Translations under genes and position numbers: made by a program
Origin: an uncultured Kocuria sp.
Lineage (GTDB): Bacteria > Actinomycetota > Actinomycetes > Actinomycetales > Micrococcaceae
DNA: 64,000 nucleotides
Reading direction: 5' to 3'
Assembly (NCBI RefSeq): GCF_947500125.1
Contig: NZ_CANMRA010000004.1
Location: 1-64,000 of the forward strand
Shown: positions 1 through 64,000 of the stretch, piece by piece
Numbering within the stretch: position 1 is the first letter of the stretch
How the letters are laid out: every line of letters begins with the position of its first letter
The notes under the pieces: model-generated
Seen by the model: only the letters and a program-made list of their open reading frames with translations
The model's database searches: none
Told to the model about the DNA's origin: nothing

Positions 1-507
1 AGACGCCATGCCACCACGATCCGCTCCTCCGTCCCGGCAGTCACGCCGAAGCACATCACGCTTTCCCAACACCTACTGACTCTTCATGATCCGCCCGATG
101 GCCGGCCCCGCACCGGGAAGGCCCCTTTATTAAGCCTGGTACCCCGGTCACTACGAGTCCTCCGGGCGCCGAAGACGTGCCCGCCTGCGGACCGCGTCCT
201 GCCCGCCGGTGAGGTGGTGCCCGCGGTGCGCCTCCGCCCAGGGGCGGCCTGCGGGGGCGATGCCTGAGGGCGGCGGCTGACTTGCGCGCGTCACACGTTG
301 CAGTCAGGTACCTACTGTCGCTCCAGGAGACGGGCCAGGGCGGGGTGGGCGGGAGCCTGGGAAAACGGGGCACTGTCCGTTCCAGCCCTGTCGCCGACCG
401 CAGGCAGGGCATACGCGAAGGCCTTGGCGCCGGGGGAAGCGCACCCGGGCAGGCGCCGCCTCGACCTTCCTGCTTTCCGCATTCCGCATTCCGCTGAAGG
501 AAAGACC
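1..507. other. Left-edge stretch without a convincing gene
   Basis: Both strands were read and no frame gives a protein with recognisable family features. The open frames here are rich in Arg, Pro and Ala, as expected of chance frames in high-GC DNA. The last 20 bases carry a good ribosome binding site (GAAGGAAAG) for the gene starting at 508, and a short palindrome lies at 301-317. The left part could be the tail of a gene outside the window, but nothing here shows that. Confidence 0.5.
301..317. promoter_or_regulatory. Imperfect palindrome upstream of the DUF4386 gene
   Basis: The sequence CAGTC-AGGTACCT-ACTG has a perfect 8-base palindromic core, AGGTACCT, flanked by CAGT and ACTG arms with one extra base on the left. 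It lies about 190 bases before the DUF4386 start. It could be a regulator binding site, but no regulator gene is next to it. Confidence 0.25.
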
Positions 508-984
508 ATGGAAGCACCCCAGCGCCTGGCCCGGGCGCTGCTGGTCTTCGCGGCCATCGGGGCGGCCCTGCAGTGCCTGAACCTGGTGTTCTACTTCGCC
601 GCCTACCTGGTCGCCACCGACGCCTCCTACGCCGCCGCCCTGGGGCCGGCGGGGGCCGGTGCGCTGGTGGGGCTGCTCGTGGAGATCTACGCTCACGGGT
701 TCCTCATCGCCCAGGTCTTCTTCGGTCTGTGGCTGCTGCCCATGGGCTACCTCGCCTACGTCTCGGGCATGTTCCCCCGGGCGCTGGGGGTGGTGCTGAT
801 GATCGCCTGCGCCGGCTACCTCATCGACCTCCTCGCCCTGTTCCTCGTACCCACGATCGGAGAGGCCATCTCCGGGATCGTCGTGCTGCCGGCGGTCGTC
901 GGGGAGATCTGGATGGTCTTCTACCTGCTGATCCGGGGCGTGAGGACTCCCGAACCGGCCGGCCCGCTCCCCGTCGCAGCCTGA
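508..984 (+). CDS. DUF4386-type membrane protein, short form
   Basis: A 158-residue integral membrane protein with about four hydrophobic helices (roughly residues 8-30, 48-70, 74-95 and 98-140). The pattern of an E-Y-H/G-F-F-G-L-W-L-L-P-x-G stretch followed by G-x-x-L-x-A-G-Y-L-I-D-L matches the C-terminal part of DUF4386 proteins as I know them. Those are usually about 220 or more residues, so this copy lacks the N-terminal part. The ATG at 508 follows GAAGGAAAG at a good distance, and the open frame continues upstream without family-like sequence. Function is unknown. It is followed by a decayed hydrolase gene, so the neighbourhood may be eroding. Confidence 0.6.
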   Translation: MEAPQRLARALLVFAAIGAALQCLNLVFYFAAYLVATDASYAAALGPAGAGALVGLLVEIYAHGFLIAQVFFGLWLLPMGYLAYVSGMFPRALGVVLMIACAGYLIDLLALFLVPTIGEAISGIVVLPAVVGEIWMVFYLLIRGVRTPEPAGPLPVAA

Positions 985-1183
985 GCACCCACCCCGAAAC
1001 ATCGCTCCTCCTGTGACGCTCCGCCCGTTCGGGGCGCCGAGGGGCGGTCCCGGCACCGGGTGAGCGCCCCGTCGGACAGAACCAGCGGATGACCCCGCGA
1101 CCGGTGCAGCAACCGTGGTGGCCCGTGCTGATCGTCGCTTCGGGTTCAGGATCCGCAACCCAGGAGGTCGTGGTGCGCGGTGG

Positions 1184-2075
1184 TCAGCGTTCTGGGTTGA
1201 AGGTGAAGGTGTGGCCCACGGCGGTGGAGACCTCGGCGAAGATCCGTGTGTCCGGTGCCCATGGCCCGGCCGTAGGCCAGCAGGTCGGCCACGTCCGAGA
1301 TCAGGGCTCCGGCGGTGGCTCCCCAGCTGGGGTTCCAGTGGGTGGCGTTGGCCGGTGCCTCCGGCGTTGCGGTGTCGCCCTGGAGCGAGAAGCCCTGCGC
1401 GTAGGGTTCCGGCATCTCGGTGGACACCCCGGGCCAGACGGTCTCGTCGAGCCCCAGCGGGTCGAAGATCTGCTCCTCCAGGACCTCCCCGACCGGCTGG
1501 CCGGTGACCTGCTCGACGACCAGGCCCAGCAGGATGTAGTTGGTGTCGGAGTAGTCGAACCGCGCACCGGGGGCGAACAGGGCGGATTCCGAGACGCCGA
1601 CGGCGACCAGCTCCTCCGGGGTGAAGACCTGTTGCGGAACCGCGAAGAAGCGGTCCGTGAACTGGGTGCTGCGGGTGTAGCCGGCCACATCGCTGGTCAT
1701 GTCCGCCAGCTGGCGCAGGGTGAACTGCTCTCCGTTGGGGATGCCCTCGATGTAGTCGGCGATGGGGTCCTCCAGGGAGAGCTGTCCCTCCTCGGCCAGC
1801 CGCAGCATCAAGGTGGCGGTGAGGGCGTGGCGACCGATCCGACACGGGTGTGCACGACCACCTCCATGGGCTCCCCGGTGGCCGGGTCGGCCGCCCCGTA
1901 AGCGGCCGTCCAGGTGCCCTCCGGTGAGGAGACCCCCACCACCGCGCACCGCGCCGGGGGTGGAGGTCTGGGCGAACGAGGCCCGGGCGGCGGCTGCCCC
2001 GCCGGCCCCGACGAGGAGCACCGCCGCCGTGGCGGCGGCGAACGTGTGACGCGTGGGTCGTGCAGGTGATGACAG
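1184..2075 (-). pseudogene. Decayed serine hydrolase (class C beta-lactamase/PBP-like)
   Basis: Pieces of a beta-lactamase-fold serine hydrolase lie in different frames. An export-signal-like stretch (2075 to about 1950) leads into VVGVSSPEGTWTAAYG in a second frame. Then comes the motif region VGSV, where the catalytic SxxK lysine is expected. A one-base deletion near 1828-1835 destroys that Lys and moves to a third frame carrying a well-preserved core: LRLAEEGQLSLEDPI, the YSxTNY second motif (FDYSDTNYILLG), and DPLGLDETV. A further shift near 1245 precedes a short RIFAEVSTA tail and a stop. The C-terminal third, with the HxG/KTG motif, is absent. With at least three frame changes plus truncation, the gene cannot make an active enzyme. 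Confidence 0.8.
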
Positions 2076-2414
2076 CTTCGTGTTTCTCCCGATCGGCGCA
2101 GACCACGTCCGGGGAAGGCCTGCACCCGGAGAACGGTGCTTCGGGCTCAGTCGTCATGGCCGACGATGTCGGCTCCTGCGCCGCGCTCCACCGCGGATCC
2201 TCGTCCCCGCAGCACGCACAGGCCGTGGAATCGATGAGATGACGGGCCGATCCACGGCCCCGTCCGCTCCGCAGGTGGCCGGACAGCGGCCACCCCACGG
2301 GCAGCGGTCTCCGTCAGCGTCACACCTGGCGGATCATCCACCGGCCCGTCACGGCGGCTGTCCCAGCGGTGTCGCGATGCGGGTTCGGCGGAGGCGCAGT
2401 TCTGCGGGAACAGG
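2076..2414. other. Gene-free spacer between pseudogene and alcohol dehydrogenase
   Basis: No frame on either strand gives a protein with plausible composition or family features. The region probably holds the old promoter of the decayed hydrolase and the 3' end of the alcohol dehydrogenase transcript. No strong terminator hairpin was seen. Confidence 0.5.
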
Positions 2415-3437
2415 TCAGAGGGTGAGCAGGACCTTGGTGGCGCGGCGCTCGTCCATGGCCCGGTAGCCCTCGGCGGCTTCCTCGAGGGGCAGGGTGAGGT
2501 CGAAGACCTTGCCGGGGTCGATCTTCCGGTCCCAGATCAGCTGGATCAGCTCGGGCAGGAACCGGCGCACCGGTGCGGGTCCGCCGAGGGTGTGGATGCC
2601 GGCGAAGAACAGCTGGATGCCCGGGATCTGCACGTCGTAGTTGACGCCCACGTAGCCCAGGTGCCCGCCGCCGCGGGTGGCGCCCACGGCCTGCATGAAG
2701 GACTCCTGGGTGCCCACGGCCTCGATCACCGAGTGCGCCCCGAGCCCGCCGGTGAGCTCCTTGATCCTCGCCACGCCCTCCTCGCCGCGCTCCTCGACGA
2801 TGTCGGTGGCGCCGTAGAAGCGGGCGAGCTCCTGGCGCTTCGGGTGGCGGGACATCGCGATGATCCGCTCGGCCCCGAGCTCCTTCGCGGCGAGGACCGC
2901 CATGAGCCCGACGGCGCCGTCGCCGACGACGGCGACGGTCTTGCCGGGCCCGGCCTCGGCGGCCACGGCGGCGAACCAGCCGGTGCCGAGCACGTCGGAG
3001 GCGGCCAGCAGGGAGGGGATCAGCTCGGGGTCCGGCTGTCCCGGGGTGGCCACGAGGGTGCCGTCGGCGTGGGGAATGCGGGCCTTCTGCGCCTGGGTGC
3101 CGATGGTGCCGGCGACGAACTCGGCGTGCACGCACTTGGACTGGAACCCGGCGCGGCAGATCTCGCAGGTGTTGTCCGAGATGACGAAGGACCCCACGAC
3201 GAAGTCGCCGACCTGAAGGGTCCGCACCGCGGAGCCGATCTCCTCGACCACCCCGACGTACTCATGGCCCATCAGGGTGTGGTCGACGTCCTCGACGCCG
3301 CGGTAGGGCCACAGGTCGGAGCCGCAGATGCAGGTCGCGCTCAGCCGGACGATCGCGTCCGTGGGTTCGACGATTCCCGGGTCGGGGCGGTCCTCGACCC
3401 GGACGTCGCCGGGGGCGTGCATGATGACTCCGCGCAT
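2415..3437 (-). CDS. Zinc-dependent alcohol dehydrogenase (MDR family)
   Basis: A 340-residue medium-chain dehydrogenase/reductase. The catalytic zinc ligands are visible as Cys38 in CICGSD and His58-Glu59 in GHEYVG. A structural-zinc-like lobe has Cys91, Cys94 and Cys102. The nucleotide-binding glycine motif is VGDGAVGL at about 171-178, followed by R-H-P-K at the end of the second strand, which favours NADP(H). It oxidises an alcohol or reduces an aldehyde/ketone; the substrate cannot be told. It is transcribed divergently from the XRE/MmyB regulator at 3611, a common arrangement in which that regulator type controls a neighbouring oxidoreductase. The ATG at 3437 follows GAAGGAGAAC, a strong ribosome binding site. 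Confidence 0.88.
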   Translation of the reverse strand: MRGVIMHAPGDVRVEDRPDPGIVEPTDAIVRLSATCICGSDLWPYRGVEDVDHTLMGHEYVGVVEEIGSAVRTLQVGDFVVGSFVISDNTCEICRAGFQSKCVHAEFVAGTIGTQAQKARIPHADGTLVATPGQPDPELIPSLLAASDVLGTGWFAAVAAEAGPGKTVAVVGDGAVGLMAVLAAKELGAERIIAMSRHPKRQELARFYGATDIVEERGEEGVARIKELTGGLGAHSVIEAVGTQESFMQAVGATRGGGHLGYVGVNYDVQIPGIQLFFAGIHTLGGPAPVRRFLPELIQLIWDRKIDPGKVFDLTLPLEEAAEGYRAMDERRATKVLLTL

Positions 3438-3598
3438 GGTGCTGTTCTCCTTCTGGGGCGATGTTTCGGTGCTGCGCCGGGTGGTGTGCCACGGCGCAGG
3501 TGGGAAGGTCGGTTCCAGTCAATCGCGGTGTGCGGCGGTGCGGGAGTCCCTGTGGAGGGGTGTACCGGCAGGGTCTCCCTCACGCGCCGACGGCCACC

Positions 3599-3604
3599 TA
3601 CGCT
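3599..3604 (+). promoter_or_regulatory. -10 element TACGCT of a leaderless-type promoter
   Basis: TACGCT fits the actinobacterial TANNNT consensus and ends six bases before the ATG of the XRE/MmyB regulator. Transcription would start at or next to the start codon. No ribosome binding site is visible. Confidence 0.5.
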
Positions 3605-3610
3605 TTCGGC

Positions 3611-4486
3611 ATGGACAACCGCACCGAGGTCCGCGAGTTCCTCATGACACGCCGGGCCAAGCTCACCCCCGCCCAGGCCGGTCTGCCGGCCGGGGGCAAC
3701 CGCCGGGTGCCGGGGCTGCGCCGGACCGAGGTCGCGGCCCTGGCCGGGGTGAGCGTGGAGTACTACGCCAAGCTCGAGCGCGGGGCCATCGCCGGGGCCT
3801 CGTCCTCGGTGCTGGAGGCGATCGCCGCCGCCCTGCGCCTGGACGAGACCGAACGGGCCCACCTGCTGGACCTGGCCCGTGCCGCCGACGGCGTCCCGGC
3901 CTCGGGTCGTCCGCGGCGCCGCGGCACCGGACCGGGGCAGGCGCGGCCGTCCCTGCAGTGGGCGCTGGAGGCGATCACCGATGGGGTGGCCTTCGTGCGC
4001 GACGCCCACCAGGACCTCCTGGCCACCAACGCCCTGGGCCGGGCCTTCTACGCCCCGCTGATCGGGGCGGGCGGGCGCACCCCGAACCTGGCCCGGTTCC
4101 AGTTCCTGGATCCGGCCTCCCGGGACTTCTACCCCGACTGGGAGGCTTTCGCCGGGATGTGCGTGGCCATCATGCGCGCCGAGGCCGGGCGTGACCCGTA
4201 CGACCGGGGCCTGCAGGACCTGGTCGGGGAGCTGTCCACCCGCAGCGAGGTCTTCCGCACCCTGTGGGGGTCTCACGACGTACGCACCCACGGGACCGGC
4301 ACCAAGCGGTTCCACCACCCGGTGGTGGGGGAGCTGACCCTGGCCTACGAGGAGCTGGCCGTCACCGCCGAGCCCGGGCAGGTGCTGATGATCTACACCG
4401 CCGAACCCGGCTCGGCCTCGGCCGAGCGGCTGCGGCTGCTGGCCTCCTGGGCCGCCGAAGACCCCGCCGCCGTCACCAACCACTGA
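3611..4486 (+). CDS. XRE-family regulator with MmyB-like ligand domain
   Basis: A 291-residue transcription regulator. Residues about 5-85 form a helix-turn-helix domain with the typical R-x-x-G-L-R-R-T-E-V-A-x-L-A-G-V-S-V-E-Y-Y-x-x-L-E-R-G signature. Residues about 110-285 form the PAS-like MmyB domain with the A-T-N-x-L-G-R-A-F-Y pattern. In actinobacteria these proteins usually repress a divergent short- or medium-chain dehydrogenase and respond to a small, possibly fatty-acid-like, ligand. Here the divergent neighbour is the alcohol dehydrogenase, with 173 bases between the starts. The ATG at 3611 was chosen because the helix-turn-helix begins right after it and TACGCT sits six bases upstream, as in a leaderless gene. 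Confidence 0.9.
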   Translation: MDNRTEVREFLMTRRAKLTPAQAGLPAGGNRRVPGLRRTEVAALAGVSVEYYAKLERGAIAGASSSVLEAIAAALRLDETERAHLLDLARAADGVPASGRPRRRGTGPGQARPSLQWALEAITDGVAFVRDAHQDLLATNALGRAFYAPLIGAGGRTPNLARFQFLDPASRDFYPDWEAFAGMCVAIMRAEAGRDPYDRGLQDLVGELSTRSEVFRTLWGSHDVRTHGTGTKRFHHPVVGELTLAYEELAVTAEPGQVLMIYTAEPGSASAERLRLLASWAAEDPAAVTNH

Positions 4487-4605
4487 CCCGAGCTCCGGGT
4501 CGCGGGGCACCCACGGACGCGTCCACCCGCAGGGCGCGGGCCGGGCCGCGGGCCCAGGCGCTGAACCTGCGGATCCCGTCGCCCGGACACCACGGAAAGG
4601 ACACC

Positions 4606-5175
4606 ATGGAACTGACCGATCTCCTGGAGGCGCTCGACGCCGGACGCACGATCACGGGGGACTCGCCCCTGCACGAGGTCATGCACCGGGTCAGCCAGGA
4701 CGCTCTGCGCATCACCGGGGAGCTCAACTGCGGATACCGGGAACCGGCCCGGGTGCGGGAGCTGCTGGCCCAGCTCACCGGCAGACCGGTGGACGAGTCG
4801 GTGACGGTGTTCCCGCCCTTCTACGCCGACTTCGGGAAGAACATCACCCTCGGCAAGCGGGTCTTCATCAACTCCGGGTGCAGGTTCCAGGACCAGGGTG
4901 GGGTGGTCATCGGCGACGACTGCCTGATCGGGCACAACACGGTGCTGGCCACCCTCAACCACGACCTCGACCCGAGCCGCCGGGCGGACATGCACCCGGC
5001 GCCCATCGTGATCGGGCGCAACGTGTGGATCGGGTCCAACGCCACGGTCCTGCCCGGGGTCACGATCGGTGACGACGCCGTCGTGGCCGCGGCCTCCGTG
5101 GTGACGAGGGACGTCCCGGAGAGGTCCGTGGTGGTGGGTTCCCCGGCGCGGGTCGTGCGCTCCGTGACCGACTGA
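4606..5175 (+). CDS. Sugar O-acetyltransferase (maltose/galactoside type)
   Basis: A 189-residue left-handed beta-helix acetyltransferase. The N-terminal helical region (1-60) is followed by hexapeptide repeats from about residue 78 (NITLGKRVFIN) to the C-terminus (GSPARVVR). The catalytic His is visible in LNHDLDP (about His119), equivalent to the TATHPLD motif of maltose acetyltransferases. It would transfer acetyl from acetyl-CoA to a sugar hydroxyl. The ATG at 4606 follows GGAAAGGACACC. It lies 119 bases after the MmyB regulator on the same strand and could share its transcript. The true acceptor is unknown, as for most of this family. Confidence 0.88.
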   Translation: MELTDLLEALDAGRTITGDSPLHEVMHRVSQDALRITGELNCGYREPARVRELLAQLTGRPVDESVTVFPPFYADFGKNITLGKRVFINSGCRFQDQGGVVIGDDCLIGHNTVLATLNHDLDPSRRADMHPAPIVIGRNVWIGSNATVLPGVTIGDDAVVAAASVVTRDVPERSVVVGSPARVVRSVTD

Positions 5176-5316
5176 ACCGCACCGGCGTCGGTTCCTCCGG
5201 CGGATCGACTCACCGCTGGTCACCACCCACTGATTCCTCCACTGATTCCGCCACGACACCCCGGAGGGGCTGACCCGGGTGTCCCTGACGCCGAGCTGCC
5301 CTCCTGCCCTGACCGG

Positions 5317-6552
5317 TCACCCCTGATGTCCGCGCGGCAGGCCGCGGCGGGCCCGGAACCGGACGGCGCCTGCCAGCGCCAGGCAGGCAGCGGCCAGGGT
5401 GCCCGCGAACCAGTGGACGGACGAGGGGACGCCCACCGCGCCGGCCAGGACCCCGAGGCCCAGGACGGGCACGGCACTGCCCAGATACGTCACGAGGTAG
5501 ACCGCGCTGACCACCCGGGCGTTGTCGGCAGGCGCCACGGACACGGACAGCTCGTTGAACGCGGTGCGGAACGCGATGCCCTGGGACGCTCCGGCGAACA
5601 GGGCGGCGAAGCACAGCAGCGGCAGGCTGGAGACAGCGCCCGCCACCCCGATCAGCGCCGTCCCCAGGGCCATCGCCACCAGCGCCCCGGGAAGGGCCCG
5701 GGCGCGTGCGTGTCCCACCAGCTGCACCGCCGCGGACCCGATGAGCACGAGGGCCGCCAGCGCCCCGATCCCGGCCGGAGAGCTCACCCCGAGCGTGCGG
5801 GCGAAGTAGCCCGGAGCCAGCGAGAGACTGAACCCGAAGAGCGCGAAGCTGAGGAAGCCGACCGCGGCCGCCTGCTGGAACCGCGGGCGGACTCCCGGAG
5901 GCAGGGCGAGCCGGCGCGGCCGCAGCGCCGTGAAGGCCGCCGGCCCCGGAGCCGGGGCGATGGCCGGCCGGGCGTGCAGCCTCCACAGGGGCACCAGGAT
6001 CGCGACCAGCAGGGCGCAGTGGATGACGAAGGGAGTCGTCGTCGGCCGGGGCAGCTGGCCCAGGACCCCGCCCAGCAGCGGGCCTGCCGCCACTCCGCCC
6101 GCCGACGCCAGGAGGGTGAAGCGGCCGGCCCACTCCGGGCGGTGGGGCAGGAGCTCCCGCAGCGCCGCGCTGCTGGCTCCGGTCACCATGGCGACGGCTG
6201 CGCCCTGCAGGACGCGGCCGACCACCAGACCGGTGAGGCCCCCGGCGGTCGCGAAGACGATCCCACCGGCCAGCCCCACGAGGACCGACAGCACCAGGGC
6301 CGTGCGTCGCCCGATGTGGTCCGACCAGTGCCCGTAGAGGACGAGCCCGGCCATCAGCGCCAGCACGTAGGAGGAGAACGCCACCGTCACCGCGAAGGGG
6401 CCGAGTCCCAGGCGCTCCTGCAGCACGGGGTACAGCGGGGTGGCCAGGTTGGCCCCCACCAGCAGCAGCGCCGTCGTGGACATGGTCAGCACCAGGCGGG
6501 AACGCCGGCCCGCGTTCCACCCCCTGTCGGCGCTGCCGGCGTCAGGACGCAT
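5317..6552 (-). CDS. MFS transporter, drug/metabolite exporter type
   Basis: An approximately 411-residue major facilitator protein with twelve hydrophobic helices. The family signature between helices 2 and 3 is present as LYGHWSDHIGRRTAL. The ATG at 6552 places the first helix near residue 15-35; upstream GTG/TTG codons in the same frame could extend it by a few residues. It is divergent from the Lrp/AsnC regulator at 6741, and the 188-base spacer contains a perfect palindrome (6690-6706). The pairing suggests a substrate-induced exporter, possibly for an amino acid or related compound, as seen for other Lrp-exporter pairs. The substrate is not known. Confidence 0.85.
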   Translation of the reverse strand: MRPDAGSADRGWNAGRRSRLVLTMSTTALLLVGANLATPLYPVLQERLGLGPFAVTVAFSSYVLALMAGLVLYGHWSDHIGRRTALVLSVLVGLAGGIVFATAGGLTGLVVGRVLQGAAVAMVTGASSAALRELLPHRPEWAGRFTLLASAGGVAAGPLLGGVLGQLPRPTTTPFVIHCALLVAILVPLWRLHARPAIAPAPGPAAFTALRPRRLALPPGVRPRFQQAAAVGFLSFALFGFSLSLAPGYFARTLGVSSPAGIGALAALVLIGSAAVQLVGHARARALPGALVAMALGTALIGVAGAVSSLPLLCFAALFAGASQGIAFRTAFNELSVSVAPADNARVVSAVYLVTYLGSAVPVLGLGVLAGAVGVPSSVHWFAGTLAAACLALAGAVRFRARRGLPRGHQG

Positions 6553-6689
6553 GGTCAGCTCGTGGAACACGGTCAACGCGGGCCCTCCGGTGGGATCGGC
6601 GAATGCGGTCTGTGTCCGGGGTGGCCGGCACAGCATGTGCACGAATTCTGACGGACGCTGAGTCCCGCAATAGCGGAATGGAGGCACAA

Positions 6690-6706
6690 TTGATCATGCT
6701 GATCAA
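6690..6706. promoter_or_regulatory. Perfect 7-3-7 palindrome, probable Lrp/AsnC operator
   Basis: TTGATCA-TGC-TGATCAA is a perfect inverted repeat between the divergent MFS and Lrp/AsnC genes, 34 bases before the regulator's start codon. It is AT-rich against a GC-rich background, as expected of an Lrp-family site of about 15-17 bases. Assignment to this regulator rests on position. Confidence 0.6.
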
Positions 6707-6740
6707 AACCGGGAAGCGGCGAGCACAGGAGGGCACCACG

Positions 6741-7226
6741 ATGACCACACTGGACGCCGTCGACATCGAGCTGCTGCTGCACCTCCTGAGACACCCCCGG
6801 GCGCAGATCGGGGAGGTGGCGGCCTCGCTCGGGGTCGCCCGCAACACCGTGGTCTCGCGGATGCGCCGGCTGGAGCGCCGAGAGGTGCTGCGCTCCGGCG
6901 GCCGGGACGTCGATCTGGCCTCGGTGGGCTTCGACGTCCTGGCGTTCCTCACCCTCGAGGTCTCCCACCGGGAGCTCGACGCCGTCGTCTCCGCTCTGCG
7001 CGGCATCGACAACGTCCTGGAGGTGCACGAGATCTCCGGGCGCGGGGACGTCTGGTGCCGGGTCGCAGCACGGGACACCCGCGATCTGCACTCGGTGCTG
7101 CGATCGATCCTGCGGATCCGGGGCGTCCTCCGCGCCGAGACGTCCCTGGCCCTCAGCGAACAGATCCCTTACCGCGTCCAGCCCCTCCTGCGGACGCTGG
7201 CTCAGCGCGACCCCACGTCGACGTGA
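6741..7226 (+). CDS. Lrp/AsnC family transcriptional regulator
   Basis: A 161-residue regulator. Residues about 5-55 form the AsnC winged helix-turn-helix (DIELLLHLLRHPRAQIGEVA, then R-N-T-V-V-S-R-M-R-R-L-E). The remaining part is a RAM-like ligand-binding domain with the EVHEISGRGDVWCRVAA pattern typical of the family. The ATG at 6741 follows CAGGAGGGCACC. It most likely senses a small molecule (amino acids in most characterised members) and controls the divergent MFS exporter, and possibly itself, through the palindrome at 6690-6706. Confidence 0.88.
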   Translation: MTTLDAVDIELLLHLLRHPRAQIGEVAASLGVARNTVVSRMRRLERREVLRSGGRDVDLASVGFDVLAFLTLEVSHRELDAVVSALRGIDNVLEVHEISGRGDVWCRVAARDTRDLHSVLRSILRIRGVLRAETSLALSEQIPYRVQPLLRTLAQRDPTST

Positions 7227-7288
7227 GGGCCGCCGCGGGGTCCGTGTCCGCGGCTCCCCGTCCGCAGGGGGCCACCGGATCCCGCACC

Positions 7289-7294
7289 TAGGCT
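7289..7294 (+). promoter_or_regulatory. -10 element TAGGCT of a leaderless-type promoter
   Basis: TAGGCT fits TANNNT and ends seven bases before the GTG start at 7302. No ribosome binding site precedes the GTG, which supports a leaderless message. Confidence 0.45.
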
Positions 7295-7301
7295 GGGGCG
7301 G

Positions 7302-8321
7302 GTGAACGCACCGACAGCCGCCGCGTGGGCGGAGCGCCACCAGGTGGCCGTGTACCTGGCCGCCATCGCCGCCGCGGTCCTGGTGGGCTGGACCGTCCCG
7401 GGCGCCCCGGCGCTCGCCCCGGCCATCACCCCGGTCCTGGGGCTGCTGCTGTTCGCCACGTTCCTGGCCGTCCCGTTCGCGTCACTCGGCCGGGCCTTCG
7501 CGGACCTGCGCTTCCTGGCGGCGCTGCTGGTGCTCAACTTCGTGGTCGTCCCGGTCGTGGTCCTGGGACTGTCCCGGGCGGTCGCGGGGCACGAGGCGCT
7601 GCTGCTGGGCGTGCTGCTGGTGCTGCTGGCCCCGTGCGTGGACTACGTCATCGTCTTCACCGGTCTCGCCGGGGGAGCCGCCGACCGGCTGCTGGCGGCC
7701 GCCCCGCTGCTGATGCTCGCGCAGATGCTGCTCCTGCCGCTCTATCTGCTGCTGCTCGCCGGCCCGGAGGCGGTCGCCCTGGTGGAGCTCGGCCCCTTCG
7801 TCGAGGCGTTCGTGCTCCTGATCCTGCTGCCCCTGGCCGCGGCGGCGGTCGTGCAGCGGGCGGCGTCCCGCTCCGCCGCGGCCCGGCGGCTGGAGTCCGT
7901 CACGGCCGCGGCGATGGTGCCGCTGATGGCGCTCACCCTGTTCACCGTGATCGCCTCGCAGGTGCGCGGCGTGGGGGAGCAGCTGGCCGACCTCGCGGCG
8001 GTCGTGCCCCTCTACGTCGGCTTCCTGGTCCTCATGGTCCCCCTCGGGATCCTCGCCGCCCGCCTCGCCCGCCTGGACGTCCCGGTCTCCCGGGCCCTGG
8101 TCCTCGGCGGGGTCACCCGCAACTCCCTCGTGGTGCTCCCGCTGGCCCTGGCGCTGCCGGAGCGGCTCGCGCTCACGCCGTTCGTCGTCGTCACCCAGAC
8201 CCTGGTCGAGCTGGTGGGGATGGTGGTGCTGGTGCGGCTGGTCCCCGCGCTGGTGCGGGACCGCGATCCACGACACAGTGGGGGGAGCATCCCGTCCGAT
8301 CGAAAGGCTCCCCGCCCATGA
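7302..8321 (+). CDS. Arsenite-efflux-like carrier of the BASS/ACR3 superfamily
   Basis: A 339-residue membrane protein with about ten helices. The conserved stretch APCVDYVIVFTGLAGG (about residues 109-124) has the Pro-Cys that marks ACR3-type arsenite carriers within the bile acid:sodium symporter superfamily. The later GGVTRNSLVVLPLALALP motif is also typical of proteins annotated as arsenic resistance proteins in actinobacteria. It would extrude arsenite with a proton gradient, but no ArsR regulator, arsenate reductase or ArsA ATPase lies next to it, so another anion is possible. Its stop overlaps the next gene's ATG by four bases, so the two are translationally coupled. Confidence 0.78.
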   Translation: MNAPTAAAWAERHQVAVYLAAIAAAVLVGWTVPGAPALAPAITPVLGLLLFATFLAVPFASLGRAFADLRFLAALLVLNFVVVPVVVLGLSRAVAGHEALLLGVLLVLLAPCVDYVIVFTGLAGGAADRLLAAAPLLMLAQMLLLPLYLLLLAGPEAVALVELGPFVEAFVLLILLPLAAAAVVQRAASRSAAARRLESVTAAAMVPLMALTLFTVIASQVRGVGEQLADLAAVVPLYVGFLVLMVPLGILAARLARLDVPVSRALVLGGVTRNSLVVLPLALALPERLALTPFVVVTQTLVELVGMVVLVRLVPALVRDRDPRHSGGSIPSDRKAPRP

Positions 8322-8905
8322 CGCAGCGCCTCCGTCCCGCCGCCCAGGCCCTCCGACTGTGGGGCCCGCGCCAGTGGGGCATCGCCGTGCTCGCGGGCCT
8401 CGCCACCGCCCTGGTCCTGGGCCTGGCCACCGTGCTCATCCCCAACAGCATCTTCAGCCGCGAGATCCCGCCGGTGTGGTGGAACTATCCCGTCTGGATC
8501 GCCACCTCGGCGCTCACCGGTGTCCTCGTGGCCTCCTACGTCTCGCCCGTCGCCGGCGGCACCCCGCTCCCCGACGACGACGTCGCCGCGGCCACCGTGG
8601 CCCGTGCCGTCGAGTCCGGCGAGCGCCGCAGCGCCCGGGTGGGCGCGGTCGGCGCGTTCGCGGCCTGGTTCGCCGTGGGCTGCCCGGTCTGCAACAAGCT
8701 CGCGCTGCTGGCCCTGGGGTCCACGGGGGCTCTGACCTGGTTCGCGCCCGTCCAGCCGTGGCTGGGGGCGCTGGCGCTGGCCCTGAGCGCGTTCGCCGTG
8801 GTCCACCGCCTCGCCGGGCAGATGACGTGCCCCGTGAACCTGCCGGTCAGCACCGCGAAGAACGCGGTGGTCCCGTCCGCGTCCGAGGCCCCGGATGAGC
8901 GGTAG
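8318..8905 (+). CDS. Small membrane protein with a conserved GCPVCNK motif
   Basis: A 195-residue membrane protein with about four helices (roughly 18-42, 55-75, 105-130 and 140-160). After helix 3 it has G-C-P-V-C-N-K-L-A-L-L-A-L-G, a CxxC pair at the membrane edge, and a further Cys in QMTCPVNLPVS. I do not recognise a characterised family. CxxC pairs in such settings bind soft metals or carry out thiol-disulfide exchange. The start overlaps the stop of the arsenite-efflux-like carrier (ATGA), so they are one operon and probably one function, for instance handling trivalent arsenic or another thiophilic ion. Confidence 0.7.
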   Translation: MTQRLRPAAQALRLWGPRQWGIAVLAGLATALVLGLATVLIPNSIFSREIPPVWWNYPVWIATSALTGVLVASYVSPVAGGTPLPDDDVAAATVARAVESGERRSARVGAVGAFAAWFAVGCPVCNKLALLALGSTGALTWFAPVQPWLGALALALSAFAVVHRLAGQMTCPVNLPVSTAKNAVVPSASEAPDER

Positions 8906-8929
8906 GTCCGGGCGGGAACGGCGCCGGTC

Positions 8930-9538
8930 TCAGGCCGCCGGGTAGGGCTCGGTGCGCAGCAGCCGCGCCAGGTGCGCGGCGTTGCGGGCGGCTCCGGCCG
9001 TGGTGGCCGCGATCTTCTCCGGCACCTGGTCGAGGTCCTGGTAGTCCACGGACTGCATGGCCTCGCCCACCCAGTACGTCCCGGCCTGCGCCGGGACGGT
9101 GAAGCCGATGTCGCTCAGGCCCTGCGTCAGGTCGGCGATCGTCTTGTGGGCGCCGTCCTCGTTGCCCACCACGGCCACGATCGCGGTCCTGTCGTACATG
9201 ATGGGCCGGCCCTGCTCGTCGGTCTCGGCGAGGTCCGCGTCGAGGCGCTCGAGCACCCGCTGGGCGATGCTGCAGGGGTGGCCCATCCAGATGGGGGTCG
9301 CGAGCACCAGGATGTCGGCGTCGAGGACCTGCTGCCGCAGCGCCGGCCACTCGTCCCCCTCGCCCATGTCCACCTGCACGCCCGGCTTCACGTCGTGGTC
9401 GACCACCCGGACCGAGGAGGTGCGCACCCCGTGCTGCTCGAGCTGCTCCAGCACGTGGCGGGCCATCAGCTCGCTGCTCGAGGGCTTCGGCGAGGGGGTC
9501 AGTGTGCAGACGAGGGCGACGGCGGAGAGCTGGTGCAC
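8930..9538 (-). CDS. Flavodoxin-like NAD(P)H-dependent FMN reductase
   Basis: A 202-residue cytosolic flavoprotein of the NADPH-dependent FMN reductase / flavodoxin fold family. The phosphate-binding loop follows strand 1 (CTLTPSPKPSSSE). The second flavin loop is LVLATPIWMGHPCSIAQRVLER, and VVGNEDGAHKT comes after the next strand. It would bind FMN and reduce quinones, metals or other acceptors. It is convergent with the two preceding genes and divergent from the stress protein at 9706. The ATG at 9538 follows GAAGGACGTTCCC. A link to the arsenic-like operon is possible but only positional. Confidence 0.82.
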   Translation of the reverse strand: MHQLSAVALVCTLTPSPKPSSSELMARHVLEQLEQHGVRTSSVRVVDHDVKPGVQVDMGEGDEWPALRQQVLDADILVLATPIWMGHPCSIAQRVLERLDADLAETDEQGRPIMYDRTAIVAVVGNEDGAHKTIADLTQGLSDIGFTVPAQAGTYWVGEAMQSVDYQDLDQVPEKIAATTAGAARNAAHLARLLRTEPYPAA

Positions 9539-9705
9539 GGGAACGTCCTTCCGGGGCGGAACTGGCGTCGGGTCGGTGTCCGCTCCAACCTATCCGGGAC
9601 CGATCCGCCGGGCATCCCCCTCGTGCGAGGCGCCCCGCGTTCATAGACTGGCCCTCCGTGCCGCGGATCCGCAGTTCGGATGTCGACCAGAGAAGGGACC
9701 TCCCC

Positions 9706-10191
9706 ATGACCGACCAGGACGACGGCGCCGCCAAGGTGCGCGAGCTCATCAAGAACACCCGGATCGCCATGCTCACCCACGCGGACGAGCACGGGAACCT
9801 GATCTCCAAGCCGATGGCCACGCAGGACGTGGACTTCGACGGCACCGTCTACTTCATCGCCGTGCGCACCTCGGACCAGGTCCAGGACCTGCAGCAGCGG
9901 CCCGCCGTGAACGTCGCCTACTCCGGGGACGGCGCCTGGGTCTCGCTGACCGGGACGGCGCTGGTGCTCAACGACGAGGCGAAGCTCAAGGAGCTGTGGG
10001 ACAGCTTCACCGGCTCCTGGCTCGAGGGCGGACCCGAGAACCCGGACAACGTCCTCATCGAGGTCACCGGCCGCTCCGCCGAGTACTGGGACACCCCCGG
10101 CGGGGGCAAGGTCACCCAGGTGGCCAACCTCGTGAAGGCCAAGGTCACCGGCGACACGGTCAAGGGCGACAAGGGCGTCGTCGACCTCTGA
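9706..10191 (+). CDS. General stress protein 26-like flavin-binding protein
   Basis: A 161-residue protein of the pyridoxamine 5'-phosphate oxidase-like split-barrel fold. Features are KNTRIAMLTHADEHGNLISKPM at the start of the barrel, a V-Y-F-I-A-V-R-T-S-D strand, and WDSFTGSWLEGGPENPDNVLIEV followed by A-E-Y-W-D, typical of general stress protein 26. These proteins bind FMN/FAD or a related cofactor; their physiological role is usually stress-related but not defined. The ATG at 9706 follows AGAAGGGACC. It is followed by a strong hairpin and so appears monocistronic. Confidence 0.85.
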   Translation: MTDQDDGAAKVRELIKNTRIAMLTHADEHGNLISKPMATQDVDFDGTVYFIAVRTSDQVQDLQQRPAVNVAYSGDGAWVSLTGTALVLNDEAKLKELWDSFTGSWLEGGPENPDNVLIEVTGRSAEYWDTPGGGKVTQVANLVKAKVTGDTVKGDKGVVDL

Positions 10192-10215
10192 CCTCCGGGG
10201 GAGCCTCGCCTCCCC

Positions 10216-10258
10216 GGGGCCGCCCGCTCCGCCCCGTACGGGCGGAGCGGGCGGCCCC
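10216..10258. terminator. Perfect 19-bp stem hairpin after the stress protein gene
   Basis: A 19-base arm starting GGGGCCGCCC is matched exactly by its reverse complement, with a five-base CGTAC spacer. It lies 25 bases after the stop of the stress protein gene. As usual in high-GC actinobacteria there is no long U tract. Confidence 0.75.
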
Positions 10259-10287
10259 GCCCCCGGGCGTGTCCCGGAGCCCGTTGG

Positions 10288-10293
10288 TAGAAT
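10288..10293 (+). promoter_or_regulatory. -10 element TAGAAT of a leaderless-type promoter
   Basis: TAGAAT is a near-perfect -10 and ends six bases before the ATG at 10300. No ribosome binding site precedes the ATG. Confidence 0.55.
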
Positions 10294-10299
10294 CCGGCC

Positions 10300-10482
10300 A
10301 TGAACACTTCACTGGTCCGCCCCCGCAACGGCAAGCTCATCGCCGGCGTCTGCGCGGCCCTCGCGGCCCGCTTCGGACTGCCGAAGTTCCTCCTGCGCCT
10401 GGGCTTCATCATCTTCGGCCTGGTGGGCGTGGGGGAGCTGGTCTACATCGCGCTGTGGATCATCATCCCCAAGGAGTCCTAG
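10300..10482 (+). CDS. PspC-domain small membrane protein
   Basis: A 60-residue protein that is almost entirely a PspC domain. It has a basic N-terminus (RPRNGKLIAGVCAALAARFG) and one long hydrophobic helix (about 34-56) ending in WIIIPKES. PspC proteins take part in envelope-stress signalling in Gram-negative bacteria, and in actinobacteria short PspC peptides are common with undefined roles. The gene stands alone, between a strong upstream hairpin and a truncated gene fragment, with a leaderless-type promoter. Confidence 0.85.
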   Translation: MNTSLVRPRNGKLIAGVCAALAARFGLPKFLLRLGFIIFGLVGVGELVYIALWIIIPKES

Positions 10483-10635
10483 GCTCCGCCCTGACGCCTC
10501 CGGCGCCGCCTCCGGGTCGGTGATCTCCCGCAGCGCCGCCCCTTCGTACCGGCCCGGTGCACGATCTGTCATCCTGGCACCCCGAGGGAGTGCGCGCCCG
10601 GTCGTGGCCGCGTCCCGGGGCGAGGAGGCGGGACC

Positions 10636-10799
10636 ATGAACAGCAGCACGAGCGGCAGCCGGACGGCCGGCATGAGCGACGACGACGTCTGGGCCGCGAT
10701 CGACCTGCAGCGCCGGCGCACGGCCGACCTGCTCGCCGGGCTCTCCGAGGCGCAGTGGGACCACCCGTCGCTGTGCCAGGGGTGGACGGTGCGGGGCGG
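10636..10799 (+). pseudogene. 5' fragment of a mycothiol-dependent maleylpyruvate isomerase-family gene
   Basis: After GGAGGCGGGACC and an ATG, the frame encodes MSDDDVWAAIDLQRRRTADL, a link region, then LSEAQWDHPSLCQGWTVR. This is the start of a DinB-fold maleylpyruvate isomerase-family protein, in which the x-S-L-C-x-G-W-T-V-R-D/H-V-V-A-H-L pattern normally continues into the first metal-binding His. Here the similarity stops at TVR and runs at once into GGADQT, only a few bases from the stop codon of the convergent ABC permease (10806). The remaining three quarters of the gene, with the metal ligands, are missing. This marks a deletion or rearrangement breakpoint. Confidence 0.7.
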
Positions 10800-10805
10800 G
10801 GCGGA

Positions 10806-11603
10806 TCAGACCATGAGGTCGCGCCGGGCGAAGGCGGCGGCTCCGCCGAGCGCCGCCAGCACCGCCAGGCCGGCCAGCAGCGCCAGGCCCGGCCAGTCGA
10901 AGCCGGTGGCGAGCGGTTCGGCGCCGATGTACCAGTGGAAGGGGGAGATCCTCTCCATCCAGGGCGCCTCCGCGATGGGGGAGAGGTAGCTGAGCAGGTA
11001 CGCGGCCACCGCGGCCGCCGCGGCCGCCCCCAGCGCGATCCCGCGCCGACCGGTCGCGGCCCCCACCGCGAACGCCACGGTGCCCAGGGCGCCCCCGAAG
11101 AGGAGCAGCCCGGTGCTCGCCGCGGCCACGTTCGTGGCCGACAGGCCGAGCTCCAGCGCGGCGGAGAGGACGCCGAGGGAGGCGCTGAGGGCGAGGACCA
11201 GCACGAGGACCGTCAGCCACAGAGCCGTCAGCCGCTCGGCGTAGATCCTCCGCCGCGAGACGGGGGCGCTGAGCTCGAGCTCGAGCGTGCCGTCCTCCTC
11301 CTGCCCGGCGACCAGGCGTGCGCCCAGCCCGATCGCGCACACCAGCGTGAGGACGGCGCCGAGCAGCGCGTACACCGTCGAGGTGACGTAGCCGGCCGCC
11401 GTGGTCATGCTGTCGAAGCCCATCGCCGTGATGAACTCCGACGGCATGGACTCGAGCATCGCGTCCATCTGGCCGCCGCCCACGCTGGGGTAGAACGCCG
11501 TGTACAGAGCCGTGACGGCCGCGACGGCGAGCGCCCACAGCAGCAGCGACCGCCGGGTGGTCCGCAGCACTCCGGCCAGGACGGTCCCGCCGCGGACGGT
11601 CAT
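10806..11603 (-). CDS. ABC-2 type transporter permease
   Basis: A 265-residue membrane protein with six hydrophobic helices, including helices at about 20-38, 70-95, 120-150, 155-175 and 240-258. The E-E-D-G-T-L-E-L-E-L-S-A-P-V-S-R-R-R-I-Y segment is the cytoplasmic coupling motif of ABC-2 exporters. Its start overlaps the stop of the ATPase gene by four bases, so the two form a two-gene exporter of the drug/lipid-export type. Substrate unknown. The 3' end abuts a truncated gene fragment, which suggests the pair arrived or was trimmed by rearrangement. Confidence 0.88.
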   Translation of the reverse strand: MTVRGGTVLAGVLRTTRRSLLLWALAVAAVTALYTAFYPSVGGGQMDAMLESMPSEFITAMGFDSMTTAAGYVTSTVYALLGAVLTLVCAIGLGARLVAGQEEDGTLELELSAPVSRRRIYAERLTALWLTVLVLVLALSASLGVLSAALELGLSATNVAAASTGLLLFGGALGTVAFAVGAATGRRGIALGAAAAAAVAAYLLSYLSPIAEAPWMERISPFHWYIGAEPLATGFDWPGLALLAGLAVLAALGGAAAFARRDLMV

Positions 11604-12556
11604 CGCCCGACCTCCGTGGCCCCGGCGCCCGGCGCCGGACGGGCCGGGCCGGTGGGCTCGGCCGGCTGCCGGTAGAAGTCCAGGAAGAGGTCCTCGAGCT
11701 CACGGTCCTCGGCCTGCCAGCGGACCACGCGGTGCCGGGCGGCCGCGGTCAGCAGCGGCATGGGGTCGCCGCGGAGCAGGCAGGTCAGGGTCACCCCGTC
11801 GGAGGGGTCGAGGACGGCGTTCTCCACGCCGGGCAGGCCCACGAACTCCGCCAGGGGCACCGGATCGGCGAAGCGCAGGAGCACCTGCTGACCGGCGCGG
11901 GCCCGCAGGGCCCGGACGTCGTCGAGGTCGACCACCCGGCCCTCGCGGATGATCGCGACCCGCCCGGCGACCTCCTCGACCTCCTGGAGCATGTGGCTGG
12001 AGAGGAAGACCGTGGCGCCGCCGGCGCCGGCCTCGCGGGCGAGGAGCAGGAACTCCCGCTGGAGCAGGGGGTCCAGGCCGCTGGTCGGCTCGTCCAGGAC
12101 GAGCAGCTCGGGATCGTGCATGAAGGCCTGGACCAGCCCGACCTTCTGCTTGTTGCCCTTGGACAGCGCGCGCAGGGGACGGGACAGGTCCAGGGAGAGC
12201 CGCTCGGCGAGCTCGCCGGTGCGCCGCCTGCCCCGGCCGCCGCGCAGGGCCGCGAGGTAGGCGAGGTACTCCCCGGCGCTCATCCGGGCGGGGAAGGAGA
12301 GCTCGCCGGGCAGGTAGCCGATCCGTGCGCGCAGCCCGGGCCCACCGGCGGCGGGCGCGGTGCCGAAGACCTCCACGCTGCCTGCCGTGGGGCGCAGCAG
12401 GTCCATGAGCACCCGGATGGTGGTGGACTTGCCGGAGCCGTTGGGCCCGAGGAAGCCGAACACCTCCCCGGCCCGCACCTCGAGGTCCACCCCGTGCAGG
12501 GCCCGGGTGCGCCCGTAGTCCTTCACGAGCCCGTGCACGCGGATGGCCGGTGTCAT
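11600..12556 (-). CDS. ABC transporter ATP-binding protein (ABC-2 exporter)
   Basis: A 318-residue ATPase. The Walker A motif is GPNGSGKST (about 38-46) and the Walker B with catalytic Glu is LLVLDEPTSGLDP. The signature loop is the variant LSKGNKQKVGL seen in ABC-2 multidrug/lipid exporters, and the switch His is in FLSSHMLQEVEE. The last approximately 90 residues form the accessory domain common in this class. It powers the permease encoded by the overlapping downstream gene. The ATG at 12556 fits the IRVHGLVKDYG start of the nucleotide-binding domain. Confidence 0.92.
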   Translation of the reverse strand: MTPAIRVHGLVKDYGRTRALHGVDLEVRAGEVFGFLGPNGSGKSTTIRVLMDLLRPTAGSVEVFGTAPAAGGPGLRARIGYLPGELSFPARMSAGEYLAYLAALRGGRGRRRTGELAERLSLDLSRPLRALSKGNKQKVGLVQAFMHDPELLVLDEPTSGLDPLLQREFLLLAREAGAGGATVFLSSHMLQEVEEVAGRVAIIREGRVVDLDDVRALRARAGQQVLLRFADPVPLAEFVGLPGVENAVLDPSDGVTLTCLLRGDPMPLLTAAARHRVVRWQAEDRELEDLFLDFYRQPAEPTGPARPAPGAGATEVGR

Positions 12557-12727
12557 GTCAGTGCTCCTCGACCTCGCGCACGCTCCGTGCTGACCGCATG
12601 ACCTCATCGTAGAACAGGGGGTCACGAACGGGTCAGGACCCCGCGGACCCATCCGCTCCGCCGTCGGCGCCGAACACCCTCGCGAGACCACCACATCGCC
12701 ACCACATCGACGAGGAGAGGACGCGTC

Positions 12728-13521
12728 ATGGCCTTCGACATCGACCGGTTCGCCGAGGAGTCCACCAGCCTGCACTGGGAGGACCTGGGGCTCGAGGCCC
12801 TGCGCGACGACCCGCTGCCCCCGGAGACGCTGCGCACGCTGCGGTACATGTGCGACGTCGAGTTCCACACCGTCTGCTACCTGCGGGACATGCTCGTGAG
12901 CCCCTCCCGCAAGGACCCGGAGGTCGGCACCTTCATGACCATGTGGAACCGGGAGGAGTTCTGGCACGGGGAGGCGCTGGCGCACGTGCTGTCCCTGCAC
13001 GGCATCACCGTGGCCTTCGACGAGGTCAAGGCCAAGCGGGTGAAGCTCGGCTGGCGCGACCGCGTCGGCCCGGTCAAGCAGTCGCTGCTGTCCAACATCG
13101 TGGGACACGACTTCGTCGCCGTGCACATGCTCTGGGGTGCGGTGAACGAACGGTCCGCCGCCGCCGCGTACCGGCGTCTGGCCGCGCTCGAGGACCACCC
13201 GGTGCTCGCCCCGCTGCTGCGGCGCATCGCCGCGCAGGAGACCAAGCACATCGCGTTCTACACGACCCAGGCCCGCGCCCGGCTGCGGGACAACCCGAAG
13301 GCGCAGAAGCTGGCCCGTCTGGCCCTGCGCACGGCCTGGCAGCCGGTCGGCTCCGGGGTCTCGACCGAGGAGGAGGTCACCCACGTCATGGGCCACCTCT
13401 TCTCCGGCACCGACGGCCGCAAGGAGATCGAGGCCATCGACCGCCAGATCGCGAAGCTCCCCGGGATGGCGGGTCTGACCGTCGTGGCCGACGCCCTGGA
13501 CGCCCGGGCGTGCCGGCGTGA
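12728..13521 (+). CDS. Ferritin-like di-iron protein, frameshifted at its 3' end
   Basis: The first approximately 260 residues form a four-helix-bundle protein of the ferritin-like / acyl-ACP-desaturase-like superfamily. All metal-ligand motifs are present: VEFHT, then REEFWHGEA with an ExxH spacing, then VNERS, then AQETKHIAFY with a second ExxH. It would bind two irons and act in redox or oxygen chemistry; the substrate is unknown. ATG 12728 follows GAGGAGAGG. Near 13508 one base appears to be missing in CCCGGGCG. Restoring it gives the ending GVPA and a stop at 13519-13521, which overlaps the next gene's GTG (13518) by four bases. As written, the frame instead runs on through the next gene to 14380 as Arg/Pro-rich sequence. 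Confidence 0.72.
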
Positions 13522-14330
13522 GCCCGACCGCCGGGTCCGGCGTGCACGCCTCCCGGTTCGACGTGCGCGCCTATGCGCGCGACCCGCACGAGCTGCGCCC
13601 CGCGGACCTCGACCTGGAGGGTCTGCGCGGGCTCGCGCCGGAGACGCTCGACGTGCTGCTGCACCTGTGGTGCGTCGAGCGCGGCCTCCTGGACCGGTTG
13701 CGGGACGTCCTGGTCACCCCCACCCACGCCGAGTCCAGGGTGACCGCCTTCCTCACCACGTGGAGCTACGAGCAGCACTGGCTCGCCGAGTCCCTCGGCG
13801 CGGTCCTGGCCGCCAACGGGCGCACGGCCCGGGAGCCCGCCGACACGACCGGAGGACGGATCCGGCGGGCCTGGGACGAGCGGGCACGGCCCGCGCTCGG
13901 GGCGGTGGCGAGCAATCTCCTGGGCGCCGACGTCACCGGGGGGCAGATGGCCGCCGGAGGGCTCGACGCCGCCGTGCTCGCCGCGGTCTACCGCCGGCTG
14001 GGCGCCGCCGAACCCCGGCTGGCCGGGACGGCCCGGGAGATCGTGCGCCTCAAGGAACGGCATTTGGCGTTCTTCGCCGAGGAGGCCGGGGCGCGGTTGG
14101 CCGCAAGCGTGAACGCGCGCCGGCTCGCGCGCTCCGGCGCGGCCCGGTGGCGCTGGCCCGGCACCCGCTACGGCGCCCCCGGGCCGCACCGGGCGTGGGT
14201 CCGCCGGCTGTTCGCCGATCCGGCCGCCCGTGCCGACCTGCTGGGGGTCGACCAGGAGCTCGCCGCGCTGCCCGGTCTGGCCGGCGCCCGACCGGTCGCC
14301 GCGGCGCTGGGGCGCCTCGAGAGGACCTGA
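13518..14330 (+). CDS. Degenerate paralogue of the upstream ferritin-like protein
   Basis: A 270-residue protein that aligns along its length with the preceding gene: LEGLRGLAPETLDVL matches LEALRDDPLPPETLRTL, VYRRLGAAE matches AYRRLAALE, and LKERHLAFF matches AQETKHIAFY. The metal ligands are largely lost: VEFHT becomes VERGL, REEFWHGEA becomes YEQHWLAES, and VNERS becomes a GGLDA-like stretch. Only the last ExxH is partly kept (KERH). It may be a metal-free partner subunit or a diverging duplicate. GTG 13518 overlaps the presumed stop of the first gene, so the two are probably co-translated. No stops or shifts interrupt this gene. Confidence 0.7.
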   Translation: MSPTAGSGVHASRFDVRAYARDPHELRPADLDLEGLRGLAPETLDVLLHLWCVERGLLDRLRDVLVTPTHAESRVTAFLTTWSYEQHWLAESLGAVLAANGRTAREPADTTGGRIRRAWDERARPALGAVASNLLGADVTGGQMAAGGLDAAVLAAVYRRLGAAEPRLAGTAREIVRLKERHLAFFAEEAGARLAASVNARRLARSGAARWRWPGTRYGAPGPHRAWVRRLFADPAARADLLGVDQELAALPGLAGARPVAAALGRLERT

Positions 14331-14348
14331 GGCGCCCCGGCGCGGGGC

Positions 14349-15134
14349 CTACATGTCCTCCTGCGGGGTCATCACCATGAAGACCTCCCGGTCGGGGCCG
14401 GCGACCACCGCCATCCGCCCGTACTCGAAGTCGAAGGGCTCCTGGCCGACCGAGCCGCCGGCCTCGCGCACGCGCCGCGCCGCGGCGTCGACGTCCTCGA
14501 CCTGGAAGGCCACCGACCAGACGGGCCGGGCGTCACCGGCCCGGGGGTCGAGTCCGCCGATGCCCCCGGCGGGCATCTGCCCGCCGGGGACGGTGAACAG
14601 GGCGTAGGGCATCTCGTCGTCGCCGATGTCCTGGTACGTGTAGCCGAAGACCGCGGCGTAGAAGCCCTGGGCGGCCGCGGGATCGCCGGTCATGAGGTCG
14701 CACCAGGCGACCGCGCCGGGCTCCGCGTACGCGTCGAAGCCGGTGTGCTCGTGGGCCTGCCACATCCCGAAGGCCGCCCCGGTGGGGTCGACCCACATCC
14801 CCATGGAGCCGAAGGGCCCGACCTCCATGGGCTCGAACACCGGGGTGGCCCCGGCCTCGACCGCCCGGGCGGCGTGGGCGGCGATGTCCTCGGTGGCGAG
14901 GTAGACCGACCACACGTGCGGGGCGTTCTCCATGCCCTCCATGGTGGGGGAGAGCCCGGCGACGGTCCGCCCGTCGAGCAGGGCGTTGCAGTAGCCGCCG
15001 TACTCGGGCTGGGACTCCGAGTAGGTCCAGCCGAGCACGTCGCGGTAGAAGGCCTGGGCGCGGCCGAGGTCGGTGGCCATCAGGTCCACCCAGCAGGGCG
15101 TGCCGGCCGGCCAGGGTTCGGTGTGCGTGGTCAT
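14349..15134 (-). CDS. Two-domain VOC (glyoxalase-fold) protein
   Basis: A 261-residue protein with two glyoxalase/bleomycin-resistance-type domains, about 8-125 and 135-255. Each begins with a W-V/C-D-L-M-T-x-D pattern and contains AQ-A/G-FY. Each domain has the FYxxVFGW/Y segment and an F-E-P-M/F-x-x-G-x-M stretch. Such tandem VOC proteins are often annotated as glyoxalases or hydroxylases (for example 27 kDa antigen Cfp30B-like) but most are uncharacterised. The ATG at 15134 follows GGAAGGACCCTCGTC. It is convergent with the ferritin-like pair. Confidence 0.85.
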   Translation of the reverse strand: MTTHTEPWPAGTPCWVDLMATDLGRAQAFYRDVLGWTYSESQPEYGGYCNALLDGRTVAGLSPTMEGMENAPHVWSVYLATEDIAAHAARAVEAGATPVFEPMEVGPFGSMGMWVDPTGAAFGMWQAHEHTGFDAYAEPGAVAWCDLMTGDPAAAQGFYAAVFGYTYQDIGDDEMPYALFTVPGGQMPAGGIGGLDPRAGDARPVWSVAFQVEDVDAAARRVREAGGSVGQEPFDFEYGRMAVVAGPDREVFMVMTPQEDM

Positions 15135-15361
15135 GACGAGGGTCCTTCCGGGGAGCGGGTGCAACGATGCCGCCGGGGATCCGGGGCGGGGCCCGGGGCT
15201 CGGGCACCACGCACGGTGACCTCCGACACGTTCCAGGCTAGGGGTCCGCTCGGACGCGGTAACCGGACCGCCCGCCACGCTCCCCGGTGCGCCGCCGGGC
15301 TCGGGGGCCTGCTCGGCAACGTGGTGCCCGGCCGGTGCGGACGGGGCCTCGGGCGCCGGCC

Positions 15362-16390
15362 TCAGGCCGAGCAGCAGCCGGCGATCTCCTCCGCGGAGAG
15401 ACGGCACTCGCCCACGTAGAACAGCACGCAGCCCTCCGGCAGCGGGGTCTCCCAGCCCGGGTCGAGCAGCGCGCCCTCGTGCTGGACGGCGAGCACGGTG
15501 GCCCCGAAACCGCGCCCCATGGCCTCCTGGACCCGCCCGAAGCCCTGGCCGGCCAGCCCCGCGGGCAGCCGGGCGCTGTAGGTGTTCCGCCCGCCGTGGG
15601 TCATCAGCTCGGCGTAGACCGCCGCGATGCCCGGGTCCTGGAGCTCTTCGGTCGCCAGCCGCGGGGAGTGCCACTGCACGCACCGCACGTCGTCGTCGAC
15701 GTAGGAGAAGTTCCGGGCCCGGCCCATGTCGCGCAGCGTCACGACGACGTGGGCGTCCGGGTTCACGTGCGTGACCGCCACGGTCAGCGTGAGCGCCTCG
15801 TTGTCGTCGCGCGCGTCGACGAGGACGCGCGCCGCGCGGTGCAGGCCCGCGCGGCGCAGCACGGCCTCGTCGGCGAGGTCGCCGCGGACGAAGCCGACGT
15901 CGGGGTGCTCGGGCATCGGGTGCTGCGGCACGTCCTCCCACGCGCACAGCACCATCGACCCGGTGCCGTCCCCGGTGAGCTCCTGGACGAGGCGTTCGGT
16001 GCGACCCGGCGTGTGGCCGAGGATCACCAGGTGGTCCGACATCTCGAGGTCGATCCGGCCCCTCATGCGCTGTCCCTTCGTGTTCTCGATCGCGGTGGCG
16101 ATCCGGGTGAAGATGATGGTCAGCGTGGCGATGCCGCCGATGATGACGTACACGCCGACCAGGTGGCCGCCGAGCGTGGTGGGGAAGAAGTCGCCGTAGC
16201 CCACGGTGGAGGCGGTGACCAGGAACCACCACCAGTAGTTCTGCGCGGCGGTGATCGGGTTCTCGGACGGCTCCGCCCAGGCCATCAGCGGCCAGCTGGT
16301 GAGGAACACCGCGGCGATGATCAGCAGCGGCAGTCCCCAGGCCCGCAGGCGGCCGAGCCGGCGGACCAGGCGGAACAGGATGAACGGCAC
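15362..16390 (-). CDS. Potassium channel with RCK/TrkA-N domain
   Basis: A 342-residue channel subunit. Residues about 20-105 form a two-helix pore module with the selectivity filter TVGYGD (about 62-67). From about 116 a TrkA-N/RCK domain follows (DHLVILGHTPGRTERLV). Its glycine motif is G-H-T-P-G-R rather than the usual GxGxxG, so nucleotide binding may be altered. A C-terminal part (about 235-342) ends in CCSA. It would conduct K+ across the membrane, gated by ligands of the RCK domain. The ATG at 16390 follows GACAGGAGACCACC. It appears monocistronic, 227 bases from the VOC gene. Confidence 0.9.
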   Translation of the reverse strand: MPFILFRLVRRLGRLRAWGLPLLIIAAVFLTSWPLMAWAEPSENPITAAQNYWWWFLVTASTVGYGDFFPTTLGGHLVGVYVIIGGIATLTIIFTRIATAIENTKGQRMRGRIDLEMSDHLVILGHTPGRTERLVQELTGDGTGSMVLCAWEDVPQHPMPEHPDVGFVRGDLADEAVLRRAGLHRAARVLVDARDDNEALTLTVAVTHVNPDAHVVVTLRDMGRARNFSYVDDDVRCVQWHSPRLATEELQDPGIAAVYAELMTHGGRNTYSARLPAGLAGQGFGRVQEAMGRGFGATVLAVQHEGALLDPGWETPLPEGCVLFYVGECRLSAEEIAGCCSA

Positions 16391-16475
16391 GGTGGTCTCC
16401 TGTCGGTTCGTGGGGCGCCCCCGACGACCCTACGCCGGTCCGCGCCCGCGGCCACCACCGCGTGGCCCGGCGGCG

Positions 16476-17615
16476 TCAGCCGGCCGAGCGGCCCAGCCGC
16501 TCCTCGTGGTGGAGGTGCCCCGGGACCGTGCCGGTCAGCACGGTCTCCGCCAGCGCCTCGCCGAGCGCCGGGGCCTGCTTGAAGAGGTTGTGCCCGGCCA
16601 GGGCGGTGAGCCCGTCCTCGGACCAGACGCCCACGCCGTCGTCGCCCCACGGCAGGCGGGTGACCCAGCAGTGCACGTGGTCGACCGGGCGCGGGTCCAG
16701 CCCGGGCAGGGCGCGTTCCACGTAGGCCACGGTCCGGTCGGCCAGGGCGGCCAGCGCCGCGGGGTCGGCGAGGCCCCCGTCCGGGTGGGCGGGGGTGTCG
16801 GCGCTGAGCCCCACGGAGTAGTGGCGGCCGTCCGGGTACGGTGCGGCGTACACGCCGGTCTCCCCGAAGGCCCCGCTGCCGTCCTGGAAGGTCGGGAGGC
16901 CACGACCGGTGCCGGGGCCCGGTCCGCCGGAGGCCGGTCCACTGGAGGCCGATCCGCCGGAGCTCACCGTGAAGGTGAGGCGGAGGTGCGCGCCGACCTC
17001 CACGGGCAGGTCCAGCCCGGCGCCGCGGGCCAGCGGGGCGGTGCCCCGGCCGGCGCACAGCACCACGTGGTCGTAGGTCTCGCAGGTGGTCCCGGTGCGC
17101 ACCTCCACCTCTCGCGCCCCGGTGCGCCGCACCGAGAGCACGTGCTCGCGCAGCATCGAGCCCTCGAGCCGGTGCGTCAGCGCCGCGACGGCGTCGAGGG
17201 TGCGGATGGCGCCGCCGTCGACGTCGAGCATGGCCGGGCCCGTCCAGTCGGCCAGGAGGGGCAGCCGGTCGTGCAGCTCCTCGGGCGGGAGGCGCCGCAC
17301 GGGGACCTCCGCGAACGGCTCCAGGGTGCGGAGCTTGTCCTCGACCCCGTCCCCGATCGCCACGGCGCCGTCGGAGGAGATCAGCTCGACGCCGAACTCC
17401 TCCTCCCACTCCCGCCACAGGGCCCGGCTGCGGGCGACCAGCGCCACCAGCCGGGGGTCCTCGTGGGCGTGCCGGAAGATCCGGCCCTGCCCGGCGGACT
17501 GTCCGCCGCCGGGCGGACCGGACTCGTAGAGGGTGACATCGGCGCCGCGCGCCCGCAGGGCGTGGGCGGCGGCGAGGCCCACGATGCCGGCGCCGACCAC
17601 GGCCGTGCGGGTCAT
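16476..17615 (-). CDS. FAD-dependent oxidoreductase of the DAO family
   Basis: A 379-residue amine/amino-acid oxidase-type flavoenzyme (DAO fold). The FAD dinucleotide motif is at the very N-terminus (VVGAGIVGLAAAHAL). SAGQGRIFRHAHED is typical of monomeric sarcosine oxidase / N-methyltryptophan oxidase relatives. The C-terminal LAGHNLFKQAPALGEALAE resembles the GFSGHGFKFAP flavin-contact motif. It would oxidise a secondary or primary amine to an imine with H2O2 release. A Gly/Ser/Pro-rich insert lies at about 219-238. The ATG at 17615 precedes the glycine motif directly. Substrate unknown. Confidence 0.85.
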   Translation of the reverse strand: MTRTAVVGAGIVGLAAAHALRARGADVTLYESGPPGGGQSAGQGRIFRHAHEDPRLVALVARSRALWREWEEEFGVELISSDGAVAIGDGVEDKLRTLEPFAEVPVRRLPPEELHDRLPLLADWTGPAMLDVDGGAIRTLDAVAALTHRLEGSMLREHVLSVRRTGAREVEVRTGTTCETYDHVVLCAGRGTAPLARGAGLDLPVEVGAHLRLTFTVSSGGSASSGPASGGPGPGTGRGLPTFQDGSGAFGETGVYAAPYPDGRHYSVGLSADTPAHPDGGLADPAALAALADRTVAYVERALPGLDPRPVDHVHCWVTRLPWGDDGVGVWSEDGLTALAGHNLFKQAPALGEALAETVLTGTVPGHLHHEERLGRSAG

Positions 17616-17669
17616 CGGGGTGCTCCTGGGGTGCTCGTCATGGTGTGCGAGGAGTCGGCCGGTCGGATC

Positions 17670-17885
17670 TCAGCCGTCCTGCTCGGGGTCGGAGCTCTCG
17701 CCGAGGATGTCGTCGAAGGCCTCGCGCACGGCCTGCCGGGTGGCCAGGCGCACGCTCGCGGCGCCCTGCTTGTCGGCGGTGTCGGCGTCGGCGATGTTGC
17801 TGCGCTCCTCGCGCTCCTGCTCCAGGGCGTGGTCGCGGGCGGAGCGGATGCGGTCCATGATCTCGTTGGCGTCCATGGGCCCCAT
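17670..17885 (-). CDS. Small charged hypothetical protein
   Basis: A 71-residue hydrophilic, mostly helical protein rich in Asp, Glu, Arg and Ala, without signal peptide or membrane helix. An internal ATG nine bases downstream (MDANEIMDRI) is an equally good start. I do not recognise a family. The composition is balanced rather than the Arg/Pro-rich type of chance frames, and the frame fills the gap between two same-strand genes, so it is probably real. It lies 54 bases before the FAD oxidase start and could be co-transcribed with it. Confidence 0.55.
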   Translation of the reverse strand: MGPMDANEIMDRIRSARDHALEQEREERSNIADADTADKQGAASVRLATRQAVREAFDDILGESSDPEQDG

Positions 17886-17921
17886 CCCATCACGGACCTC
17901 CGGAATTGAAAAGTGGGCTGA

Positions 17922-18836
17922 TCACTTCTGCCGGGCGTCGGCGCCCGTGGCGGCGTCCGCCCCGAGCTCGGGCGTGCCCCCGCCCACCATGACCACGGCG
18001 CTCGCGGCCACCACCAGGCCCATGCCCACGAGCTGCAGTCCCGTGAGTCCCTGGCCGAGCACCAGCAGCCCCGCGAGTGCCGCCACGGCGGGCTCCAGGC
18101 TCAGCAGGATGCCGAAGACCTTGGGCGGGATGGCCCGCAGCGCCAGCAGCTCGAGGGAGTAGGGGACCACGGAGGAGAGCATCGCGATCCCCACCCCGGC
18201 GCCCAGCACGCCCCACGTCAGGGCGGGGGCGTGCGCCGTGAGGACGCCCACCGGGGTGACCAGGACCGCGGCCACGACCAGCGCCACGGCGAGACCGTCC
18301 AGCTGGTCGAAGTGCCGGCCCGCGGACCGGCTGCCCAGGATGTAGGCGGCCCAGCCCGCCCCGGCCAGGCCCGCCCACGCGATGCCGGCGAGGTCGAGCT
18401 CGGCCCAGGGCACGGTGAGGGCCTGGGAGATGAGCACGATCCCGGCCAGGGCCGCCGCCACGGCGAGGACGTCCCGGGGGCGGCGGGAGAGGACCGCCGA
18501 GAGGGTGAGCGGGCCGAGGAACTCGATGGTCACGGCCACGCCCAGCGGCAGGGTGGCCAGGGACTGGTAGAACGCGAAGTTCATGCCCGCCAGGGCCGCC
18601 CCGAAGAACAGGCCGGACCGCCACGCCTCCCGGGACCGGCCCCGCAGCCGCGGCCGGATGACGGCCAGCATGATCGCCGCGCTGATGAGCAGCCGCATGG
18701 TCACCGTGGCGGAGGCCCCGATCAGGGGCACCAGCACGGCGGCGAGGGCTCCGCCGAACTGCACGGAGACGACGGCGGCCAGCACGTAGACGGTCGGCCG
18801 CAGCCGGGGGCTGCGGGCGGGAGCGAGGGTGGTCAC
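17922..18836 (-). CDS. EamA-family transporter (RhtA-like)
   Basis: A 304-residue membrane protein with ten helices in two five-helix EamA repeats (about 15-140 and 150-280). Repeat 1 contains FGAALAGMNFAFYQSLATLPLGVAVTIEFLGPL, shown here with the G-V-A-V-T-I-E-F-L-G-P-L motif typical of RhtA-type threonine/homoserine exporters. Repeat 2 ends with S-L-E-P-A-V-A-A-L-A-G. It probably exports amino acids or related metabolites. The last residues are polar. It is followed on the same strand by the small protein gene and preceded by the kinase gene with 33 bases between. Confidence 0.86.
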   Translation of the reverse strand: MTTLAPARSPRLRPTVYVLAAVVSVQFGGALAAVLVPLIGASATVTMRLLISAAIMLAVIRPRLRGRSREAWRSGLFFGAALAGMNFAFYQSLATLPLGVAVTIEFLGPLTLSAVLSRRPRDVLAVAAALAGIVLISQALTVPWAELDLAGIAWAGLAGAGWAAYILGSRSAGRHFDQLDGLAVALVVAAVLVTPVGVLTAHAPALTWGVLGAGVGIAMLSSVVPYSLELLALRAIPPKVFGILLSLEPAVAALAGLLVLGQGLTGLQLVGMGLVVAASAVVMVGGGTPELGADAATGADARQK

Positions 18837-18869
18837 CCGTTCAGGGTAGGGCTCCGCCGCGTCCCTCGC

Positions 18870-19742
18870 TCACCGCCGGTCGGCGAGGGCGGGGGCGCCG
18901 TGCACGGGATCGCGCTCGAGCACCCGCAGCTCCCCGAGTCCGCGGGCCGCGGCGGCCTCCCGCAGCCGGTGCCGCAGCAGCGGCTGGTGCCGTGCCAGGC
19001 CGCCGCCCACCACCACCGGGCCGGTCAGCTCCAGCCGCCGGGACACGGTGGCGGCGAGGTCGGCCAGCGCTCCGGCCGCGCGGTCCACCAGCTGCAGGGC
19101 GTCGTCGTCGTGCGCCGCGGCCTCGAAGGCGACCCGGGAGAGCCCGGCCCAGAACCCGCGGTCCGCGGCGGCGTGGAACCGCTCGATGAGCTGACCGGGC
19201 TCGGGAACCCCGCAGTGCTCCAGCACCGCCCGGTCCAGGGCGTCGGGCCGCAGGCCGTCGTCGAGCCGGGCGAGGGCGCGGCGCACGAGCTCGCGGCCCA
19301 GCCAGTAGCCGCTGCCCTCGTCGCCCAGCAGGTGCCCCCAGCCGCCGGCCCGGGCCTCCCGGCCGTCCGGGGTGGTGCCCCAGGCGGCGGATCCGGTGCC
19401 GGCGATGACCGCGATGCCGGTGCGGCACCCGCCGGCGGCCAGGACCAGCCGGGTGTCGTGCACGACGACGATCCGCGCCGCGCCCGTGTGCGGGGCGATG
19501 AGCGCGCGCAGCGCCTCGGCGTCCGCGGGCGTGTCGACGCCCCCGGCCCCCGCCACGACCACGTCCGCGTCGGAGGCCTCGAGCTCGCCGAGGACGCGCG
19601 CCAGGGCCCGGGAGGCGTCCTCGGCGCTGACGTTCTGCACGTTCGCGCTGCCGCCGACCGCCTCCCGCGCCGGGTGGCCGTCCTCGGCCCGCAGGCCGTG
19701 GGTCGTGGTGCCGCCGATGTCCAGGCCGATGAGGATGCTCAT
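18870..19742 (-). CDS. BadF/BadG-type ATPase, N-acetylglucosamine kinase-like
   Basis: A 290-residue actin-fold kinase. The phosphate 1 motif is LIGLDIGGTTTHGLRAEDG at the N-terminus. The phosphate 2 region is IAVIAGTGSAAWG (about 119-131), followed by GGWGHLLGDEGSGYWLGRE, the hallmark of N-acetylglucosamine kinases in the BadF/BadG/BcrA/BcrD family. The adenosine-binding GPVVVGGGLARHQPLL is near the C-terminus. It would phosphorylate N-acetylglucosamine or a related sugar, feeding cell-wall sugar recycling. The ATG at 19742 directly precedes the first strand. It runs in the same direction as the EamA exporter, 33 bases upstream of it. Confidence 0.85.
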   Translation of the reverse strand: MSILIGLDIGGTTTHGLRAEDGHPAREAVGGSANVQNVSAEDASRALARVLGELEASDADVVVAGAGGVDTPADAEALRALIAPHTGAARIVVVHDTRLVLAAGGCRTGIAVIAGTGSAAWGTTPDGREARAGGWGHLLGDEGSGYWLGRELVRRALARLDDGLRPDALDRAVLEHCGVPEPGQLIERFHAAADRGFWAGLSRVAFEAAAHDDDALQLVDRAAGALADLAATVSRRLELTGPVVVGGGLARHQPLLRHRLREAAAARGLGELRVLERDPVHGAPALADRR

Positions 19743-19811
19743 GGGTCCATCCTGCCGTGCGCGGCCGGACGGACCCCGGGTACGACGACGTCTGGGCGGC
19801 CCTGGGGCACG

Positions 19812-19859
19812 ACGACGCCCGACCGGGTGCCGGTGCGAACCGGCCCGATCGGGCGTCGT
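19812..19859. terminator. Hairpin with 11-bp perfect outer stem
   Basis: ACGACGCCCGA pairs exactly with TCGGGCGTCGT, and an inner CCGG/GCCGG-rich stretch extends the fold. It lies between the small gene ending at 19873 and the kinase gene, both on the minus strand, so it probably ends the small gene's transcript. Confidence 0.6.
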
Positions 19860-19872
19860 GGACCGTGTCCGG

Positions 19873-20094
19873 TCAGGCCGCGAGGGCCAGGGGTGCGGGG
19901 CGCAGGCGGCACCCCTCGAAGGAGAACAGCCGGCGGACCCCGGTGCCGGCCTCGAGGATCCACAGGACCCCCAGGGGGTGCGAGACCTGCCCCACGGTGC
20001 CGATGCAGCTCTCGTAGAACTCGTCCCAGATCTCGAGCCGGTCACCGGGCTGGATCCGGCTCAGGTCGGTCATCCACTTCTCAGCAGCGGTCAT
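19873..20094 (-). CDS. Small hypothetical protein, 73 residues
   Basis: A hydrophilic protein with an N-terminal helix (MTAAEKWMTDLSRIQPGDRL) followed by short beta-like segments (EIWDEFYESCIGTVGQVSH, LGVLWILEAGTG, RRLFSFEG). No signal peptide or membrane helix is seen and I do not recognise a family. The ATG at 20094 follows GGGAGGTGGCGAC, a strong ribosome binding site. Upstream in-frame ATGs (MGGGD and MEEYTD) lack this and look non-coding. It stands alone with a hairpin downstream. Confidence 0.65.
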   Translation of the reverse strand: MTAAEKWMTDLSRIQPGDRLEIWDEFYESCIGTVGQVSHPLGVLWILEAGTGVRRLFSFEGCRLRPAPLALAA

Positions 20095-20365
20095 GTCGCC
20101 ACCTCCCATCAGGTTTTTGTCTGTGTACTCCTCCATGGTGCACTGTCCGGGGCGACCTGCGCGGCCGCTCCGATTTGACAAACGGCCCGGCCGTCTTGAC
20201 CTTCGTCACACCCCCATCCGCTCCGCAACCTGGACCGGTTGTCCTCGGCCGCGGCGGGCGTCGATCTGTGACGGCCGTCCCTGCCCGGGGCGTGAACATC
20301 GCCACGTCACGAATTCGTCGTCGCACGTCGTCATCCGTGTCGCGCGCCCCCGGCGCTCCGGACGC

Positions 20366-21124
20366 TCAGCCGGCGGAGTCCTGCGGGGCGTCCGGGCCGG
20401 CCGGCTCCCGCAGGTGCCGGTCGAAGAACGCGGCGATCCGCCGGCGGGCGTCCTGGGTGGCGGGATCGTCGTAGGCGGTGCGGCTGAACCGGCCGAGGAC
20501 CCGCAGCATCGGGGAGAGGTCCTCGGGGTCGTGGTCGTTCATGAACCCGTGGCCCACGCCGGGGTAGATCTTGATGTCGTGCTCCACCCCGATCTCCGTG
20601 AGGATGCCCTCCAGGCGGCGGCCGGCGTCCCCGCCCAGGGGCGTGGTGTCCGCCCCGCCGTAGCTGCCGACGATCGGGCAGGCGCTCGGGAGCCACTGCT
20701 CGGCGCCCTCGGGGCACCCGCCGTAGTTCGTGCTCGCAGCCGAGAACCCGTGCTCCGCGGCCAGCGCGAGCGCGTAGCCGCCGCCCATGCAGAAGCCGAT
20801 CACCCCGATCCGGCCGGTGCAGTCGGGACGCGCCGCGAGCCAGGACCGGGCCGCCTCGACGTCGTCGAACGTGCGTCCCCGGCGGGCGCCGATGTCCTTC
20901 ATGATCGTGCGCAGGCAGCGCAGCCGGCCGCCCCAGTGGAAGAGGTCCGGTGCGGCCGCGAGGAACCCCTCGCCGGCCAGCCAGTCCGCCTGGTGGCGCA
21001 GGTCCTGGCTCATGCCGGTGAAGTCGTGCACGAGCACCACGCCCGGCCAGGGCCCCGGACCGTCGGGCACCGCCACGTGGACGGGCATCTCCCCGTGCTC
21101 GGTGGCGACGACGACGTCGCTCAT
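20366..21124 (-). CDS. Dienelactone hydrolase family protein
   Basis: A 252-residue alpha/beta hydrolase of the dienelactone hydrolase family. The nucleophile is Cys112 in [14 protein letters not shown], the acid is Asp159 in SYGGADTT, and the base is His192 in YPGVGHGFM. This is the complete Cys-Asp-His triad. True dienelactone hydrolases open dienelactone in chlorocatechol breakdown, but most family members act on other esters or lactones, and no chlorocatechol genes are nearby. It starts six bases after the stop of the GltS-like carrier, so the two form an operon in which the hydrolase may act on an imported compound. Confidence 0.87.
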
Positions 21125-21130
21125 GACCGC

Positions 21131-22573
21131 TCAGGCCTGCCGGGCGTGGACGGCGTCGGCGGATCCGGCCGCCACGAGCCGGCGGCGGTAGGACATGCCG
21201 CCGACCAGGGCGACCACGAACAGCACCGACATGGCGATGAACAGGGGCCACGGGCCGAACTGGTAGATCAGCGGCACCGACGCGGCGGTGATCAGCCCGC
21301 CGCCGAAGAACGGCTCGAAGAACAGCTGCTTGTAGCCGAAGGCCTCCATCGCGGGGCTCTCGTCGTGCGGGTCGGCGATGCGCATGAGGATGAGGCCGGT
21401 GGCGGTCACGCCCATGGACTGGCCGAAGTCCGCGATGCCGCGCTCGAGCCAGTAGTCGGGGATGACCTTGGGCACGAACAGGAGCAGGAAGCCGGTGCAG
21501 AAGACGACGCCGGCGACGGACAGGACCAGGAAGACCTCCCAGTTCGCGGCGATCGCGGTGAGGGACAGCGTCGCGATCGCGGCGAGGATCAGGAAGTCGA
21601 GGGCGAGGCCCTGGATGCGCAGCATCATCTGGTGGTCCAGCAGGTGGCCGATGCCCCGCCAGTCCATGACCAGCTGCACCACCACCCCGCCCAGCATGGC
21701 GAGCGGGAAGAGGGGCACGAACGCGAGCAGCTCCACGGTGTCCGCCCACAGCGCCTGCTCGACCCACTGCAGGGCCGAGAGCATGAGGTAGCCGATGAGG
21801 ATGGCGATCCCCACGACGGCCACGTGCAGGGTGAGCGGCTCGATCGAGGCCGGCCGGGAGGTCATCATGGCCGCGGGGATGTTCTCGTCCCGGCGGTAGA
21901 GCCCCTTCTGCTCCTCGACGGACTGCTCCACGTTGCCCTTGAGCACCTTGGTGCGCCCGGTGCGCACGCCCCAGTTGATGACGGCGATCCCGATGACGAT
22001 GCCGCCCACCAGGCCGATCGTGGCCATGCCCAGGGCCAGGTCCGCGCCGTCCTCGAAGCCCAGCTCCTCCATCACGGGGCGCATCCCGGCCGCCGTGCCG
22101 TGGCCGCCCTCGAAGCCGATCTCGATGAGGGCGCCGGCCATGGGGGAGATCCCGAACAGGGGACCGAGGACCGCGATCACCAGGAGCAGGCCGACGACGT
22201 ACTGGCCGGAGCCGAAGGCGAGACCCACCGACAGCTGCGGCCCGGCCAGCCGGGCGACGCGGCGGGGACCGGGGATGGACGCCCCGAGGAAGAGCGTCGC
22301 GAAGACCACGCTGATGAGCAGGCTGGGGAGCGTGGACCACACCTCGAGGATCTCCGGGGTGAAGACGCCCCCGTCCGCGAGCCAGCCGACGCCGGCGGCC
22401 TCGCCGAGACGGCCCAGGACCTGGGGGCCGGCCAGCAGGGCGAGGAAGCCCGCGATGATGGAGCTGGGCAGGAAGATCTTCTGGATCCACCGCACCCTGA
22501 CCCGCAACCACTTCCCCACGAGGAACAGTGCTGCCAACAGGATCAGGGCGAAACCGACGTGGTCGGGACTCAT
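21131..22573 (-). CDS. Sodium/glutamate symporter (GltS)-like carrier
   Basis: A 480-residue membrane protein with about twelve helices. The first half contains LPSSIIAGFLALL, SVGLAFGSGQYVVGLLL and EIGFEGGHGTAAGM. The last is the glycine-rich reentrant motif of GltS-type sodium:glutamate symporters. The second half contains the matching DFGQSMGVTATGLILMR and FFGGGLITAASVP. It is longer than classical GltS (about 400 residues) and may carry a different acid. ATG 22573 follows CCCAGGAGTCC. It is followed at six bases by the dienelactone hydrolase gene and is divergent from the DUF368 transporter. Confidence 0.85.
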   Translation of the reverse strand: MSPDHVGFALILLAALFLVGKWLRVRVRWIQKIFLPSSIIAGFLALLAGPQVLGRLGEAAGVGWLADGGVFTPEILEVWSTLPSLLISVVFATLFLGASIPGPRRVARLAGPQLSVGLAFGSGQYVVGLLLVIAVLGPLFGISPMAGALIEIGFEGGHGTAAGMRPVMEELGFEDGADLALGMATIGLVGGIVIGIAVINWGVRTGRTKVLKGNVEQSVEEQKGLYRRDENIPAAMMTSRPASIEPLTLHVAVVGIAILIGYLMLSALQWVEQALWADTVELLAFVPLFPLAMLGGVVVQLVMDWRGIGHLLDHQMMLRIQGLALDFLILAAIATLSLTAIAANWEVFLVLSVAGVVFCTGFLLLFVPKVIPDYWLERGIADFGQSMGVTATGLILMRIADPHDESPAMEAFGYKQLFFEPFFGGGLITAASVPLIYQFGPWPLFIAMSVLFVVALVGGMSYRRRLVAAGSADAVHARQA

Positions 22574-22754
22574 GGCGGACTCCTGGGTCGAAGGCGCGTG
22601 CGGTCGGGCCAGTCTATGCACGAGTGGTCGACGGCACACCAGGAGCCGCTGCGCCGGGCGTGCGCCCCGGTACCCTGGCAGGGGTCCCCATTCTTCCCCG
22701 CGCCCTTCCACACGCCCTCTCCCGTCCGCCCTCTTCCACCGCCCAGGAGCACCC

Positions 22755-23786
22755 GTGACACCCTCGTCGCCCCCGGACCGTCCGTCGACACCGACGGTCA
22801 CCACCACGACCGCCGCCGCCGGCGGGGAGGTCCGCCGCAGCATCCCGGGCAACGTGGTGCGCGGAGCGCTCATCGGCGTGGTCGAGACCGTCCCCGGGGT
22901 CAGCGGCGGCACCGTTGCCCTCGTGGTCGGCATCTACGACGAGCTCATCAACTCCGCCGGTCACGTGGTGTCCGCCGGCAAGCGGGCCCTCCTCGGACCG
23001 GACCGCGCCGCCGGGGTGCGGCACCACCTGGCCCGGGTGCACTGGCGGATCGTGGTGCCCGTGGTGATCGGCATGGTCGCGGCCCTGCTCACCGTGGCCG
23101 GTCCCATGAGCCACCTCGTCGAGGAGTACCCGGTCACCATGCGGGCGCTGTTCTTCGGCATGGTCCTGGCCTCCATCGGGGTGCCCCTGCGCCTGGCGGG
23201 CGGGGCCCTGCGCGCCCGGGACGCGGTCGTGGTGGCGCTCGCGGCGGCGCTCGCGTTCGTGCTCGTGTCCATCCCGCCCACCACGGTCGCGCCCGCGCCG
23301 CTGCTCGTCGTGCTCGCGGCCATGGTCGCGGTGTCCGCGCTGCTGCTGCCCGGGCTCTCCGGCTCCTTCCTGCTGCTGACGATCGGGCTCTACCAGCCGA
23401 CGCTGCGGGCCGTCGACGAGCTCGACCTCGGCTACCTGTCCCTGTTCTTCCTGGGCGCCGGCCTGGGCATGGTGGTCATCGTCAAGGGTCTGCAGTGGCT
23501 CCTCGACCACCACCACCGGGTCACCATGCTGGCGCTCACCGGCCTCATGCTCGGCGCCCTGCGCACCCTGTGGCCCTGGCAGCTCGAGGACCGCACGCTG
23601 CTCTCCCCCGAGGGGGACTGGTGGGTCCAGCTGCTCGCGGCCGCGGCCGGCTGCGTCGTCGTCCTCGCCCTGCTGGCCGTCGACGCCCGCACCCGGGCGC
23701 GGACCGGGCACGGGTCCCAGGAGGAGCTCGCCGGCGTCGAGTCCGGCGACGAGGTTGCCGACGAGGCCACCGACAGCACCCGGTAG
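22755..23786 (+). CDS. DUF368 protein, PopT-type polyprenyl-phosphate transporter
   Basis: A 343-residue membrane protein with about eight to ten helices. The two DUF368 hallmark motifs are present: GVVETVPGVSGGTVAL (about 42-56) and LLPGLSGSFLLLTIGLYQP (about 197-215), the paired PG-x-SG repeats. DUF368 proteins (PopT) have been shown in other bacteria to return undecaprenyl phosphate across the membrane for cell-wall recycling. An N-terminal Thr/Pro/Ser-rich tail (1-25) and a polar C-terminal tail (from about 315) flank the core. GTG 22755 follows CAGGAGCACCC. The next gene lies 80 bases downstream on the same strand and may be co-transcribed. Confidence 0.88.
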   Translation: MTPSSPPDRPSTPTVTTTTAAAGGEVRRSIPGNVVRGALIGVVETVPGVSGGTVALVVGIYDELINSAGHVVSAGKRALLGPDRAAGVRHHLARVHWRIVVPVVIGMVAALLTVAGPMSHLVEEYPVTMRALFFGMVLASIGVPLRLAGGALRARDAVVVALAAALAFVLVSIPPTTVAPAPLLVVLAAMVAVSALLLPGLSGSFLLLTIGLYQPTLRAVDELDLGYLSLFFLGAGLGMVVIVKGLQWLLDHHHRVTMLALTGLMLGALRTLWPWQLEDRTLLSPEGDWWVQLLAAAAGCVVVLALLAVDARTRARTGHGSQEELAGVESGDEVADEATDSTR

Positions 23787-23866
23787 ACGGCCGCGGGCGC
23801 CACGCGGGAGACTGGTCGGAGAGACGCCCGTCCGCGGATCCCCTCGGAGGAGGTCCGGCAGCGCCC

Positions 23867-25348
23867 ATGGAGCACCTCACCCACTTCTCCCGGGAGTTCC
23901 TGAAGGCCCTGCGGAGTCTGCTGCCCATCGTGGTGGTGGTCGTGGTGTTCCAGCTGGCCGTGTTCCGGGAGGCCCCGGACCGGCCCCTGCAGCTCGTCGC
24001 CGGACTGCTGATCGTGGGCGCCGGCATCGCCCTGTTCCTGCACGGGCTGGACCTGAGCGTCTTCCCCGTGGGCAAGAACCTGGCCAACCAGTTCGCCCGC
24101 CGCGGCGCCCTGGGCCTGCTGCTGCCGTTCGGCTTCGCCATCGGCTTCGCCGCCTCGATCGCCGAGCCCGCGCTGATCGCCGTGGCCGCGCAGGCCGAGC
24201 TCGTGAGCGAGGGGCGCGTCGACGCCCTCACGCTGCGCCTCGTCGTCGCCGTGTCCGTGGGCGCGGTGCTCGTCCTCGGGATCCTGCGCATCCTCCGGGG
24301 CTGGGCCGTGCAGAAGCTGCTGATCCCCGGCTACGCGCTCGTGCTCGTCGTCACGTACGTCTCACCCCCGGAGATCGTCGGGCTCGCCTACGACTCCGGC
24401 GGCGTCACCACGAACATCGTCACCGTCCCCCTCATCGCCGCGATCGGGATCGGCCTGGCCAACTCGATCCGGGGCCGCAGCGCGCTCACGGACGGGTTCG
24501 GCCTCGTGGCCCTGTGCGTCATGGTGCCCATGATCGGCGTGCAGCTCTACGGCATCTGGGTCTACACCGTCGGCGACGCCGCGCCCGTCGGCGCCGACGC
24601 GTCCGGGGACGCCCCGGTGCACCCGGTCCTGGAGCACGTCCTGGGACTCGCGCAGATGATCCGGGACGTCCTGCCCATGGTGCTCGTGGTCCTGTTCTTC
24701 CAGTACGTCGTGCTGCGCCGCCGCCTGTCCCACCCGCTGCGCGTCGCCGTGGGCTTCGTGATGGTCCTCGTGGGGCTCTACGCGTTCGTCGTCGGGCTCA
24801 AGATCGGGCTCTTCCCGCTCGGGACGATGATGGCGGAGCAGCTGATCGCGCGTGGCGCGCCCGCCCTCATCCTGCTCTTCGCCCTGCTCATCGGCTTCGC
24901 CACGACCATGGCCGAGCCGGCCCTCGTGGCCATCGGCGAGCAGGCGGAGGCGGCCTCGCCGGGCAGGATCAGCGGCTCCACCATCCGGCTCGTCGTGGCC
25001 GTCGGCGTGGCGGTCGGCATCACCCTGGGCGTGTACCGCATCCTCGTGGGAGCACCGTTGCACTACGTGATCATGGCGGCCTACGCCGTGGTCCTCGTCC
25101 TGGTCCTGCTGGCGCCGAAGTACATCGTGGCCCTCGCCTTCGACCTCGGGGGCGTCACCACCTCGGAGGTCACCGTGCCCCTCGTGACCGCCCTGGGCAT
25201 CGGGCTCGCGGGCGCGATCGAGGGCCGGGACGTGCTGATCGACGGCTTCGGCCTGATCGCCTTCGCCTCCATCTTCCCGATCATCTCCGTGCTCGGGTAC
25301 GCCATGATCCTGGAGAGGATCCCCCGCCTGCAGAAGGAGCCGACATGA
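23867..25348 (+). CDS. DUF1538 membrane protein with internal duplication
   Basis: A 493-residue integral membrane protein made of two DUF1538 repeats. The motifs recur at an exact spacing of 250 residues: AEPAL at 99-103 and 349-353, GGVTT at 178-182 and 428-432, and DGFGL at 209-213 and 459-463. Each half has about six helices, with IGFAxxxAEPAL as a likely reentrant or pore motif. This points to a transporter with internal pseudo-symmetry. Its substrate is unknown to me. The stop overlaps the ATG of a PII-like gene by four bases, and a CBS-domain gene follows, suggesting gating by nucleotide or metabolite sensors. ATG 23867 follows GGAGGAGGTCCGGCAGCGCCC. Confidence 0.85.
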   Translation: MEHLTHFSREFLKALRSLLPIVVVVVVFQLAVFREAPDRPLQLVAGLLIVGAGIALFLHGLDLSVFPVGKNLANQFARRGALGLLLPFGFAIGFAASIAEPALIAVAAQAELVSEGRVDALTLRLVVAVSVGAVLVLGILRILRGWAVQKLLIPGYALVLVVTYVSPPEIVGLAYDSGGVTTNIVTVPLIAAIGIGLANSIRGRSALTDGFGLVALCVMVPMIGVQLYGIWVYTVGDAAPVGADASGDAPVHPVLEHVLGLAQMIRDVLPMVLVVLFFQYVVLRRRLSHPLRVAVGFVMVLVGLYAFVVGLKIGLFPLGTMMAEQLIARGAPALILLFALLIGFATTMAEPALVAIGEQAEAASPGRISGSTIRLVVAVGVAVGITLGVYRILVGAPLHYVIMAAYAVVLVLVLLAPKYIVALAFDLGGVTTSEVTVPLVTALGIGLAGAIEGRDVLIDGFGLIAFASIFPIISVLGYAMILERIPRLQKEPT

Positions 25349-25701
25349 AGTTCACCGCCGTGGTGGTCATCGCCCCCGACGACCTCGAGGACACCGTCAT
25401 CGAGCAGGCCCAGCGCGCCGGGGCCACGGGCGTGACCATCCTCCCGGGCAAGGGCATCGGGGGCGAGGCCAAGCGCACGTTCTTCGGCCTGACGTTCGAA
25501 GGGTCCCAGACCGTGCTCCTGATGGTCGTGGGCACGCACCTGGCCACCCCGATCCTCAAGGTGCTGCACGACATCCTGATCGACGACGACGACGGCGGCT
25601 CCCGCGGCATCGCCTTCTCCGTGCCCATCGACCACCTCACCGGCATCGACATGCAGCAGGTCGCCCGGTTCGAGGAGCACATGCGCCGTGAGGGCGCCTG
25701 A
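25345..25701 (+). CDS. PII-like regulatory protein linked to DUF1538
   Basis: A 118-residue protein with the PII/GlnB ferredoxin-like fold: a first strand MKFTAVVVIAP, helix DLEDTVIEQAQRAGATGVT, and a loop PGKGIGGEAKRTFFGL. A second beta-alpha-beta unit follows (TVLLMVVGTHLATPILKVL). The T-loop region lacks the Tyr that is uridylylated in GlnB/GlnK, and the C-terminus is not of the classical type, so it belongs to the wider PII-like superfamily. Such proteins usually bind adenine nucleotides and dock onto a transporter encoded next door. Here the ATG overlaps the stop of the DUF1538 gene, strong evidence for a functional pair. Confidence 0.82.
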   Translation: MKFTAVVVIAPDDLEDTVIEQAQRAGATGVTILPGKGIGGEAKRTFFGLTFEGSQTVLLMVVGTHLATPILKVLHDILIDDDDGGSRGIAFSVPIDHLTGIDMQQVARFEEHMRREGA

Positions 25702-25747
25702 GCCGACCCCCGTTCGAGTCCCGTTCGAGATCTCCAGGAGGACCCCC

Positions 25748-26137
25748 GTGCTGACCGTCAAGGACGTCATGGTGCGCGACGTCATCACCATCTCCCCCTA
25801 CAGCACCCTGCGGGAGGCGCTGTCGACCATGCGCACCCGCCAGGTCAAGAGCCTGGTGGTGGAGCCGCAGCACCCCCACGACGGCTACGGGCTGCTCAGC
25901 TACAGCGAGCTGCTGCACGCCATCGTGGCGGAGGAGGGGGACGTGGACCTCCTCAACGTCTACGACGCCGCCGTCAAGCCGGTGGTCACCGTCGGGGAGG
26001 ACCTCTCCGTGAACCAGGCCGCGGCGCTGATGACCCGCTTCCACCTCAACCGCCTGGTGGTGGTGCAGGGCAACGAGCTCATCGGACTGCTGGCGATGAA
26101 CGACATCCTGGCGCGGCTCATCAGCGACCTCACCTGA
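25748..26137 (+). CDS. CBS-domain pair protein
   Basis: A 129-residue cytosolic protein of two CBS domains: VKDVMVRDVITISPYSTLREAL and later KPVVTVGEDLSVNQAAALM, ending in LIGLLAMNDILARL. CBS pairs (Bateman modules) bind AMP, ATP or S-adenosyl compounds and tune transporters and enzymes. An insertion (about 41-70) between strands of the first domain carries acidic residues. GTG 25748 follows CCAGGAGGACCCCC. It lies 46 bases after the PII-like gene and is the last gene before a bidirectional terminator, so it belongs to the DUF1538 operon. Confidence 0.85.
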   Translation: MLTVKDVMVRDVITISPYSTLREALSTMRTRQVKSLVVEPQHPHDGYGLLSYSELLHAIVAEEGDVDLLNVYDAAVKPVVTVGEDLSVNQAAALMTRFHLNRLVVVQGNELIGLLAMNDILARLISDLT

Positions 26138-26160
26138 CCCGCCCCGCCCGCGGCATCTCC

Positions 26161-26187
26161 GGCCTCGAGGGCCTCGAGGGCCTCGAA
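26161..26187. repeat. Three tandem 9-bp copies of GGCCTCGAG
   Basis: GGCCTCGAG occurs twice exactly and a third time as GGCCTCGAA, directly after the stop of the CBS gene. The unit contains a palindromic CTCGAG, so the array can fold on itself. Confidence 0.6.
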
Positions 26188-26252
26188 GGCGGCGGGCGGC
26201 CGTCCCGTGCGCTGACGGGTCTGGTTCTGTCGGTCCGAGCAGTGCAATCCGA

Positions 26253-26299
26253 CGGAACGGGACTCCTCGCGGTGGCAGGAGGCGGAACGGGACTCCTCG
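26253..26299. repeat. Pair of 17-bp direct repeats, 30-bp period
   Basis: CGGAACGGGACTCCTCG occurs at 26253-26269 and again at 26283-26299. It lies in the non-coding spacer between convergent genes. It may be a duplicated scrap or two binding sites; nothing decides between them. Confidence 0.6.
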
Positions 26300-26323
26300 T
26301 GGACGAGAGGCGGGGCACGGCGA

Positions 26324-26357
26324 AGGGCCCCGGCGTCGACTGCGACACCGGGGCCCT
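26324..26357. terminator. Bidirectional terminator between CBS and CsbD genes
   Basis: AGGGCCCCGG pairs with CCGGGGCCCT, and after one mismatch GTCG pairs with CGAC, leaving a four-base loop. It sits between the ends of two convergent genes and probably stops transcription from both sides. Confidence 0.7.
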
Positions 26358-26386
26358 CCGTGTGGTTCGACGGCTGAACCGTGCTG

Positions 26387-26575
26387 CTACATTCCGTCCT
26401 TGAAGTTCTTGCCCGCGTCCTTGACGTTCTCGCCGGCCTGCTTGGCGCTGCCGGACATCTTGTCCGCCTGGCCCTCGGCCTGGAGGTCGCGGTTGTCGGT
26501 GGCGTCGCCGACCTTTTCCTTAGCGGTGCCGCCCGCCTTCTCCGCGGCGTTGCTGATCTTGTCTCCGAGTCCCAT
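26387..26575 (-). CDS. CsbD family stress protein
   Basis: A 62-residue hydrophilic, helix-prone protein of the CsbD family. It has the repeating A-E-K-A-x-G-x-A-K-E-K-V-G-D-A-T-D-N pattern followed by LQAEGQADKM. CsbD-like proteins are induced by general stress and resemble late-embryogenesis-type proteins; the molecular role is not settled. ATG 26575 follows GGAGGGAGAGCCC. It is monocistronic, facing the DUF1538 operon across a shared terminator. Confidence 0.88.
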   Translation of the reverse strand: MGLGDKISNAAEKAGGTAKEKVGDATDNRDLQAEGQADKMSGSAKQAGENVKDAGKNFKDGM

Positions 26576-26701
26576 GGGCTCTCCCTCCGGTCGGTGAACA
26601 GGTGCTACCAGACTAGACCTGTCAGCATGCTGAGGGAATAGCAGGGGCGCTGGGGGGTGGTGGTTCCCCCCAGGGCGAACAGCGCGGCGAACAGCGCGCG
26701 C

Positions 26702-27211
26702 TCAGCGCTCCGGGACGTCGAGCCCGGCCCGGACCAGGCGTTCCCGCAGCCAGTCCGGGATCCGGCGGTCCATCCGCCGGTAGTGACCGAGGTGCCGCCG
26801 CCAGTCCTCCGCGGCGACCGGGTGCGGGGCGTGCGCCGGGAGGGCGGGGTCGTCGTCGTAGTTGAGCACCAGCTCCACGCCGGGGCGCTGCCAGCGCCGC
26901 TCGGCCACGGTGACGATCAGCGTGGCGGACAGCCACGACCCGTCGACGAGATCGACGTAGTCGTCCTGGAGCGCCCGGGCCAGCCGCCGCGGGGCGTTGC
27001 GCAGGCCCCCGGCGTCCACGGGGCGGCGGACCGTGTGGTCGCCGCGGACCTCCCGCACCTGCAGGCGCAGGTCCCGGCCCACGCTCAGGACGTCCAGCAC
27101 GAGCGCGTCCCAGCCCGGCTCGGCCCCGTGGGCGCGGACGAGCCACCGGGCGAGCCGGTCGATGGTCTTCCGCTGCCGGGGGTTCTGGAGTCTGTCGGTC
27201 CGCACGGCCAC
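26702..27211 (-). CDS. Hypothetical cytosolic protein, 169 residues
   Basis: An Arg/Trp-rich soluble protein without signal or membrane helices. Visible segments are VDLVDGSWLSATLIVTVAE, GVELVLNYDDDPALP and a C-terminal DWRRHLGHYRRMDRRIPDWL. The pairing of an NYDDDP strand-turn with a closing I-P-x-W-L helix is reminiscent of YezG-like (DUF600) immunity-type proteins, but this is a weak resemblance and no toxin gene lies nearby. The start is a GTG at 27211. It is separated by 39 bases from the upstream alcohol dehydrogenase gene on the same strand. Confidence 0.6.
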   Translation of the reverse strand: MAVRTDRLQNPRQRKTIDRLARWLVRAHGAEPGWDALVLDVLSVGRDLRLQVREVRGDHTVRRPVDAGGLRNAPRRLARALQDDYVDLVDGSWLSATLIVTVAERRWQRPGVELVLNYDDDPALPAHAPHPVAAEDWRRHLGHYRRMDRRIPDWLRERLVRAGLDVPER

Positions 27212-27250
27212 ACGCTAGCAAGCGTCTGGCCGCGGCCGGGCCGCGGCTGC

Positions 27251-28303
27251 TCAGTCGGCCGTGATGACCACCTTCACCGCCTGGTGCTGCGCGGCGTTGC
27301 CGAACAGCTCGTAGGCCTCCTCCATCTGGGACATGGTGAAGCGGTGGGTGGCCATCGCCTTCGCGTCCAGCCGGCCGGAGCGGACCATGTTCAGCAGGTT
27401 GCCCACGGTGCGGCAGTCCACGAGTCCCATGTTGATGCGGACGTTGGAGATCCACATCCGGTCCAGGGGCAGCTCCACCGGCTTGCCGTGCACGCCGGCG
27501 TTGGCCACGGTGCCGTAGGGCCGGACCACGTCCAGGCAGGTCCGGAAGGTCTCGGGCACGCCCACGGCCTCGATGGCCACGTCCACGCCGAGGCCGTCCG
27601 GGGACAGGGCCTTGATCCGCTCGACGGCGTCCGGGTCCCCGGCGTTGACCTTGTCCGTGGCCCCGAGCTCGAGCGCCTTGTCCATCCGGTTCTCGTCGAG
27701 GTCAACGGTGATGACCCGTCCGGCGCCGCAGAGGTTGGCCGTCATGACCGCGCCCAGGCCCACCGGCCCCGCGCCCACGATCGCGACCGTGTCGCCGGGC
27801 TTCGTGTTGCCGTTGAGGATCCCGATCTCGAATCCCGTGGGCAGGGCGTCGGTCAGGAACAGCACGTCCTCGTCGTCGAGTCCCTCGGGGACCTTGTGCA
27901 CGGAGGTCTCCGCGAACGGCACGCGCACGTACTCGGCCTGCGTCCCGTCGATGAGGTGCCCGAACACCCAGCCGACCCCGCCCAGGGTCTGGCAGTGGGA
28001 GGGCTGGTTGTTCCTGCAGTAGGAGCACTTCCCGCAGTTGGTGACGGCCGGGATGATGATCCGGTCGCCGGGCTGGAGCCCGGTCACGGCGTCCCCGACC
28101 TCGGTGATCGTGCCCACCGCCTCGTGGCCGAGGATCCGGCCGTCCGTGACGGCCGGGACGTCCCCCTTGAGGATGTGCAGGTCGGTGCCGCAGATGGTGG
28201 TCGTGTCGACCTTCGCGATGACGTCGGTGGGGTCCTGGAGGGTCGGGTCCGGGGCGTCCTCCCACGCCTTGCTGCCCGGTCCGTGGTAGACGAGTGCCTT
28301 CAT
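27251..28303 (-). CDS. Zinc-dependent alcohol dehydrogenase, NAD-type
   Basis: A 350-residue MDR enzyme with all zinc ligands: catalytic Cys38 (TICGTD), His60 and Glu61 (GHEAVG), and structural Cys90, Cys93, Cys96 and Cys104. The NAD-binding motif GAGPVG is at about 177-182, and Asp201 closes the second strand, favouring NAD+ over NADP+. It resembles the actinobacterial group annotated as alcohol or formaldehyde/butanediol dehydrogenases; the substrate is not decided. It differs from the dehydrogenase at 2415, which has only three structural Cys and a basic cofactor site. ATG 28303 follows CGAGGAGGACCCC. Confidence 0.9.
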   Translation of the reverse strand: MKALVYHGPGSKAWEDAPDPTLQDPTDVIAKVDTTTICGTDLHILKGDVPAVTDGRILGHEAVGTITEVGDAVTGLQPGDRIIIPAVTNCGKCSYCRNNQPSHCQTLGGVGWVFGHLIDGTQAEYVRVPFAETSVHKVPEGLDDEDVLFLTDALPTGFEIGILNGNTKPGDTVAIVGAGPVGLGAVMTANLCGAGRVITVDLDENRMDKALELGATDKVNAGDPDAVERIKALSPDGLGVDVAIEAVGVPETFRTCLDVVRPYGTVANAGVHGKPVELPLDRMWISNVRINMGLVDCRTVGNLLNMVRSGRLDAKAMATHRFTMSQMEEAYELFGNAAQHQAVKVVITAD

Positions 28304-28386
28304 GGGGTCCTCCTCGGTCGGCGGTCCGGCGGGCTGCCGAGCCGCTCCTGCTCATCGTAGGCAGGGAGGCACCGCCGGCCGAGGGG

Positions 28387-29343
28387 TTACTGGTAAGAGA
28401 CGAACCAGGGCTGCGGCTCGATTGCGGACGTCTCCTCGGGCGTGAAGGTCGGGGTGTCCTCGTCGTAGAAGTTCTTCCACGCCATCCGGATCCCCTCCGG
28501 CAGGCCCTGCTGCAGCCGCTCCCACGTCCCCCTCTTCAGCTCGGGGGTGCCGTGGCCGTCGGCGTGCAGGACGAGCGCGAGCTCCGGGCGGGAGGCGTCC
28601 ACGAGGTGGCGGTTCGTGATCATCGACTCCGCGAACTGGTGCAGGACCACCACCTTCTGCGGCAGGTCGTTCTCCCGGGTCAGCTCGGCGAGCCACGCCG
28701 TGGTCGCGTTGATCTCGGCCGCGTCCACCGAACCGATCTGCACCATGTGCACCTGGCCCGGGGCCAGGCGCCACTCCGGGTCCAGGGCCAGGCCCACGTT
28801 GGGCAGTTCGAGCAGCTCCTGGTACTGCTGCGCCTGGCTCAGGAAGTCCTGCCGGCCGGGCTGGAGGTCCAGCACCACGTAGACGTCCTGCTCCGCCGCG
28901 GCCTCCACGTAGGGACGCAGCTCCTCGACCGGGAGCTCCTCGGAGTAGTCCCCGTCCTCGCCGGGCCCCGCGGACGCCGTGGTCGCGATGATCTCGAACG
29001 CGGGCACCACCGGCACCTCGCTGAAGGGCTCGTACTGGGTGGCGAGCTCCTTCGCCCGGACGGCCGACTCCTCGGGGCCCTGCTCGCCGAGCACGCCCAG
29101 GGCCGGCGTCCCGGGGCGGCCGTAGAGGGCCACCATCCGCCGGTCGGGGAACACCTCGGTGCCCCCGCCGATCAGCTCCGCGGGCTCCTCGGGCGTGGGG
29201 GTCGGTGACGGGGCGGCCGACGACGATGCGCTCGCCGCCGGTGTCGCCGCCGCGCCCGGGTCGGCGCCCTGGGCGCAGCCGGTCAGGAGGAGCGCGGCGC
29301 ACAGGGCCGGGACGAGAGGGAGGGGCAGCGACGAGCGGGTCAT
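28387..29343 (-). CDS. Secreted lipoprotein of unknown function
   Basis: A 318-residue lipoprotein. The signal peptide ends in the lipobox LLTGC with the modified Cys at residue 23, followed by an Ala/Ser/Pro/Thr-rich linker to about residue 52. The mature domain (about 60-318) alternates strands and helices, for example VYVVLDLQPGRQDFLSQAQ and NVGLALDPEWRLAPGQ. This looks like a TIM-barrel-like enzyme or a sugar-hydrolase relative, but I know no assigned activity. It probably sits on the outer face of the membrane. ATG 29343 is followed directly by a basic start MTRSS. Confidence 0.78.
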   Translation of the reverse strand: MTRSSLPLPLVPALCAALLLTGCAQGADPGAAATPAASASSSAAPSPTPTPEEPAELIGGGTEVFPDRRMVALYGRPGTPALGVLGEQGPEESAVRAKELATQYEPFSEVPVVPAFEIIATTASAGPGEDGDYSEELPVEELRPYVEAAAEQDVYVVLDLQPGRQDFLSQAQQYQELLELPNVGLALDPEWRLAPGQVHMVQIGSVDAAEINATTAWLAELTRENDLPQKVVVLHQFAESMITNRHLVDASRPELALVLHADGHGTPELKRGTWERLQQGLPEGIRMAWKNFYDEDTPTFTPEETSAIEPQPWFVSYQ

Positions 29344-29466
29344 GGTCTGTCCTGGGGCCGGAGGCAGGGGGGTCCGGCCAGCCTACGCACCGGCCGGTGC
29401 GCCGGGCGGGAGCGGCGCCGGACGCGGCGCGGGGCGCGTCACGGAGCGACCCGGACGCCCCCGGCA

Positions 29467-29504
29467 CACCCGGGCGCACCCCGGGCACGTCCCGGGTGCG
29501 CCGG
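29467..29504. terminator. Imperfect GC-rich hairpin after the PadR gene
   Basis: CCCGGGCGCACCCCGGG folds against CCCGGGTGCGCCGGGG with bulges. It lies just past the stop of the PadR gene (minus strand) and may terminate it. Confidence 0.4.
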
Positions 29505-29520
29505 GGTCGTCCGCCGGGCG

Positions 29521-30126
29521 TCAGGGGGTGCCGGGCTCGCCGAGCTCGCCCAGTTCCTCTAGCAGCCGCAGGCCGCGCTCCGCCCAGGCGATCTCCTGCT
29601 CGGCGCGGGCCACCTGACCCTCGTAGGCGAAGACCTTGAACCGGGTGATCCGCTCCCACTGGTCCTCAGGGTTGGCCGCCAGCCGGCGTGCCAGCGTGGG
29701 GCTCGTGCGGTCCTGGAGCGCCCTGATCTGCTGGAGGGCCTGCGCGCGCTGGTCCCGGTAGTGCTCGATGTGGGCCCGCAGCTGCGCGGCCGCGGCCCCG
29801 GGGGACGCCCACTCGAAATAGGCGGCCCGGAGGTGGGCGGGGTCCCGCTCCCGGACGTAGCCGAACGGCTGGTCCTGCCACTGCCGCAGGGCGCGCTCGC
29901 CCTCGGGCGTGATCGAGTACTCCGTCTTGGTGGCCCCGCGCGAGCCCCACGGGACGGGCCGGCTCGCGAGCAGCCCCTCCGCGTGCATCTTGCGCAGCTC
30001 CGGGTAGATCTGCGAGTCCGGGGCGTGCCAGACGTGGCCCACGGAGGTGCTGAACTGCTTGACCACGTCGTAGCCCGTCAGCGGCCCCGAAGAGAGCAGT
30101 GCCAGCAGGGCCGAGCGGAGGCTCAC
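29521..30126 (-). CDS. PadR-family regulator, probable vanillate repressor VanR
   Basis: A 201-residue regulator. Residues about 1-85 form the PadR winged helix (LLALLSSGPLTGYDVVKQF, QIYPELRKMHAEGLL, then YSITPEGERAL). Residues about 95-200 form the helical Vir-like dimerisation domain. It is divergent from vanAB and the transporter, as in Corynebacterium glutamicum, where the PadR protein VanR represses vanABK and vanillate relieves repression. Palindromes in the 176-base divergent promoter (30200-30263) are the probable binding sites. ATG 30126 follows GGAAGGAACCGCCC. Confidence 0.88.
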   Translation of the reverse strand: MSLRSALLALLSSGPLTGYDVVKQFSTSVGHVWHAPDSQIYPELRKMHAEGLLASRPVPWGSRGATKTEYSITPEGERALRQWQDQPFGYVRERDPAHLRAAYFEWASPGAAAAQLRAHIEHYRDQRAQALQQIRALQDRTSPTLARRLAANPEDQWERITRFKVFAYEGQVARAEQEIAWAERGLRLLEELGELGEPGTP

Positions 30127-30199
30127 GGGCGGTTCCTTCCGTCGAAGCAGGGCGTCGTCCTGCTGAGCCTAGCCGGGAGGAGCGCCCCGTGACCCTTGT

Positions 30200-30263
30200 C
30201 ACTCACTATGGACATAGGTATTGTGTGTGCTGCGCCACCAACTAACTATCAAGATAGTGAGTG
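30200..30263. promoter_or_regulatory. Paired palindromes, probable PadR (VanR) operators
   Basis: Two short palindromes, CTATGGACATAG (30206-30217) and ACTATCAAGATAGT (30245-30258), lie in opposite orientation. They share a 10-base arm, CACTCACTAT at 30200-30209 and its exact reverse complement ATAGTGAGTG at 30254-30263. The block is AT-rich and lies 40-103 bases before vanA. It fits two operator copies flanking the van promoter. Confidence 0.65.
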
Positions 30264-30302
30264 GCCGTGCTCGCCCCGGACCGCCCAGCAGAGGACCGCG
30301 CC

Positions 30303-31418
30303 ATGACCGTCGCCGCCACGAAGACCACCTCCACCGCCAAGCTCCTGTCCCACCCGCTCGACGCCTGGTACGTGGCCGGGTGGGACCACGAGATCACCGC
30401 CAAGGGCATCCTGTCCCGCACCGTGGCGGGCCGCCCGCTGGCCCTGTACCGCACCGAGGACGGGCGCCCCGTGGCGCTGGCGGACGCCTGCTGGCACCGG
30501 CTCGCCCCGCTGTCCCAGGGGAAGCTGGTGGGCCGCGACGAAATCCAGTGCCCGTACCACGGGCTGCGCTACAACGCCGCGGGGCGGTGCACCTCGATGC
30601 CCGCCCAGGAGACGCTGAACCCCTCCGCCACGGTGCCCTCCTACCCGGTGCTCGAGCGCCACCGCTACGTGTGGGTCTGGCTCGGCGACCCCACGCGGGC
30701 GGACCCCGCCCTGCTGCCCGACATGCACCAGATGGACAGCCCCGAGTGGGCCGGCGACGGCGAGACCATCCACGCCCCCTGCAACTACCAGCTCGTCCTG
30801 GACAACCTCATGGACCTCACCCACGAGGAGTTCGTGCACTCCTCCAGCATCGGCCAGGAGGAGCTGTCCGAGTCGGAGTTCGAGACCACCCACGACGAGA
30901 ACTCCGTGACCGTGACCCGCTGGATGCGCAACATCGACGCCCCGCCCTTCTGGCTCAAGAACATGCGGGACCGGTTCCCCGGCTTCGAGGGCAAGGTGGA
31001 CCGCTGGCAGATCATCCACTACATCTTCCCCTCCACCATCTGCATCGACGTCGGCGTCGCCGAGGCCGGCACCGGGGCACCGGAGGGGGACCGCTCCCGC
31101 GGGGTCAACGGCTACGTGATGAACACGATCACCCCGGAGACGGACCGCTCCTGCCACTACTTCTGGGCCTTCATGCGCAACTACCGCCTGGAGAGCCAGC
31201 TCATCACCACCCAACTGCGCAACGGCGTGCACGGGGTCTTCGGCGAGGACGAGGCCATGCTGCAGGCCCAGCAGGCGGCCATCGACGCCAACCCCGAGCA
31301 CGAGTTCTACAACCTCAACATCGACATGGGCGGGATGTGGGTGCGCCGGCTCCTCGAGCGGGCGCTCGAGGCGGAGGGCCGCCCCGCCGCCTCCCCGACC
31401 GCTCCCGCCGGGGCCTGA
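30303..31418 (+). CDS. vanA: Vanillate O-demethylase oxygenase subunit
   Basis: A 371-residue Rieske non-haem iron oxygenase. The [2Fe-2S] ligands are Cys63, His65, Cys83 and His86 (CWH and CPYH). The mononuclear iron site is in DNLMDLTHEEFVH (about 167-179) with His174 and His179. The GMWVRRLLERAL segment near the C-terminus is typical of VanA-type demethylases. It removes the methyl group of vanillate as formaldehyde, giving protocatechuate, with electrons from VanB. ATG 30303 directly follows the operator region. vanB starts ten bases downstream and a PadR repressor is divergent. No protocatechuate-ring-cleavage genes are in the window. Confidence 0.92.
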   Translation: MTVAATKTTSTAKLLSHPLDAWYVAGWDHEITAKGILSRTVAGRPLALYRTEDGRPVALADACWHRLAPLSQGKLVGRDEIQCPYHGLRYNAAGRCTSMPAQETLNPSATVPSYPVLERHRYVWVWLGDPTRADPALLPDMHQMDSPEWAGDGETIHAPCNYQLVLDNLMDLTHEEFVHSSSIGQEELSESEFETTHDENSVTVTRWMRNIDAPPFWLKNMRDRFPGFEGKVDRWQIIHYIFPSTICIDVGVAEAGTGAPEGDRSRGVNGYVMNTITPETDRSCHYFWAFMRNYRLESQLITTQLRNGVHGVFGEDEAMLQAQQAAIDANPEHEFYNLNIDMGGMWVRRLLERALEAEGRPAASPTAPAGA

Positions 31419-31427
31419 GGGGCGACC

Positions 31428-32432
31428 GTGGCCGATTCCCAGCACGAGATCTGGCAGAACGCCGCCGTCGTCGCCGCCGAGGACGTCGCCGCCGGCATCC
31501 GGCGCGTCGTCCTGCGTCCCGAGCAGCCCCGGCCCGTGCGGCCCGGCGAGCACGTGGACGTCCGCGTCCTCGTCCACGGCGAGCCGCAGGTGCGCTCCTA
31601 CTCGGTGGTCGACGCCGCCGACGACGGCACGCAGCTCGCCCTCAGCGTCTTCCGCACCCCCACCTCCCGCGGCGGGTCCGTGTTCATGCACGGACTCGAG
31701 CCCGGGCAGGTCCTCGAGATCACCCAGCCGCTGCAGAACTTCCCGCTGCGCGTCGGGGCCCCGTCCTACGTCCTGCTGGCCGGCGGCATCGGCATCACGG
31801 CCGTCGCCGGGATGGCCGCCCTGCTGCGCCGGCTCGGAGCGGACTACCGCCTCGTCTACGTCGCGCGCTCCCGCGCCGCGATGGCCTACCTCGACGACCT
31901 GGCGGCCCTGCACGGGGACCGGCTCGAGGCGCACGTCGACGACGAGGGCGGCTCGCTCGACGTCCCGGCCCTCGTGGCCGGTGTGCCGGAGAGCGCCGAG
32001 CTCTACATGTGCGGCCCGATCCGGCTCATGGACGCGGTGCGCCGCGCCTGGGCCGAGCGGGGGCTCGACCGCACCAGCCTGCGCTACGAGACCTTCGGCA
32101 ACAGCGGCTGGTTCGACGCCGAGCCGTTCGTGGTCCGCGTGCCGCGGCTGGGCGCCGAGACCGTCGTCGGCTCCGACGAGTCCCTGCTCGAGGCCCTCGA
32201 GCGGGAGGGCCTCGACATGATGTCCGACTGCCGCAAGGGCGAGTGCGGGCTCTGCCAGGTCAAGGTCCTCGGTCTGGCCGGGCGGATCGACCACCGCGAC
32301 GTGTTCTACTCGGACCGGCAGAAGGAGACCGGCACGTCCATGTGCTGCTGCGTCTCGCGGGCGGTCTCCGCCGCGCCGGAGACCGTCCCCGGCGAGCGCC
32401 CGGCCGCCGTCCTGACCATCGACGTCCCCTGA
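31428..32432 (+). CDS. vanB: Vanillate O-demethylase reductase subunit
   Basis: A 334-residue PDR/VanB-type reductase. The FMN-binding domain has VRSYSV (about 55-60). The NAD-binding domain has LLAGGIGITAVAGM (116-129) and ELYMCGP. The C-terminal plant-type [2Fe-2S] domain has CRKGECGLC (Cys268, 273, 276) and the fourth ligand in the unusual triple CCC at 306-308. It passes electrons from NAD(P)H through FMN to the VanA Rieske centre. The start is GTG 31428, ten bases after vanA. The following transporter gene starts eleven bases after its stop, so the three are one operon. Confidence 0.92.
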   Translation: MADSQHEIWQNAAVVAAEDVAAGIRRVVLRPEQPRPVRPGEHVDVRVLVHGEPQVRSYSVVDAADDGTQLALSVFRTPTSRGGSVFMHGLEPGQVLEITQPLQNFPLRVGAPSYVLLAGGIGITAVAGMAALLRRLGADYRLVYVARSRAAMAYLDDLAALHGDRLEAHVDDEGGSLDVPALVAGVPESAELYMCGPIRLMDAVRRAWAERGLDRTSLRYETFGNSGWFDAEPFVVRVPRLGAETVVGSDESLLEALEREGLDMMSDCRKGECGLCQVKVLGLAGRIDHRDVFYSDRQKETGTSMCCCVSRAVSAAPETVPGERPAAVLTIDVP

Positions 32433-32442
32433 GAGGCCTCCC

Positions 32443-33801
32443 ATGGACATCCGACACCAGATCGACGCATCCAGGATGTCGTCGTACCAGTGGCTCATCA
32501 TCGCGGTGACCACGTTCCTCAACGCCCTCGACGGCTACGACGTCCTCGCCATGGCGTTCACGGCCACGTCCGTTACCGAGGAGTTCGGGCTCTCCGGCTC
32601 CCAGCTGGGCTGGCTGCTCAGCGCCGGGCTCATCGGCATGGCCGCGGGCTCCCTCGTGCTGGGGCCCTTCGCGGACCGGTACGGCCGGCGGAAGATCCTC
32701 GTCGTGGCCCTCGCCGTCAACGCCCTCGGGCTGTTCCTGTCCACCACGGCCGGGAGCGTGCTCGAGCTCGGGCTGTGGCGGGTCGTCACCGGCCTGGGCG
32801 TGGGCGGCATCCTCGCCTCCGCCACGGTGATCACCAGCGAGTACGCCAGCGCCCGCCGCCGCGGCATGGCCGTGAGCATCTTCACCGCGGGCTACGGCGT
32901 GGGCGCCACCCTCGGCGGCATGGGCGCGACCCAGCTGATCCCGGCCTTCGGCTGGCGCTCCGTGTTCCTCACCGGAGGCTTGCTCACCCTCGTGGCGATC
33001 GCCCTCGTGGTGGCCGTGCTGCCCGAGTCCGTCGACTACCTCCGCACCCGGCGGCCGGCGGGCGCCGTGCAGAAGCTGAACCGCATCGCCCGGCGCATCC
33101 GCCTCGACGGCGAGGTGGAGCTCGGCCCCGCCCCGGCCGGCGCGGACGGTCGGCGGAGCAGCGTCGGCATGCTGCTCAGCGGCCGCTACCGCACCGCGAC
33201 CCTCCTGCTGTGGACCGCCTTCTTCGTCATCATGTTCGGCTTCTACTTCGCCAACTCCTGGACGCCCCGGCTCCTCGTGGAGACCGGGATGACCGAGCAG
33301 CAGGGCATCATCGGCGGTCTCATGCTCACGATGGGCGGCACCTTCGGCTCCCTGCTCTACGGGGTGCTGACCACCCGGTGGGACGAGCGGCTGACCCTGA
33401 TGTCCTTCACCGTGCTCTCCGCGGTGACCCTCGTCCTGTTCATCACCACCACGTCGGTGCCGCTGCTGGCGTTCTCATCCGGCGTGGTGGTCGGCATGCT
33501 CATCAACGGCTGCATCGCCGGCCTCTACACAGTGGCGCCCATGACCTACGAGCCCGGGATCCGGACCACCGGCGTGGGCTGGGGCATCGGGGTGGGGCGG
33601 GCCGGGGCGATCCTGGCTCCCATCGCGGTCGGCGCGCTGCTGGACACCGGCTGGACCCCCACGCAGCTCTACGTGGGGGTGGCGGTGGTCGTCGCTCTCG
33701 CGGCCCTGGCCCTCATCCGGCTGCGCCCCTACGCGGAGGCGGCCGAACCGGCCGCCGAGCGACCGGGGCGGCCGCGCACCCCGTCCTCCTCGACCGGCTG
33801 A
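32443..33801 (+). CDS. vanK: Aromatic acid:H+ symporter (AAHS), VanK-like
   Basis: A 452-residue twelve-helix MFS transporter. The AAHS hallmarks are visible: the conserved Asp in helix 1 (NALDGYDVLAMAFTA), GPFADRYGRRKIL between helices 2 and 3, and VITSEYASARRRG before helix 5. It would import vanillate or protocatechuate-type acids with protons. It lies eleven bases after vanB and matches the vanABK order of Corynebacterium. ATG 32443 follows GAGAGGCCTCCC. The symbol vanK rests on position and subfamily, so the exact substrate is inferred. Confidence 0.85.
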   Translation: MDIRHQIDASRMSSYQWLIIAVTTFLNALDGYDVLAMAFTATSVTEEFGLSGSQLGWLLSAGLIGMAAGSLVLGPFADRYGRRKILVVALAVNALGLFLSTTAGSVLELGLWRVVTGLGVGGILASATVITSEYASARRRGMAVSIFTAGYGVGATLGGMGATQLIPAFGWRSVFLTGGLLTLVAIALVVAVLPESVDYLRTRRPAGAVQKLNRIARRIRLDGEVELGPAPAGADGRRSSVGMLLSGRYRTATLLLWTAFFVIMFGFYFANSWTPRLLVETGMTEQQGIIGGLMLTMGGTFGSLLYGVLTTRWDERLTLMSFTVLSAVTLVLFITTTSVPLLAFSSGVVVGMLINGCIAGLYTVAPMTYEPGIRTTGVGWGIGVGRAGAILAPIAVGALLDTGWTPTQLYVGVAVVVALAALALIRLRPYAEAAEPAAERPGRPRTPSSSTG

Positions 33802-33885
33802 CGCGGAACGGCGCCAAACGTCGCCGGGCCGCGGTCGGGCGCCGCCGCTCCGGCGGCGGCACCCTGGCGACGGCGCCCGGCCGCA

Positions 33886-33942
33886 GCGTCCCCGCCGGGC
33901 GTTCCCGGTTGTTCACGCCGGGCCGATCCCGGGCGGGGACGC
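33886..33942. terminator. Long-range hairpin after the van operon
   Basis: GCGTCCCCGCC pairs exactly with GGCGGGGACGC (11 bp) around a GC-rich 35-base interior that can fold further. A smaller hairpin, GCCGCCG-CTC-CGGCGGC, lies at 33841-33857. Together they separate the van operon from the convergent lipoprotein gene. Confidence 0.5.
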
Positions 33943-33980
33943 CCGCGGTCGGGAGCCGGACGGCGCGCGGCCGGGCGCGC

Positions 33981-34934
33981 TCACCACCCTGCGAGGTCCG
34001 TGCAGTCCTCCTCGTGGGGCAGCAGCGGGCGGAGGAGGACCGACCAGCGCTCGCCGTCCTCGGCCACCCAGGGCGTCAGCGTGTCGGCCGCCCCCGCAGC
34101 GTCCAGGACGGCGCGGGCCTGTTCGCCCGTGGCCAGCACGCAGCTGAGCCCCAGGCGCGGCTCGAGCGGTTCCCCGGGCAGCGGCGGTCCCGGCCACGGC
34201 ACGGGACGGGGCTCCGGGCCGTTCCGCGGATCCCGCCACTCGGTGACCACACCGGCGACCCGCTCCGGGACGTAGGCCTCGTACTCCCCGACGGCGTCCT
34301 CCGGCAGCACCGAGGCCGGGTCGCTCAGCTCTTGGACGAGGGCCTGCAGCTCGGCCCGTGCGGCCCGCTGCCCCGGCGTCAGGGTGTCGTCCACGTCCCC
34401 GGGCCGGTCCCCGCCCGGCGGACCGGGAGGCGTTTCGGCGCCCAGGGCGTACACCTCCCGCACATAGGTCTCGTCCTGGGTGCGCACGGTGAAGCGCGTC
34501 GAGGGCAGATCGGCCACCGGCGGGCTGCCGAGGTCCGTGGACTCGCCGACCCCCGCGCGGAGCGCGCGCTCGATCAGCACGGCAACGGCGTCCTCGTCGA
34601 CCTGCTGCACCTGCAGAGCGGGCAGGGCCGGGGGCGGGAAGACCGCGATCTGCGGGCCCTGGGTGATGACCCGGCCGTCGGCGTGGACGCTGACCACGGG
34701 CAGCCGGGACGCCAGCAGCTCCGGAGTGGTGAAGCCCCCGGTGTGGGCCACCTCGATCACCAGCCCCTCCGCCGGCACCGCCGGGGCCGTCGGCGTGCTC
34801 GGGGCCGTCGGTGCCCCCGGGCTCGTCGGTGCCTCCGGGGTCGTGGGGGCCGCCCCGGCGGGATCCCGCTGCGCGCACGCGGTGGTCAGGAGCAGGGCGG
34901 TCAGCACGAGCGCGGACCACGGGGCGCGGGGCAT
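33981..34934 (-). CDS. Secreted lipoprotein of unknown function
   Basis: A 317-residue lipoprotein: signal peptide with lipobox LTTAC (modified Cys at residue 20), then a Pro/Thr/Ala-rich linker with degenerate TPTAP-like repeats to about residue 53. The mature part contains EVAHTGGFTTPELLASRLP, a Pro-rich loop and a C-terminal WSVLLRPLLPHEEDC. I do not recognise an enzymatic motif. It starts seven bases after the stop of the DUF427 gene on the same strand. Similar actinobacterial lipoproteins are annotated only as hypothetical. Confidence 0.72.
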   Translation of the reverse strand: MPRAPWSALVLTALLLTTACAQRDPAGAAPTTPEAPTSPGAPTAPSTPTAPAVPAEGLVIEVAHTGGFTTPELLASRLPVVSVHADGRVITQGPQIAVFPPPALPALQVQQVDEDAVAVLIERALRAGVGESTDLGSPPVADLPSTRFTVRTQDETYVREVYALGAETPPGPPGGDRPGDVDDTLTPGQRAARAELQALVQELSDPASVLPEDAVGEYEAYVPERVAGVVTEWRDPRNGPEPRPVPWPGPPLPGEPLEPRLGLSCVLATGEQARAVLDAAGAADTLTPWVAEDGERWSVLLRPLLPHEEDCTDLAGW

Positions 34935-34941
34935 CGCGGGC

Positions 34942-35439
34942 TCACCAGCCCCGGCTGCCGGGGGCGCCTTTGAACGGGCCGGCCACCCGCGAGGTGATCC
35001 AGCCCCCGTAGGACCCGCCCTCCTGCGGGCGCACCCGCTCCCCGGCGACGAGGCAGCGGTCCATCAGCGCGGGCATCAGGGCCACGTGCCCGCGCAGGGA
35101 CTCGAAGCCCGGCGCGGGGGAGGGGTAGGTCCAGGCCGCCCGGGGGACGGTGCGCTCCCCGCCCCGCACGTCGAAGTACGCCGCCGCGCCCTTCCACTCG
35201 CACCACGAGCTCCCCTCGCACGGGACGAGGCTGCCGTCGGCGAAGGCCTCGCGGGGAAGGTAGTAGGTGGGCGGGTGGCTGGTCTCGAGCACCCGCAGCG
35301 CAGCCGTGGTCGAGGCGATGCGCTCGCCGCCCAGCCACACCTCCACGTGCTCCTGGCTGGGCTCCGTCCGGGGCGGTCTCGGGTAGTCCCACACGGACTC
35401 CTGGCCGGGGCCGGGAGCGTCGGGCCGGGGTCGTCTCAT
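34942..35439 (-). CDS. DUF427 domain protein
   Basis: A 165-residue cytosolic protein of the DUF427 family. The signature pattern is present: VWLGGERIASTTAALRVLETSHPPTYY (begin and end shown by V-W-L-G-G and P-P-T-Y-Y), then LPREA, then SSWCEWKGAAAYFDV, then WTYPSPAPGF. The family is widespread, small and uncharacterised; despite an old Pfam name (NTP_transf_9) no transferase activity is established as far as I know. The start at 35439 (MRRPRPD) gives the normal length plus a short polar N-terminus. It is followed closely by the lipoprotein gene. Confidence 0.85.
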   Translation of the reverse strand: MRRPRPDAPGPGQESVWDYPRPPRTEPSQEHVEVWLGGERIASTTAALRVLETSHPPTYYLPREAFADGSLVPCEGSSWCEWKGAAAYFDVRGGERTVPRAAWTYPSPAPGFESLRGHVALMPALMDRCLVAGERVRPQEGGSYGGWITSRVAGPFKGAPGSRGW

Positions 35440-35556
35440 CTGCTCGCCCTCCGAAGGCCGGTCCGGGGTCCGGTGCGGGAGCCCGGACGGAGGTGTGTCC
35501 TGCACCACAATGCTACGGCGGGTGACAGTGCGCTGGAGCGCCCGCCGCGGGGCGGA

Positions 35557-35562
35557 TAGCGT
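35557..35562 (+). promoter_or_regulatory. -10 element TAGCGT of a leaderless-type promoter
   Basis: TAGCGT fits TANNNT and ends six bases before the GTG at 35569. No ribosome binding site is seen. Confidence 0.5.
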
Positions 35563-35568
35563 TCTGCG

Positions 35569-36624
35569 GTGCTCACTACAGGACTTCTCATCGGTGCCGC
35601 CCTCGGATTCGTCCTCCAGCGCGGCCGCTTCTGCGTCACCGGCGCGTTCCGCGACGTCTGGATCGCGAAGAACACGTGGTGGCTGTCCGCCTTCTTCGTG
35701 GCCATCGCCGTCCAGGCGGTCGGCATCTGGGTGCTGAACGCCCTCGGTGTCATCACCCTCGAGGCCTCGGCCTTCCCGTGGCTGGCCACGATCGTCGGCG
35801 GCTTCGTCTTCGGCTTCGGCATCGTGCTCGCCGGCGGCTGCGCCACCGGAACCTACTACCGCACGTCCGAGGGGCTCGTCGGCTCCTGGTTCGCGCTCAT
35901 CTTCTACGCCCTGTTCGCGGCCGTCTCCAAGTACGGCCCGCTGGCCGGGACCACCGAGGCCGTGCGGGGCGTCACGGTCGGGACCCAGGGGTCGATCCAC
36001 GAGACCCTCGGTGTCTCCCCGTGGGTGCTCGTGCTGGTCCTCGTCGGCATCGCCGGCGTGTGGGCCCGCCACCACCTCACCAAGCCGCGGGCGAGGTTCG
36101 CGACCCTCCCGCCGGAGAAGACCGGCCTGAACCACCTGCTGTTCGAGAAGGCGTGGAACCCGTTCGCGACCGCGCTGGTCATCGGCGTCATCGCGATCAT
36201 CGCCTGGCCCGCCAGCTGGGCCACCGGCCGCGAGTCCGGTCTCGGCATCACCACCCCGTCCGCCAACATCGCGAGCTACCTGACCACGGGCGACGTCGAG
36301 CTCGTCGACTGGGGCGTGTTCCTGGTCCTCGGCATCCTGATCGGCTCGTTCATCGCCGCCAAGGGCTCGGGCGAGTTCAAGCTCCGCGTCCCCGACGCGC
36401 AGACGATCGTGCGCTCCATCGGCGGCGGCGCCCTCATGGGCATCGGCGCGGCGTGGGCCGGGGGCTGCACCATCGGCAACGCCCTGGTCGCCACCGCCGC
36501 GTTCGAGTGGCAGGGCTGGGTCAGCTTCGCCGTCATGATCCTCGGCACGGGGGCGGCCGCCAAGATCTTCATCGCCCCCCGCAAGAAGTCCGCCGCCCCG
36601 GGCCGCGTCCCGGCCGGCGTCTGA
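35569..36624 (+). CDS. tsuA: YeeE/YedE family thiosulfate importer (TsuA-like)
   Basis: A 351-residue membrane protein with about nine or ten helices and an internal repeat. The three conserved cysteine motifs that pass thiosulfate along the channel in TsuA are visible: GRFCVTGAF near residue 22, AGGCATGTYYRTSEG near 91, and AGGCTIGNALVATA near 304. It would take up thiosulfate as a sulfur source for cysteine synthesis. The partner TusA-like gene (TsuB-type) starts 35 bases downstream. GTG 35569 has a leaderless-type promoter. It is divergent from the DUF427 gene. Confidence 0.87.
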   Translation: MLTTGLLIGAALGFVLQRGRFCVTGAFRDVWIAKNTWWLSAFFVAIAVQAVGIWVLNALGVITLEASAFPWLATIVGGFVFGFGIVLAGGCATGTYYRTSEGLVGSWFALIFYALFAAVSKYGPLAGTTEAVRGVTVGTQGSIHETLGVSPWVLVLVLVGIAGVWARHHLTKPRARFATLPPEKTGLNHLLFEKAWNPFATALVIGVIAIIAWPASWATGRESGLGITTPSANIASYLTTGDVELVDWGVFLVLGILIGSFIAAKGSGEFKLRVPDAQTIVRSIGGGALMGIGAAWAGGCTIGNALVATAAFEWQGWVSFAVMILGTGAAAKIFIAPRKKSAAPGRVPAGV

Positions 36625-36659
36625 TCCGCACCGACCCCCAGCCCCAGGAGGCACCGCTC

Positions 36660-36887
36660 ATGGCACAGCACGTCCTCGAGACCGACGGTCTCGTCTGCCC
36701 GTTCCCCGTGGTCGAGGCGAAGGCCGCGATGGCCGAGATGCCCGCCGGCGACGAGCTCGTCATCAACTTCGACTGCACGCAGGGCACCGAGGCCATTCCG
36801 CGCTGGGCGGCCGAGAACGGCTACCCGGTGACGGAGTTCAGCAAGCGCGGTGCGGCCGAGTGGTCGATCACCGTGCAGAAGGCCTGA
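36660..36887 (+). CDS. tsuB: TusA-like sulfur carrier (TsuB-like)
   Basis: A 75-residue TusA-fold protein. The active-site Cys lies in the family motif DGLVCPFPVVEAK near the N-terminus, where classical TusA has LxCPxPV. It is the cytosolic partner that receives sulfur from imported thiosulfate, and tsuA-tsuB pairs are common. ATG 36660 follows CCCAGGAGGCACCGCTC. Two hairpins follow, so the transcript ends here. Confidence 0.87.
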   Translation: MAQHVLETDGLVCPFPVVEAKAAMAEMPAGDELVINFDCTQGTEAIPRWAAENGYPVTEFSKRGAAEWSITVQKA

Positions 36888-36912
36888 CCTCCCGCAGGCC
36901 CCACGCAGCGGC

Positions 36913-36950
36913 GGACCCCCGCGGCCGAGCACCCTCGGCCACGGGGGTCC
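36913..36950. terminator. Terminator hairpin after tsuAB
   Basis: GGACCCCCG pairs with CGGGGGTCC, and an inner GGCCGAG pairs with CTCGGCC around a four-base loop (one bulged A). It starts 25 bases after the stop of the TusA-like gene. Confidence 0.75.
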
Positions 36951-36962
36951 GTCGTCGTCGAC

Positions 36963-36992
36963 GGCCCCGGTCCGGCGCCGTCCGCCGGGGCC
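36963..36992. terminator. Second hairpin after tsuAB
   Basis: GGCCCCGG pairs with CCGGGGCC around a 14-base interior. It lies in tandem with the preceding terminator and just before the aldehyde dehydrogenase promoter. Confidence 0.5.
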
Positions 36993-37021
36993 GTGCCGCG
37001 GGTCACACCGGACCCTACTAA

Positions 37022-37038
37022 AATGAACACCGATCATT
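37022..37038. promoter_or_regulatory. TetR-type operator in front of the aminoaldehyde dehydrogenase gene
   Basis: AATGAACACCGATCATT contains AATGA and TCATT as inverted half-sites with seven bases between. It overlaps a -10-like TAAAAT (37019-37024), so a bound repressor would block transcription. The same AATGA-N7-TCATT arrangement precedes the amine oxidase gene (40206-40222), and a TetR gene lies between the two. Confidence 0.65.
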
Positions 37039-37082
37039 TAGAGTGGCAGGCACCGCGTTCTCGTCCCCAGAGAGGAACCACC

Positions 37083-38516
37083 ATGAGCGACGTCCTGCAG
37101 AACTACGTCGACGGCGCCTTCGTCGAGGCCCACGGCACCGGCCGGATCGACGTCGTCGACCCCACCACCGGCACGACGGTCGCCGTCTCCCCGGTCTCGG
37201 ACGCCACGGATGTGGACCGGGCCTTCGCCGCCGCCCGGAAGGCGTTCACGGCCTGGAAGCGCACCACCCCGGGCGAGCGCCAGCTCCTGCTGCTCCGGCT
37301 CGCGGACGCGCTCGAGGCGCACAGCTCCGAGCTCGTCGACGCCCAGCACCGCAACACCGGCCAGCCGCGGCAGATGATCGCCGACGAGGAGGTCGCCACC
37401 GGCGCCGACAACCTCCGCTTCTTCGCCGGCGCCGCCCGGACCCTCGAGGGCAAGGCCGCCGCGGAGTACCTGGGCGGGCACACCTCCTACGTGCGGCGCG
37501 AGCCGGTCGGCGTCGTGGCGCAGGTGACGCCCTGGAACTACCCGCTGCTCATGGCGATCTGGAAGCTGGGCCCGGCCCTGGCCGCCGGCAACACCGTGGT
37601 CCTCAAGCCCTCGGACACCACCCCGGAGTCCACCCTGGTCCTGGCCCGGCTCGTCGACGGGATCTTCCCCGCCGGCGTGGTCAACGTCCTGCTGGGGGAC
37701 GGCTCCACGGGTGCCCTGATGACCGGGCACCGGACCCCGGCCATGGTCTCCATCACCGGATCCGTGCGCGCCGGCCGCGCCGTGGCCCTCGCCGCCGCGC
37801 AGAACCTCACCCGAGGCCACCTCGAGCTCGGCGGGAAGGCGCCCGCCGTCGTCTTCGCGGACGCCGACCTGCCCGCCGCCGCGAAGGCGCTCGTGGAGTT
37901 CGGCACCTTCAACGCCGGCCAGGACTGCACCGCGGTGACGCGCGTCCTCGTCCAGGACAGCGCCCACGACGAGTTCGTGCGCCTGCTCGCCGCGGCCGCC
38001 CGGGACATCGTGACGGGCGATGCGGACGAGTCCAAGAACTTCTACGGCCCGCTCAACAACGCCCGCCACTTCGAGGACGTCTGCCGCAAACTCGCCGACC
38101 TCCCCGAGCACGCCAGCGTGGTCACCGGCGGGAAGCCGGTGGAGGGCGCCCCCGGCTACTTCTTCGAGCCCACCGTGGTGACCGGCGTGCGCCAGGACGA
38201 CGCCCTCGTCCAGGAGGAGACCTTCGGTCCCGTGCTCACCGTGCAGCCCTTCGCCACGGAGGAGGAGGCGCTCGAGCTCGCCAACGACGTCGACTACGCC
38301 CTGGCCTCGAGCGTGTGGACCACCGACCACGGCACGGCCATGCGGGTCTCCCGCGAGCTCGAGTTCGGGTGCGTGTGGGTCAACACCCACGTCATGCTGA
38401 TCTCCGAGATGCCGCACGGCGGGTTCAAGAACTCCGGCTACGGCAAGGACCTCTCGCTCTACTCGGTCGAGGAGTACACCCAGGTCAAGCACGTCATGCA
38501 CGCCCTGGACGCCTGA
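37083..38516 (+). CDS. Aldehyde dehydrogenase, probable gamma-aminobutyraldehyde type
   Basis: A 477-residue NAD(P)+-dependent aldehyde dehydrogenase. Catalytic residues are Cys282 (GQDCTA), Glu248 (LELGGKAP), Asn152 (TPWNYP) and Lys175 (LKPSD). The sequence is close to the PatD/YdcW-type group that oxidises 4-aminobutanal to GABA. Within this cluster it would take the aldehyde made by the putrescine oxidase at 40243. Both genes carry the same operator. ATG 37083 follows AGAGAGGAACCACC. It is convergent with the TetR gene. Confidence 0.88.
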   Translation: MSDVLQNYVDGAFVEAHGTGRIDVVDPTTGTTVAVSPVSDATDVDRAFAAARKAFTAWKRTTPGERQLLLLRLADALEAHSSELVDAQHRNTGQPRQMIADEEVATGADNLRFFAGAARTLEGKAAAEYLGGHTSYVRREPVGVVAQVTPWNYPLLMAIWKLGPALAAGNTVVLKPSDTTPESTLVLARLVDGIFPAGVVNVLLGDGSTGALMTGHRTPAMVSITGSVRAGRAVALAAAQNLTRGHLELGGKAPAVVFADADLPAAAKALVEFGTFNAGQDCTAVTRVLVQDSAHDEFVRLLAAAARDIVTGDADESKNFYGPLNNARHFEDVCRKLADLPEHASVVTGGKPVEGAPGYFFEPTVVTGVRQDDALVQEETFGPVLTVQPFATEEEALELANDVDYALASSVWTTDHGTAMRVSRELEFGCVWVNTHVMLISEMPHGGFKNSGYGKDLSLYSVEEYTQVKHVMHALDA

Positions 38517-38563
38517 GCCGGCCACGGCCAGCCGGCCCGCCCCTCGGGTCGCTCGGCCGCCTC

Positions 38564-38617
38564 CGGCGGCTCAGTCCCGTCCGGCGGCCCGGTCCTGTGC
38601 GGCGGCCCGCTCCTGTG
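38564..38617. repeat. 18-bp tandem repeat (three copies) at the 3' end of the TetR gene
   Basis: Three head-to-tail 18-base units begin with CGGCGG at 38564, 38582 and 38600; the last two differ at one base. Read on the minus strand they encode the A-A-A-Q-D/E-R periodic tail of the TetR protein. The stop codon lies inside the most diverged unit, so the number of units sets the tail length. Confidence 0.7.
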
Positions 38618-39272
38618 CGGTCGCCAGGCGCAGCCGGAAGCCGTCCAGCATGGCGGTGAGGGCCACCTCGAAGGACTCGTCCGCCGCTGCGGCGGCGTCC
38701 GCCGGCCGTGCCCGCACGGCGTCGGCGAACACCGGGGCGAGGTCCGAGCGCTCCCCGGGGTCGAAGATGTCGGCGGGCGCCGTGGCGTCGAAGGCGGCGC
38801 CGAAGACCAGGGACTCGATCGAGACGATGACGTCCGCGATGCCGGCCCGCTCCCACCCCGCGTCCGCGAGGCCGGAGGCCACGGTCTCGTACATCTGCAG
38901 GGTGTGCGGGGAGTCGGCGACAGGCAGCACCGCCATGATCGGGATCATGGCCGTGTGCTGGGCGTAGCAGTCCCGGTAGGACCGAGCCCAGCGCTCGAGG
39001 GCCTGGTCCCACGGGAGGTCGCCGAAGGCGGAGCGGTCGATCCCCTGGTTGATCGCGTCCTGGACCCGGATGAGCACATCGCGCTTCGACGGCGTGTGGT
39101 TGTACAGGGCCGAGGTGGAGACCTTCAGCTCCCGCGCCAGCTCCGTCATCGTCAGGTGCTGGTAGCCCCGGGTGGCCACGATCTTGATCGCGGCCTTGGT
39201 GATCCGATCCTCGGAGAGCACGGGCTTGCTCGGGCGCCCGCGTCTGCGCGGAGTGGTGCCGGCGGGAGCCAT
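38571..39272 (-). CDS. TetR/AcrR family regulator of the polyamine cluster
   Basis: A 233-residue regulator. After a basic RRRGRPSK tail, residues about 20-66 form the TetR helix-turn-helix (ITKAAIKIVATRGYQHLTM, ELARELKVSTSALYNH). A helical ligand domain follows and ends in an Ala/Gln/Arg-rich repeat tail (QERAAAQDRAAGRD) encoded by an 18-base tandem repeat. It sits between the aminoaldehyde dehydrogenase and the putrescine oxidase genes, both of which carry AATGA-N7-TCATT, so it is the best candidate repressor, probably released by a polyamine or the aldehyde. ATG 39272 lies after CACAGGAGGATCTGCTC. Confidence 0.87.
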   Translation of the reverse strand: MAPAGTTPRRRGRPSKPVLSEDRITKAAIKIVATRGYQHLTMTELARELKVSTSALYNHTPSKRDVLIRVQDAINQGIDRSAFGDLPWDQALERWARSYRDCYAQHTAMIPIMAVLPVADSPHTLQMYETVASGLADAGWERAGIADVIVSIESLVFGAAFDATAPADIFDPGERSDLAPVFADAVRARPADAAAAADESFEVALTAMLDGFRLRLATAQERAAAQDRAAGRD

Positions 39273-39402
39273 GAGCAGATCCTCCTGTGATCGGTACTGC
39301 GGGTCCGGGCCGGGCGATCCGGGCCGCGGGGTCGGGCGGTCACCTCCGAGTCTAGGGCGGCGGCCCGGCGACCGGGTCCTTGACCGCCGCCCCGCCGGCT
39401 CC

Positions 39403-39408
39403 TAGCGT
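39403..39408 (+). promoter_or_regulatory. -10 element TAGCGT of a leaderless-type promoter
   Basis: TAGCGT ends seven bases before the GTG at 39416. A -35-like TTGACC lies about 18 bases upstream of it (39380-39385). No ribosome binding site precedes the GTG. Confidence 0.5.
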
Positions 39409-39415
39409 GTGCCCG

Positions 39416-40141
39416 GTGAAGAGCGCCGACATCCACTTCTACTTCGATCCGACGTGCCCCTTCGCGTGGCTGACCAGCTCGTGGGTCCGCACGGTGACGG
39501 CCCGCCGGGAGTACCGGGTGGACTGGCGGTTCATCTCCCTGCGCCTGCTCAACGAGCACGTGGACTACGACACGTGGTTCCCGCAGGAGTACGAGGAGTC
39601 CCACACGGCGGGCCTGCGCCTGCTGCGCGTGGCCGCGCGGACCCGGGCGGAGCACGGGCGCGACGCGGTCGGGCGGCTGTACGAGGGCCTCGGGGCCCGG
39701 ATCTTCGACGCCGATCCCGTGCCCGTCGCCGAGGGGCCGGGCCACCGCGGGACCCGTGCCTTCCTCGAGCCGGTGCTCACCGCCACGGGGCTCCCGGCCG
39801 AGCTCGCCGACGCCCTCGAGGACCGCTCGTGGGACGCGGTGGTCCGGGCGGAGACGGAGGAGGCCCTGGCGCTCACCGGCCGGGACGTCGGGACCCCCAT
39901 CATCCACTTCGAGCCGCCGGAGGGCGTGGCCTTCTTCGGTCCCGTCATCAGCCGCCTGCCCGCCGAGGAGGACGCGGTGGAGCTGTGGGACCACGTGGTG
40001 GCCCTCGCCCGCTTCCCCGGCTTCGCCGAGCTCAAGCGCAGCCTCCGGGAGCAGCCGCGGCTGCGGGGCCTCGGCGTCGCCCCGGATGGGCCCGGGGTCG
40101 AGGAGGACTGGCACGCCGGGAGCCGCCGGACCAAGAAGTAG
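39416..40141 (+). CDS. DsbA-fold protein, mycothiol-dependent nitroreductase (Rv2466c) type
   Basis: A 241-residue thioredoxin-fold protein of the DsbA group. The active-site region is FDPTCPFAW (Cys14), where Mycobacterium tuberculosis Rv2466c has a CPWC motif; here the second Cys is replaced by Ala, so chemistry would rely on one Cys with mycothiol. The VGTPIIHF cis-proline segment and the helical insertion domain match this family. It would act in mycothiol-linked reduction. A leaderless promoter sits directly upstream. It lies between the TetR and putrescine oxidase genes but has no copy of the shared operator. Confidence 0.82.
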   Translation: MKSADIHFYFDPTCPFAWLTSSWVRTVTARREYRVDWRFISLRLLNEHVDYDTWFPQEYEESHTAGLRLLRVAARTRAEHGRDAVGRLYEGLGARIFDADPVPVAEGPGHRGTRAFLEPVLTATGLPAELADALEDRSWDAVVRAETEEALALTGRDVGTPIIHFEPPEGVAFFGPVISRLPAEEDAVELWDHVVALARFPGFAELKRSLREQPRLRGLGVAPDGPGVEEDWHAGSRRTKK

Positions 40142-40205
40142 GCGGTCCCGCCGCCGTGTGAATTCTTTGTCGCGGGTCTTGACGGACCGCTGTGCCCGCG
40201 CGCTT

Positions 40206-40222
40206 AATGAATCAAGTTCATT
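40206..40222. promoter_or_regulatory. TetR-type operator in front of the putrescine oxidase gene
   Basis: AATGAATCAAGTTCATT carries the half-sites AATGA and TCATT with seven bases between, and the palindrome extends one more base pair (AATGAA/TTCATT). It overlaps the presumed -10 region downstream of a TTGACG -35-like element (40179-40184). It matches the site at 37022-37038. Confidence 0.7.
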
Positions 40223-40242
40223 TTAGCGTGAAGGAGAGCACA

Positions 40243-41694
40243 GTGACCGATCAACGCACCCTGGGCAGCCGGACGGCGCTCGAGCGCGACGTCGTCGTCG
40301 TCGGGGCCGGCCCCGCCGGACTCATGGCGGCCCGCACGCTCGCCGCCGCCGGGAGGTCCGTCGCCGTCCTCGAGGCCCGCGACCGCGTGGGCGGGCGGAC
40401 CTGGTCGAGGACCGTGGACGGCGCGTTCCTGGAGATCGGCGGGCAGTGGATCTCCCCGGACCAGACCGAGCTGCTCGCCCTCGTCGACGAGCTCGGCCTG
40501 GAGACCTTCCGGCGCTACCGCGAGGGCGAGTCCGTCTACCTGGCCCCGGACGGCACCCGCCACACCTACACCGGCTCCATGTTCCCGGCGGGGGAGTCCA
40601 CGATCGCCGAGATGGAGAAGCTCGTCGCGCTCCTGGACGGGCTCGTGGCGGAGATCGGCGCCACCGAGCCGTGGGCGCACCCGGCGGCCCGGGAGCTGGA
40701 CACCATCTCCTTCTCCGCGTGGCTGCGGCAGCACTCCGACGACGAGGCCGCCTGCAACAACATCGGGATCTTCGTGGCCGGCGGGATGCTCACCAAGCCC
40801 GCACACGCGTTCTCCGCGCTGCAGGCCGTGCTCATGGCCGCCTCCGCGGGGTCCTTCTCGAACCTCGTGGACGAGGACTTCATCCTCGACCGGCGCGTGG
40901 TCGGCGGCATGCAGTCCGTCTCGGAGGCCGTGGCGGCCCAGCTCGGGGAGGACGTCGTCTTCCTGGACACCCCGGTGCGCACGATCCGCTGGGCCGGCGA
41001 CGGCGAGACCTACGCCGAGCACGTCCCCGGCACCCCCGTGACCGTCTGGTCCGACCGGCTCACCGTGCGGGCGAAGGACGTGGTCGTGGCCGTCCCGCCC
41101 AACCTCTACTCCCGGATCTCCTTCGAGCCGCCCCTGCCGCGGCTGCAGCACCAGATGCACCAGCACCAGTCGCTGGGCCTCGTGATCAAGGTGCACGCCG
41201 TCTACGAGACGCCCTTCTGGCGCGCCAAGGGTCTCTCCGGCACCGGCTTCGGGGCCCACGAGCTGTCCCAGGAGGTCTACGACAACACCAACCACGGGGA
41301 CCCCCGCGGCACCCTGGTCGGCTTCGTCTCGGACGAGAAGGCCGACGAGCTCTTCGGCCTGCCCGCCGAGGAGCGTCGCCGGCTGGTCCTCGAGTCCCTC
41401 TCCCGCTACCTGGGGGAGGAGGCCCTGCACCCCGTGGTCTACTACGAGTCGGACTTCGGCTCCGAGGAGTGGACCCGCGGCGCCTACGCCGCCAGCTACG
41501 ACCTCGGCGGGCTGCACCGCTACGGCGCCCACCAGCGCACCCCCGTGGGCCCGATCCGCTGGGCCTGCTCCGACCTCGCCGCCGAGGGCTACCAGCACGT
41601 CGACGGCGCCCTGCGCCAGGGCCGGCTCGCCGCCGCCGAGATCCTCGGCGCCGGCACCTCTCCCGTCGCGGCGATGCAGGGAGCCGGACGGTGA
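40243..41694 (+). CDS. puo: Flavin monoamine oxidase, probable putrescine oxidase
   Basis: A 483-residue FAD-dependent amine oxidase. The N-terminal dinucleotide motif is VVVGAGPAGLMAARTL (about 18-33), followed by the GG motif LEARDRVGGRTW. The LEIGGQWISPDQ segment and the C-terminal flavin contact EEWTRGAYAASY / WACSDLAAEGYQHVDGAL are typical of putrescine/monoamine oxidases. Kocuria rosea (Micrococcus rubens) putrescine oxidase is the classical member and has nearly this length. It would convert putrescine to 4-aminobutanal, NH3 and H2O2. GTG 40243 follows AAGGAGAGCACA. It leads an operon with the universal stress protein and permease, each overlapping by four bases. Confidence 0.88.
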   Translation: MTDQRTLGSRTALERDVVVVGAGPAGLMAARTLAAAGRSVAVLEARDRVGGRTWSRTVDGAFLEIGGQWISPDQTELLALVDELGLETFRRYREGESVYLAPDGTRHTYTGSMFPAGESTIAEMEKLVALLDGLVAEIGATEPWAHPAARELDTISFSAWLRQHSDDEAACNNIGIFVAGGMLTKPAHAFSALQAVLMAASAGSFSNLVDEDFILDRRVVGGMQSVSEAVAAQLGEDVVFLDTPVRTIRWAGDGETYAEHVPGTPVTVWSDRLTVRAKDVVVAVPPNLYSRISFEPPLPRLQHQMHQHQSLGLVIKVHAVYETPFWRAKGLSGTGFGAHELSQEVYDNTNHGDPRGTLVGFVSDEKADELFGLPAEERRRLVLESLSRYLGEEALHPVVYYESDFGSEEWTRGAYAASYDLGGLHRYGAHQRTPVGPIRWACSDLAAEGYQHVDGALRQGRLAAAEILGAGTSPVAAMQGAGR

Positions 41695-42587
41695 ACGGCG
41701 ACCGGCCGGGACGCTACGTCGTCGGCTACAACGGGGACCGGCCCAGCAAGGACGCCGTCCGGCTCGCGGCGGCGATGGCCCGGGCCTTCGGGGCCGAGCT
41801 GGAGATCGTGCTCGTGCTGCGCGCGGACAGCCCCTACCAGCAGGTCTATCCGCCGGTCGGGGACATCGCCCCGGTCGTGCGGCACCAGGCCCGCACCTGG
41901 CTGGGGGAGGCGCAGCAGCTGGTGCCGGAGGACGTCGTCGCCCGCACGCACCTGCGGGAGGACGGCTCCGCGGCCGCGGGCCTCGCCCGGGCCGCCGAGG
42001 AGCTCGGCGCGCAGCTGATCGTGGTGGGCGCCGGCAGCGGGGCAGGACGCTTCTCGGCCGGGCCCGTGGTCGACGCCCTGCTGCACAGCTCCCCCGTCCC
42101 CGTGGCCCTCGCCCCGCGCCGGTACGCCGGGGACGTCCCGCTCACCCGGCTGTCCGTCGCCGTGGGCACCCGCCCCGGCGCGCACCAGGTCATCCGGGAG
42201 GCCGTCCGGGCGGTCGAGCACTCCGGTCTCGAGCTCGAGCTCATCTCCTTCCTCGAGGGAGAGGCCGCGGACCCGGGCACGGCCGAGCAGGTCCGCCGGC
42301 GCGTCGAGGAGCACCTCGAGGCCGCGGCGGACGAGGCCCGCCGCACCCGGCCCGTGAGCGTGCGGGTCGCCGCCGGGAGGACCCTCAAGAAGGCCGCGCA
42401 GGGCGTCGACTGGGCCCCCGGCGGACTCCTGCTCATCGGCTCGTCCCGCCTGGCCCAGGGGCGGCAGATCTTCCTGGGCAGCACCGCAGCACGGCTGCTC
42501 AAGCACATCCCCGTGCCGATGGTCGTCGTGCCCCGGCCCGCCCCGGACGCCGATCAGGCCCAGACCGAGAAGGAGACCGCGTCATGA
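41691..42587 (+). CDS. Two-domain universal stress protein in the polyamine operon
   Basis: A 298-residue protein of two UspA domains (about 8-140 and 148-290). The ATP-loop of the second half is seen as LLIGSSRLAQGRQIFLGSTA; that of the first half (VVGAGSGAGRFSAGPVVDAL) is irregular. The role of UspA proteins is to bind nucleotide and act in stress adaptation or transporter control. Its GTG overlaps the stop of the putrescine oxidase gene and its stop overlaps the permease ATG, so it is made with them. A role in tuning the permease, or in coping with H2O2 from the oxidase, is possible. Confidence 0.85.
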   Translation: MNGDRPGRYVVGYNGDRPSKDAVRLAAAMARAFGAELEIVLVLRADSPYQQVYPPVGDIAPVVRHQARTWLGEAQQLVPEDVVARTHLREDGSAAAGLARAAEELGAQLIVVGAGSGAGRFSAGPVVDALLHSSPVPVALAPRRYAGDVPLTRLSVAVGTRPGAHQVIREAVRAVEHSGLELELISFLEGEAADPGTAEQVRRRVEEHLEAAADEARRTRPVSVRVAAGRTLKKAAQGVDWAPGGLLLIGSSRLAQGRQIFLGSTAARLLKHIPVPMVVVPRPAPDADQAQTEKETAS

Positions 42588-44110
42588 GCACCGGCACCGC
42601 ACCGCTCGTCGACCAGCAGGGCACGCGCCACGAGAAAGGGCTCAGCAAGGGCTCGGTGGGCCTCCTCGGCTCCGTGGTCATCGGCGTGTCCACGATCGCG
42701 CCCGCCTACACCCTCTCCGGGGCGCTCGGGCCCACCGCCGCCGCGGTGGGGACCCACCTCCCGGCGATCCTGCTCGTCGGCTTCGTCCCCATGCTGCTCG
42801 TGGCCATGGGGTACCGGCAGCTCAACCGGGCCATGCCCGACTCCGGCACCACCTTCACATGGGTGTCGAAGGCCTTCGGCCCGTGGATCGGGTGGATGGG
42901 CAGCTGGGGTCTGCTCGCCGCCACCATCCTGGTGCTCTCCAACCTGGCCGGCATCGCCGTGGATTTCTTCTACCTGGCCCTCGCCCAGATCACCGGCAAC
43001 GACGCCATCGCGGAGCTCACCCGCAACGTCCCCCTCAACGTGGCCACCTGCCTGGCGTTCGTGGCGCTCGCGGCGTGGATCTCCTACCGCGGCATGGAGG
43101 CCACCAAGGTGGTGCAGTACGTCCTCGTGGTCTTCCAGCTGCTCGTCCTGCTGTGGTTCGCCGCCGCGGCCTTCGGCCACGTGGGCGGCGGCACCGCCTT
43201 CGAGGGCCTCGCCGTGCGCGCCGAGTGGTTCAACCCCTTCGGCGTGGAGTCCTTCTCCGCGTTCGCCGCGGGCGTGTCCCTGTCCGTGTTCATCTACTGG
43301 GGCTGGGACGTGGTGCTCACCCTCAACGAGGAGAGCAAGGACTCCGCCACCGGTCCCGGCCGCTCGGCCATCGCGACCATCCTCGTCATCGTGGCCCTCT
43401 ACATGGCCGTCTCGCTCGCCGTGCTGTCCTACTCCGGCACGGGCGGCGCCGAGCTCGGCCTGGGCAACGAGGAGATCCAGGAGAACGTCTTCGCGGCACT
43501 GGCCGGACCGGTGATGGGCCCGTTCGCGATCCTCATGTCCCTCGCCGTGCTGTCCTCCTCCGCGGCGTCGCTGCAGTCCACGATGATCTCCCCGGCGCGC
43601 ACCATGCTCGCCATGGGCCACTACGGGGCGCTGCCGGCGAAGTACGCCCGGATCACCTCGCGCTTCCAGTCCCCGGGCTACGCCACGATCGCGGCGGCCG
43701 TCATCGCCTCGGTCTTCTACGCCGTGATGCGAGTGGTCTCCGAGAACGTCCTGTGGGACACGATCACCACCCTGGGGATGATGGTCTGCTTCTACTACGG
43801 CGTCACCGCCCTGGCCTGCGTCTGGTACTTCCGCCGCGAGGCCTTCCGCACCACGAGGAGCTTCCTGACGAAGTTCCTGGCCCCGCTGCTCGGCGGGATC
43901 CTGCTGCTGGTCTTCTTCGTCCAGACGTCCTACGACTCCATGGACCCGGAGTACGGCTCCGGGTCCGCGATCGGCGGAGTGGGGCTCGTGTTCGTCCTCG
44001 GCGTCGGCATGCTCCTGCTCGGGGTCGCCGTGATGCTCGTCCAGTACCGGCGCAACCCCGCCTTCTTCCGGGAGCGCTTCGAGACCACCGAGCTGCCGGT
44101 CCTCGACTGA
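42584..44110 (+). CDS. APC-family amino acid/polyamine permease
   Basis: A 508-residue membrane protein with twelve helices and the APC signature at helix 1 (GSVGLLGSVVIGVSTIAPAYTL, given as G-S-V-V-I-G-V-S-T-I-A-P-A-Y). MPDSGTTFTWVSKAFGPWIG follows after helix 2. YWGWDVVLTLNEESKD in helix 6 and the SSAASLQSTMISPARTMLAM stretch in helix 8 (S-S-A-A-S-L-Q-S-T) fit the subgroup that moves amines and amino acids. Given its overlap with the putrescine oxidase operon, putrescine or agmatine import is likely. The ATG overlaps the preceding stop by four bases. A hairpin separates it from aguA. Confidence 0.87.
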   Translation: MSTGTAPLVDQQGTRHEKGLSKGSVGLLGSVVIGVSTIAPAYTLSGALGPTAAAVGTHLPAILLVGFVPMLLVAMGYRQLNRAMPDSGTTFTWVSKAFGPWIGWMGSWGLLAATILVLSNLAGIAVDFFYLALAQITGNDAIAELTRNVPLNVATCLAFVALAAWISYRGMEATKVVQYVLVVFQLLVLLWFAAAAFGHVGGGTAFEGLAVRAEWFNPFGVESFSAFAAGVSLSVFIYWGWDVVLTLNEESKDSATGPGRSAIATILVIVALYMAVSLAVLSYSGTGGAELGLGNEEIQENVFAALAGPVMGPFAILMSLAVLSSSAASLQSTMISPARTMLAMGHYGALPAKYARITSRFQSPGYATIAAAVIASVFYAVMRVVSENVLWDTITTLGMMVCFYYGVTALACVWYFRREAFRTTRSFLTKFLAPLLGGILLLVFFVQTSYDSMDPEYGSGSAIGGVGLVFVLGVGMLLLGVAVMLVQYRRNPAFFRERFETTELPVLD

Positions 44111-44135
44111 GGGGGCCGGACCACGAGAACGGACC

Positions 44136-44164
44136 CGTGGCCCGGGGCGCATCCCCGGGCCACG
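44136..44164. terminator. Perfect 12-bp hairpin between permease and aguA
   Basis: CGTGGCCCGGGG and CCCCGGGCCACG pair exactly around CGCAT. It begins 25 bases after the permease stop and ends 53 bases before aguA. It may end the oxidase operon or reduce readthrough into aguA. Confidence 0.65.
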
Positions 44165-44217
44165 GCCCCGCGCAGCAGCCCCACAGCACCTCCCCAGCAT
44201 CCCGAGGACCACCGACC

Positions 44218-45315
44218 ATGCACCCTGCTCCTGAGACCACGACCGGCACGACCGCCGGCACGACCACCGTGATGCCCGCGGAGTGGGATCCCCACGACCG
44301 CACCTGGATGGCCTTCCCGACCCCCAACGCGACCTTCGGTCCCGCCGGCAGCGAGACCCTCGCCCGCGCGCGGCGCGCCTGGGCGGCCGTGGCCCGCACG
44401 ATCGCCCGCTACGAGCCCGTCACCGTGGTGGCGGCCCCCGCCGACGCGGAGGCCGCCCGCACCGCGCTGGGGGAGGGCGTCGACGTGGTGGAGGCCCCGC
44501 TCGACGACGCCTGGCTGCGCGACTCCGGGCCCACCTTCGCCCACGGCCCCGCCGGGGACCTGGTCGCCGTGGACTGGGTGTTCAACGGCTGGGGCGCCCA
44601 GGAGTGGGCCGCGTGGGGCCACGACGAACACCTCGGCCGCTTCGTGGCCGAGCAGGCGGGCGCGGACCTGCGGCACAGCACCCTGGTCAACGAAGGAGGC
44701 GGCTTCCACGTGGACGGGGAGGGCGCCGTCCTGCTGACCGAGACCGTCCAGCTGGACCCCGGCCGCAACCCTGGGGCCACCAAGGAGCAGGTCGAGGCCG
44801 AGATCCACGCCCGCCTCGGCACCACCCGGGCCGTCTGGCTGCCCCGCGGTCTCACCCGGGACTACGACGAGTTCGGCACCCGCGGCCACGTGGACATCGT
44901 CGCCGCCTTCGCCGGACCGGGGACCGTCCTGGTGCACCGGCAGGACGACCCCCGCCACCCCGACTTCGAGGTGTCCCGGCAGATCCGTGCGGTGCTCGAG
45001 GCCGCCACCGACGCCCGCGGGCGCCGGCTGCGCGTGATCGACGTCCCCGCCCCCACCGTGCTCGACGACGGCGACGGGTTCGTGGACTGGTCCTACATCA
45101 ACCACTACGTCGCCAACGGCGTGGTCGTGCTGTGCGCCTTCGGCGACCCCCACGACGCCGTCGCCGCCGGGATCCTCGCGGAGGCCTATCCCGGCCGGAC
45201 GGTCGAACTGGTCGACGCCCGGGACATCTTCGCCTTCGGCGGCGGCATCCACTGCATCACCCAGCAGCAGCCGGCCGCCCGCCGCGCCGCGACGGAGCAG
45301 GAGGGCCGGCGGTGA
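44218..45315 (+). CDS. aguA: Agmatine deiminase
   Basis: A 365-residue guanidine-modifying enzyme (agmatine deiminase / peptidyl-arginine-deiminase fold). Catalytic residues are visible: Cys346 in GGGIHCITQQQP, His224 in GTRGHVDI, Asp102 in WLRDSGPTF, and NEGGGFHVDGEG. It hydrolyses agmatine to N-carbamoylputrescine and ammonia. A Thr-rich N-terminal extension (about 1-18) precedes the core; a start at MPAEWDP (residue 19) is also possible, but no ribosome binding site supports it. The stop overlaps the amidase GTG by four bases. Polyamine permease and oxidase genes lie just upstream. Confidence 0.93.
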   Translation: MHPAPETTTGTTAGTTTVMPAEWDPHDRTWMAFPTPNATFGPAGSETLARARRAWAAVARTIARYEPVTVVAAPADAEAARTALGEGVDVVEAPLDDAWLRDSGPTFAHGPAGDLVAVDWVFNGWGAQEWAAWGHDEHLGRFVAEQAGADLRHSTLVNEGGGFHVDGEGAVLLTETVQLDPGRNPGATKEQVEAEIHARLGTTRAVWLPRGLTRDYDEFGTRGHVDIVAAFAGPGTVLVHRQDDPRHPDFEVSRQIRAVLEAATDARGRRLRVIDVPAPTVLDDGDGFVDWSYINHYVANGVVVLCAFGDPHDAVAAGILAEAYPGRTVELVDARDIFAFGGGIHCITQQQPAARRAATEQEGRR

Positions 45316-47108
45316 ACGCGTTCGGCAGCGGACCGGACGGCACGCCCGGCAGCAGGCCCGGCGCCGTCGTCGATCCGGGCAGCGGTCACGGGGTCGACGT
45401 CGTGGAGGCGGGCATCGGGCAGCTGCGCGCCGCCCTGGAGTCCGGTCGGACGACCAGCGAGGAGCTGGTCACCGCCTACCTCCGGCGCATCGAGGCCTAC
45501 GACCGCGGCGGGCCGGAGCTCAACGCCGTCGCCGTGGACAACCCCGCGGCGCTGGAGGAGGCCCGCGCCTCCGACGCCCGCCGGGCCCGGGGGGCGACCC
45601 TCGGGCCGCTGGACGGGATCCCGTACACCGCCAAGGACTCCTACCGGGTCCGCGGGCTCACCGTGGCGGCCGGCTCGCCCGCGTTCGAGCACCTGGTGGC
45701 CCAGCACGACGCCTTCACGATCGAACGGCTGCGCGCGGGGGGCGCGGTGCTGATCGGGCTGACCACCATGCCCCCGATGGCCAACGGGGGCATGCAGCGC
45801 GGCGTCCACGGCCGGGCCGAGAGCCCGTACAACGGCGAGTACCTCACCGCGGCCTTCGGCTCGGGCTCCTCCAACGGCTCCGGGACGGCCACGGCGGCGA
45901 GCTTCGCCGCGTTCGGCCTCGCGGAGGAGACCTGGTCCTCGGGCCGCGCCCCGGCCTCCAACAACGCGCTGTGCGCCTACACGCCCTCGCGCGGGGTGAT
46001 CTCGGTGCGCGGCAACTGGCCGCTCGTGCCCACGATGGACGTCGTCGTCCCGCACACCCGCACGATGGCCGACCTGTTCGAGGTGCTCGACGTGGTGGTC
46101 GCCGACGACCCCGAGCCCCGCGGCGACTTCTGGCGGGTGCAGCCCTGGATCGAGATCCCCGCGGCGTCCTCGGTGCGGCCCGCCTCCTACCCTGCGCTGG
46201 CCGTCCCGGATCCCGAGCGAGCCGCGGACGTCCTGGCCGGGGTCCGGCTCGGGGTGCCGCGGATGTACGTCAACGCCGATCCCGAGGCCGGCACCGCCGA
46301 CGCCCCGGGGATCGGCGGCCCCACCGGCCGGCGGATCGAGACCCGTCCCTCCGTGATCGCCCTCTGGGAGGCCGCGCGCCGCGACCTCGAGGCCGCCGGC
46401 GCCGAGGTGGTCGAGGTCGACCTCCCGGTGGTGAGCAACTACGAGGGCGACCGGCCGGGCGCGCCCACGATCGCGACCCGGGGCCTGGTGAGCCCGGAGT
46501 ACCTGCACCGGGAGATCCTGGACCTCTCGGCCTGGGCGTGGCACGACTTCCTCGAGGCCAACGGCGATCCCGCCCTGCACCGGCTCGCCGACGTGGACGG
46601 GGCCACGATCTTCCCGCACCCGGCCGGCGCCCTGCCCGACCGGTACGACGGGTTCGACGACGACATCGCCGACTACCCCGGATTCGTGCGGGAGCACGGC
46701 GTCCCGGCCCTGACCGGGATCCCGCACCTGGCGGAGGGGCTGCGCGGGCTGGAGGAGACCCGCCGCCTCGACCTGGAGCAGTGGATGGACGGGCTCGGCC
46801 TCGACGCGGTCGTGTTCCCGGCCGTCGCCGACGTCGGGCCCGCCGACGCCGACGTGAACCCGGCCTCCGCGGAGCCGGCCTGGCGCAACGGCGTGTGGGT
46901 CGCCAACGGCAATCTCGTGCCCCGGCACCTCGGCATCCCCACCGTCACCGTGCCGATGGGCACGATGGCCGACACCGGCATGCCCGTCGGGCTGACGCTC
47001 GCCGGGCGGGCCTACGACGACACCGCGCTCCTGCGGCTCGCCGCGGCCTTCGAGGCCACCGGTGAGCGCCGCACCGTGCCGCCGCGCACGCCGCCGCTGA
47101 CCGGCTGA
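45312..47108 (+). CDS. Amidase-signature family hydrolase coupled to aguA
   Basis: A 598-residue amidase-signature enzyme. The catalytic Lys is in PYTAKDSYRV, the cis-Ser in FGSGSSNGSGTA, and the nucleophile region is ETWSSGRAPASNNALCAY, somewhat unlike the usual GTDTGGSIRxPA. An N-terminal helix bundle and a roughly 190-residue insert (WIEIPAASS to the PHPAG region) make it longer than simple amidases (about 450-500). It overlaps aguA by four bases. The usual next enzyme, N-carbamoylputrescine amidase AguB, is of the nitrilase family and absent here, so this protein may cleave the ureido group to yield putrescine. The substrate is inferred from context only. Confidence 0.82.
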   Translation: MNAFGSGPDGTPGSRPGAVVDPGSGHGVDVVEAGIGQLRAALESGRTTSEELVTAYLRRIEAYDRGGPELNAVAVDNPAALEEARASDARRARGATLGPLDGIPYTAKDSYRVRGLTVAAGSPAFEHLVAQHDAFTIERLRAGGAVLIGLTTMPPMANGGMQRGVHGRAESPYNGEYLTAAFGSGSSNGSGTATAASFAAFGLAEETWSSGRAPASNNALCAYTPSRGVISVRGNWPLVPTMDVVVPHTRTMADLFEVLDVVVADDPEPRGDFWRVQPWIEIPAASSVRPASYPALAVPDPERAADVLAGVRLGVPRMYVNADPEAGTADAPGIGGPTGRRIETRPSVIALWEAARRDLEAAGAEVVEVDLPVVSNYEGDRPGAPTIATRGLVSPEYLHREILDLSAWAWHDFLEANGDPALHRLADVDGATIFPHPAGALPDRYDGFDDDIADYPGFVREHGVPALTGIPHLAEGLRGLEETRRLDLEQWMDGLGLDAVVFPAVADVGPADADVNPASAEPAWRNGVWVANGNLVPRHLGIPTVTVPMGTMADTGMPVGLTLAGRAYDDTALLRLAAAFEATGERRTVPPRTPPLTG

Positions 47109-47211
47109 CCCGGCACCCGTCCCCGGACCGGTCGGCGAGGTCACGCGTGTCGGCGACCGGGGCGTGCTCGGTCGCCGGCACGTGCCGTCCCGCGGGAAGG
47201 GGACCTGCGGG

Positions 47212-49191
47212 TCACCAGATGTTCACGCGGTCCTCCGGGGGCAGCCACAGGCCGTCCCCGGGGCGGGTGCCGAAGGTGTCGTGGAACGCGAACATGTTCT
47301 GCACCACCCTGTTGCAGCGGAACTCGTCCGGGGCGTGCGGGTCGGTGGCCAGCCGGTTGACCAGCTCCTGCTCCCGGGCGGTCGAGCGCCACAGCGCCGC
47401 GTAGGCGTAGAAGAAGCGTTCCGCGCCGGTCAGCCCGTCGAGCTCCGGCGCGCCGTCCTGGTCCAGGCCCCGCTCGGCCAGGGACATCCGGTAGGCCACC
47501 AGGGCGATCTCCAGCCCGCCGAGGTCCCCGAGGTTCTCGCCCACCGTGAAGGCCCCGCTGACGTGGTGGCGGTCCGGGTCCAGCCCGCGCGGCGTGCAGC
47601 CGTCGTACTGCGCCACGAGCGCGGCGGTGCGCCGGGCGAACTCCGCGCGGTCCTCGTCGGTCCACCAGTTCTCCAGGTGGCCCCGGGCGTCGTACTTCGC
47701 GCCCTGGTCGTCGAAGCCGTGGCCGATCTCGTGGCCGATCACGGAGCCGATCGCGCCGTAGCACACGGCGTCGTCGGCGTCGATGTCGAAGAAGGGCGGC
47801 TGCAGGATCCCCGCGGGGAAGACCACCTCGTTGAGCACGGGGTGGAAGTAGGCGTTGACCCAGTGAGGGTAGAGGAACCACTCGCCGCGGTCCACGGGCG
47901 TGCCCATCTTCCCGACGCTGCGGTCGTGCTCCAGCGCCAGCCCCGCCCGGACGTTGCCGAGCAGGTCCGCGGGATCCAGCCGCAGCGAGGAGTAGTCCCG
48001 CCAGGTCTCGGGGTAGCCGACCTTGACCGAGAACGTGGACAGCTTCTCCAGGGCGCGGGCCCGGGTGGCCCTCGACATCCACTCCAGCCGGGAGATCCGC
48101 TCCCGGTACGCGGCCAGGAGGTGCTCCACGAGCTGCTCCACCCGGGCCTTGTGCGCCGGCGGGAACCAGCGGGCCACGTACTCGCGCGCCACGTCGTCGC
48201 CCAGGACCCGGGTGACGAGGAACTCGGCCCGCTTCCACCGCTCGCGGGGGCGGGTGATCCCGGACAGGGCGGTGCTGTAGAACCGGAAGTTCTCCTCGAC
48301 GAACGGCCGGGGCAGGAACGGGGCGCGCTTGGAGACGATCCGCCACGACTGCCAGATCCGGATCTGCTCCTCCGGCCACTCCTGCCACAGCCGGCCCAGC
48401 TGCGCCACGAAGGACGGCTGGCGCACGATGACCCGGTCGACGATCCCCGCACCGTGCTCCGGGGCGGTGCCCTCGAACCACGCCGCCCACGGGAATCCGG
48501 GCGCCATGGCCTCCAGACCGGGCAGGTCCACGGGGTTGTACATCTCCTCGACGTCGCGCGCGGAGACGGTGTCCCAGTGGGCGGCGGCGAGCTGCGTCTC
48601 CATGGCGAGCACGGCCGCCGCGGCGTCCCCGGCCGGCACGCCCCAGCGCCCGGGCAGGCCCGCCAGCTCGAGCATCGCCGCGACGTGGGCCGTGAACGCC
48701 GTGCGCAGCCGCTCGTGCAGCGGGTCCGTGTAGTAGCTGTCCGTGGGCAGGGACAGCCCGTCCTGGCGCAGGAAGAACGAGTAGCGGGACGAGTCCCGGG
48801 AGTCGTTCTCCACGAAGAAGGACAGCGGCCCGTCCACACCGGTGCGGTGCAGGGCCGCCGAGGCGCGGGCGAGCCCCTCCTTCCCCCGGGCGGCGTCGAG
48901 CACCGCGAGATCCGGGGCCAGGGCGGCCCTCCCGCGGCGCTCGATCTCCTCCTCGTCGAGGAACGAGCGGTACAGCGTGCCCATCCGCGACCCGGCCGGG
49001 GCCCCCTGCACGATCTCGTGGACCCGCTGCGTGTTCAGGTCGGTGAGGATCGCGGAGGCGCCGTCGAACGCGCGGTCCTCCGGCAGCTCGTGCGCCTCGA
49101 TCCAGCCGCCGTTGACGTGGCGGTACAGGTCGTCCTGCGGGCGGACGCCGGGGTGGACGTGCTGAAGCTCGAGGCCGGAGGCGGTGGTCAC
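47212..49191 (-). CDS. M13-family zinc metallopeptidase (neprilysin-like)
   Basis: A 659-residue peptidase without a signal peptide. The zinc motif is VIGHEIGHGFDDQG (HExxH near residue 485), and the downstream Glu ligand is in VGENLGDLGGLEIA. The substrate-binding NAYFHP motif and the C-terminal RVNIW ending match the M13 family. It would cut oligopeptides; bacterial members are often cytosolic or exported without clear role. The N-terminus (QDDLYRHVNGGWIEAHELPED) is the standard M13 start, so ATG 49191 is well placed. It is convergent with the amidase gene. Confidence 0.92.
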   Translation of the reverse strand: MTTASGLELQHVHPGVRPQDDLYRHVNGGWIEAHELPEDRAFDGASAILTDLNTQRVHEIVQGAPAGSRMGTLYRSFLDEEEIERRGRAALAPDLAVLDAARGKEGLARASAALHRTGVDGPLSFFVENDSRDSSRYSFFLRQDGLSLPTDSYYTDPLHERLRTAFTAHVAAMLELAGLPGRWGVPAGDAAAAVLAMETQLAAAHWDTVSARDVEEMYNPVDLPGLEAMAPGFPWAAWFEGTAPEHGAGIVDRVIVRQPSFVAQLGRLWQEWPEEQIRIWQSWRIVSKRAPFLPRPFVEENFRFYSTALSGITRPRERWKRAEFLVTRVLGDDVAREYVARWFPPAHKARVEQLVEHLLAAYRERISRLEWMSRATRARALEKLSTFSVKVGYPETWRDYSSLRLDPADLLGNVRAGLALEHDRSVGKMGTPVDRGEWFLYPHWVNAYFHPVLNEVVFPAGILQPPFFDIDADDAVCYGAIGSVIGHEIGHGFDDQGAKYDARGHLENWWTDEDRAEFARRTAALVAQYDGCTPRGLDPDRHHVSGAFTVGENLGDLGGLEIALVAYRMSLAERGLDQDGAPELDGLTGAERFFYAYAALWRSTAREQELVNRLATDPHAPDEFRCNRVVQNMFAFHDTFGTRPGDGLWLPPEDRVNIW

Positions 49192-49270
49192 GGGAGCTTC
49201 CCCTGTCGTCGTGGCGGGGCGGAAGGCGCGGGGCGGCGGGGTCCGCCCGGCTCCAGCCTACGGACGACGG

Positions 49271-49301
49271 CGCCGTGGCCCGCCTCGCGCGGGCCACGGC
49301 G
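49271..49301. terminator. 13-bp hairpin after the orphan substrate-binding protein gene
   Basis: CGCCGTGGCCCGC pairs exactly with GCGGGCCACGGCG around five bases. It lies 43 bases past the stop of the minus-strand lipoprotein gene and before the M13 peptidase start, so it separates the two. Confidence 0.7.
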
Positions 49302-49343
49302 TCCGTGGTGCTCGTCACACCCGCCCGGCGGGTGCTCGGTGGG

Positions 49344-50183
49344 TCAGCTCGCGGCCGGCTCCGGGCTCGCCGAGGAGTCCGCGCCCTCGGAGTCCGCGGT
49401 GCCCAGCCACTCGGCCTTGAGCTGGTCGAGGGTGCCGTCCTCCTCCATGGTGGCCAGCGACTCGTTCACCCGCTCCAGCAGGGCCGTGTTGCCCGTCTTC
49501 ACGGCCAGGCCGAGCTGCTCGCCGGTCTCGATCTCCTCGACCAGCTCCAGCTCGGGGTTGTCCGCGATGGCGGGGCCGGTCACGGAGATGTTGCCGAGCA
49601 CGGCCTTGACGTCATCGGTGTTGAGCCCCTGGATCATCAGCGACGAGGTCTCGTACTGGACGACGTCCGCGCCGTTCTCCCGGGCGTAGTCCTCGCCGGT
49701 CGTGGCCTGCTGCGCGCCCACGCGCTGGCCCTCGATGTCCGCCACGGATCCGATGCCGGAGTCGGGCGCGACCAGCAGGGCGAGGTTGTCCTCGAGGTAG
49801 GGGTCGGAGAAGTCCATCACCGACTCGCGCTCCTCGTTGATGGTCATGCCGGACGCGGCGAGGTCGCACTGGTCGGTGTCCAGCGCGGAGCCGGTCTCGA
49901 TGGCCTCGAAGGGCGTGGTGATGACGTTCGACTCCACGCCGAGGTCCTCGGCGATCCGGTTGACCAGGTCGATGTCGAAGCCCACGGTCTCGCCGTCCTC
50001 GACGTACTCGAAGGGGGCGTAGGGGATGTCCGAGCAGACCGTGAGGGTCCCCGGGCTGATCAGGTTCAGCTCGCCCTCGCCGGCGGCCTCCTCGCCCCCT
50101 CCGGTGCTCGTGCACGCGCTCAGGGTCAGCGCGGAGACGGCCAGCACGGACAGGGTCGCTGCCCCGTGGAACCTGCTCTTCAT
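49344..50183 (-). CDS. Amino-acid-type ABC substrate-binding lipoprotein, orphan
   Basis: A 279-residue periplasmic-binding-protein family 3 lipoprotein. The signal peptide ends in the lipobox LTLSAC (Cys24), with a Gly/Glu linker. The domain starts with LTVCSDIPYAPFEYVEDGETVGFDIDL, shown by the S-D-I-P-Y-A-P-F-E signature. It includes CDLAASGMTINEERE and the Ser/Thr-rich cap region VGAQQATTGEDYA. Such proteins bind polar amino acids. No permease or ATPase gene is adjacent, so it must work with components elsewhere. ATG 50183 follows AGAAGGACAGATCC. The last residues (DSEGADSSASPEPAAS) are a polar tail. Confidence 0.88.
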   Translation of the reverse strand: MKSRFHGAATLSVLAVSALTLSACTSTGGGEEAAGEGELNLISPGTLTVCSDIPYAPFEYVEDGETVGFDIDLVNRIAEDLGVESNVITTPFEAIETGSALDTDQCDLAASGMTINEERESVMDFSDPYLEDNLALLVAPDSGIGSVADIEGQRVGAQQATTGEDYARENGADVVQYETSSLMIQGLNTDDVKAVLGNISVTGPAIADNPELELVEEIETGEQLGLAVKTGNTALLERVNESLATMEEDGTLDQLKAEWLGTADSEGADSSASPEPAAS

Positions 50184-50440
50184 GGATCTGTCCTTCTGTC
50201 GGGAGGTGGTCGGTCCTCGCGCCCGGCGCGGCGCAGTGCCGGGCGGGACCCACTGCTGAATGAGCCTCAGTGTAGGGCGTCCGGGGTTGCCGTTGTGTTG
50301 CGCACCACTGGTCGGTAGCACATCGGCTGTCCCCACTGCCGCCCACGCGGCTCCGGGGCCGCGTCCTCCCGCCTCCGCAATCTTCGGCACAATGGGCCCA
50401 TGACTCGGACGGACGACTTCCCGGCCCCGGAGGGGCGGCG

Positions 50441-50815
50441 ATGACGGCGGCGGCGCCGGCGAGCGTGCGCGTGGACGTGTGGCTGTGGGCGGTCCGCGTG
50501 TTCAAGACCCGATCCGCCGCCACGGCCGCGTGCCGTGCCGGCCACGTGAAGATCGACGGCACCTCGGTCAAGGCCGCCCAGCCGGTGCGGCCCGGCCAGC
50601 GGGTCGCCGTGCGGCGCCCCGGCCACGAGCAGGTCCTCGAGGTGGTGCAGCTGCTGACCAAGCGGGTCGGGGCGCCCGTGGCAGCGAAGGCCTACGTCGA
50701 CCACAGCCCGCCCCCGCCCCCCGCGCTGCACGCGGCCGTCCCGCGGCGGGACCGGGGCACGGGCCGGCCCACCAAGAAGGACCGCCGGGAGATGGACCGC
50801 CTCCGGGGCCTCTGA
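50441..50815 (+). CDS. S4-domain RNA-binding protein (Hsp15-like)
   Basis: A 124-residue protein with an N-terminal S4 RNA-binding domain. The signature runs VRVDVWLWAVRVFKTRSAA, then CRAGHVKIDGTSVKAAQPVRPG. The C-terminal tail (about 80-124) is basic and Pro/Arg-rich (TGRPTKKDRREMDRLRGL). It resembles Hsp15, which recycles stalled 50S subunits with nascent chains in Escherichia coli. ATG 50441 follows GGAGGGGCGGCG. It is divergent from the orphan binding-protein gene across about 257 bases in which no other gene is seen. Confidence 0.87.
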   Translation: MTAAAPASVRVDVWLWAVRVFKTRSAATAACRAGHVKIDGTSVKAAQPVRPGQRVAVRRPGHEQVLEVVQLLTKRVGAPVAAKAYVDHSPPPPPALHAAVPRRDRGTGRPTKKDRREMDRLRGL

Positions 50816-50945
50816 GGACGCCCGGCGCGCCCCGCTCCGGGCGCGCTCCCAGGAAGGCGCAGAATAATCCCCACTGCACGTGTGCCGTGGGTCACCCCGC
50901 CGTCCGGTGGTCCGACCCGCGGCCGGAACCCGAGGAGTTCGACCC

Positions 50946-52403
50946 ATGGCACTGCTGGACACATCGGAGTGGACCGGAAAGATCTACGTCAACGGGTGGC
51001 GCGAAGGCCGCGGCGGCACCGAGGACGTCAAAAACCCGTCGACGGACGAGACGCTGGGGCAGATCGGCTTCGCGTCCCCCGAGGACGTGTACGAGGCGGC
51101 GGAGAAGGCCGCGGCGGCCCAGAAGGAGTGGGCGGCGCTGAAGCCCTCCGAGCGCGCCGCGGTGCTGCGCCGCGCCGGCCTCCTGTTCGAGGAGCACGCC
51201 GAGGAGGTCATGGACTGGGTGGTCCGGGAGACCGGGGCGATCCAGCCCAAGGCCGGGCTGGAGGCCTCGGTCGCGGCCGCGGAGTGCTACGAGTCCTCCG
51301 CGCTGCCGACCCACCCGCACGGGGAGTACCTGCCCTCCGACGCCCCGCACTGGTCGCTGTCCCGCCGGGTGCCGGCCGGGGTGGTCTCGGTGATCTCGCC
51401 GTTCAACTTCCCGCTGATCCTCTCGATCCGCTCGGTGGCACCCGCCCTGGCCCTGGGCAACGCGGTGCTGCTCAAGCCGGACCCCCGCACCTCGGTCACC
51501 GGTGGCGCGCTCATCATGCGCGTGTTCGAGGAGGCCGGGCTGCCGCCCGGCGTCCTGCAGCTGCTGCCCGGCGGCGGTGACGTCGGCGCCGCCACGGTCG
51601 AGGCCCCGCAGGTGGACATCGTGTCCTTCACCGGGTCCACGGCGGCGGGACGGCACGTGGGCGCGGCCGCGGCGCAGCACCTCAAGCGCGCCCACCTGGA
51701 GCTCGGCGGCAACAACGTGGTCATCGTCCTGCCGGGTGCCGACGTGGACCTGGCCGCCGGGGTCGGGGCGATGGGCTCCTTCTTCCACCAGGGCCAGATC
51801 TGCATGACCACCGGGCGCCACCTGGTGCACGAGGACCTGCACGACGAGTACGTGGACAAGCTCGCGGCGAAGGCGGAGGCGCTGGTGGTCGGGGACCCCT
51901 CCGCGGGACCCGTGCACCTGGGCCCGATCATCGACGAGCGCCAGCTCAAGTCCATCGACGCGATCGTGCAGGAGACCGCCATCGCCGGCGCCCGGGTGGT
52001 CGCCGGCGGCTCCCACGACGGGCTGTTCTACCGGCCCACCGTGCTCGCCGACCTCACCCACGAGATGACGGCGTGGAAGGACGAGATCTTCGGGCCGGTG
52101 GCACCCGTGATGAAGGTCAGCAGCGCCGAGGAGGCCGTGGAGTTCGCCAACGCCTCCGAGTACGGCCTCTCGGTGTCCATCATCGGGGAGGTCGGCGAGG
52201 CCATGAAGATCGCCGACCGGATCCGCTCCGGCAAGATCCACATCAACGAGATGACGGTCGCCGACGAGGCCAACGCCCCCTTCGGCGGCACGGGCGCCTC
52301 GGGCACCGGCTCCCGCTTCGGCGGGCCGACCGCCAACATCGACGCGTTCACCGAGACGCAGTGGATCACGATCAGCCCGGACGTCCCGCACTACCCGTTC
52401 TGA
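50946..52403 (+). CDS. Benzaldehyde/vanillin dehydrogenase-like aldehyde dehydrogenase
   Basis: A 485-residue aldehyde dehydrogenase. Catalytic Cys286 is in HQGQICMTTGR, Glu252 in LELGGNN, Asn154 in SPFNFP and Lys177 in LLKPDP. The C-terminal PFGGTGASGTGSRFGGPTANIDAFTE pattern (G-T-G-A-S-G-x-G-x-R-F-G-G) and the ICMTTGRH motif are typical of benzaldehyde and vanillin dehydrogenases. It could feed vanillate to the vanAB operon 20 kb away, or oxidise other aromatic aldehydes. ATG 50946 follows CCCGAGGAGTTCGACCC. It appears monocistronic with a hairpin at 52421-52442. Confidence 0.87.
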   Translation: MALLDTSEWTGKIYVNGWREGRGGTEDVKNPSTDETLGQIGFASPEDVYEAAEKAAAAQKEWAALKPSERAAVLRRAGLLFEEHAEEVMDWVVRETGAIQPKAGLEASVAAAECYESSALPTHPHGEYLPSDAPHWSLSRRVPAGVVSVISPFNFPLILSIRSVAPALALGNAVLLKPDPRTSVTGGALIMRVFEEAGLPPGVLQLLPGGGDVGAATVEAPQVDIVSFTGSTAAGRHVGAAAAQHLKRAHLELGGNNVVIVLPGADVDLAAGVGAMGSFFHQGQICMTTGRHLVHEDLHDEYVDKLAAKAEALVVGDPSAGPVHLGPIIDERQLKSIDAIVQETAIAGARVVAGGSHDGLFYRPTVLADLTHEMTAWKDEIFGPVAPVMKVSSAEEAVEFANASEYGLSVSIIGEVGEAMKIADRIRSGKIHINEMTVADEANAPFGGTGASGTGSRFGGPTANIDAFTETQWITISPDVPHYPF

Positions 52404-52420
52404 GCACCGCCCCCTGACGG

Positions 52421-52442
52421 GCACCACCCCGTCCGGTGGTGC
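52421..52442. terminator. 8-bp hairpin after the aldehyde dehydrogenase gene
   Basis: GCACCACC pairs with GGTGGTGC around CCGTCC, 17 bases after the stop. Confidence 0.6.
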
Positions 52443-52466
52443 GCCGCGGGGGCGGGAGGTCGTCGG

Positions 52467-52472
52467 TAGCCT
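52467..52472 (+). promoter_or_regulatory. -10 element TAGCCT of a leaderless-type promoter
   Basis: TAGCCT ends six bases before the GTG at 52479, and no ribosome binding site is present. Confidence 0.45.
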
Positions 52473-52478
52473 GGACCG

Positions 52479-53831
52479 GTGACCACGACCTCCCGCCCCC
52501 GCGGCCTCAACCGGCAGATTCTGGCCCTGGCCGTGCCCGCCTTCGGGGCGCTCGTGGCCGAGCCGCTGTTCCTGCTGGCGGACTCCGCGATCGTCGGCCA
52601 CCTCGGCACTCCTCAGCTCGCCGGCGTGGGCGTGGCCGCGGCCGTCCTGCAGACGGTCGTGGGGCTCATGGTCTTCCTCGCCTACAGCACCACCCCGGCG
52701 GTCGCCCGGCACCTCGGCGCCGGCCGGCTGCAGGAGGCCGTGGCGGTGGGGCGGGACGGACTGTGGGTGGCCGCGGGGCTCGGCCTGCTCCTGTCCGCCG
52801 CGGGCTGGGCGGCGGGCCGACCGTTGCTGGCGCTGATGGGCGCGCGCGGCGAGGTGCTGGAGCACGGCGTCGTCTACCTGCACTGGTCCCTGCCCGGGCT
52901 GACCGCCATGCTCCTGGTGCTCGCGGCCACCGGGGTGCTGCGCGGGCTCCAGGACACCAGGACCCCCCTGCTCATCGCGGGGATCGGGGCCGCGGCCAAC
53001 GCGGGGCTCAACCTCCTGCTCGTCCACGGCGCCGGCCTGGGGGTGGCCGGCGCGGCGATCGGCACGAGCGCCGTGCAGTGGGCCATGGCGCTGGCGTACC
53101 TGCGGATCCTCCGCCGGCTCGCCCGCGAGCACGGCGTGGGGCCCGCGACCACGTGGCCGCGGCTGCGCTCGCACCTCACCGTGGGCTCCTGGCTGATGCT
53201 CCGCACCGTCTCCCTGCGGGTGGCCATCCTCGCGACCGTCCTGGTGGTCACAGGGCAGGGCGCCCAGAACCTCGCGGCGCACCAGCTCGTGATGACGGTG
53301 TTCAACTTCCTGGCGTTCGCCCTCGACGCCCTCGCGATCGCCGCGCAGGCGCTGCTGGGCCGGGACATGGGGGCGCGGGACGTCGAGGACCCCGCGCAGC
53401 GCCGGGCGATCCGGGCCCTGATGAACCGGCTGGTCCTGTGGGGGCTCGGCTTCGGCGTGGTGACGGGCCTCGTCGTGGCCTTGGTCGGCACGCGCCTGGG
53501 CTTCCTGCTCAGCCCCGATCCCGCGGTGCAGGCCCTGTTCGCGGCGGCCCTGCTGGTGGTGGCGGTCGGCCAGCCGCTGGCGGCCTACGTGTTCGTCCTG
53601 GACGGCGTGCTCATCGGGGCCGGGGACGCCCGCTACCTCGCGGTGGCGGGGGTGCTCAACCTCGCGGTCTACGCCCCGCTGCTGGTGCTCGTCGCGCTCC
53701 TCGCCGGGGCGGGGACCGGTGGGTTCGTGTGGCTGTGGGCCGCCTACGCCGGCGGCTACCTGGGGGCCCGCGCCCTGACCCTGGGGCTGCGCGCCCGCGG
53801 CGACTCCTGGCTGCTCCGGAACGCTCGGTAA
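52479..53831 (+). CDS. MATE-family multidrug exporter (DinF-like)
   Basis: A 450-residue membrane protein with twelve helices in two MATE repeats. The first repeat has ALVAEPLFLLADSAIVGHLGTPQLAG (V-A-E-P-L-F-L-L-A-D-S-A-I-V-G-H-L-G), the DinF-subgroup signature. The G-V-L-R-G-L-Q-D-T-R-T-P motif ends helix 4. The second repeat has AAHQLVMTVFNFLAFALDALAIAAQALLG. It would export cationic compounds with Na+ or H+. The start is GTG 52479 with a leaderless-type promoter. A universal stress protein gene follows with its own promoter. Confidence 0.9.
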   Translation: MTTTSRPRGLNRQILALAVPAFGALVAEPLFLLADSAIVGHLGTPQLAGVGVAAAVLQTVVGLMVFLAYSTTPAVARHLGAGRLQEAVAVGRDGLWVAAGLGLLLSAAGWAAGRPLLALMGARGEVLEHGVVYLHWSLPGLTAMLLVLAATGVLRGLQDTRTPLLIAGIGAAANAGLNLLLVHGAGLGVAGAAIGTSAVQWAMALAYLRILRRLAREHGVGPATTWPRLRSHLTVGSWLMLRTVSLRVAILATVLVVTGQGAQNLAAHQLVMTVFNFLAFALDALAIAAQALLGRDMGARDVEDPAQRRAIRALMNRLVLWGLGFGVVTGLVVALVGTRLGFLLSPDPAVQALFAAALLVVAVGQPLAAYVFVLDGVLIGAGDARYLAVAGVLNLAVYAPLLVLVALLAGAGTGGFVWLWAAYAGGYLGARALTLGLRARGDSWLLRNAR

Positions 53832-53870
53832 CAAGCGGGAGCGCACCCGAGGGATGTGGGGCGGATCACC

Positions 53871-53876
53871 TACGAT
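53871..53876 (+). promoter_or_regulatory. -10 element TACGAT of a leaderless-type promoter
   Basis: TACGAT is a good -10 match and ends six bases before the ATG at 53883. Confidence 0.55.
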
Positions 53877-53882
53877 GCAGAC

Positions 53883-54875
53883 ATGAACAGTGATTCCCGC
53901 GCAGAGAACCAGTCCACCGCCGACTCCGGGCACAACGTGGTGCTCGTCGGCATCGACGGCTCCGACCAGGCCCGGCACGCGCTCGAGCGAGCCCTCGACG
54001 AGGCCCGGGCCCAGGACCTGACGGTGCGCCTGCTGGGCGCCTACCCGGTCATCGGGGTCGGGGACCCCGGGCTCGAGATGCGGTTCACCGAGGCCGTCAT
54101 GAAGGAGAACGCCGACCACCTGGCGGAGGCCCGGCAGACCGTGGAGCAGGCGGGGCTGCCCGTCGAGGTCGTGGAGGCGGCCGGGGACGCCGCCAAGGCC
54201 GTCGTGGAGCAGTCGGGCGAGGCCGCCCTCGTGGTCATGGGCAAGCGCGGCCGCGGCGGTGCGCTGCGCGGCCGGCTGGGCTCCGTGTCCGCGGCGGTCG
54301 CGGCGCACGCCAAATGCCCGGTCATCATCGTCCCCGAGGCCGCGGAGAGCCGGCACACCGAACGGCACACCGAACGGCGCGGCGGCAGCGCGGGCGACTT
54401 CGCGCTGGAGGCCGAGGGGCCGGTCAAGGCGGACGAGATCGACTTCACCGGCCGGGTGGTCGTGGGCCTGGACGCCCTCGGCTCGCGCAGCCCGGCGCTG
54501 GGGAAGGCCGTGGCGTACGCCCAGGAGCACGGCAAGGCCCTGGCGCTGGTCTCCGTGAACGGCGCCCTGTCCGGCACGCCGTCCTGGTTCCAGGACGAGT
54601 TCAATCAGGCCCGGTACTTCCACGAGGCCGACCAGAAGCTCACCCAGATCTCGGACGAGATCGCCGCGCAGCACCCCGAGCTGACGGTGGAGCACCACAT
54701 CTTCGTGGGCCGCCCGGCCCGCATCCTGATGAACGCCACCCACTCCGCGGACCTGGTCGTGGTGGGCTCCCGCGGCATCGGCGGCTTCCGGGGGCTGCTG
54801 CTCGGCTCGGTGTCCCAGGCGGTGCTGGAGAACGCCACCGGCTCGGTCATGGTGGTGCCCGCGCACCGCTCCTGA
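53883..54875 (+). CDS. Two-domain universal stress protein
   Basis: A 330-residue protein with two UspA domains, about 17-150 and 185-326. ATP-binding loops G-2x-G-9x-G are visible in the first (MGKRGRGGALRGRLGSVSAAV) and clearly in the second (VVGSRGIGGFRGLLLGSVS). A His/Glu/Arg-rich linker (SRHTERHTERRGG) containing a short direct repeat joins them. It is followed 52 bases downstream by a second, similar protein, an evident tandem duplication. Such proteins bind ATP and accumulate under starvation or oxidative stress. Confidence 0.9.
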   Translation: MNSDSRAENQSTADSGHNVVLVGIDGSDQARHALERALDEARAQDLTVRLLGAYPVIGVGDPGLEMRFTEAVMKENADHLAEARQTVEQAGLPVEVVEAAGDAAKAVVEQSGEAALVVMGKRGRGGALRGRLGSVSAAVAAHAKCPVIIVPEAAESRHTERHTERRGGSAGDFALEAEGPVKADEIDFTGRVVVGLDALGSRSPALGKAVAYAQEHGKALALVSVNGALSGTPSWFQDEFNQARYFHEADQKLTQISDEIAAQHPELTVEHHIFVGRPARILMNATHSADLVVVGSRGIGGFRGLLLGSVSQAVLENATGSVMVVPAHRS

Positions 54876-54927
54876 GCACGCCTTCCCGGCACCCCACCCC
54901 CACGGCGACCTCAGGGAGCAGCAGCAC

Positions 54928-55821
54928 ATGGCGGAACAGATCGTCGTCGGATACGACGGCTCCGAGAACAGCGAGCGCGCCCTCGACTGGGCGATCCGGG
55001 AGGCCGGCGCCCGCGAGGGCGAGCTCAAGGTGGTGGTCTCCATGGGGCGGCCCGTCGCCGTGGACCCCAGTCTCTACGGGCCGTTCCTGGAGGCGATCGA
55101 GGAGGAGGCGGACAAGATCGCCGGCACCGCCGTCGCCCGGGCCCGGGACGCCGGCGTCACGGCGTTCGCGGTGGTCGAGCGCGGTGACGCCGCCGGGGTG
55201 CTCGTGCACGAGTCGGAGCACGCCGCGGCCCTGGTGCTCGGGCGCCGCGGCCGCCGCGGGGTGCGCGGTCGCCTCGGATCCGTCACGGCCGCGGTGTCCG
55301 CGCACGCGAAGTGCCCCGTGATCGTGCTCCCGGACCGCTGGGACCCCCAGGAGAGGGCCGCCCGTGGCGCGGCCGGACCCTTCACGGGACGCGTGGTGGT
55401 CGGCGTGGACCGGCTCGGACGGGACAACCCGGCCGTCCTGGCGGCCGGGCGGTACGCCGAGCGGCACGGCGCGGGCCTGGCGCTGATCACCGTGGTCCCG
55501 GAGACGCTGAGCATGCCGACGGGCTCCGTCGACCTGGACCGGGCCGTGCGCGAGCAGCTCACCGAGCCCGCCCGCACCCTCGTGGACCAGGTCGCGGGGT
55601 CGGTCCGGAAGGACCACCCGGACCTGGACGTCCAGACGTTCGTCTTCTCCGGCCTGCCCGCGGACCAGATCGTGGAGGCCGGGCGGTCGGCGGAGCTCGT
55701 GGTGGTCGGCAGCCGCGGCTACGGCGGGTTCCGGGGGCTGCTCATGGGCTCCGTCTCGCAGGCCGTGCTCAACGAGGGCGAGGGCCCCGTGATGGTGGTC
55801 CCGAACCGCCGCAAGGACTGA
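54928..55821 (+). CDS. Two-domain universal stress protein, tandem paralogue
   Basis: A 297-residue paralogue of the preceding gene with UspA domains at about 4-130 and 150-294. The loops are LGRRGRRGVRGRLGSVTAAVS and VVGSRGYGGFRGLLMGSVSQAV. It lacks the His-rich linker of the upstream copy. ATG 54928 follows CAGGGAGCAGCAC. The two are probably co-transcribed from the promoter at 53871 and may form heterodimers. No DosR-type regulator is adjacent. Confidence 0.9.
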   Translation: MAEQIVVGYDGSENSERALDWAIREAGAREGELKVVVSMGRPVAVDPSLYGPFLEAIEEEADKIAGTAVARARDAGVTAFAVVERGDAAGVLVHESEHAAALVLGRRGRRGVRGRLGSVTAAVSAHAKCPVIVLPDRWDPQERAARGAAGPFTGRVVVGVDRLGRDNPAVLAAGRYAERHGAGLALITVVPETLSMPTGSVDLDRAVREQLTEPARTLVDQVAGSVRKDHPDLDVQTFVFSGLPADQIVEAGRSAELVVVGSRGYGGFRGLLMGSVSQAVLNEGEGPVMVVPNRRKD

Positions 55822-55944
55822 CCCGTCCGCCTGCAGGAGGGGCCCGGCCGCGCAGCTCCGCCTCCGGGGGGATCCCCCGACCGGCGCCGGCAGGCCATCC
55901 TGGGGACGAGCCCGCGGACCGGCCGCGGACGGAGGGAGCGCGCC

Positions 55945-56817
55945 GTGGACCGCAGAGCACCCGTCGTGACCGCCCTGGTCCTCGCCGCGCTCACCGGGTG
56001 CTCGGCCCCGGTGCAGGTCCCGGACCCGCCGGCCGGGTCCAACGTCCTGGACTCCGCCGACGTCCTGACGGACGCGCAGGAACAGGAGCTCGACACCCTG
56101 ATCGAGGACCGCAGCGTCACCACGGACGCCGCACGCGTCGCCGTGCTCACGGTGGAGGAGGCGGACGGGCCGATCGAGAGCTACGCTCGCGAGGTCGCCA
56201 CGGCGTGGGAGGTGGGTGACGCCGGGGCGGGCAACGGCGTGCTCGTGGTCGCCGCCACCGCGGACCGGGAGCTGCGGATCGAGTCGGCGGACGGGGTGCG
56301 CGAGAGCTTCTCCGACGACGAGGCGCAGCGGGTGGTCGACGACGTGCTGGCGCCGGCCTTCGCGGACGAGCGCTACGCCCAGGGCCTGGGCGAGGCCGTC
56401 GAGCAGATCTATGTCTACGCGCAGGGCGGGGAACCACCGCAGGAGCCCTTCGACTGGGTGCTGCTGGGCTGGATCGCGGGCGCCTTCGGCCTGGTCGGCG
56501 TGCTGGTGGCGTGGTGGATCGCTGCGGACCTCCGCCGCCGGCGCCGGATCGCCGACGAGGAGCTCCGGGCGGCCCGGCAGCGCGACCCGGAGCTGCGGCT
56601 CACCGAGGAGCAGCGCGCGGCGTACCGGAAGTACCGCTACCACCACCGCAAGCAGGACGCTGTGACGAACCCCGCCGTGTGGCTGCCGCTCTACCTGGCC
56701 AACCCGGCGCTGTACTCCGGCGGCTCGAGCGGTGGCACGAGCGGCGACGGACAGGGCGGGTCCTCGTTCGGCGGGGGCGGCGGCTTCACCGGCGGCGGGG
56801 CGTCCGGCAGCTACTGA
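55945..56817 (+). CDS. TPM-domain lipoprotein
   Basis: A 290-residue envelope protein. The signal peptide ends in the lipobox ALTGC (Cys19). The TPM (TLP18.3/Psb32/MOLO-1) domain spans about 33-155, with SNVLDSADVLTDAQEQELD, then ARVAVLTVE, then GNGVLVVAATADRELRIES. A transmembrane helix follows (about 172-192), then a basic cytoplasmic segment, and a Gly/Ser-rich tail ending GGGASGSY. The combination of lipobox and a later membrane helix would tether it at both ends. TPM proteins are linked to membrane-protein repair or phosphatase activity, but the bacterial role is unclear. The start is GTG 55945. Confidence 0.83.
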   Translation: MDRRAPVVTALVLAALTGCSAPVQVPDPPAGSNVLDSADVLTDAQEQELDTLIEDRSVTTDAARVAVLTVEEADGPIESYAREVATAWEVGDAGAGNGVLVVAATADRELRIESADGVRESFSDDEAQRVVDDVLAPAFADERYAQGLGEAVEQIYVYAQGGEPPQEPFDWVLLGWIAGAFGLVGVLVAWWIAADLRRRRRIADEELRAARQRDPELRLTEEQRAAYRKYRYHHRKQDAVTNPAVWLPLYLANPALYSGGSSGGTSGDGQGGSSFGGGGGFTGGGASGSY

Positions 56818-56865
56818 GCCGCCCCGCGCACCCGGGGGCGGAGGCCGCCGGGCGCGCGGGCCCGG

Positions 56866-57468
56866 TCAGGCGGGGAGCCGGCGCCGGGCGGCCACGAGAG
56901 AGAGCAGGTGCCGGTGCACCGTGGTCTCCCCGGTCAGCTCGGGGTGGAACGAGATGCCGACGACGGCGCCGCTCGCCACCGCGACCACCGCGCCCCGGTG
57001 CCGGGCGAGGACCTCGACGCCCTCGCCGACGCGGGTCACCGCGGGGGCCCGGATGAAGGCCGCGCGCACGACGTCCCCGCCGCCGCCCCAGGCCAGCGCG
57101 ACCTCCTCGGAGGCCGTCTGGGGGCCGAACGCGTTGCGGGCCACCGTGACGTCCAGGACCTCGAGGGACTGCTGGCCGGGGGCGGGGTCCTCGATGCCGG
57201 ACGCGAGCAGGATCAGCCCGGCGCACGTGCCCAGCGTGGGCAGACCGCCGAGCACGGCGTCCCGCAGCGGCTCCCGCAGCCCGAACAGGCGCAGCAGCCG
57301 GTCCACGGTGGAGGACTCCCCGCCGGGCAGCACGATCGCGTCCAGCCCGGCGAGCTGCTCGGCCGTCTTCACGAGCACGGGCTCGGCGCCGAGCTCCCGC
57401 AGCATCGCGGCGTGCTCGGCGACCCCGCCCTGCAGGGCGAGGACGCCGACGCGGGGCGCGGAACTCAC
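56866..57468 (-). CDS. pdxT: Glutaminase subunit of pyridoxal 5'-phosphate synthase
   Basis: A 200-residue class I glutamine amidotransferase. The triad is Cys82 (LGTCAGLIL), His175 and Glu177 (SFHPELTGE), and the oxyanion region is [13 protein letters not shown]. It releases ammonia from glutamine and passes it to PdxS, making PLP from ribose 5-phosphate and glyceraldehyde 3-phosphate. The start is GTG 57468, overlapping the pdxS stop by four bases, which keeps the subunits balanced. The operon is divergent from pdxR. Confidence 0.96.
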
Positions 57469-58430
57469 CAGCCGCGCTCCGCGAGCCGGTGCGGGGCCGG
57501 GAGGTCGCCCACGTTGATGCCGACCATCGCCTCGCCGAGCCCGCGGGAGGCCTCGGCGATCTTCTCCGGGTCGTCGAAGTAGGCGGTGGCCTTCACGATC
57601 GCCTGCGCCCGGGCCGCGGGGTTGCCGGACTTGAAGATCCCGGAGCCCACGAACACGCCGTCGGCGCCGAGCTGCATCATCATGGCGGCGTCCGCGGGGG
57701 TGGCCACGCCGCCGGCGGTGAACAGCACGACCGGCAGCTTCCCGGTGCGGGCGACCTCGAGGACAATGTCGTAGGAGGCCGCGAGCTCCTTCGCCTTCAC
57801 GTAGAGGGCGTCGGGGGAGATTCGGTAGAGGGCCTGCAGCTCGGCGATCTGCCCGCGGATGGTGCGGATGTGCTTGGTGGCCTCGGAGACGTCGCCGGTG
57901 CCGGCCTCGCCCTTCGACCGGATCATGGCGGCGCCCTCGGCGAGCCGGCGCAGGGCCTCGCCCAGGTTGGTGGCCCCGCACACGAACGGGACGGTGAAGC
58001 GCTGCTTGTCGATGTGGTTGACGTAGTCGGCGGGGGAGAGGACCTCGGACTCGTCGATGTAGTCGACCTTCAGGTGCTCGAGCACCTGCGCCTCCACGAA
58101 GTGGCCGATGCGCACCTTCGCCATGACGGGGATGGAGACGGCGGCCTGGATGCCCTCGATCAGGTCGGGGTCGGACATGCGGGCCACGCCGCCCTGTGCG
58201 CGGATGTCCGCCGGCACGCGCTCGAGGGCCATCACAGCCACGGCGCCGGCGTCCTCGGCGATGCGGGCCTGTTCGGCGGTGACGACGTCCATGATGACGC
58301 CGCCCTTGAGCATGTCGGCGAGGCCGCGCTTGACGAGCGGCGAGCCGGTCAGCGGGGTCGCGTCCGAGGCGGCGGTGCGGGCGGTGTCGCCGGCGGAGTT
58401 CTGGGCAGGGGTGGTCTGCAGTTCGGTCAT
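57465..58430 (-). CDS. pdxS: PLP synthase subunit PdxS
   Basis: A 321-residue (beta/alpha)8 synthase. Conserved residues are in [10 protein letters not shown] (catalytic Asp), [13 protein letters not shown] (substrate Lys) and [13 protein letters not shown] (second Lys). The [28 protein letters not shown] stretch ([11 protein letters not shown]) binds phosphate. It forms PLP with ammonia from PdxT. ATG 58430 lies nine bases after GGAGG; an ATG nine bases earlier is too close to that site. An N-terminal extension of about 25 residues is normal in actinobacteria. The operator repeats at 58453-58498 lie just upstream. Confidence 0.97.
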
Positions 58431-58452
58431 GAGGTCCATCCTCCGGCCGCAA

Positions 58453-58498
58453 GTGGTCCACCGACAGGTCCACCATCGATAGAATCTGTTGGACCACC
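58453..58498. promoter_or_regulatory. Repeated GGTCCACC / TGGACCA motifs, probable PdxR operators
   Basis: Three related sites lie between pdxS and pdxR: GTGGTCCACC (58453-58462), AGGTCCACC (58466-58474) and the partly inverted GTTGGACCACC (58488-58498). The first is preceded by AA, giving AAGTGGTCC, which resembles the PdxR site AAAGTGGWCTA described in Corynebacterium glutamicum. A -10-like TAGAAT for pdxR lies at 58480-58485 between the sites. Confidence 0.65.
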
Positions 58499-58527
58499 CA
58501 AAATTCTGGAGGACGAGGAGCCGGCCC

Positions 58528-60078
58528 GTGCGACACCCCCACGACGTCGAGCTGCCCGTGCGCGTGGACCGCGCCGACCCCGCGCCGCTGCCTGCCCAGC
58601 TCGTCCAGCAGCTGCGGGAGCTGGTGGTCTCGGGGACCCTGCGCCCCGGGGACCCGCTGCCCTCGACGCGCGGGCTCGCCGCCCGGCTGGGGATCTCGCG
58701 AGGCTCCGTGGTCACCGCCTACGACCAGCTCCACGGCGAGGGATACCTGCACGCGACCAACGGGGCCACGGTGGTCCACCCCGATCTGGCCCGCTCCCGC
58801 GCGGAGCCCCCGGCGGCCCGGCCCGGCCCCCGCCCGTCCGTGCCGCCGCCGCGCCGGGTCCGGGAGCGGCCCATGATCGACCTCACGCCGGGACGGCCCG
58901 ACACCGGGCGGCTGGCCACCCCGCAGTGGCGCGCCGCGTGGCGGGACGCCGCGGCCGCCGCCGGGACGGGAGCGCCCCCGCCCCAGGGCTCGGAGCCGCT
59001 GCGCGAGCAGATCGCCGAGCACCTGCGGCTGATGCGCGGCGTGGTCCGGGACCCCGAGGACCTCTTCGTCACGGCGGGCGCCCGGGACGGGCTCCAGCTG
59101 CTGCTCGCGGTGCTCGGCGGCCACGCGGGCCGCGGGCTGCGGGTCGCCGTCGAGGACCCCGGCTACCCCTCGCTGCGCCGGGTGCCGCAGCGGCTCGGCC
59201 ACGAGGTGCTGCCGGTGCCGATCGACGACCAGGGCCTGGACCCCGCCCGTCTCCCGTCCGGCGCGTGGTCCGGCCCGGGGGAGTGGGAGGTCGAACGGTC
59301 CCCGGACGCCGTGATCGTGACCCCCAGCCACCAGTACCCCCTCGGGGCGTCGATGCCCGCCGCCCGCCGGCTCGAGCTGCTCGGCTGGGCGCGCGCCCAC
59401 GACGCGCTGATCGTGGAGGACGACTACGACTCCGAGCTGCGCTACGTGGGCGAGCCGCTCCCCGCGCTGTCCTCCCTCGACCACGCCCCGGGCGCGGTCC
59501 CGGAGCCGCCCGCCCCGGGACGGCTGCTGGGCGCCGGCGGCCACGTGGCCACGCTGGGCTCCTTCACCAAGGTCCTCGTCCCCGGGCTGGGGGTCGGCTA
59601 CCTGCTGGCCCCGCCCGCCCTCCGGGAGGACCTCCTGAGGCTGCGCACGGACCTGGGCAACCCGGCCTCCGCGGTCGCCCAGGACGCCATGGCCCGTTTC
59701 CTGTCCGACGGCGGACTGCGCCGGCACACCGCCCGGATGCGGCGGGAGTACCGGCGCCGGCGGGACCTGCTCGGCGCGGCCCTCGCGGAGGTCCGCGGGG
59801 TGCGGGCCGTGCCCATGGACGGCGGGCTGCACGCCGTCCTCGAGTTCACCGGGGAGGTGCCGTTCGAGGAGCAGGACGTCGTGGACCGTGCCGCCGCCGC
59901 GGGCGTGCGGGTGGCGGCGCTGGGCTCGTACTGGGCGCACGGGGCCCGGGGCGGCCGCCGCGGCGTCGTCGTCGGCTTCGGCGCCACCGGTGCCGCCCCG
60001 GAGGGCGACGCCCTGACGGACGCCCTCGCGGTCCTGGCCCGGGTGCTCGCAGCACCCGGCCACGGCTCCGCTCGCTAG
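58528..60078 (+). CDS. pdxR: MocR-type regulator of vitamin B6 synthesis
   Basis: A 516-residue MocR-family protein. Residues about 10-80 form the GntR winged helix ([19 protein letters not shown], then [19 protein letters not shown]). Residues about 115-505 form an aminotransferase fold that binds PLP, with the Schiff-base Lys in [17 protein letters not shown] and the [11 protein letters not shown] motif. In Corynebacterium and Streptococcus PdxR activates pdxST when PLP is low. It is divergent from pdxST with operator repeats between. GTG 58528 was chosen because it lies after GGAGGACGAGGAG and directly before the conserved region. Confidence 0.93.
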
Positions 60079-60147
60079 ACTGACCCGTGCCCCGCGGGCC
60101 GTTCCGCCGGGGCCTCCCCGCCCGCACGTCCCCTCGAAAGGCGCACC

Positions 60148-60738
60148 GTGAACCCCGACCCGAGCACCGGCATCCACCGCGACCTGTTCGCGCCCACGCT
60201 GCTGCGCGCGCTCGTGGCCCTGGTCTTCGGCGCCGTGACCGTGTTCTGGCAGGAGCCGACGCTGCCCGTGGTGGCCTGGGGCGTGGGGCTGTACCTCGTG
60301 CTCACGGGCGCGGCGAGTGTGCTCCTGCAGCTGCGCCTCAACGGCAACGACCACGTGGACATGGGGCCCACCCGGCAGATCCCGCAGTCCTACGGCGTGC
60401 TGTACCTCCTGGGCGGGATCTTCACGATCCTCGGCGCCGACACCCCCGCGTGGCTCGTGGTCTACGCGGCGTCCATCATGGGTCTGGCCGGGCTCACGGA
60501 GCTGGCCCTCGGGCTCAGGTTCCGCACGACTTTCCCCCTGGGCCGCGACTGGACCATCGCCGGGCTCGTCACGGTCCTCGCCGCCACGGGCCTCGTGCTC
60601 GTGGTGGACCTCGGCGCTAAGGCGCTCTTCGGGGTGGTGGGGGCCGCCGCGGTGGTCATCGGCGTCACCCACCTGCTGGCCGCTCTGACCCTCCGGTACG
60701 AGGACCGGCGGGGACGGGCCCCCGCCGGGACCGCGTAG
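60148..60738 (+). CDS. HdeD-like DUF308 membrane protein
   Basis: A 196-residue membrane protein with six helices of the HdeD/DUF308 type, each ending in short basic loops. Typical segments are LLRALVALVFGAVTVFW, VAWGVGLYLVLTGAASVLLQL and GLAGLTELALGLRF. A polar loop (LNGNDHVDMGPTRQIPQS) interrupts helices 2 and 3. HdeD is linked to acid resistance in enteric bacteria; the role here is unknown. The start is GTG 60148 after CGAAAGGCGCACC. A small membrane protein gene follows beyond a hairpin. Confidence 0.82.
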   Translation: MNPDPSTGIHRDLFAPTLLRALVALVFGAVTVFWQEPTLPVVAWGVGLYLVLTGAASVLLQLRLNGNDHVDMGPTRQIPQSYGVLYLLGGIFTILGADTPAWLVVYAASIMGLAGLTELALGLRFRTTFPLGRDWTIAGLVTVLAATGLVLVVDLGAKALFGVVGAAAVVIGVTHLLAALTLRYEDRRGRAPAGTA

Positions 60739-60752
60739 ACTGGGCTACCGCA

Positions 60753-60772
60753 CGGCAGGCCCCGTCCTGCCG
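60753..60772. terminator. 7-bp hairpin upstream of the small membrane protein gene
   Basis: CGGCAGG pairs with CCTGCCG around CCCCGT. It starts 15 bases after the DUF308 gene's stop and ends 26 bases before the next start; TAGACT at 60736-60741 could be the -10 of the next gene, which would put the hairpin in its leader. Confidence 0.5.
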
Positions 60773-60798
60773 AGGACATCAGTTCACGAGGAGGACCA

Positions 60799-61248
60799 GT
60801 GGCACAGCGCAAGGGCTCGAGAGGCGGCTCCCGGGCCGACGTCAAGGGCCCCCTGATCCTGTCCGCCGTGCTCGCGGCGATCGCGTTCGTCGCCGTGGGG
60901 ATCTTCGCCAGCGGCGGCACCGACAACGCCCTGCGCCTGGACCTCGCCTTCATCGCCGCCGGCATCGCGTTCATCGTGACGCTCGTGATCAGCGCCACGC
61001 TGATGATCGTCGAGAAGCCCAACGACCCCCACCTCGGCGCGGGCACGGGCGTCAACCGCTCCTCGGCCAAGCTCTACGCGGAGGCCCGGGCCCGCCGGCA
61101 GGCGGCCGCACGGCCCGCCGGCGAGGCCGAGTTCGGCCAGCGCGTCCGGCCCGACACCGAGGGCGAGGACCTCCTCGGCCGCCGCTCCGCCGACGGCACC
61201 GGCCCGGAGGACGGCCCGGAGGACGACGGCTCCGCCCCGCGCGCCTGA
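60799..61248 (+). CDS. Small two-helix membrane protein, hypothetical
   Basis: A 149-residue protein with a basic N-terminus, two transmembrane helices (about 18-38 and 48-72) and a long hydrophilic C-terminal tail. The tail is rich in Arg, Ala, Glu and Asp and ends acidic. The sequence IVEKPNDPHLGAGTGVNRSSA after helix 2 looks conserved-type but I do not recognise a family. GTG 60799 follows CGAGGAGGACCA. It resembles small actinobacterial membrane proteins annotated as hypothetical. Confidence 0.72.
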   Translation: MAQRKGSRGGSRADVKGPLILSAVLAAIAFVAVGIFASGGTDNALRLDLAFIAAGIAFIVTLVISATLMIVEKPNDPHLGAGTGVNRSSAKLYAEARARRQAAARPAGEAEFGQRVRPDTEGEDLLGRRSADGTGPEDGPEDDGSAPRA

Positions 61249-61267
61249 GCGTCCCGCCCGCCTGAGG

Positions 61268-61302
61268 CCCCCGAACGAGCCGGACCCCCGCTCGTTCGGG
61301 GG
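61268..61302. terminator. Perfect 13-bp terminator hairpin
   Basis: CCCCCGAACGAGC pairs exactly with GCTCGTTCGGGGG around nine bases, 20 bases after the membrane protein stop. Confidence 0.8.
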
Positions 61303-61467
61303 TCGTGCTCGTTCCGGGCCCTGCGTGCTCCGCGCCCGCTCCCGGGAGGGACCCGCTCCGCTGGACAGCCCTGTCGCGTCCGGCCGGGCGCTGGGTAGAT
61401 TGGGCGGCACGTGCGCAGCAGGGCCGGCCCCCCGTGCCCTGCTCGAGACCGGACGACGGGAGCCAGC

Positions 61468-61659
61468 ATGAGCCAGCAGCCGGAACCGCCCACCGAGGGC
61501 GACGAGGAGTTCGAGCGGAAGGTCCAGCAGCGGATGGCCGACCAGCAGGAGGACGACCCCGACCAGGACCCCGTGGACGTGGCGCAGGAGGACTACAAGT
61601 CCGACGTGCCCGAGCTCGAGGAGGAGAAGGGCAGCCCGGTCGACCCGGGCTCCGTCTGA
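61468..61659 (+). CDS. Small, highly acidic hypothetical protein
   Basis: A 63-residue hydrophilic protein with about 40% Asp, Glu and Gln (EGDEEFERKVQQRM, DDPDQDPVDVAQEDY) and no hydrophobic core, so it is probably disordered or helical. The ATG at 61468 follows ACGGGAGCCAGC. A -10-like TAGATT lies at 61394-61399. It is followed by a very strong hairpin, so it has its own transcription unit. No family recognised. Confidence 0.6.
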   Translation: MSQQPEPPTEGDEEFERKVQQRMADQQEDDPDQDPVDVAQEDYKSDVPELEEEKGSPVDPGSV

Positions 61660-61681
61660 CGCCGGAGCAGGGCCTCGCGGA

Positions 61682-61732
61682 ACGCACGACGCCCCGGGCA
61701 GGACCCTTGGTCCTGCCCGGGGCGTCGTGCGT
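61682..61732. terminator. Perfect 24-bp stem-loop between convergent genes
   Basis: A 24-base arm beginning ACGCACGACGCC is followed by a three-base loop CTT and its exact reverse complement ending GTCGTGCGT. It lies between the acidic-protein gene and the convergent P-type ATPase gene and can serve both as terminator. It is the longest perfect inverted repeat seen in the window. Confidence 0.85.
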
Positions 61733-61756
61733 CCGGCGCGGTCCGGGACGGCCGGC

Positions 61757-64000
61757 TCAGCGGCCGAAGCTCCGCAGCCGCAGGGAGTTCAGCACCACGA
61801 ACACGGAGCTGAAGGCCATGGCGGCGCCCGCGATCACGGGGTTGAGCAGGCCCGCGGCCGCCACGGGGATGGCCACCGTGTTGTAGGCGAAGGCCCAGAA
61901 CAGGTTCGACTTGATGATCGAGAGGGTCCGTCGGGACAGGGCGATGGCCGTGGGCACCGAGCCGACGTCGCTGCGCACCACCGTGATGTCCGCGGCCTCG
62001 ATCGCCGCGTCCGTGCCGGCGCCCATCGCGATCCCGAGATCGGCCTGCGCCAGGGCCGCGGCGTCGTTGACGCCGTCGCCGACCATGGCGACCACGCGGC
62101 CGTCGTCCTGCAGGTCGCGGACCACCGCGACCTTGCCCTCCGGGCTGACGTCCGCGACGACGTCCTCGTCGGCGATGCCGGCCTCCGCGGCGACGGCCCG
62201 TGCCACCGGCTCGTTGTCGCCGGTCAGCAGCATGGGCCGCAGGCCCAGCTCCTTGAGCCGCGCGATCGCCTCGCGGGCGTCGTCCTTGACGGTGTCGCGC
62301 AGGTCGACGAAACCGACGAGGGCTCCGTCCACGGCCACGAGGATCGTGGTGAACCCGCCCTCCTGGGCGCGCCGCAGGGCGTCGAGCTGGGCGCCGTCCA
62401 GACGCACGCCGTTCTCGGCCAGCCAGGTGGTGCGCCCGACCACCACCGAGCGGGAGTGCATCCCGTCCGTGACGTGGGCGCGCACACCGCCGCCGGGGGC
62501 CGAGACGAACCCGGAGACCGGGAACCGGTGCGGGGTGGCCGCGGCCACGGCCCGCGCGATGGGGTGCTCGGAGTGCTGCTCCACGGTGGCCGCGAGGTCC
62601 AGCACCTGGTCCCGGGAGTACCCGGACACGGGCGTCACGGCCGCGACGGAGAGCTGGCCGCTCGTGACGGTGCCCGTCTTGTCGAGCACCACGGTGTCCA
62701 CGGTGCGGGTGTCCTCGAGCACCTCGGCGCCCTTGATCAGGATGCCCAGCTGCGCGCCCCGGCCCGTGCCGGTCAGCAGGGCCGTGGGGGTGGCCAGGCC
62801 GAGGGCGCAGGGGCAGGCGATCACGAGCACGGAGACCGCGGCCACGAAGGCCGCGTTCACGTCCCCGGTCAGCAGCAGCCAGCCGGCCAGCGTGGCCAGG
62901 GCGAGCACCAGGACGACCGGGACGAAGACCCCGGAGATCCGGTCGGCCAGCCGGGCCACGGGGGCCTTGCTCGACTGCGCCCGGGACACCATCCGGCCCA
63001 TCTGGGCCAGGGTGGTGTCGGCGCCCACGCGGGTCGCCTCGACCAGCAGGCGGCCGTTGGTGTTGATCGTGGCGCCGGTGACGGCGTCGCCGACCTCCAC
63101 CTCCACCGGCAGGGACTCACCGGTGAGCAGGGAGGTGTCCACGGCCGAGCGGCCGTCCACGACCACGCCGTCGGCGGCGATCTTCTCGCCGGGGCGCACG
63201 ACGACCAGGTCCCCCGGGCGCAGCTGCTCCGCGGGCAGGCTCGTCTCGACGCCGTCCCGCAGGACCACCGCGTCCTTCGCGCCGAGCTCCAGCAGCGCGC
63301 GCAGCGCCTCGCCGGATCGGGCCTTCGCCCGGGCCTCCAGGTAGCGGCCCAGCAGCAGGAACGCGGTGACGAGGGCGCCGGTCTCGAAGTAGAGCTGGTG
63401 CCCGCTCATGTCCATCGCGTGGCCGAGCATCGCGCCGGCCGTCATGCCGGGCTCGCGGAGCAGGTTCCACAGCGAGAACAGATAGGCCGCGGACACGCCC
63501 AGGGACACGAGGGTGTCCATGGTGGAGGTCAAGTGCCGGGCGTTGATCGCCGCCGAGCGGTGGAACGGCCATGCCGCCCACGTCACGACCGGCAGGCTCA
63601 GGACCGCGACCACCCAGCCCCAGTGCGGGAACTGGAAGCCGGGCAGCATCGAGATCACGAACACCGGGAGGGAGAACGCGGCCGCCACGAGGAGGCGCCG
63701 GCGCAGGGACTCGGGCGAGCGCAGTGACGACGCCTCGCGCCCGGCGACCCTGGTCATGGCGTCGGAGTCGTCCGGGGCGGACGCGTCGTCGTCCCCGGGC
63801 GCGTTCTTGAGGGCGGCCCCGTACCCGGCCTTCTCGACCGTCTCGACGATCTGCTCGTCGCTCACGCCCTCGGGCACGTGGACGGTGGCGGTCTCGAGGG
63901 CGAGGTTGACGGACGCGTCGACGCCGTCGAGCTTGCCCAGCTTCTTCTCGACCCGGCTGACGCACGAGGAGCACGTCATGCCCGTGATCTCGAGCTCGAG
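61757..64000 (-). CDS. Copper-type P1B ATPase (5' end beyond the window)
   Basis: A heavy-metal-translocating P-type ATPase; about 747 residues are visible and the frame is open to the right edge. The visible part starts in the N-terminal heavy-metal-associated domain with MTCSSCV. Later motifs are TGES (actuator), CPC in helix 6 (IACPCALG), the phosphorylated Asp in DKTGT, the HP motif ([10 protein letters not shown]) and GDGVNDA. Together these indicate a Cu+ exporter (CopA type). Helix-8 region [14 protein letters not shown] and the C-terminal [16 protein letters not shown] support this. It would pump Cu+ out using ATP. The start codon, any CsoR/CopZ genes and the promoter lie outside. Confidence 0.93.

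Follow-up and report, generated by a model that had tools for sequence, protein, structure and literature searches.

The window analysed here is the whole 64,000-nucleotide stretch of an uncultured Kocuria sp. (genome size 4.31 Mb). In its forward strand we found a DUF1538 membrane protein gene followed by a PII-like gene and a CBS-pair gene, with a PopT-type gene just upstream. The features are as follows (window coordinates).

22755..23786, + strand, PopT/VCA0040-like polyprenyl-phosphate transporter (PF04018)
23867..25348, + strand, DUF1538 double-domain membrane protein, 493 aa (Pfam PF07556 twice, E 7.6e-130)
23927-24556 and 24680-25309, + strand, the two PF07556 domains (Pfam), fused UmpA-like and UmpB-like halves
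25345..25701, + strand, PII-like protein, 118 aa (PF00543, 30.4 bits)
25748..26137, + strand, CBS-pair protein, 129 aa (PF00571, 3.2e-21), GTG start with AGGAGG upstream
26324..26357, + strand, GC-rich hairpin without a T run, in the interval between the CBS gene and a convergent CsbD-like gene

The DUF1538 double domain scores 431 bits against a Pfam gathering score of 22.6 and is a member of PF07556. The PII-like protein, at 30.4 bits against a gathering score of 25 for PF00543, belongs to the PII superfamily. The first-pass annotation, made from the sequence alone, described an overlap of the DUF1538 stop with the PII-like start and a 46-base gap between the PII-like and CBS genes. Both are correct: the overlap is ATGA at 25345-25348 and the gap spans 25702-25747. 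The same annotation let the transcript end at a terminator at the end of the CBS gene. A terminator immediately 3' of this gene was rejected, because folding of 26138-26210 is at shuffle level (z 0.18) and the consensus scan has no entry there. A strong hairpin is found about 190 bases beyond the CBS stop region, at 26324-26357 (z -4.05 for 26296-26370 versus shuffles), and it is a possible transcript end. It lies between the operon and a convergent gene for a CsbD-like protein (PF05532, window 26387-26575, - strand). No Rfam family was found at its gathering score anywhere in the window. A sodium/glutamate symporter family protein (PF03616, window 21131-22573, - strand) is encoded divergently from the PopT-type gene and is a further Na+-linked transporter near the DUF1538 operon.

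Conservation of the gene arrangement

In a scan of genome contigs with the A1 profile, at least 584 of 591 candidate stretches were confirmed. The best 80 loci were taken for neighbourhood analysis, and this sample is skewed to relatives of the window's protein because only the best 80 were used. A survey of DUF1538 neighbourhoods for PII-like and CBS partners had been suggested in the first-pass annotation, and the three-gene order proved to be conserved. In 77 of the best 80 loci a PII-like gene sits no more than 500 bases from DUF1538, on the same strand, and in 63 of the 80 it is found together with a CBS-pair gene. In the three exceptions (L054, L075, and L103) the contig ends 53, 80, and 93 bases past the DUF1538 domain. 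The gene order in the best 80 loci is mostly as in the window; PII precedes DUF1538 in L082, L110, and L114. In 55 of the 80 the two DUF1538 halves are fused into one gene. Among the holders are Arthrobacter, Nesterenkonia, Halomonas, Marinobacter, Oceanospirillum, Thioalkalivibrio, Halorhodospira, Shewanella, Sulfurimonas, Arcobacter, cable bacteria, Bacteroidetes, and Scalindua, and the DUF1538-PII pair occurs among the best 80 in Proteobacteria, Campylobacterota, Bacteroidota, and Actinobacteria.

In the phylum sample (246 genomes), DUF1538 was detected in 17 genomes and all 17 carry a PII-like stretch within 200 bases. Within flanks of about 1.5 kb or less, a CBS match was detected in the window's genome only and in none of the other 16 DUF1538 genomes. 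DUF1538 and PII form the core of the unit and CBS is a common addition; CBS is not counted as core because of these 16 genomes and of the 14 among the best 80 loci that have PII without CBS. We also searched open reading frames of at least 80 aa around the loci. Inspection of the 14 largest clusters of these neighbours revealed no consistently placed further gene: most were antisense or other-frame reading frames of the operon itself, and others were response regulators, at varying positions in 21 loci, and universal stress proteins, in 5 loci.

The PII-like protein tracks DUF1538

In the order sample, DUF1538 has a match in five of 396 genomes, four of them over the cut-off. The PII-like profile (A3) was built on the PII-like protein of the window plus 73 of the 100 further distinct PII-like rows. 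It matched 100 of the 396 order genomes, and scores of 130-138 bits were reached only in the window's genome (G000), G480, G501, and G274, which are exactly the four order genomes with DUF1538 over the cut-off. The top score in the other 392 genomes was 30.5 bits; matches at this level or below are likely ordinary PII. The window's genome encodes one separate canonical PII elsewhere (100.9 bits). Since high A3 scores track DUF1538, the PII-like protein behaves as a DUF1538-specific subfamily and not as a nitrogen PII.

In 10 of the best 80 loci, all from Arcobacter/Sulfurimonas relatives, DUF1538-DUF1538-PII is encoded in one open frame (L067, L068, L069, L073, L074, L078, L079, L080, L081, and L117). 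No CBS match was found in these ten loci. Nine of the ten are present in the tree and form one clade (100/99), so the joining of the frames was probably one event. G480 and G501, which belong to the same family as the window organism, have PII and CBS in one open frame; a single event probably explains this as well, and an internal start within the PII-CBS frame is possible. Pfam analysis of four single-frame ORFs (L035, L067, L117, and L080) detected all expected domains. Conservation and the single-frame fusions together back the operon-like unit of a transporter with PII-like and CBS partners that had been proposed from this one locus.

The fused DUF1538 rows number 56. The A2 set (52 rows) omits five partial or odd rows (L079, L083, L101, L103, and L106) and is also without L035, L037, and L039. 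DUF1538 and PII trees were made with 50 of the 52 rows each (L054 and L075 end before PII) and rooted at midpoints. A 17-row clade is found in both trees (DUF1538, 100/99; PII, 97/93). It consists of the window, its family mates G480 and G501, three named Micrococcaceae, Halomonadaceae, Marinobacter, and the Oceanospirillaceae (Marinobacterium and Oceanospirillum). The tree pattern fits a transfer of the unit between Gammaproteobacteria and Micrococcaceae, whose direction is a matter of inference because the roots are midpoints. L070 has a long branch in the trees.

Topology of DUF1538

Hydropathy indicates seven segments per DUF1538 half, with approximate segment boundaries, and the DUF1538 profile has no match to solved structures at E up to 5. 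Charge bias was determined by counting K and R on alternate loops in the 52 A2 rows. In 51 of 52 rows, with one row reversed, the first half has its K and R excess on one side; the second half has it on the opposite side, also in 51 of 52 (one tie). The same is seen in 35 split gene pairs, which include the non-standard pair L029 and L083 (a locus with other broken frames): 31 first genes show the first-half bias and 34 second genes the second-half bias. The opposite charge bias in the two halves suggests that DUF1538 is built of antiparallel 7+7 repeats. Both ends of the fused chain would then lie in the cytoplasm, the expected site of a fused PII domain. In five genomes with a single DUF1538 match (L014-L018 in G053, G216, G041, G011, and G026) the lone gene is adjoined by PII. 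Its loop charges are nearly balanced (4-5 versus 3-4), and these proteins are candidate dual-topology homodimers. The charge patterns suggest an evolutionary series from a single dual-topology gene to a pair and then to a fusion, a series that has been proposed for inverted-repeat transporters in general (PMC6805155).

Relationship to UmpAB

No assigned substrate for DUF1538 was known to the first-pass annotation. This was mistaken: DUF1538 corresponds to the UmpAB family, whose Halomonas member was shown to exchange Na+ (Li+, K+) for H+ (PMC5484666). Meng et al. (2017) screened Halomonas zhaodongensis DNA in E. coli KNabc, in which umpA and umpB together conferred Na+ and Li+ tolerance; antiport of Na+ (Li+, K+) against H+ by UmpAB was optimal at pH 9.0 (PMC5484666). 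UmpAB homologs are found in saltwater or brackish strains of cable bacteria (PMC10030654, PMC12093952). UmpAB was active in E. coli from umpA and umpB alone (PMC5484666), and therefore PII and CBS are not required for transport. A term search of PMC5484666 (main text), PMC10030654, and PMC12093952 found no mention of a PII or CBS partner, and the open-access literature listings examined showed no paper that connects DUF1538/UmpAB with PII or CBS.

Among NCBIfam models the window's DUF1538 protein matches UmpA and UmpB only (NF041627/NF041628), with scores of 427.3 and 374 that fall below the equivalog cut-offs of 490 and 500. The residues common to UmpA and UmpB homologs include three R, two D, and one E (PMC5484666; counts, not positions). 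This six-charge signature is present in the first half of the window's protein (E100, R124, R141, D176, R204, and D209) and in the second half (E350, R374, R391, D426, R454, and D459), and each charge is kept in 47 to 52 of the 52 A2 rows. The likeness to UmpAB of H. zhaodongensis thus comprises the Pfam family, the two homologous halves, and the number and kind of charged residues per half, while UmpA and UmpB are encoded by separate genes there and by one chain in the window. The best reading is that the window's DUF1538 protein is a monovalent cation/proton antiporter, with the putative antiport activity taken from the published work on the homolog.

The PII-like and CBS sensors

GlnB and GlnK are uridylylated on a T-loop tyrosine. 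The first-pass annotation noted the absence of this Tyr in the PII-like protein, which in fact contains no tyrosine at all and so lacks the canonical GlnB/GlnK T-loop residue; it has no Cys either. Conserved positions in the family are G26, A27, G29, T31, G37, G48, G88, and G100, and most members carry a K-T-F-F-G-L stretch within a short T-loop. In canonical PII, GDGK of the B-loop and C-terminal Arg residues hold the ATP phosphates. The family consensus GkGiaf and aGIe is aligned to GDGKIF and VRVR of MJ0059, and the window's protein reads G-S-R-G-I-A-F at the B-loop in place of the canonical GDGK. Since the family does not keep the B-loop or the C-terminal basic positions of classical PII, ordinary ATP binding is doubtful. 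AMP-type binding, by analogy to SbtB, is possible. The C-terminal CGPxGC redox loop that is a feature of some SbtBs (PMC8352866) is missing from the window's protein, as it contains no Cys.

The nearest solved relative of the CBS protein is CBS-CP12 (5nmu; E 8.7e-20, residues 2-123). CBS-CP12 is a chain of 208 residues compared with 129 here, and the CP12 part is absent from the window's protein. In the second motif, the Asp is retained by 92% of those CBS family rows that have a residue there (65 rows).

Comparison with known PII-regulated transporters

PII proteins regulate ammonium, nitrate, urea, and bicarbonate transporters. We know of no example of a PII-gated ion/proton antiporter. In the available text of a 2023 review, no cation/proton antiporter is named among the PII targets, and the use of PII seems restricted to transporters able to work as trimers (PMC10710835). 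AmtB is genetically linked to its PII partner GlnK (PMC10710835), as DUF1538 is to its PII-like partner here; AmtB is an ammonium channel, however, and GlnK is uridylylated whereas the window's PII-like protein has no Tyr. The cyanobacterial bicarbonate transporter SbtA-SbtB pairs an inverted-repeat secondary transporter with a PII-like partner in one operon, as here, and the SbtB trimer was solved with AMP, its T-loop inserted into a cleft of trimeric SbtA (PMC8352866). SbtA differs in its 5+5 architecture and in taking up bicarbonate with Na+, while DUF1538 looks 7+7. Each component is of a known kind. The open-access literature searched yielded no description of a cation/proton antiporter family that has its own PII-like partner.

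Proposed mechanism and alternative explanations

The gene order, its conservation, the shared frames, the co-occurrence, and the charge bias that bears on topology were all observed directly. We consider it fairly probable that the operon encodes a monovalent cation/proton antiporter of the UmpAB type, a PII-like regulatory subunit dedicated to it, and an accessory CBS-pair sensor. The two halves of DUF1538 would form antiparallel seven-segment repeats with both chain ends in the cytoplasm. A PII-like trimer would dock on the cytoplasmic face of the antiporter, probably via the short FFG loop, and would open or close it in response to a small molecule, with an adenylate such as AMP as the likeliest candidate, in a manner likened to the action of SbtB on SbtA. 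The frames shared by PII and DUF1538 speak indirectly for such binding. The CBS protein would add a second adenylate input through PII. Since umpA and umpB suffice for activity, PII would be a modulator of the antiporter outside the transport path. What we infer in this best explanation is the docking of PII, whether it restrains or releases the antiporter, which ligand it binds, and that it acts as a trimer. Whether DUF1538 antiporters in general are under PII control, with PII as a standing and sometimes fused subunit, a trimeric, adenylate-responsive antiporter, and CBS as a second input via PII, is a closer call, and we propose it tentatively, at slightly less than even likelihood. The observation in the first-pass annotation (three genes as placed, their order conserved) was correct and understated; its interpretation as a transport system gated through two separate sensors stands only in part.

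By analogy to SbtA-SbtB, the DUF1538-PII pair might mainly transport another solute, e.g., bicarbonate, with antiport in E. coli as a side activity. Several holders belong to Thioalkalivibrio, Sulfurimonas, and Halothiobacillus, genera of sulfur-oxidizers, and both the distant SbtB match of the PII profile (E 6e-4, limited to positions 6-42) and the DUF1538 profile without a solved-structure match at E up to 5 leave room for it. The same operon is found, however, in the heterotrophs Arthrobacter, Halomonas, Marinobacter, and Shewanella. UmpAB was moreover isolated through the Na+ resistance that it gave and exchanged Na+, Li+, and K+ for protons (PMC5484666). We regard another main solute as rather unlikely. 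A different ligand would be involved if the PII-like and CBS proteins were c-di-AMP receptors that couple the antiporter to an osmotic second messenger. A PII-like protein that acts as a c-di-AMP receptor is known in PstA (PMC4316997), the CBS domains of some transporters bind this nucleotide (PMC10710835), and the window's genome has a gene with a diadenylate cyclase (DAC) domain. This domain was detected in 8 of 29 selected operon-bearing genomes (L070 not included; completeness mostly not given), and none was found in the Halomonas, Marinobacter, Oceanospirillum, Thioalkalivibrio, and Campylobacterota genomes of the 29. On this count c-di-AMP was judged unlikely to be the general ligand, which makes an adenylate such as AMP likelier, and we hold the reading as c-di-AMP receptors to be unlikely.

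It is very unlikely, in our estimate, that the PII-like and CBS proteins are merely co-transcribed with DUF1538 and have their targets elsewhere. A PII protein may act on more than one target (PMC10710835) and UmpAB works in E. coli without PII or CBS (PMC5484666), but PII and DUF1538 share a single frame in 10 of the best 80 loci, PII and CBS do so in two genomes, and the PII-like profile does not exceed 30.5 bits in the other 392 of 396 order genomes. If the preferred reading of a PII-controlled cation/proton antiporter is true, PII control would extend to Na+ and pH homeostasis; under the broader, tentative reading that DUF1538 antiporters in general are PII-controlled, the energy state would be coupled directly to this homeostasis in saline and alkaline bacteria. 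UmpAB, previously assayed with umpA and umpB alone, would gain a regulatory context. The natural DUF1538-PII single frames, for example that of Poseidonibacter (L067), are single-chain objects for structure work.

Unusual loci and the PopT-type neighbor

A few loci deviate from the common arrangement. In Nitrincola (L083, 3265-8153), a unit of a split DUF1538 pair, PII, and CBS lies directly 5' of a second, frame-broken DUF1538-PII-CBS unit; with an extra PII upstream, the total is three PII-like genes in 5 kb. A second PII-like gene is found upstream of DUF1538, besides the downstream copy, in L046 (5620-5916) and L049 (340-654), and mixed PII trimers are possible there. In Nesterenkonia pannonica (L106, 5980-7774) both the DUF1538 frame and the PII frame are broken, which may reflect operon decay or sequence errors. 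One weak DUF1538 match under the cut-off contains an internal stop (L034 in G605) and is a possible remnant or a chance match.

The PopT-type gene upstream of the operon is real and separated from the DUF1538 gene by 80 bases, and it had been suggested to be part of the same transcript. It is not a conserved neighbor: no PopT match was found in the eight nearest related loci (L128, L129, L130, L038, L039, L040, L070, and L106), and a PopT profile run over L001-L117, which a distant PopT could escape, matched the window's own gene alone. A weak match in L017 (E 3.7e-4) was rejected as a universal stress protein on inspection. The PopT-type gene probably lies outside the conserved unit. A functional neighborhood of PopT and the DUF1538 operon is thinkable, because DUF368 proteins are important at alkaline pH, and with Na+ in Vibrio cholerae (PMC9876793).
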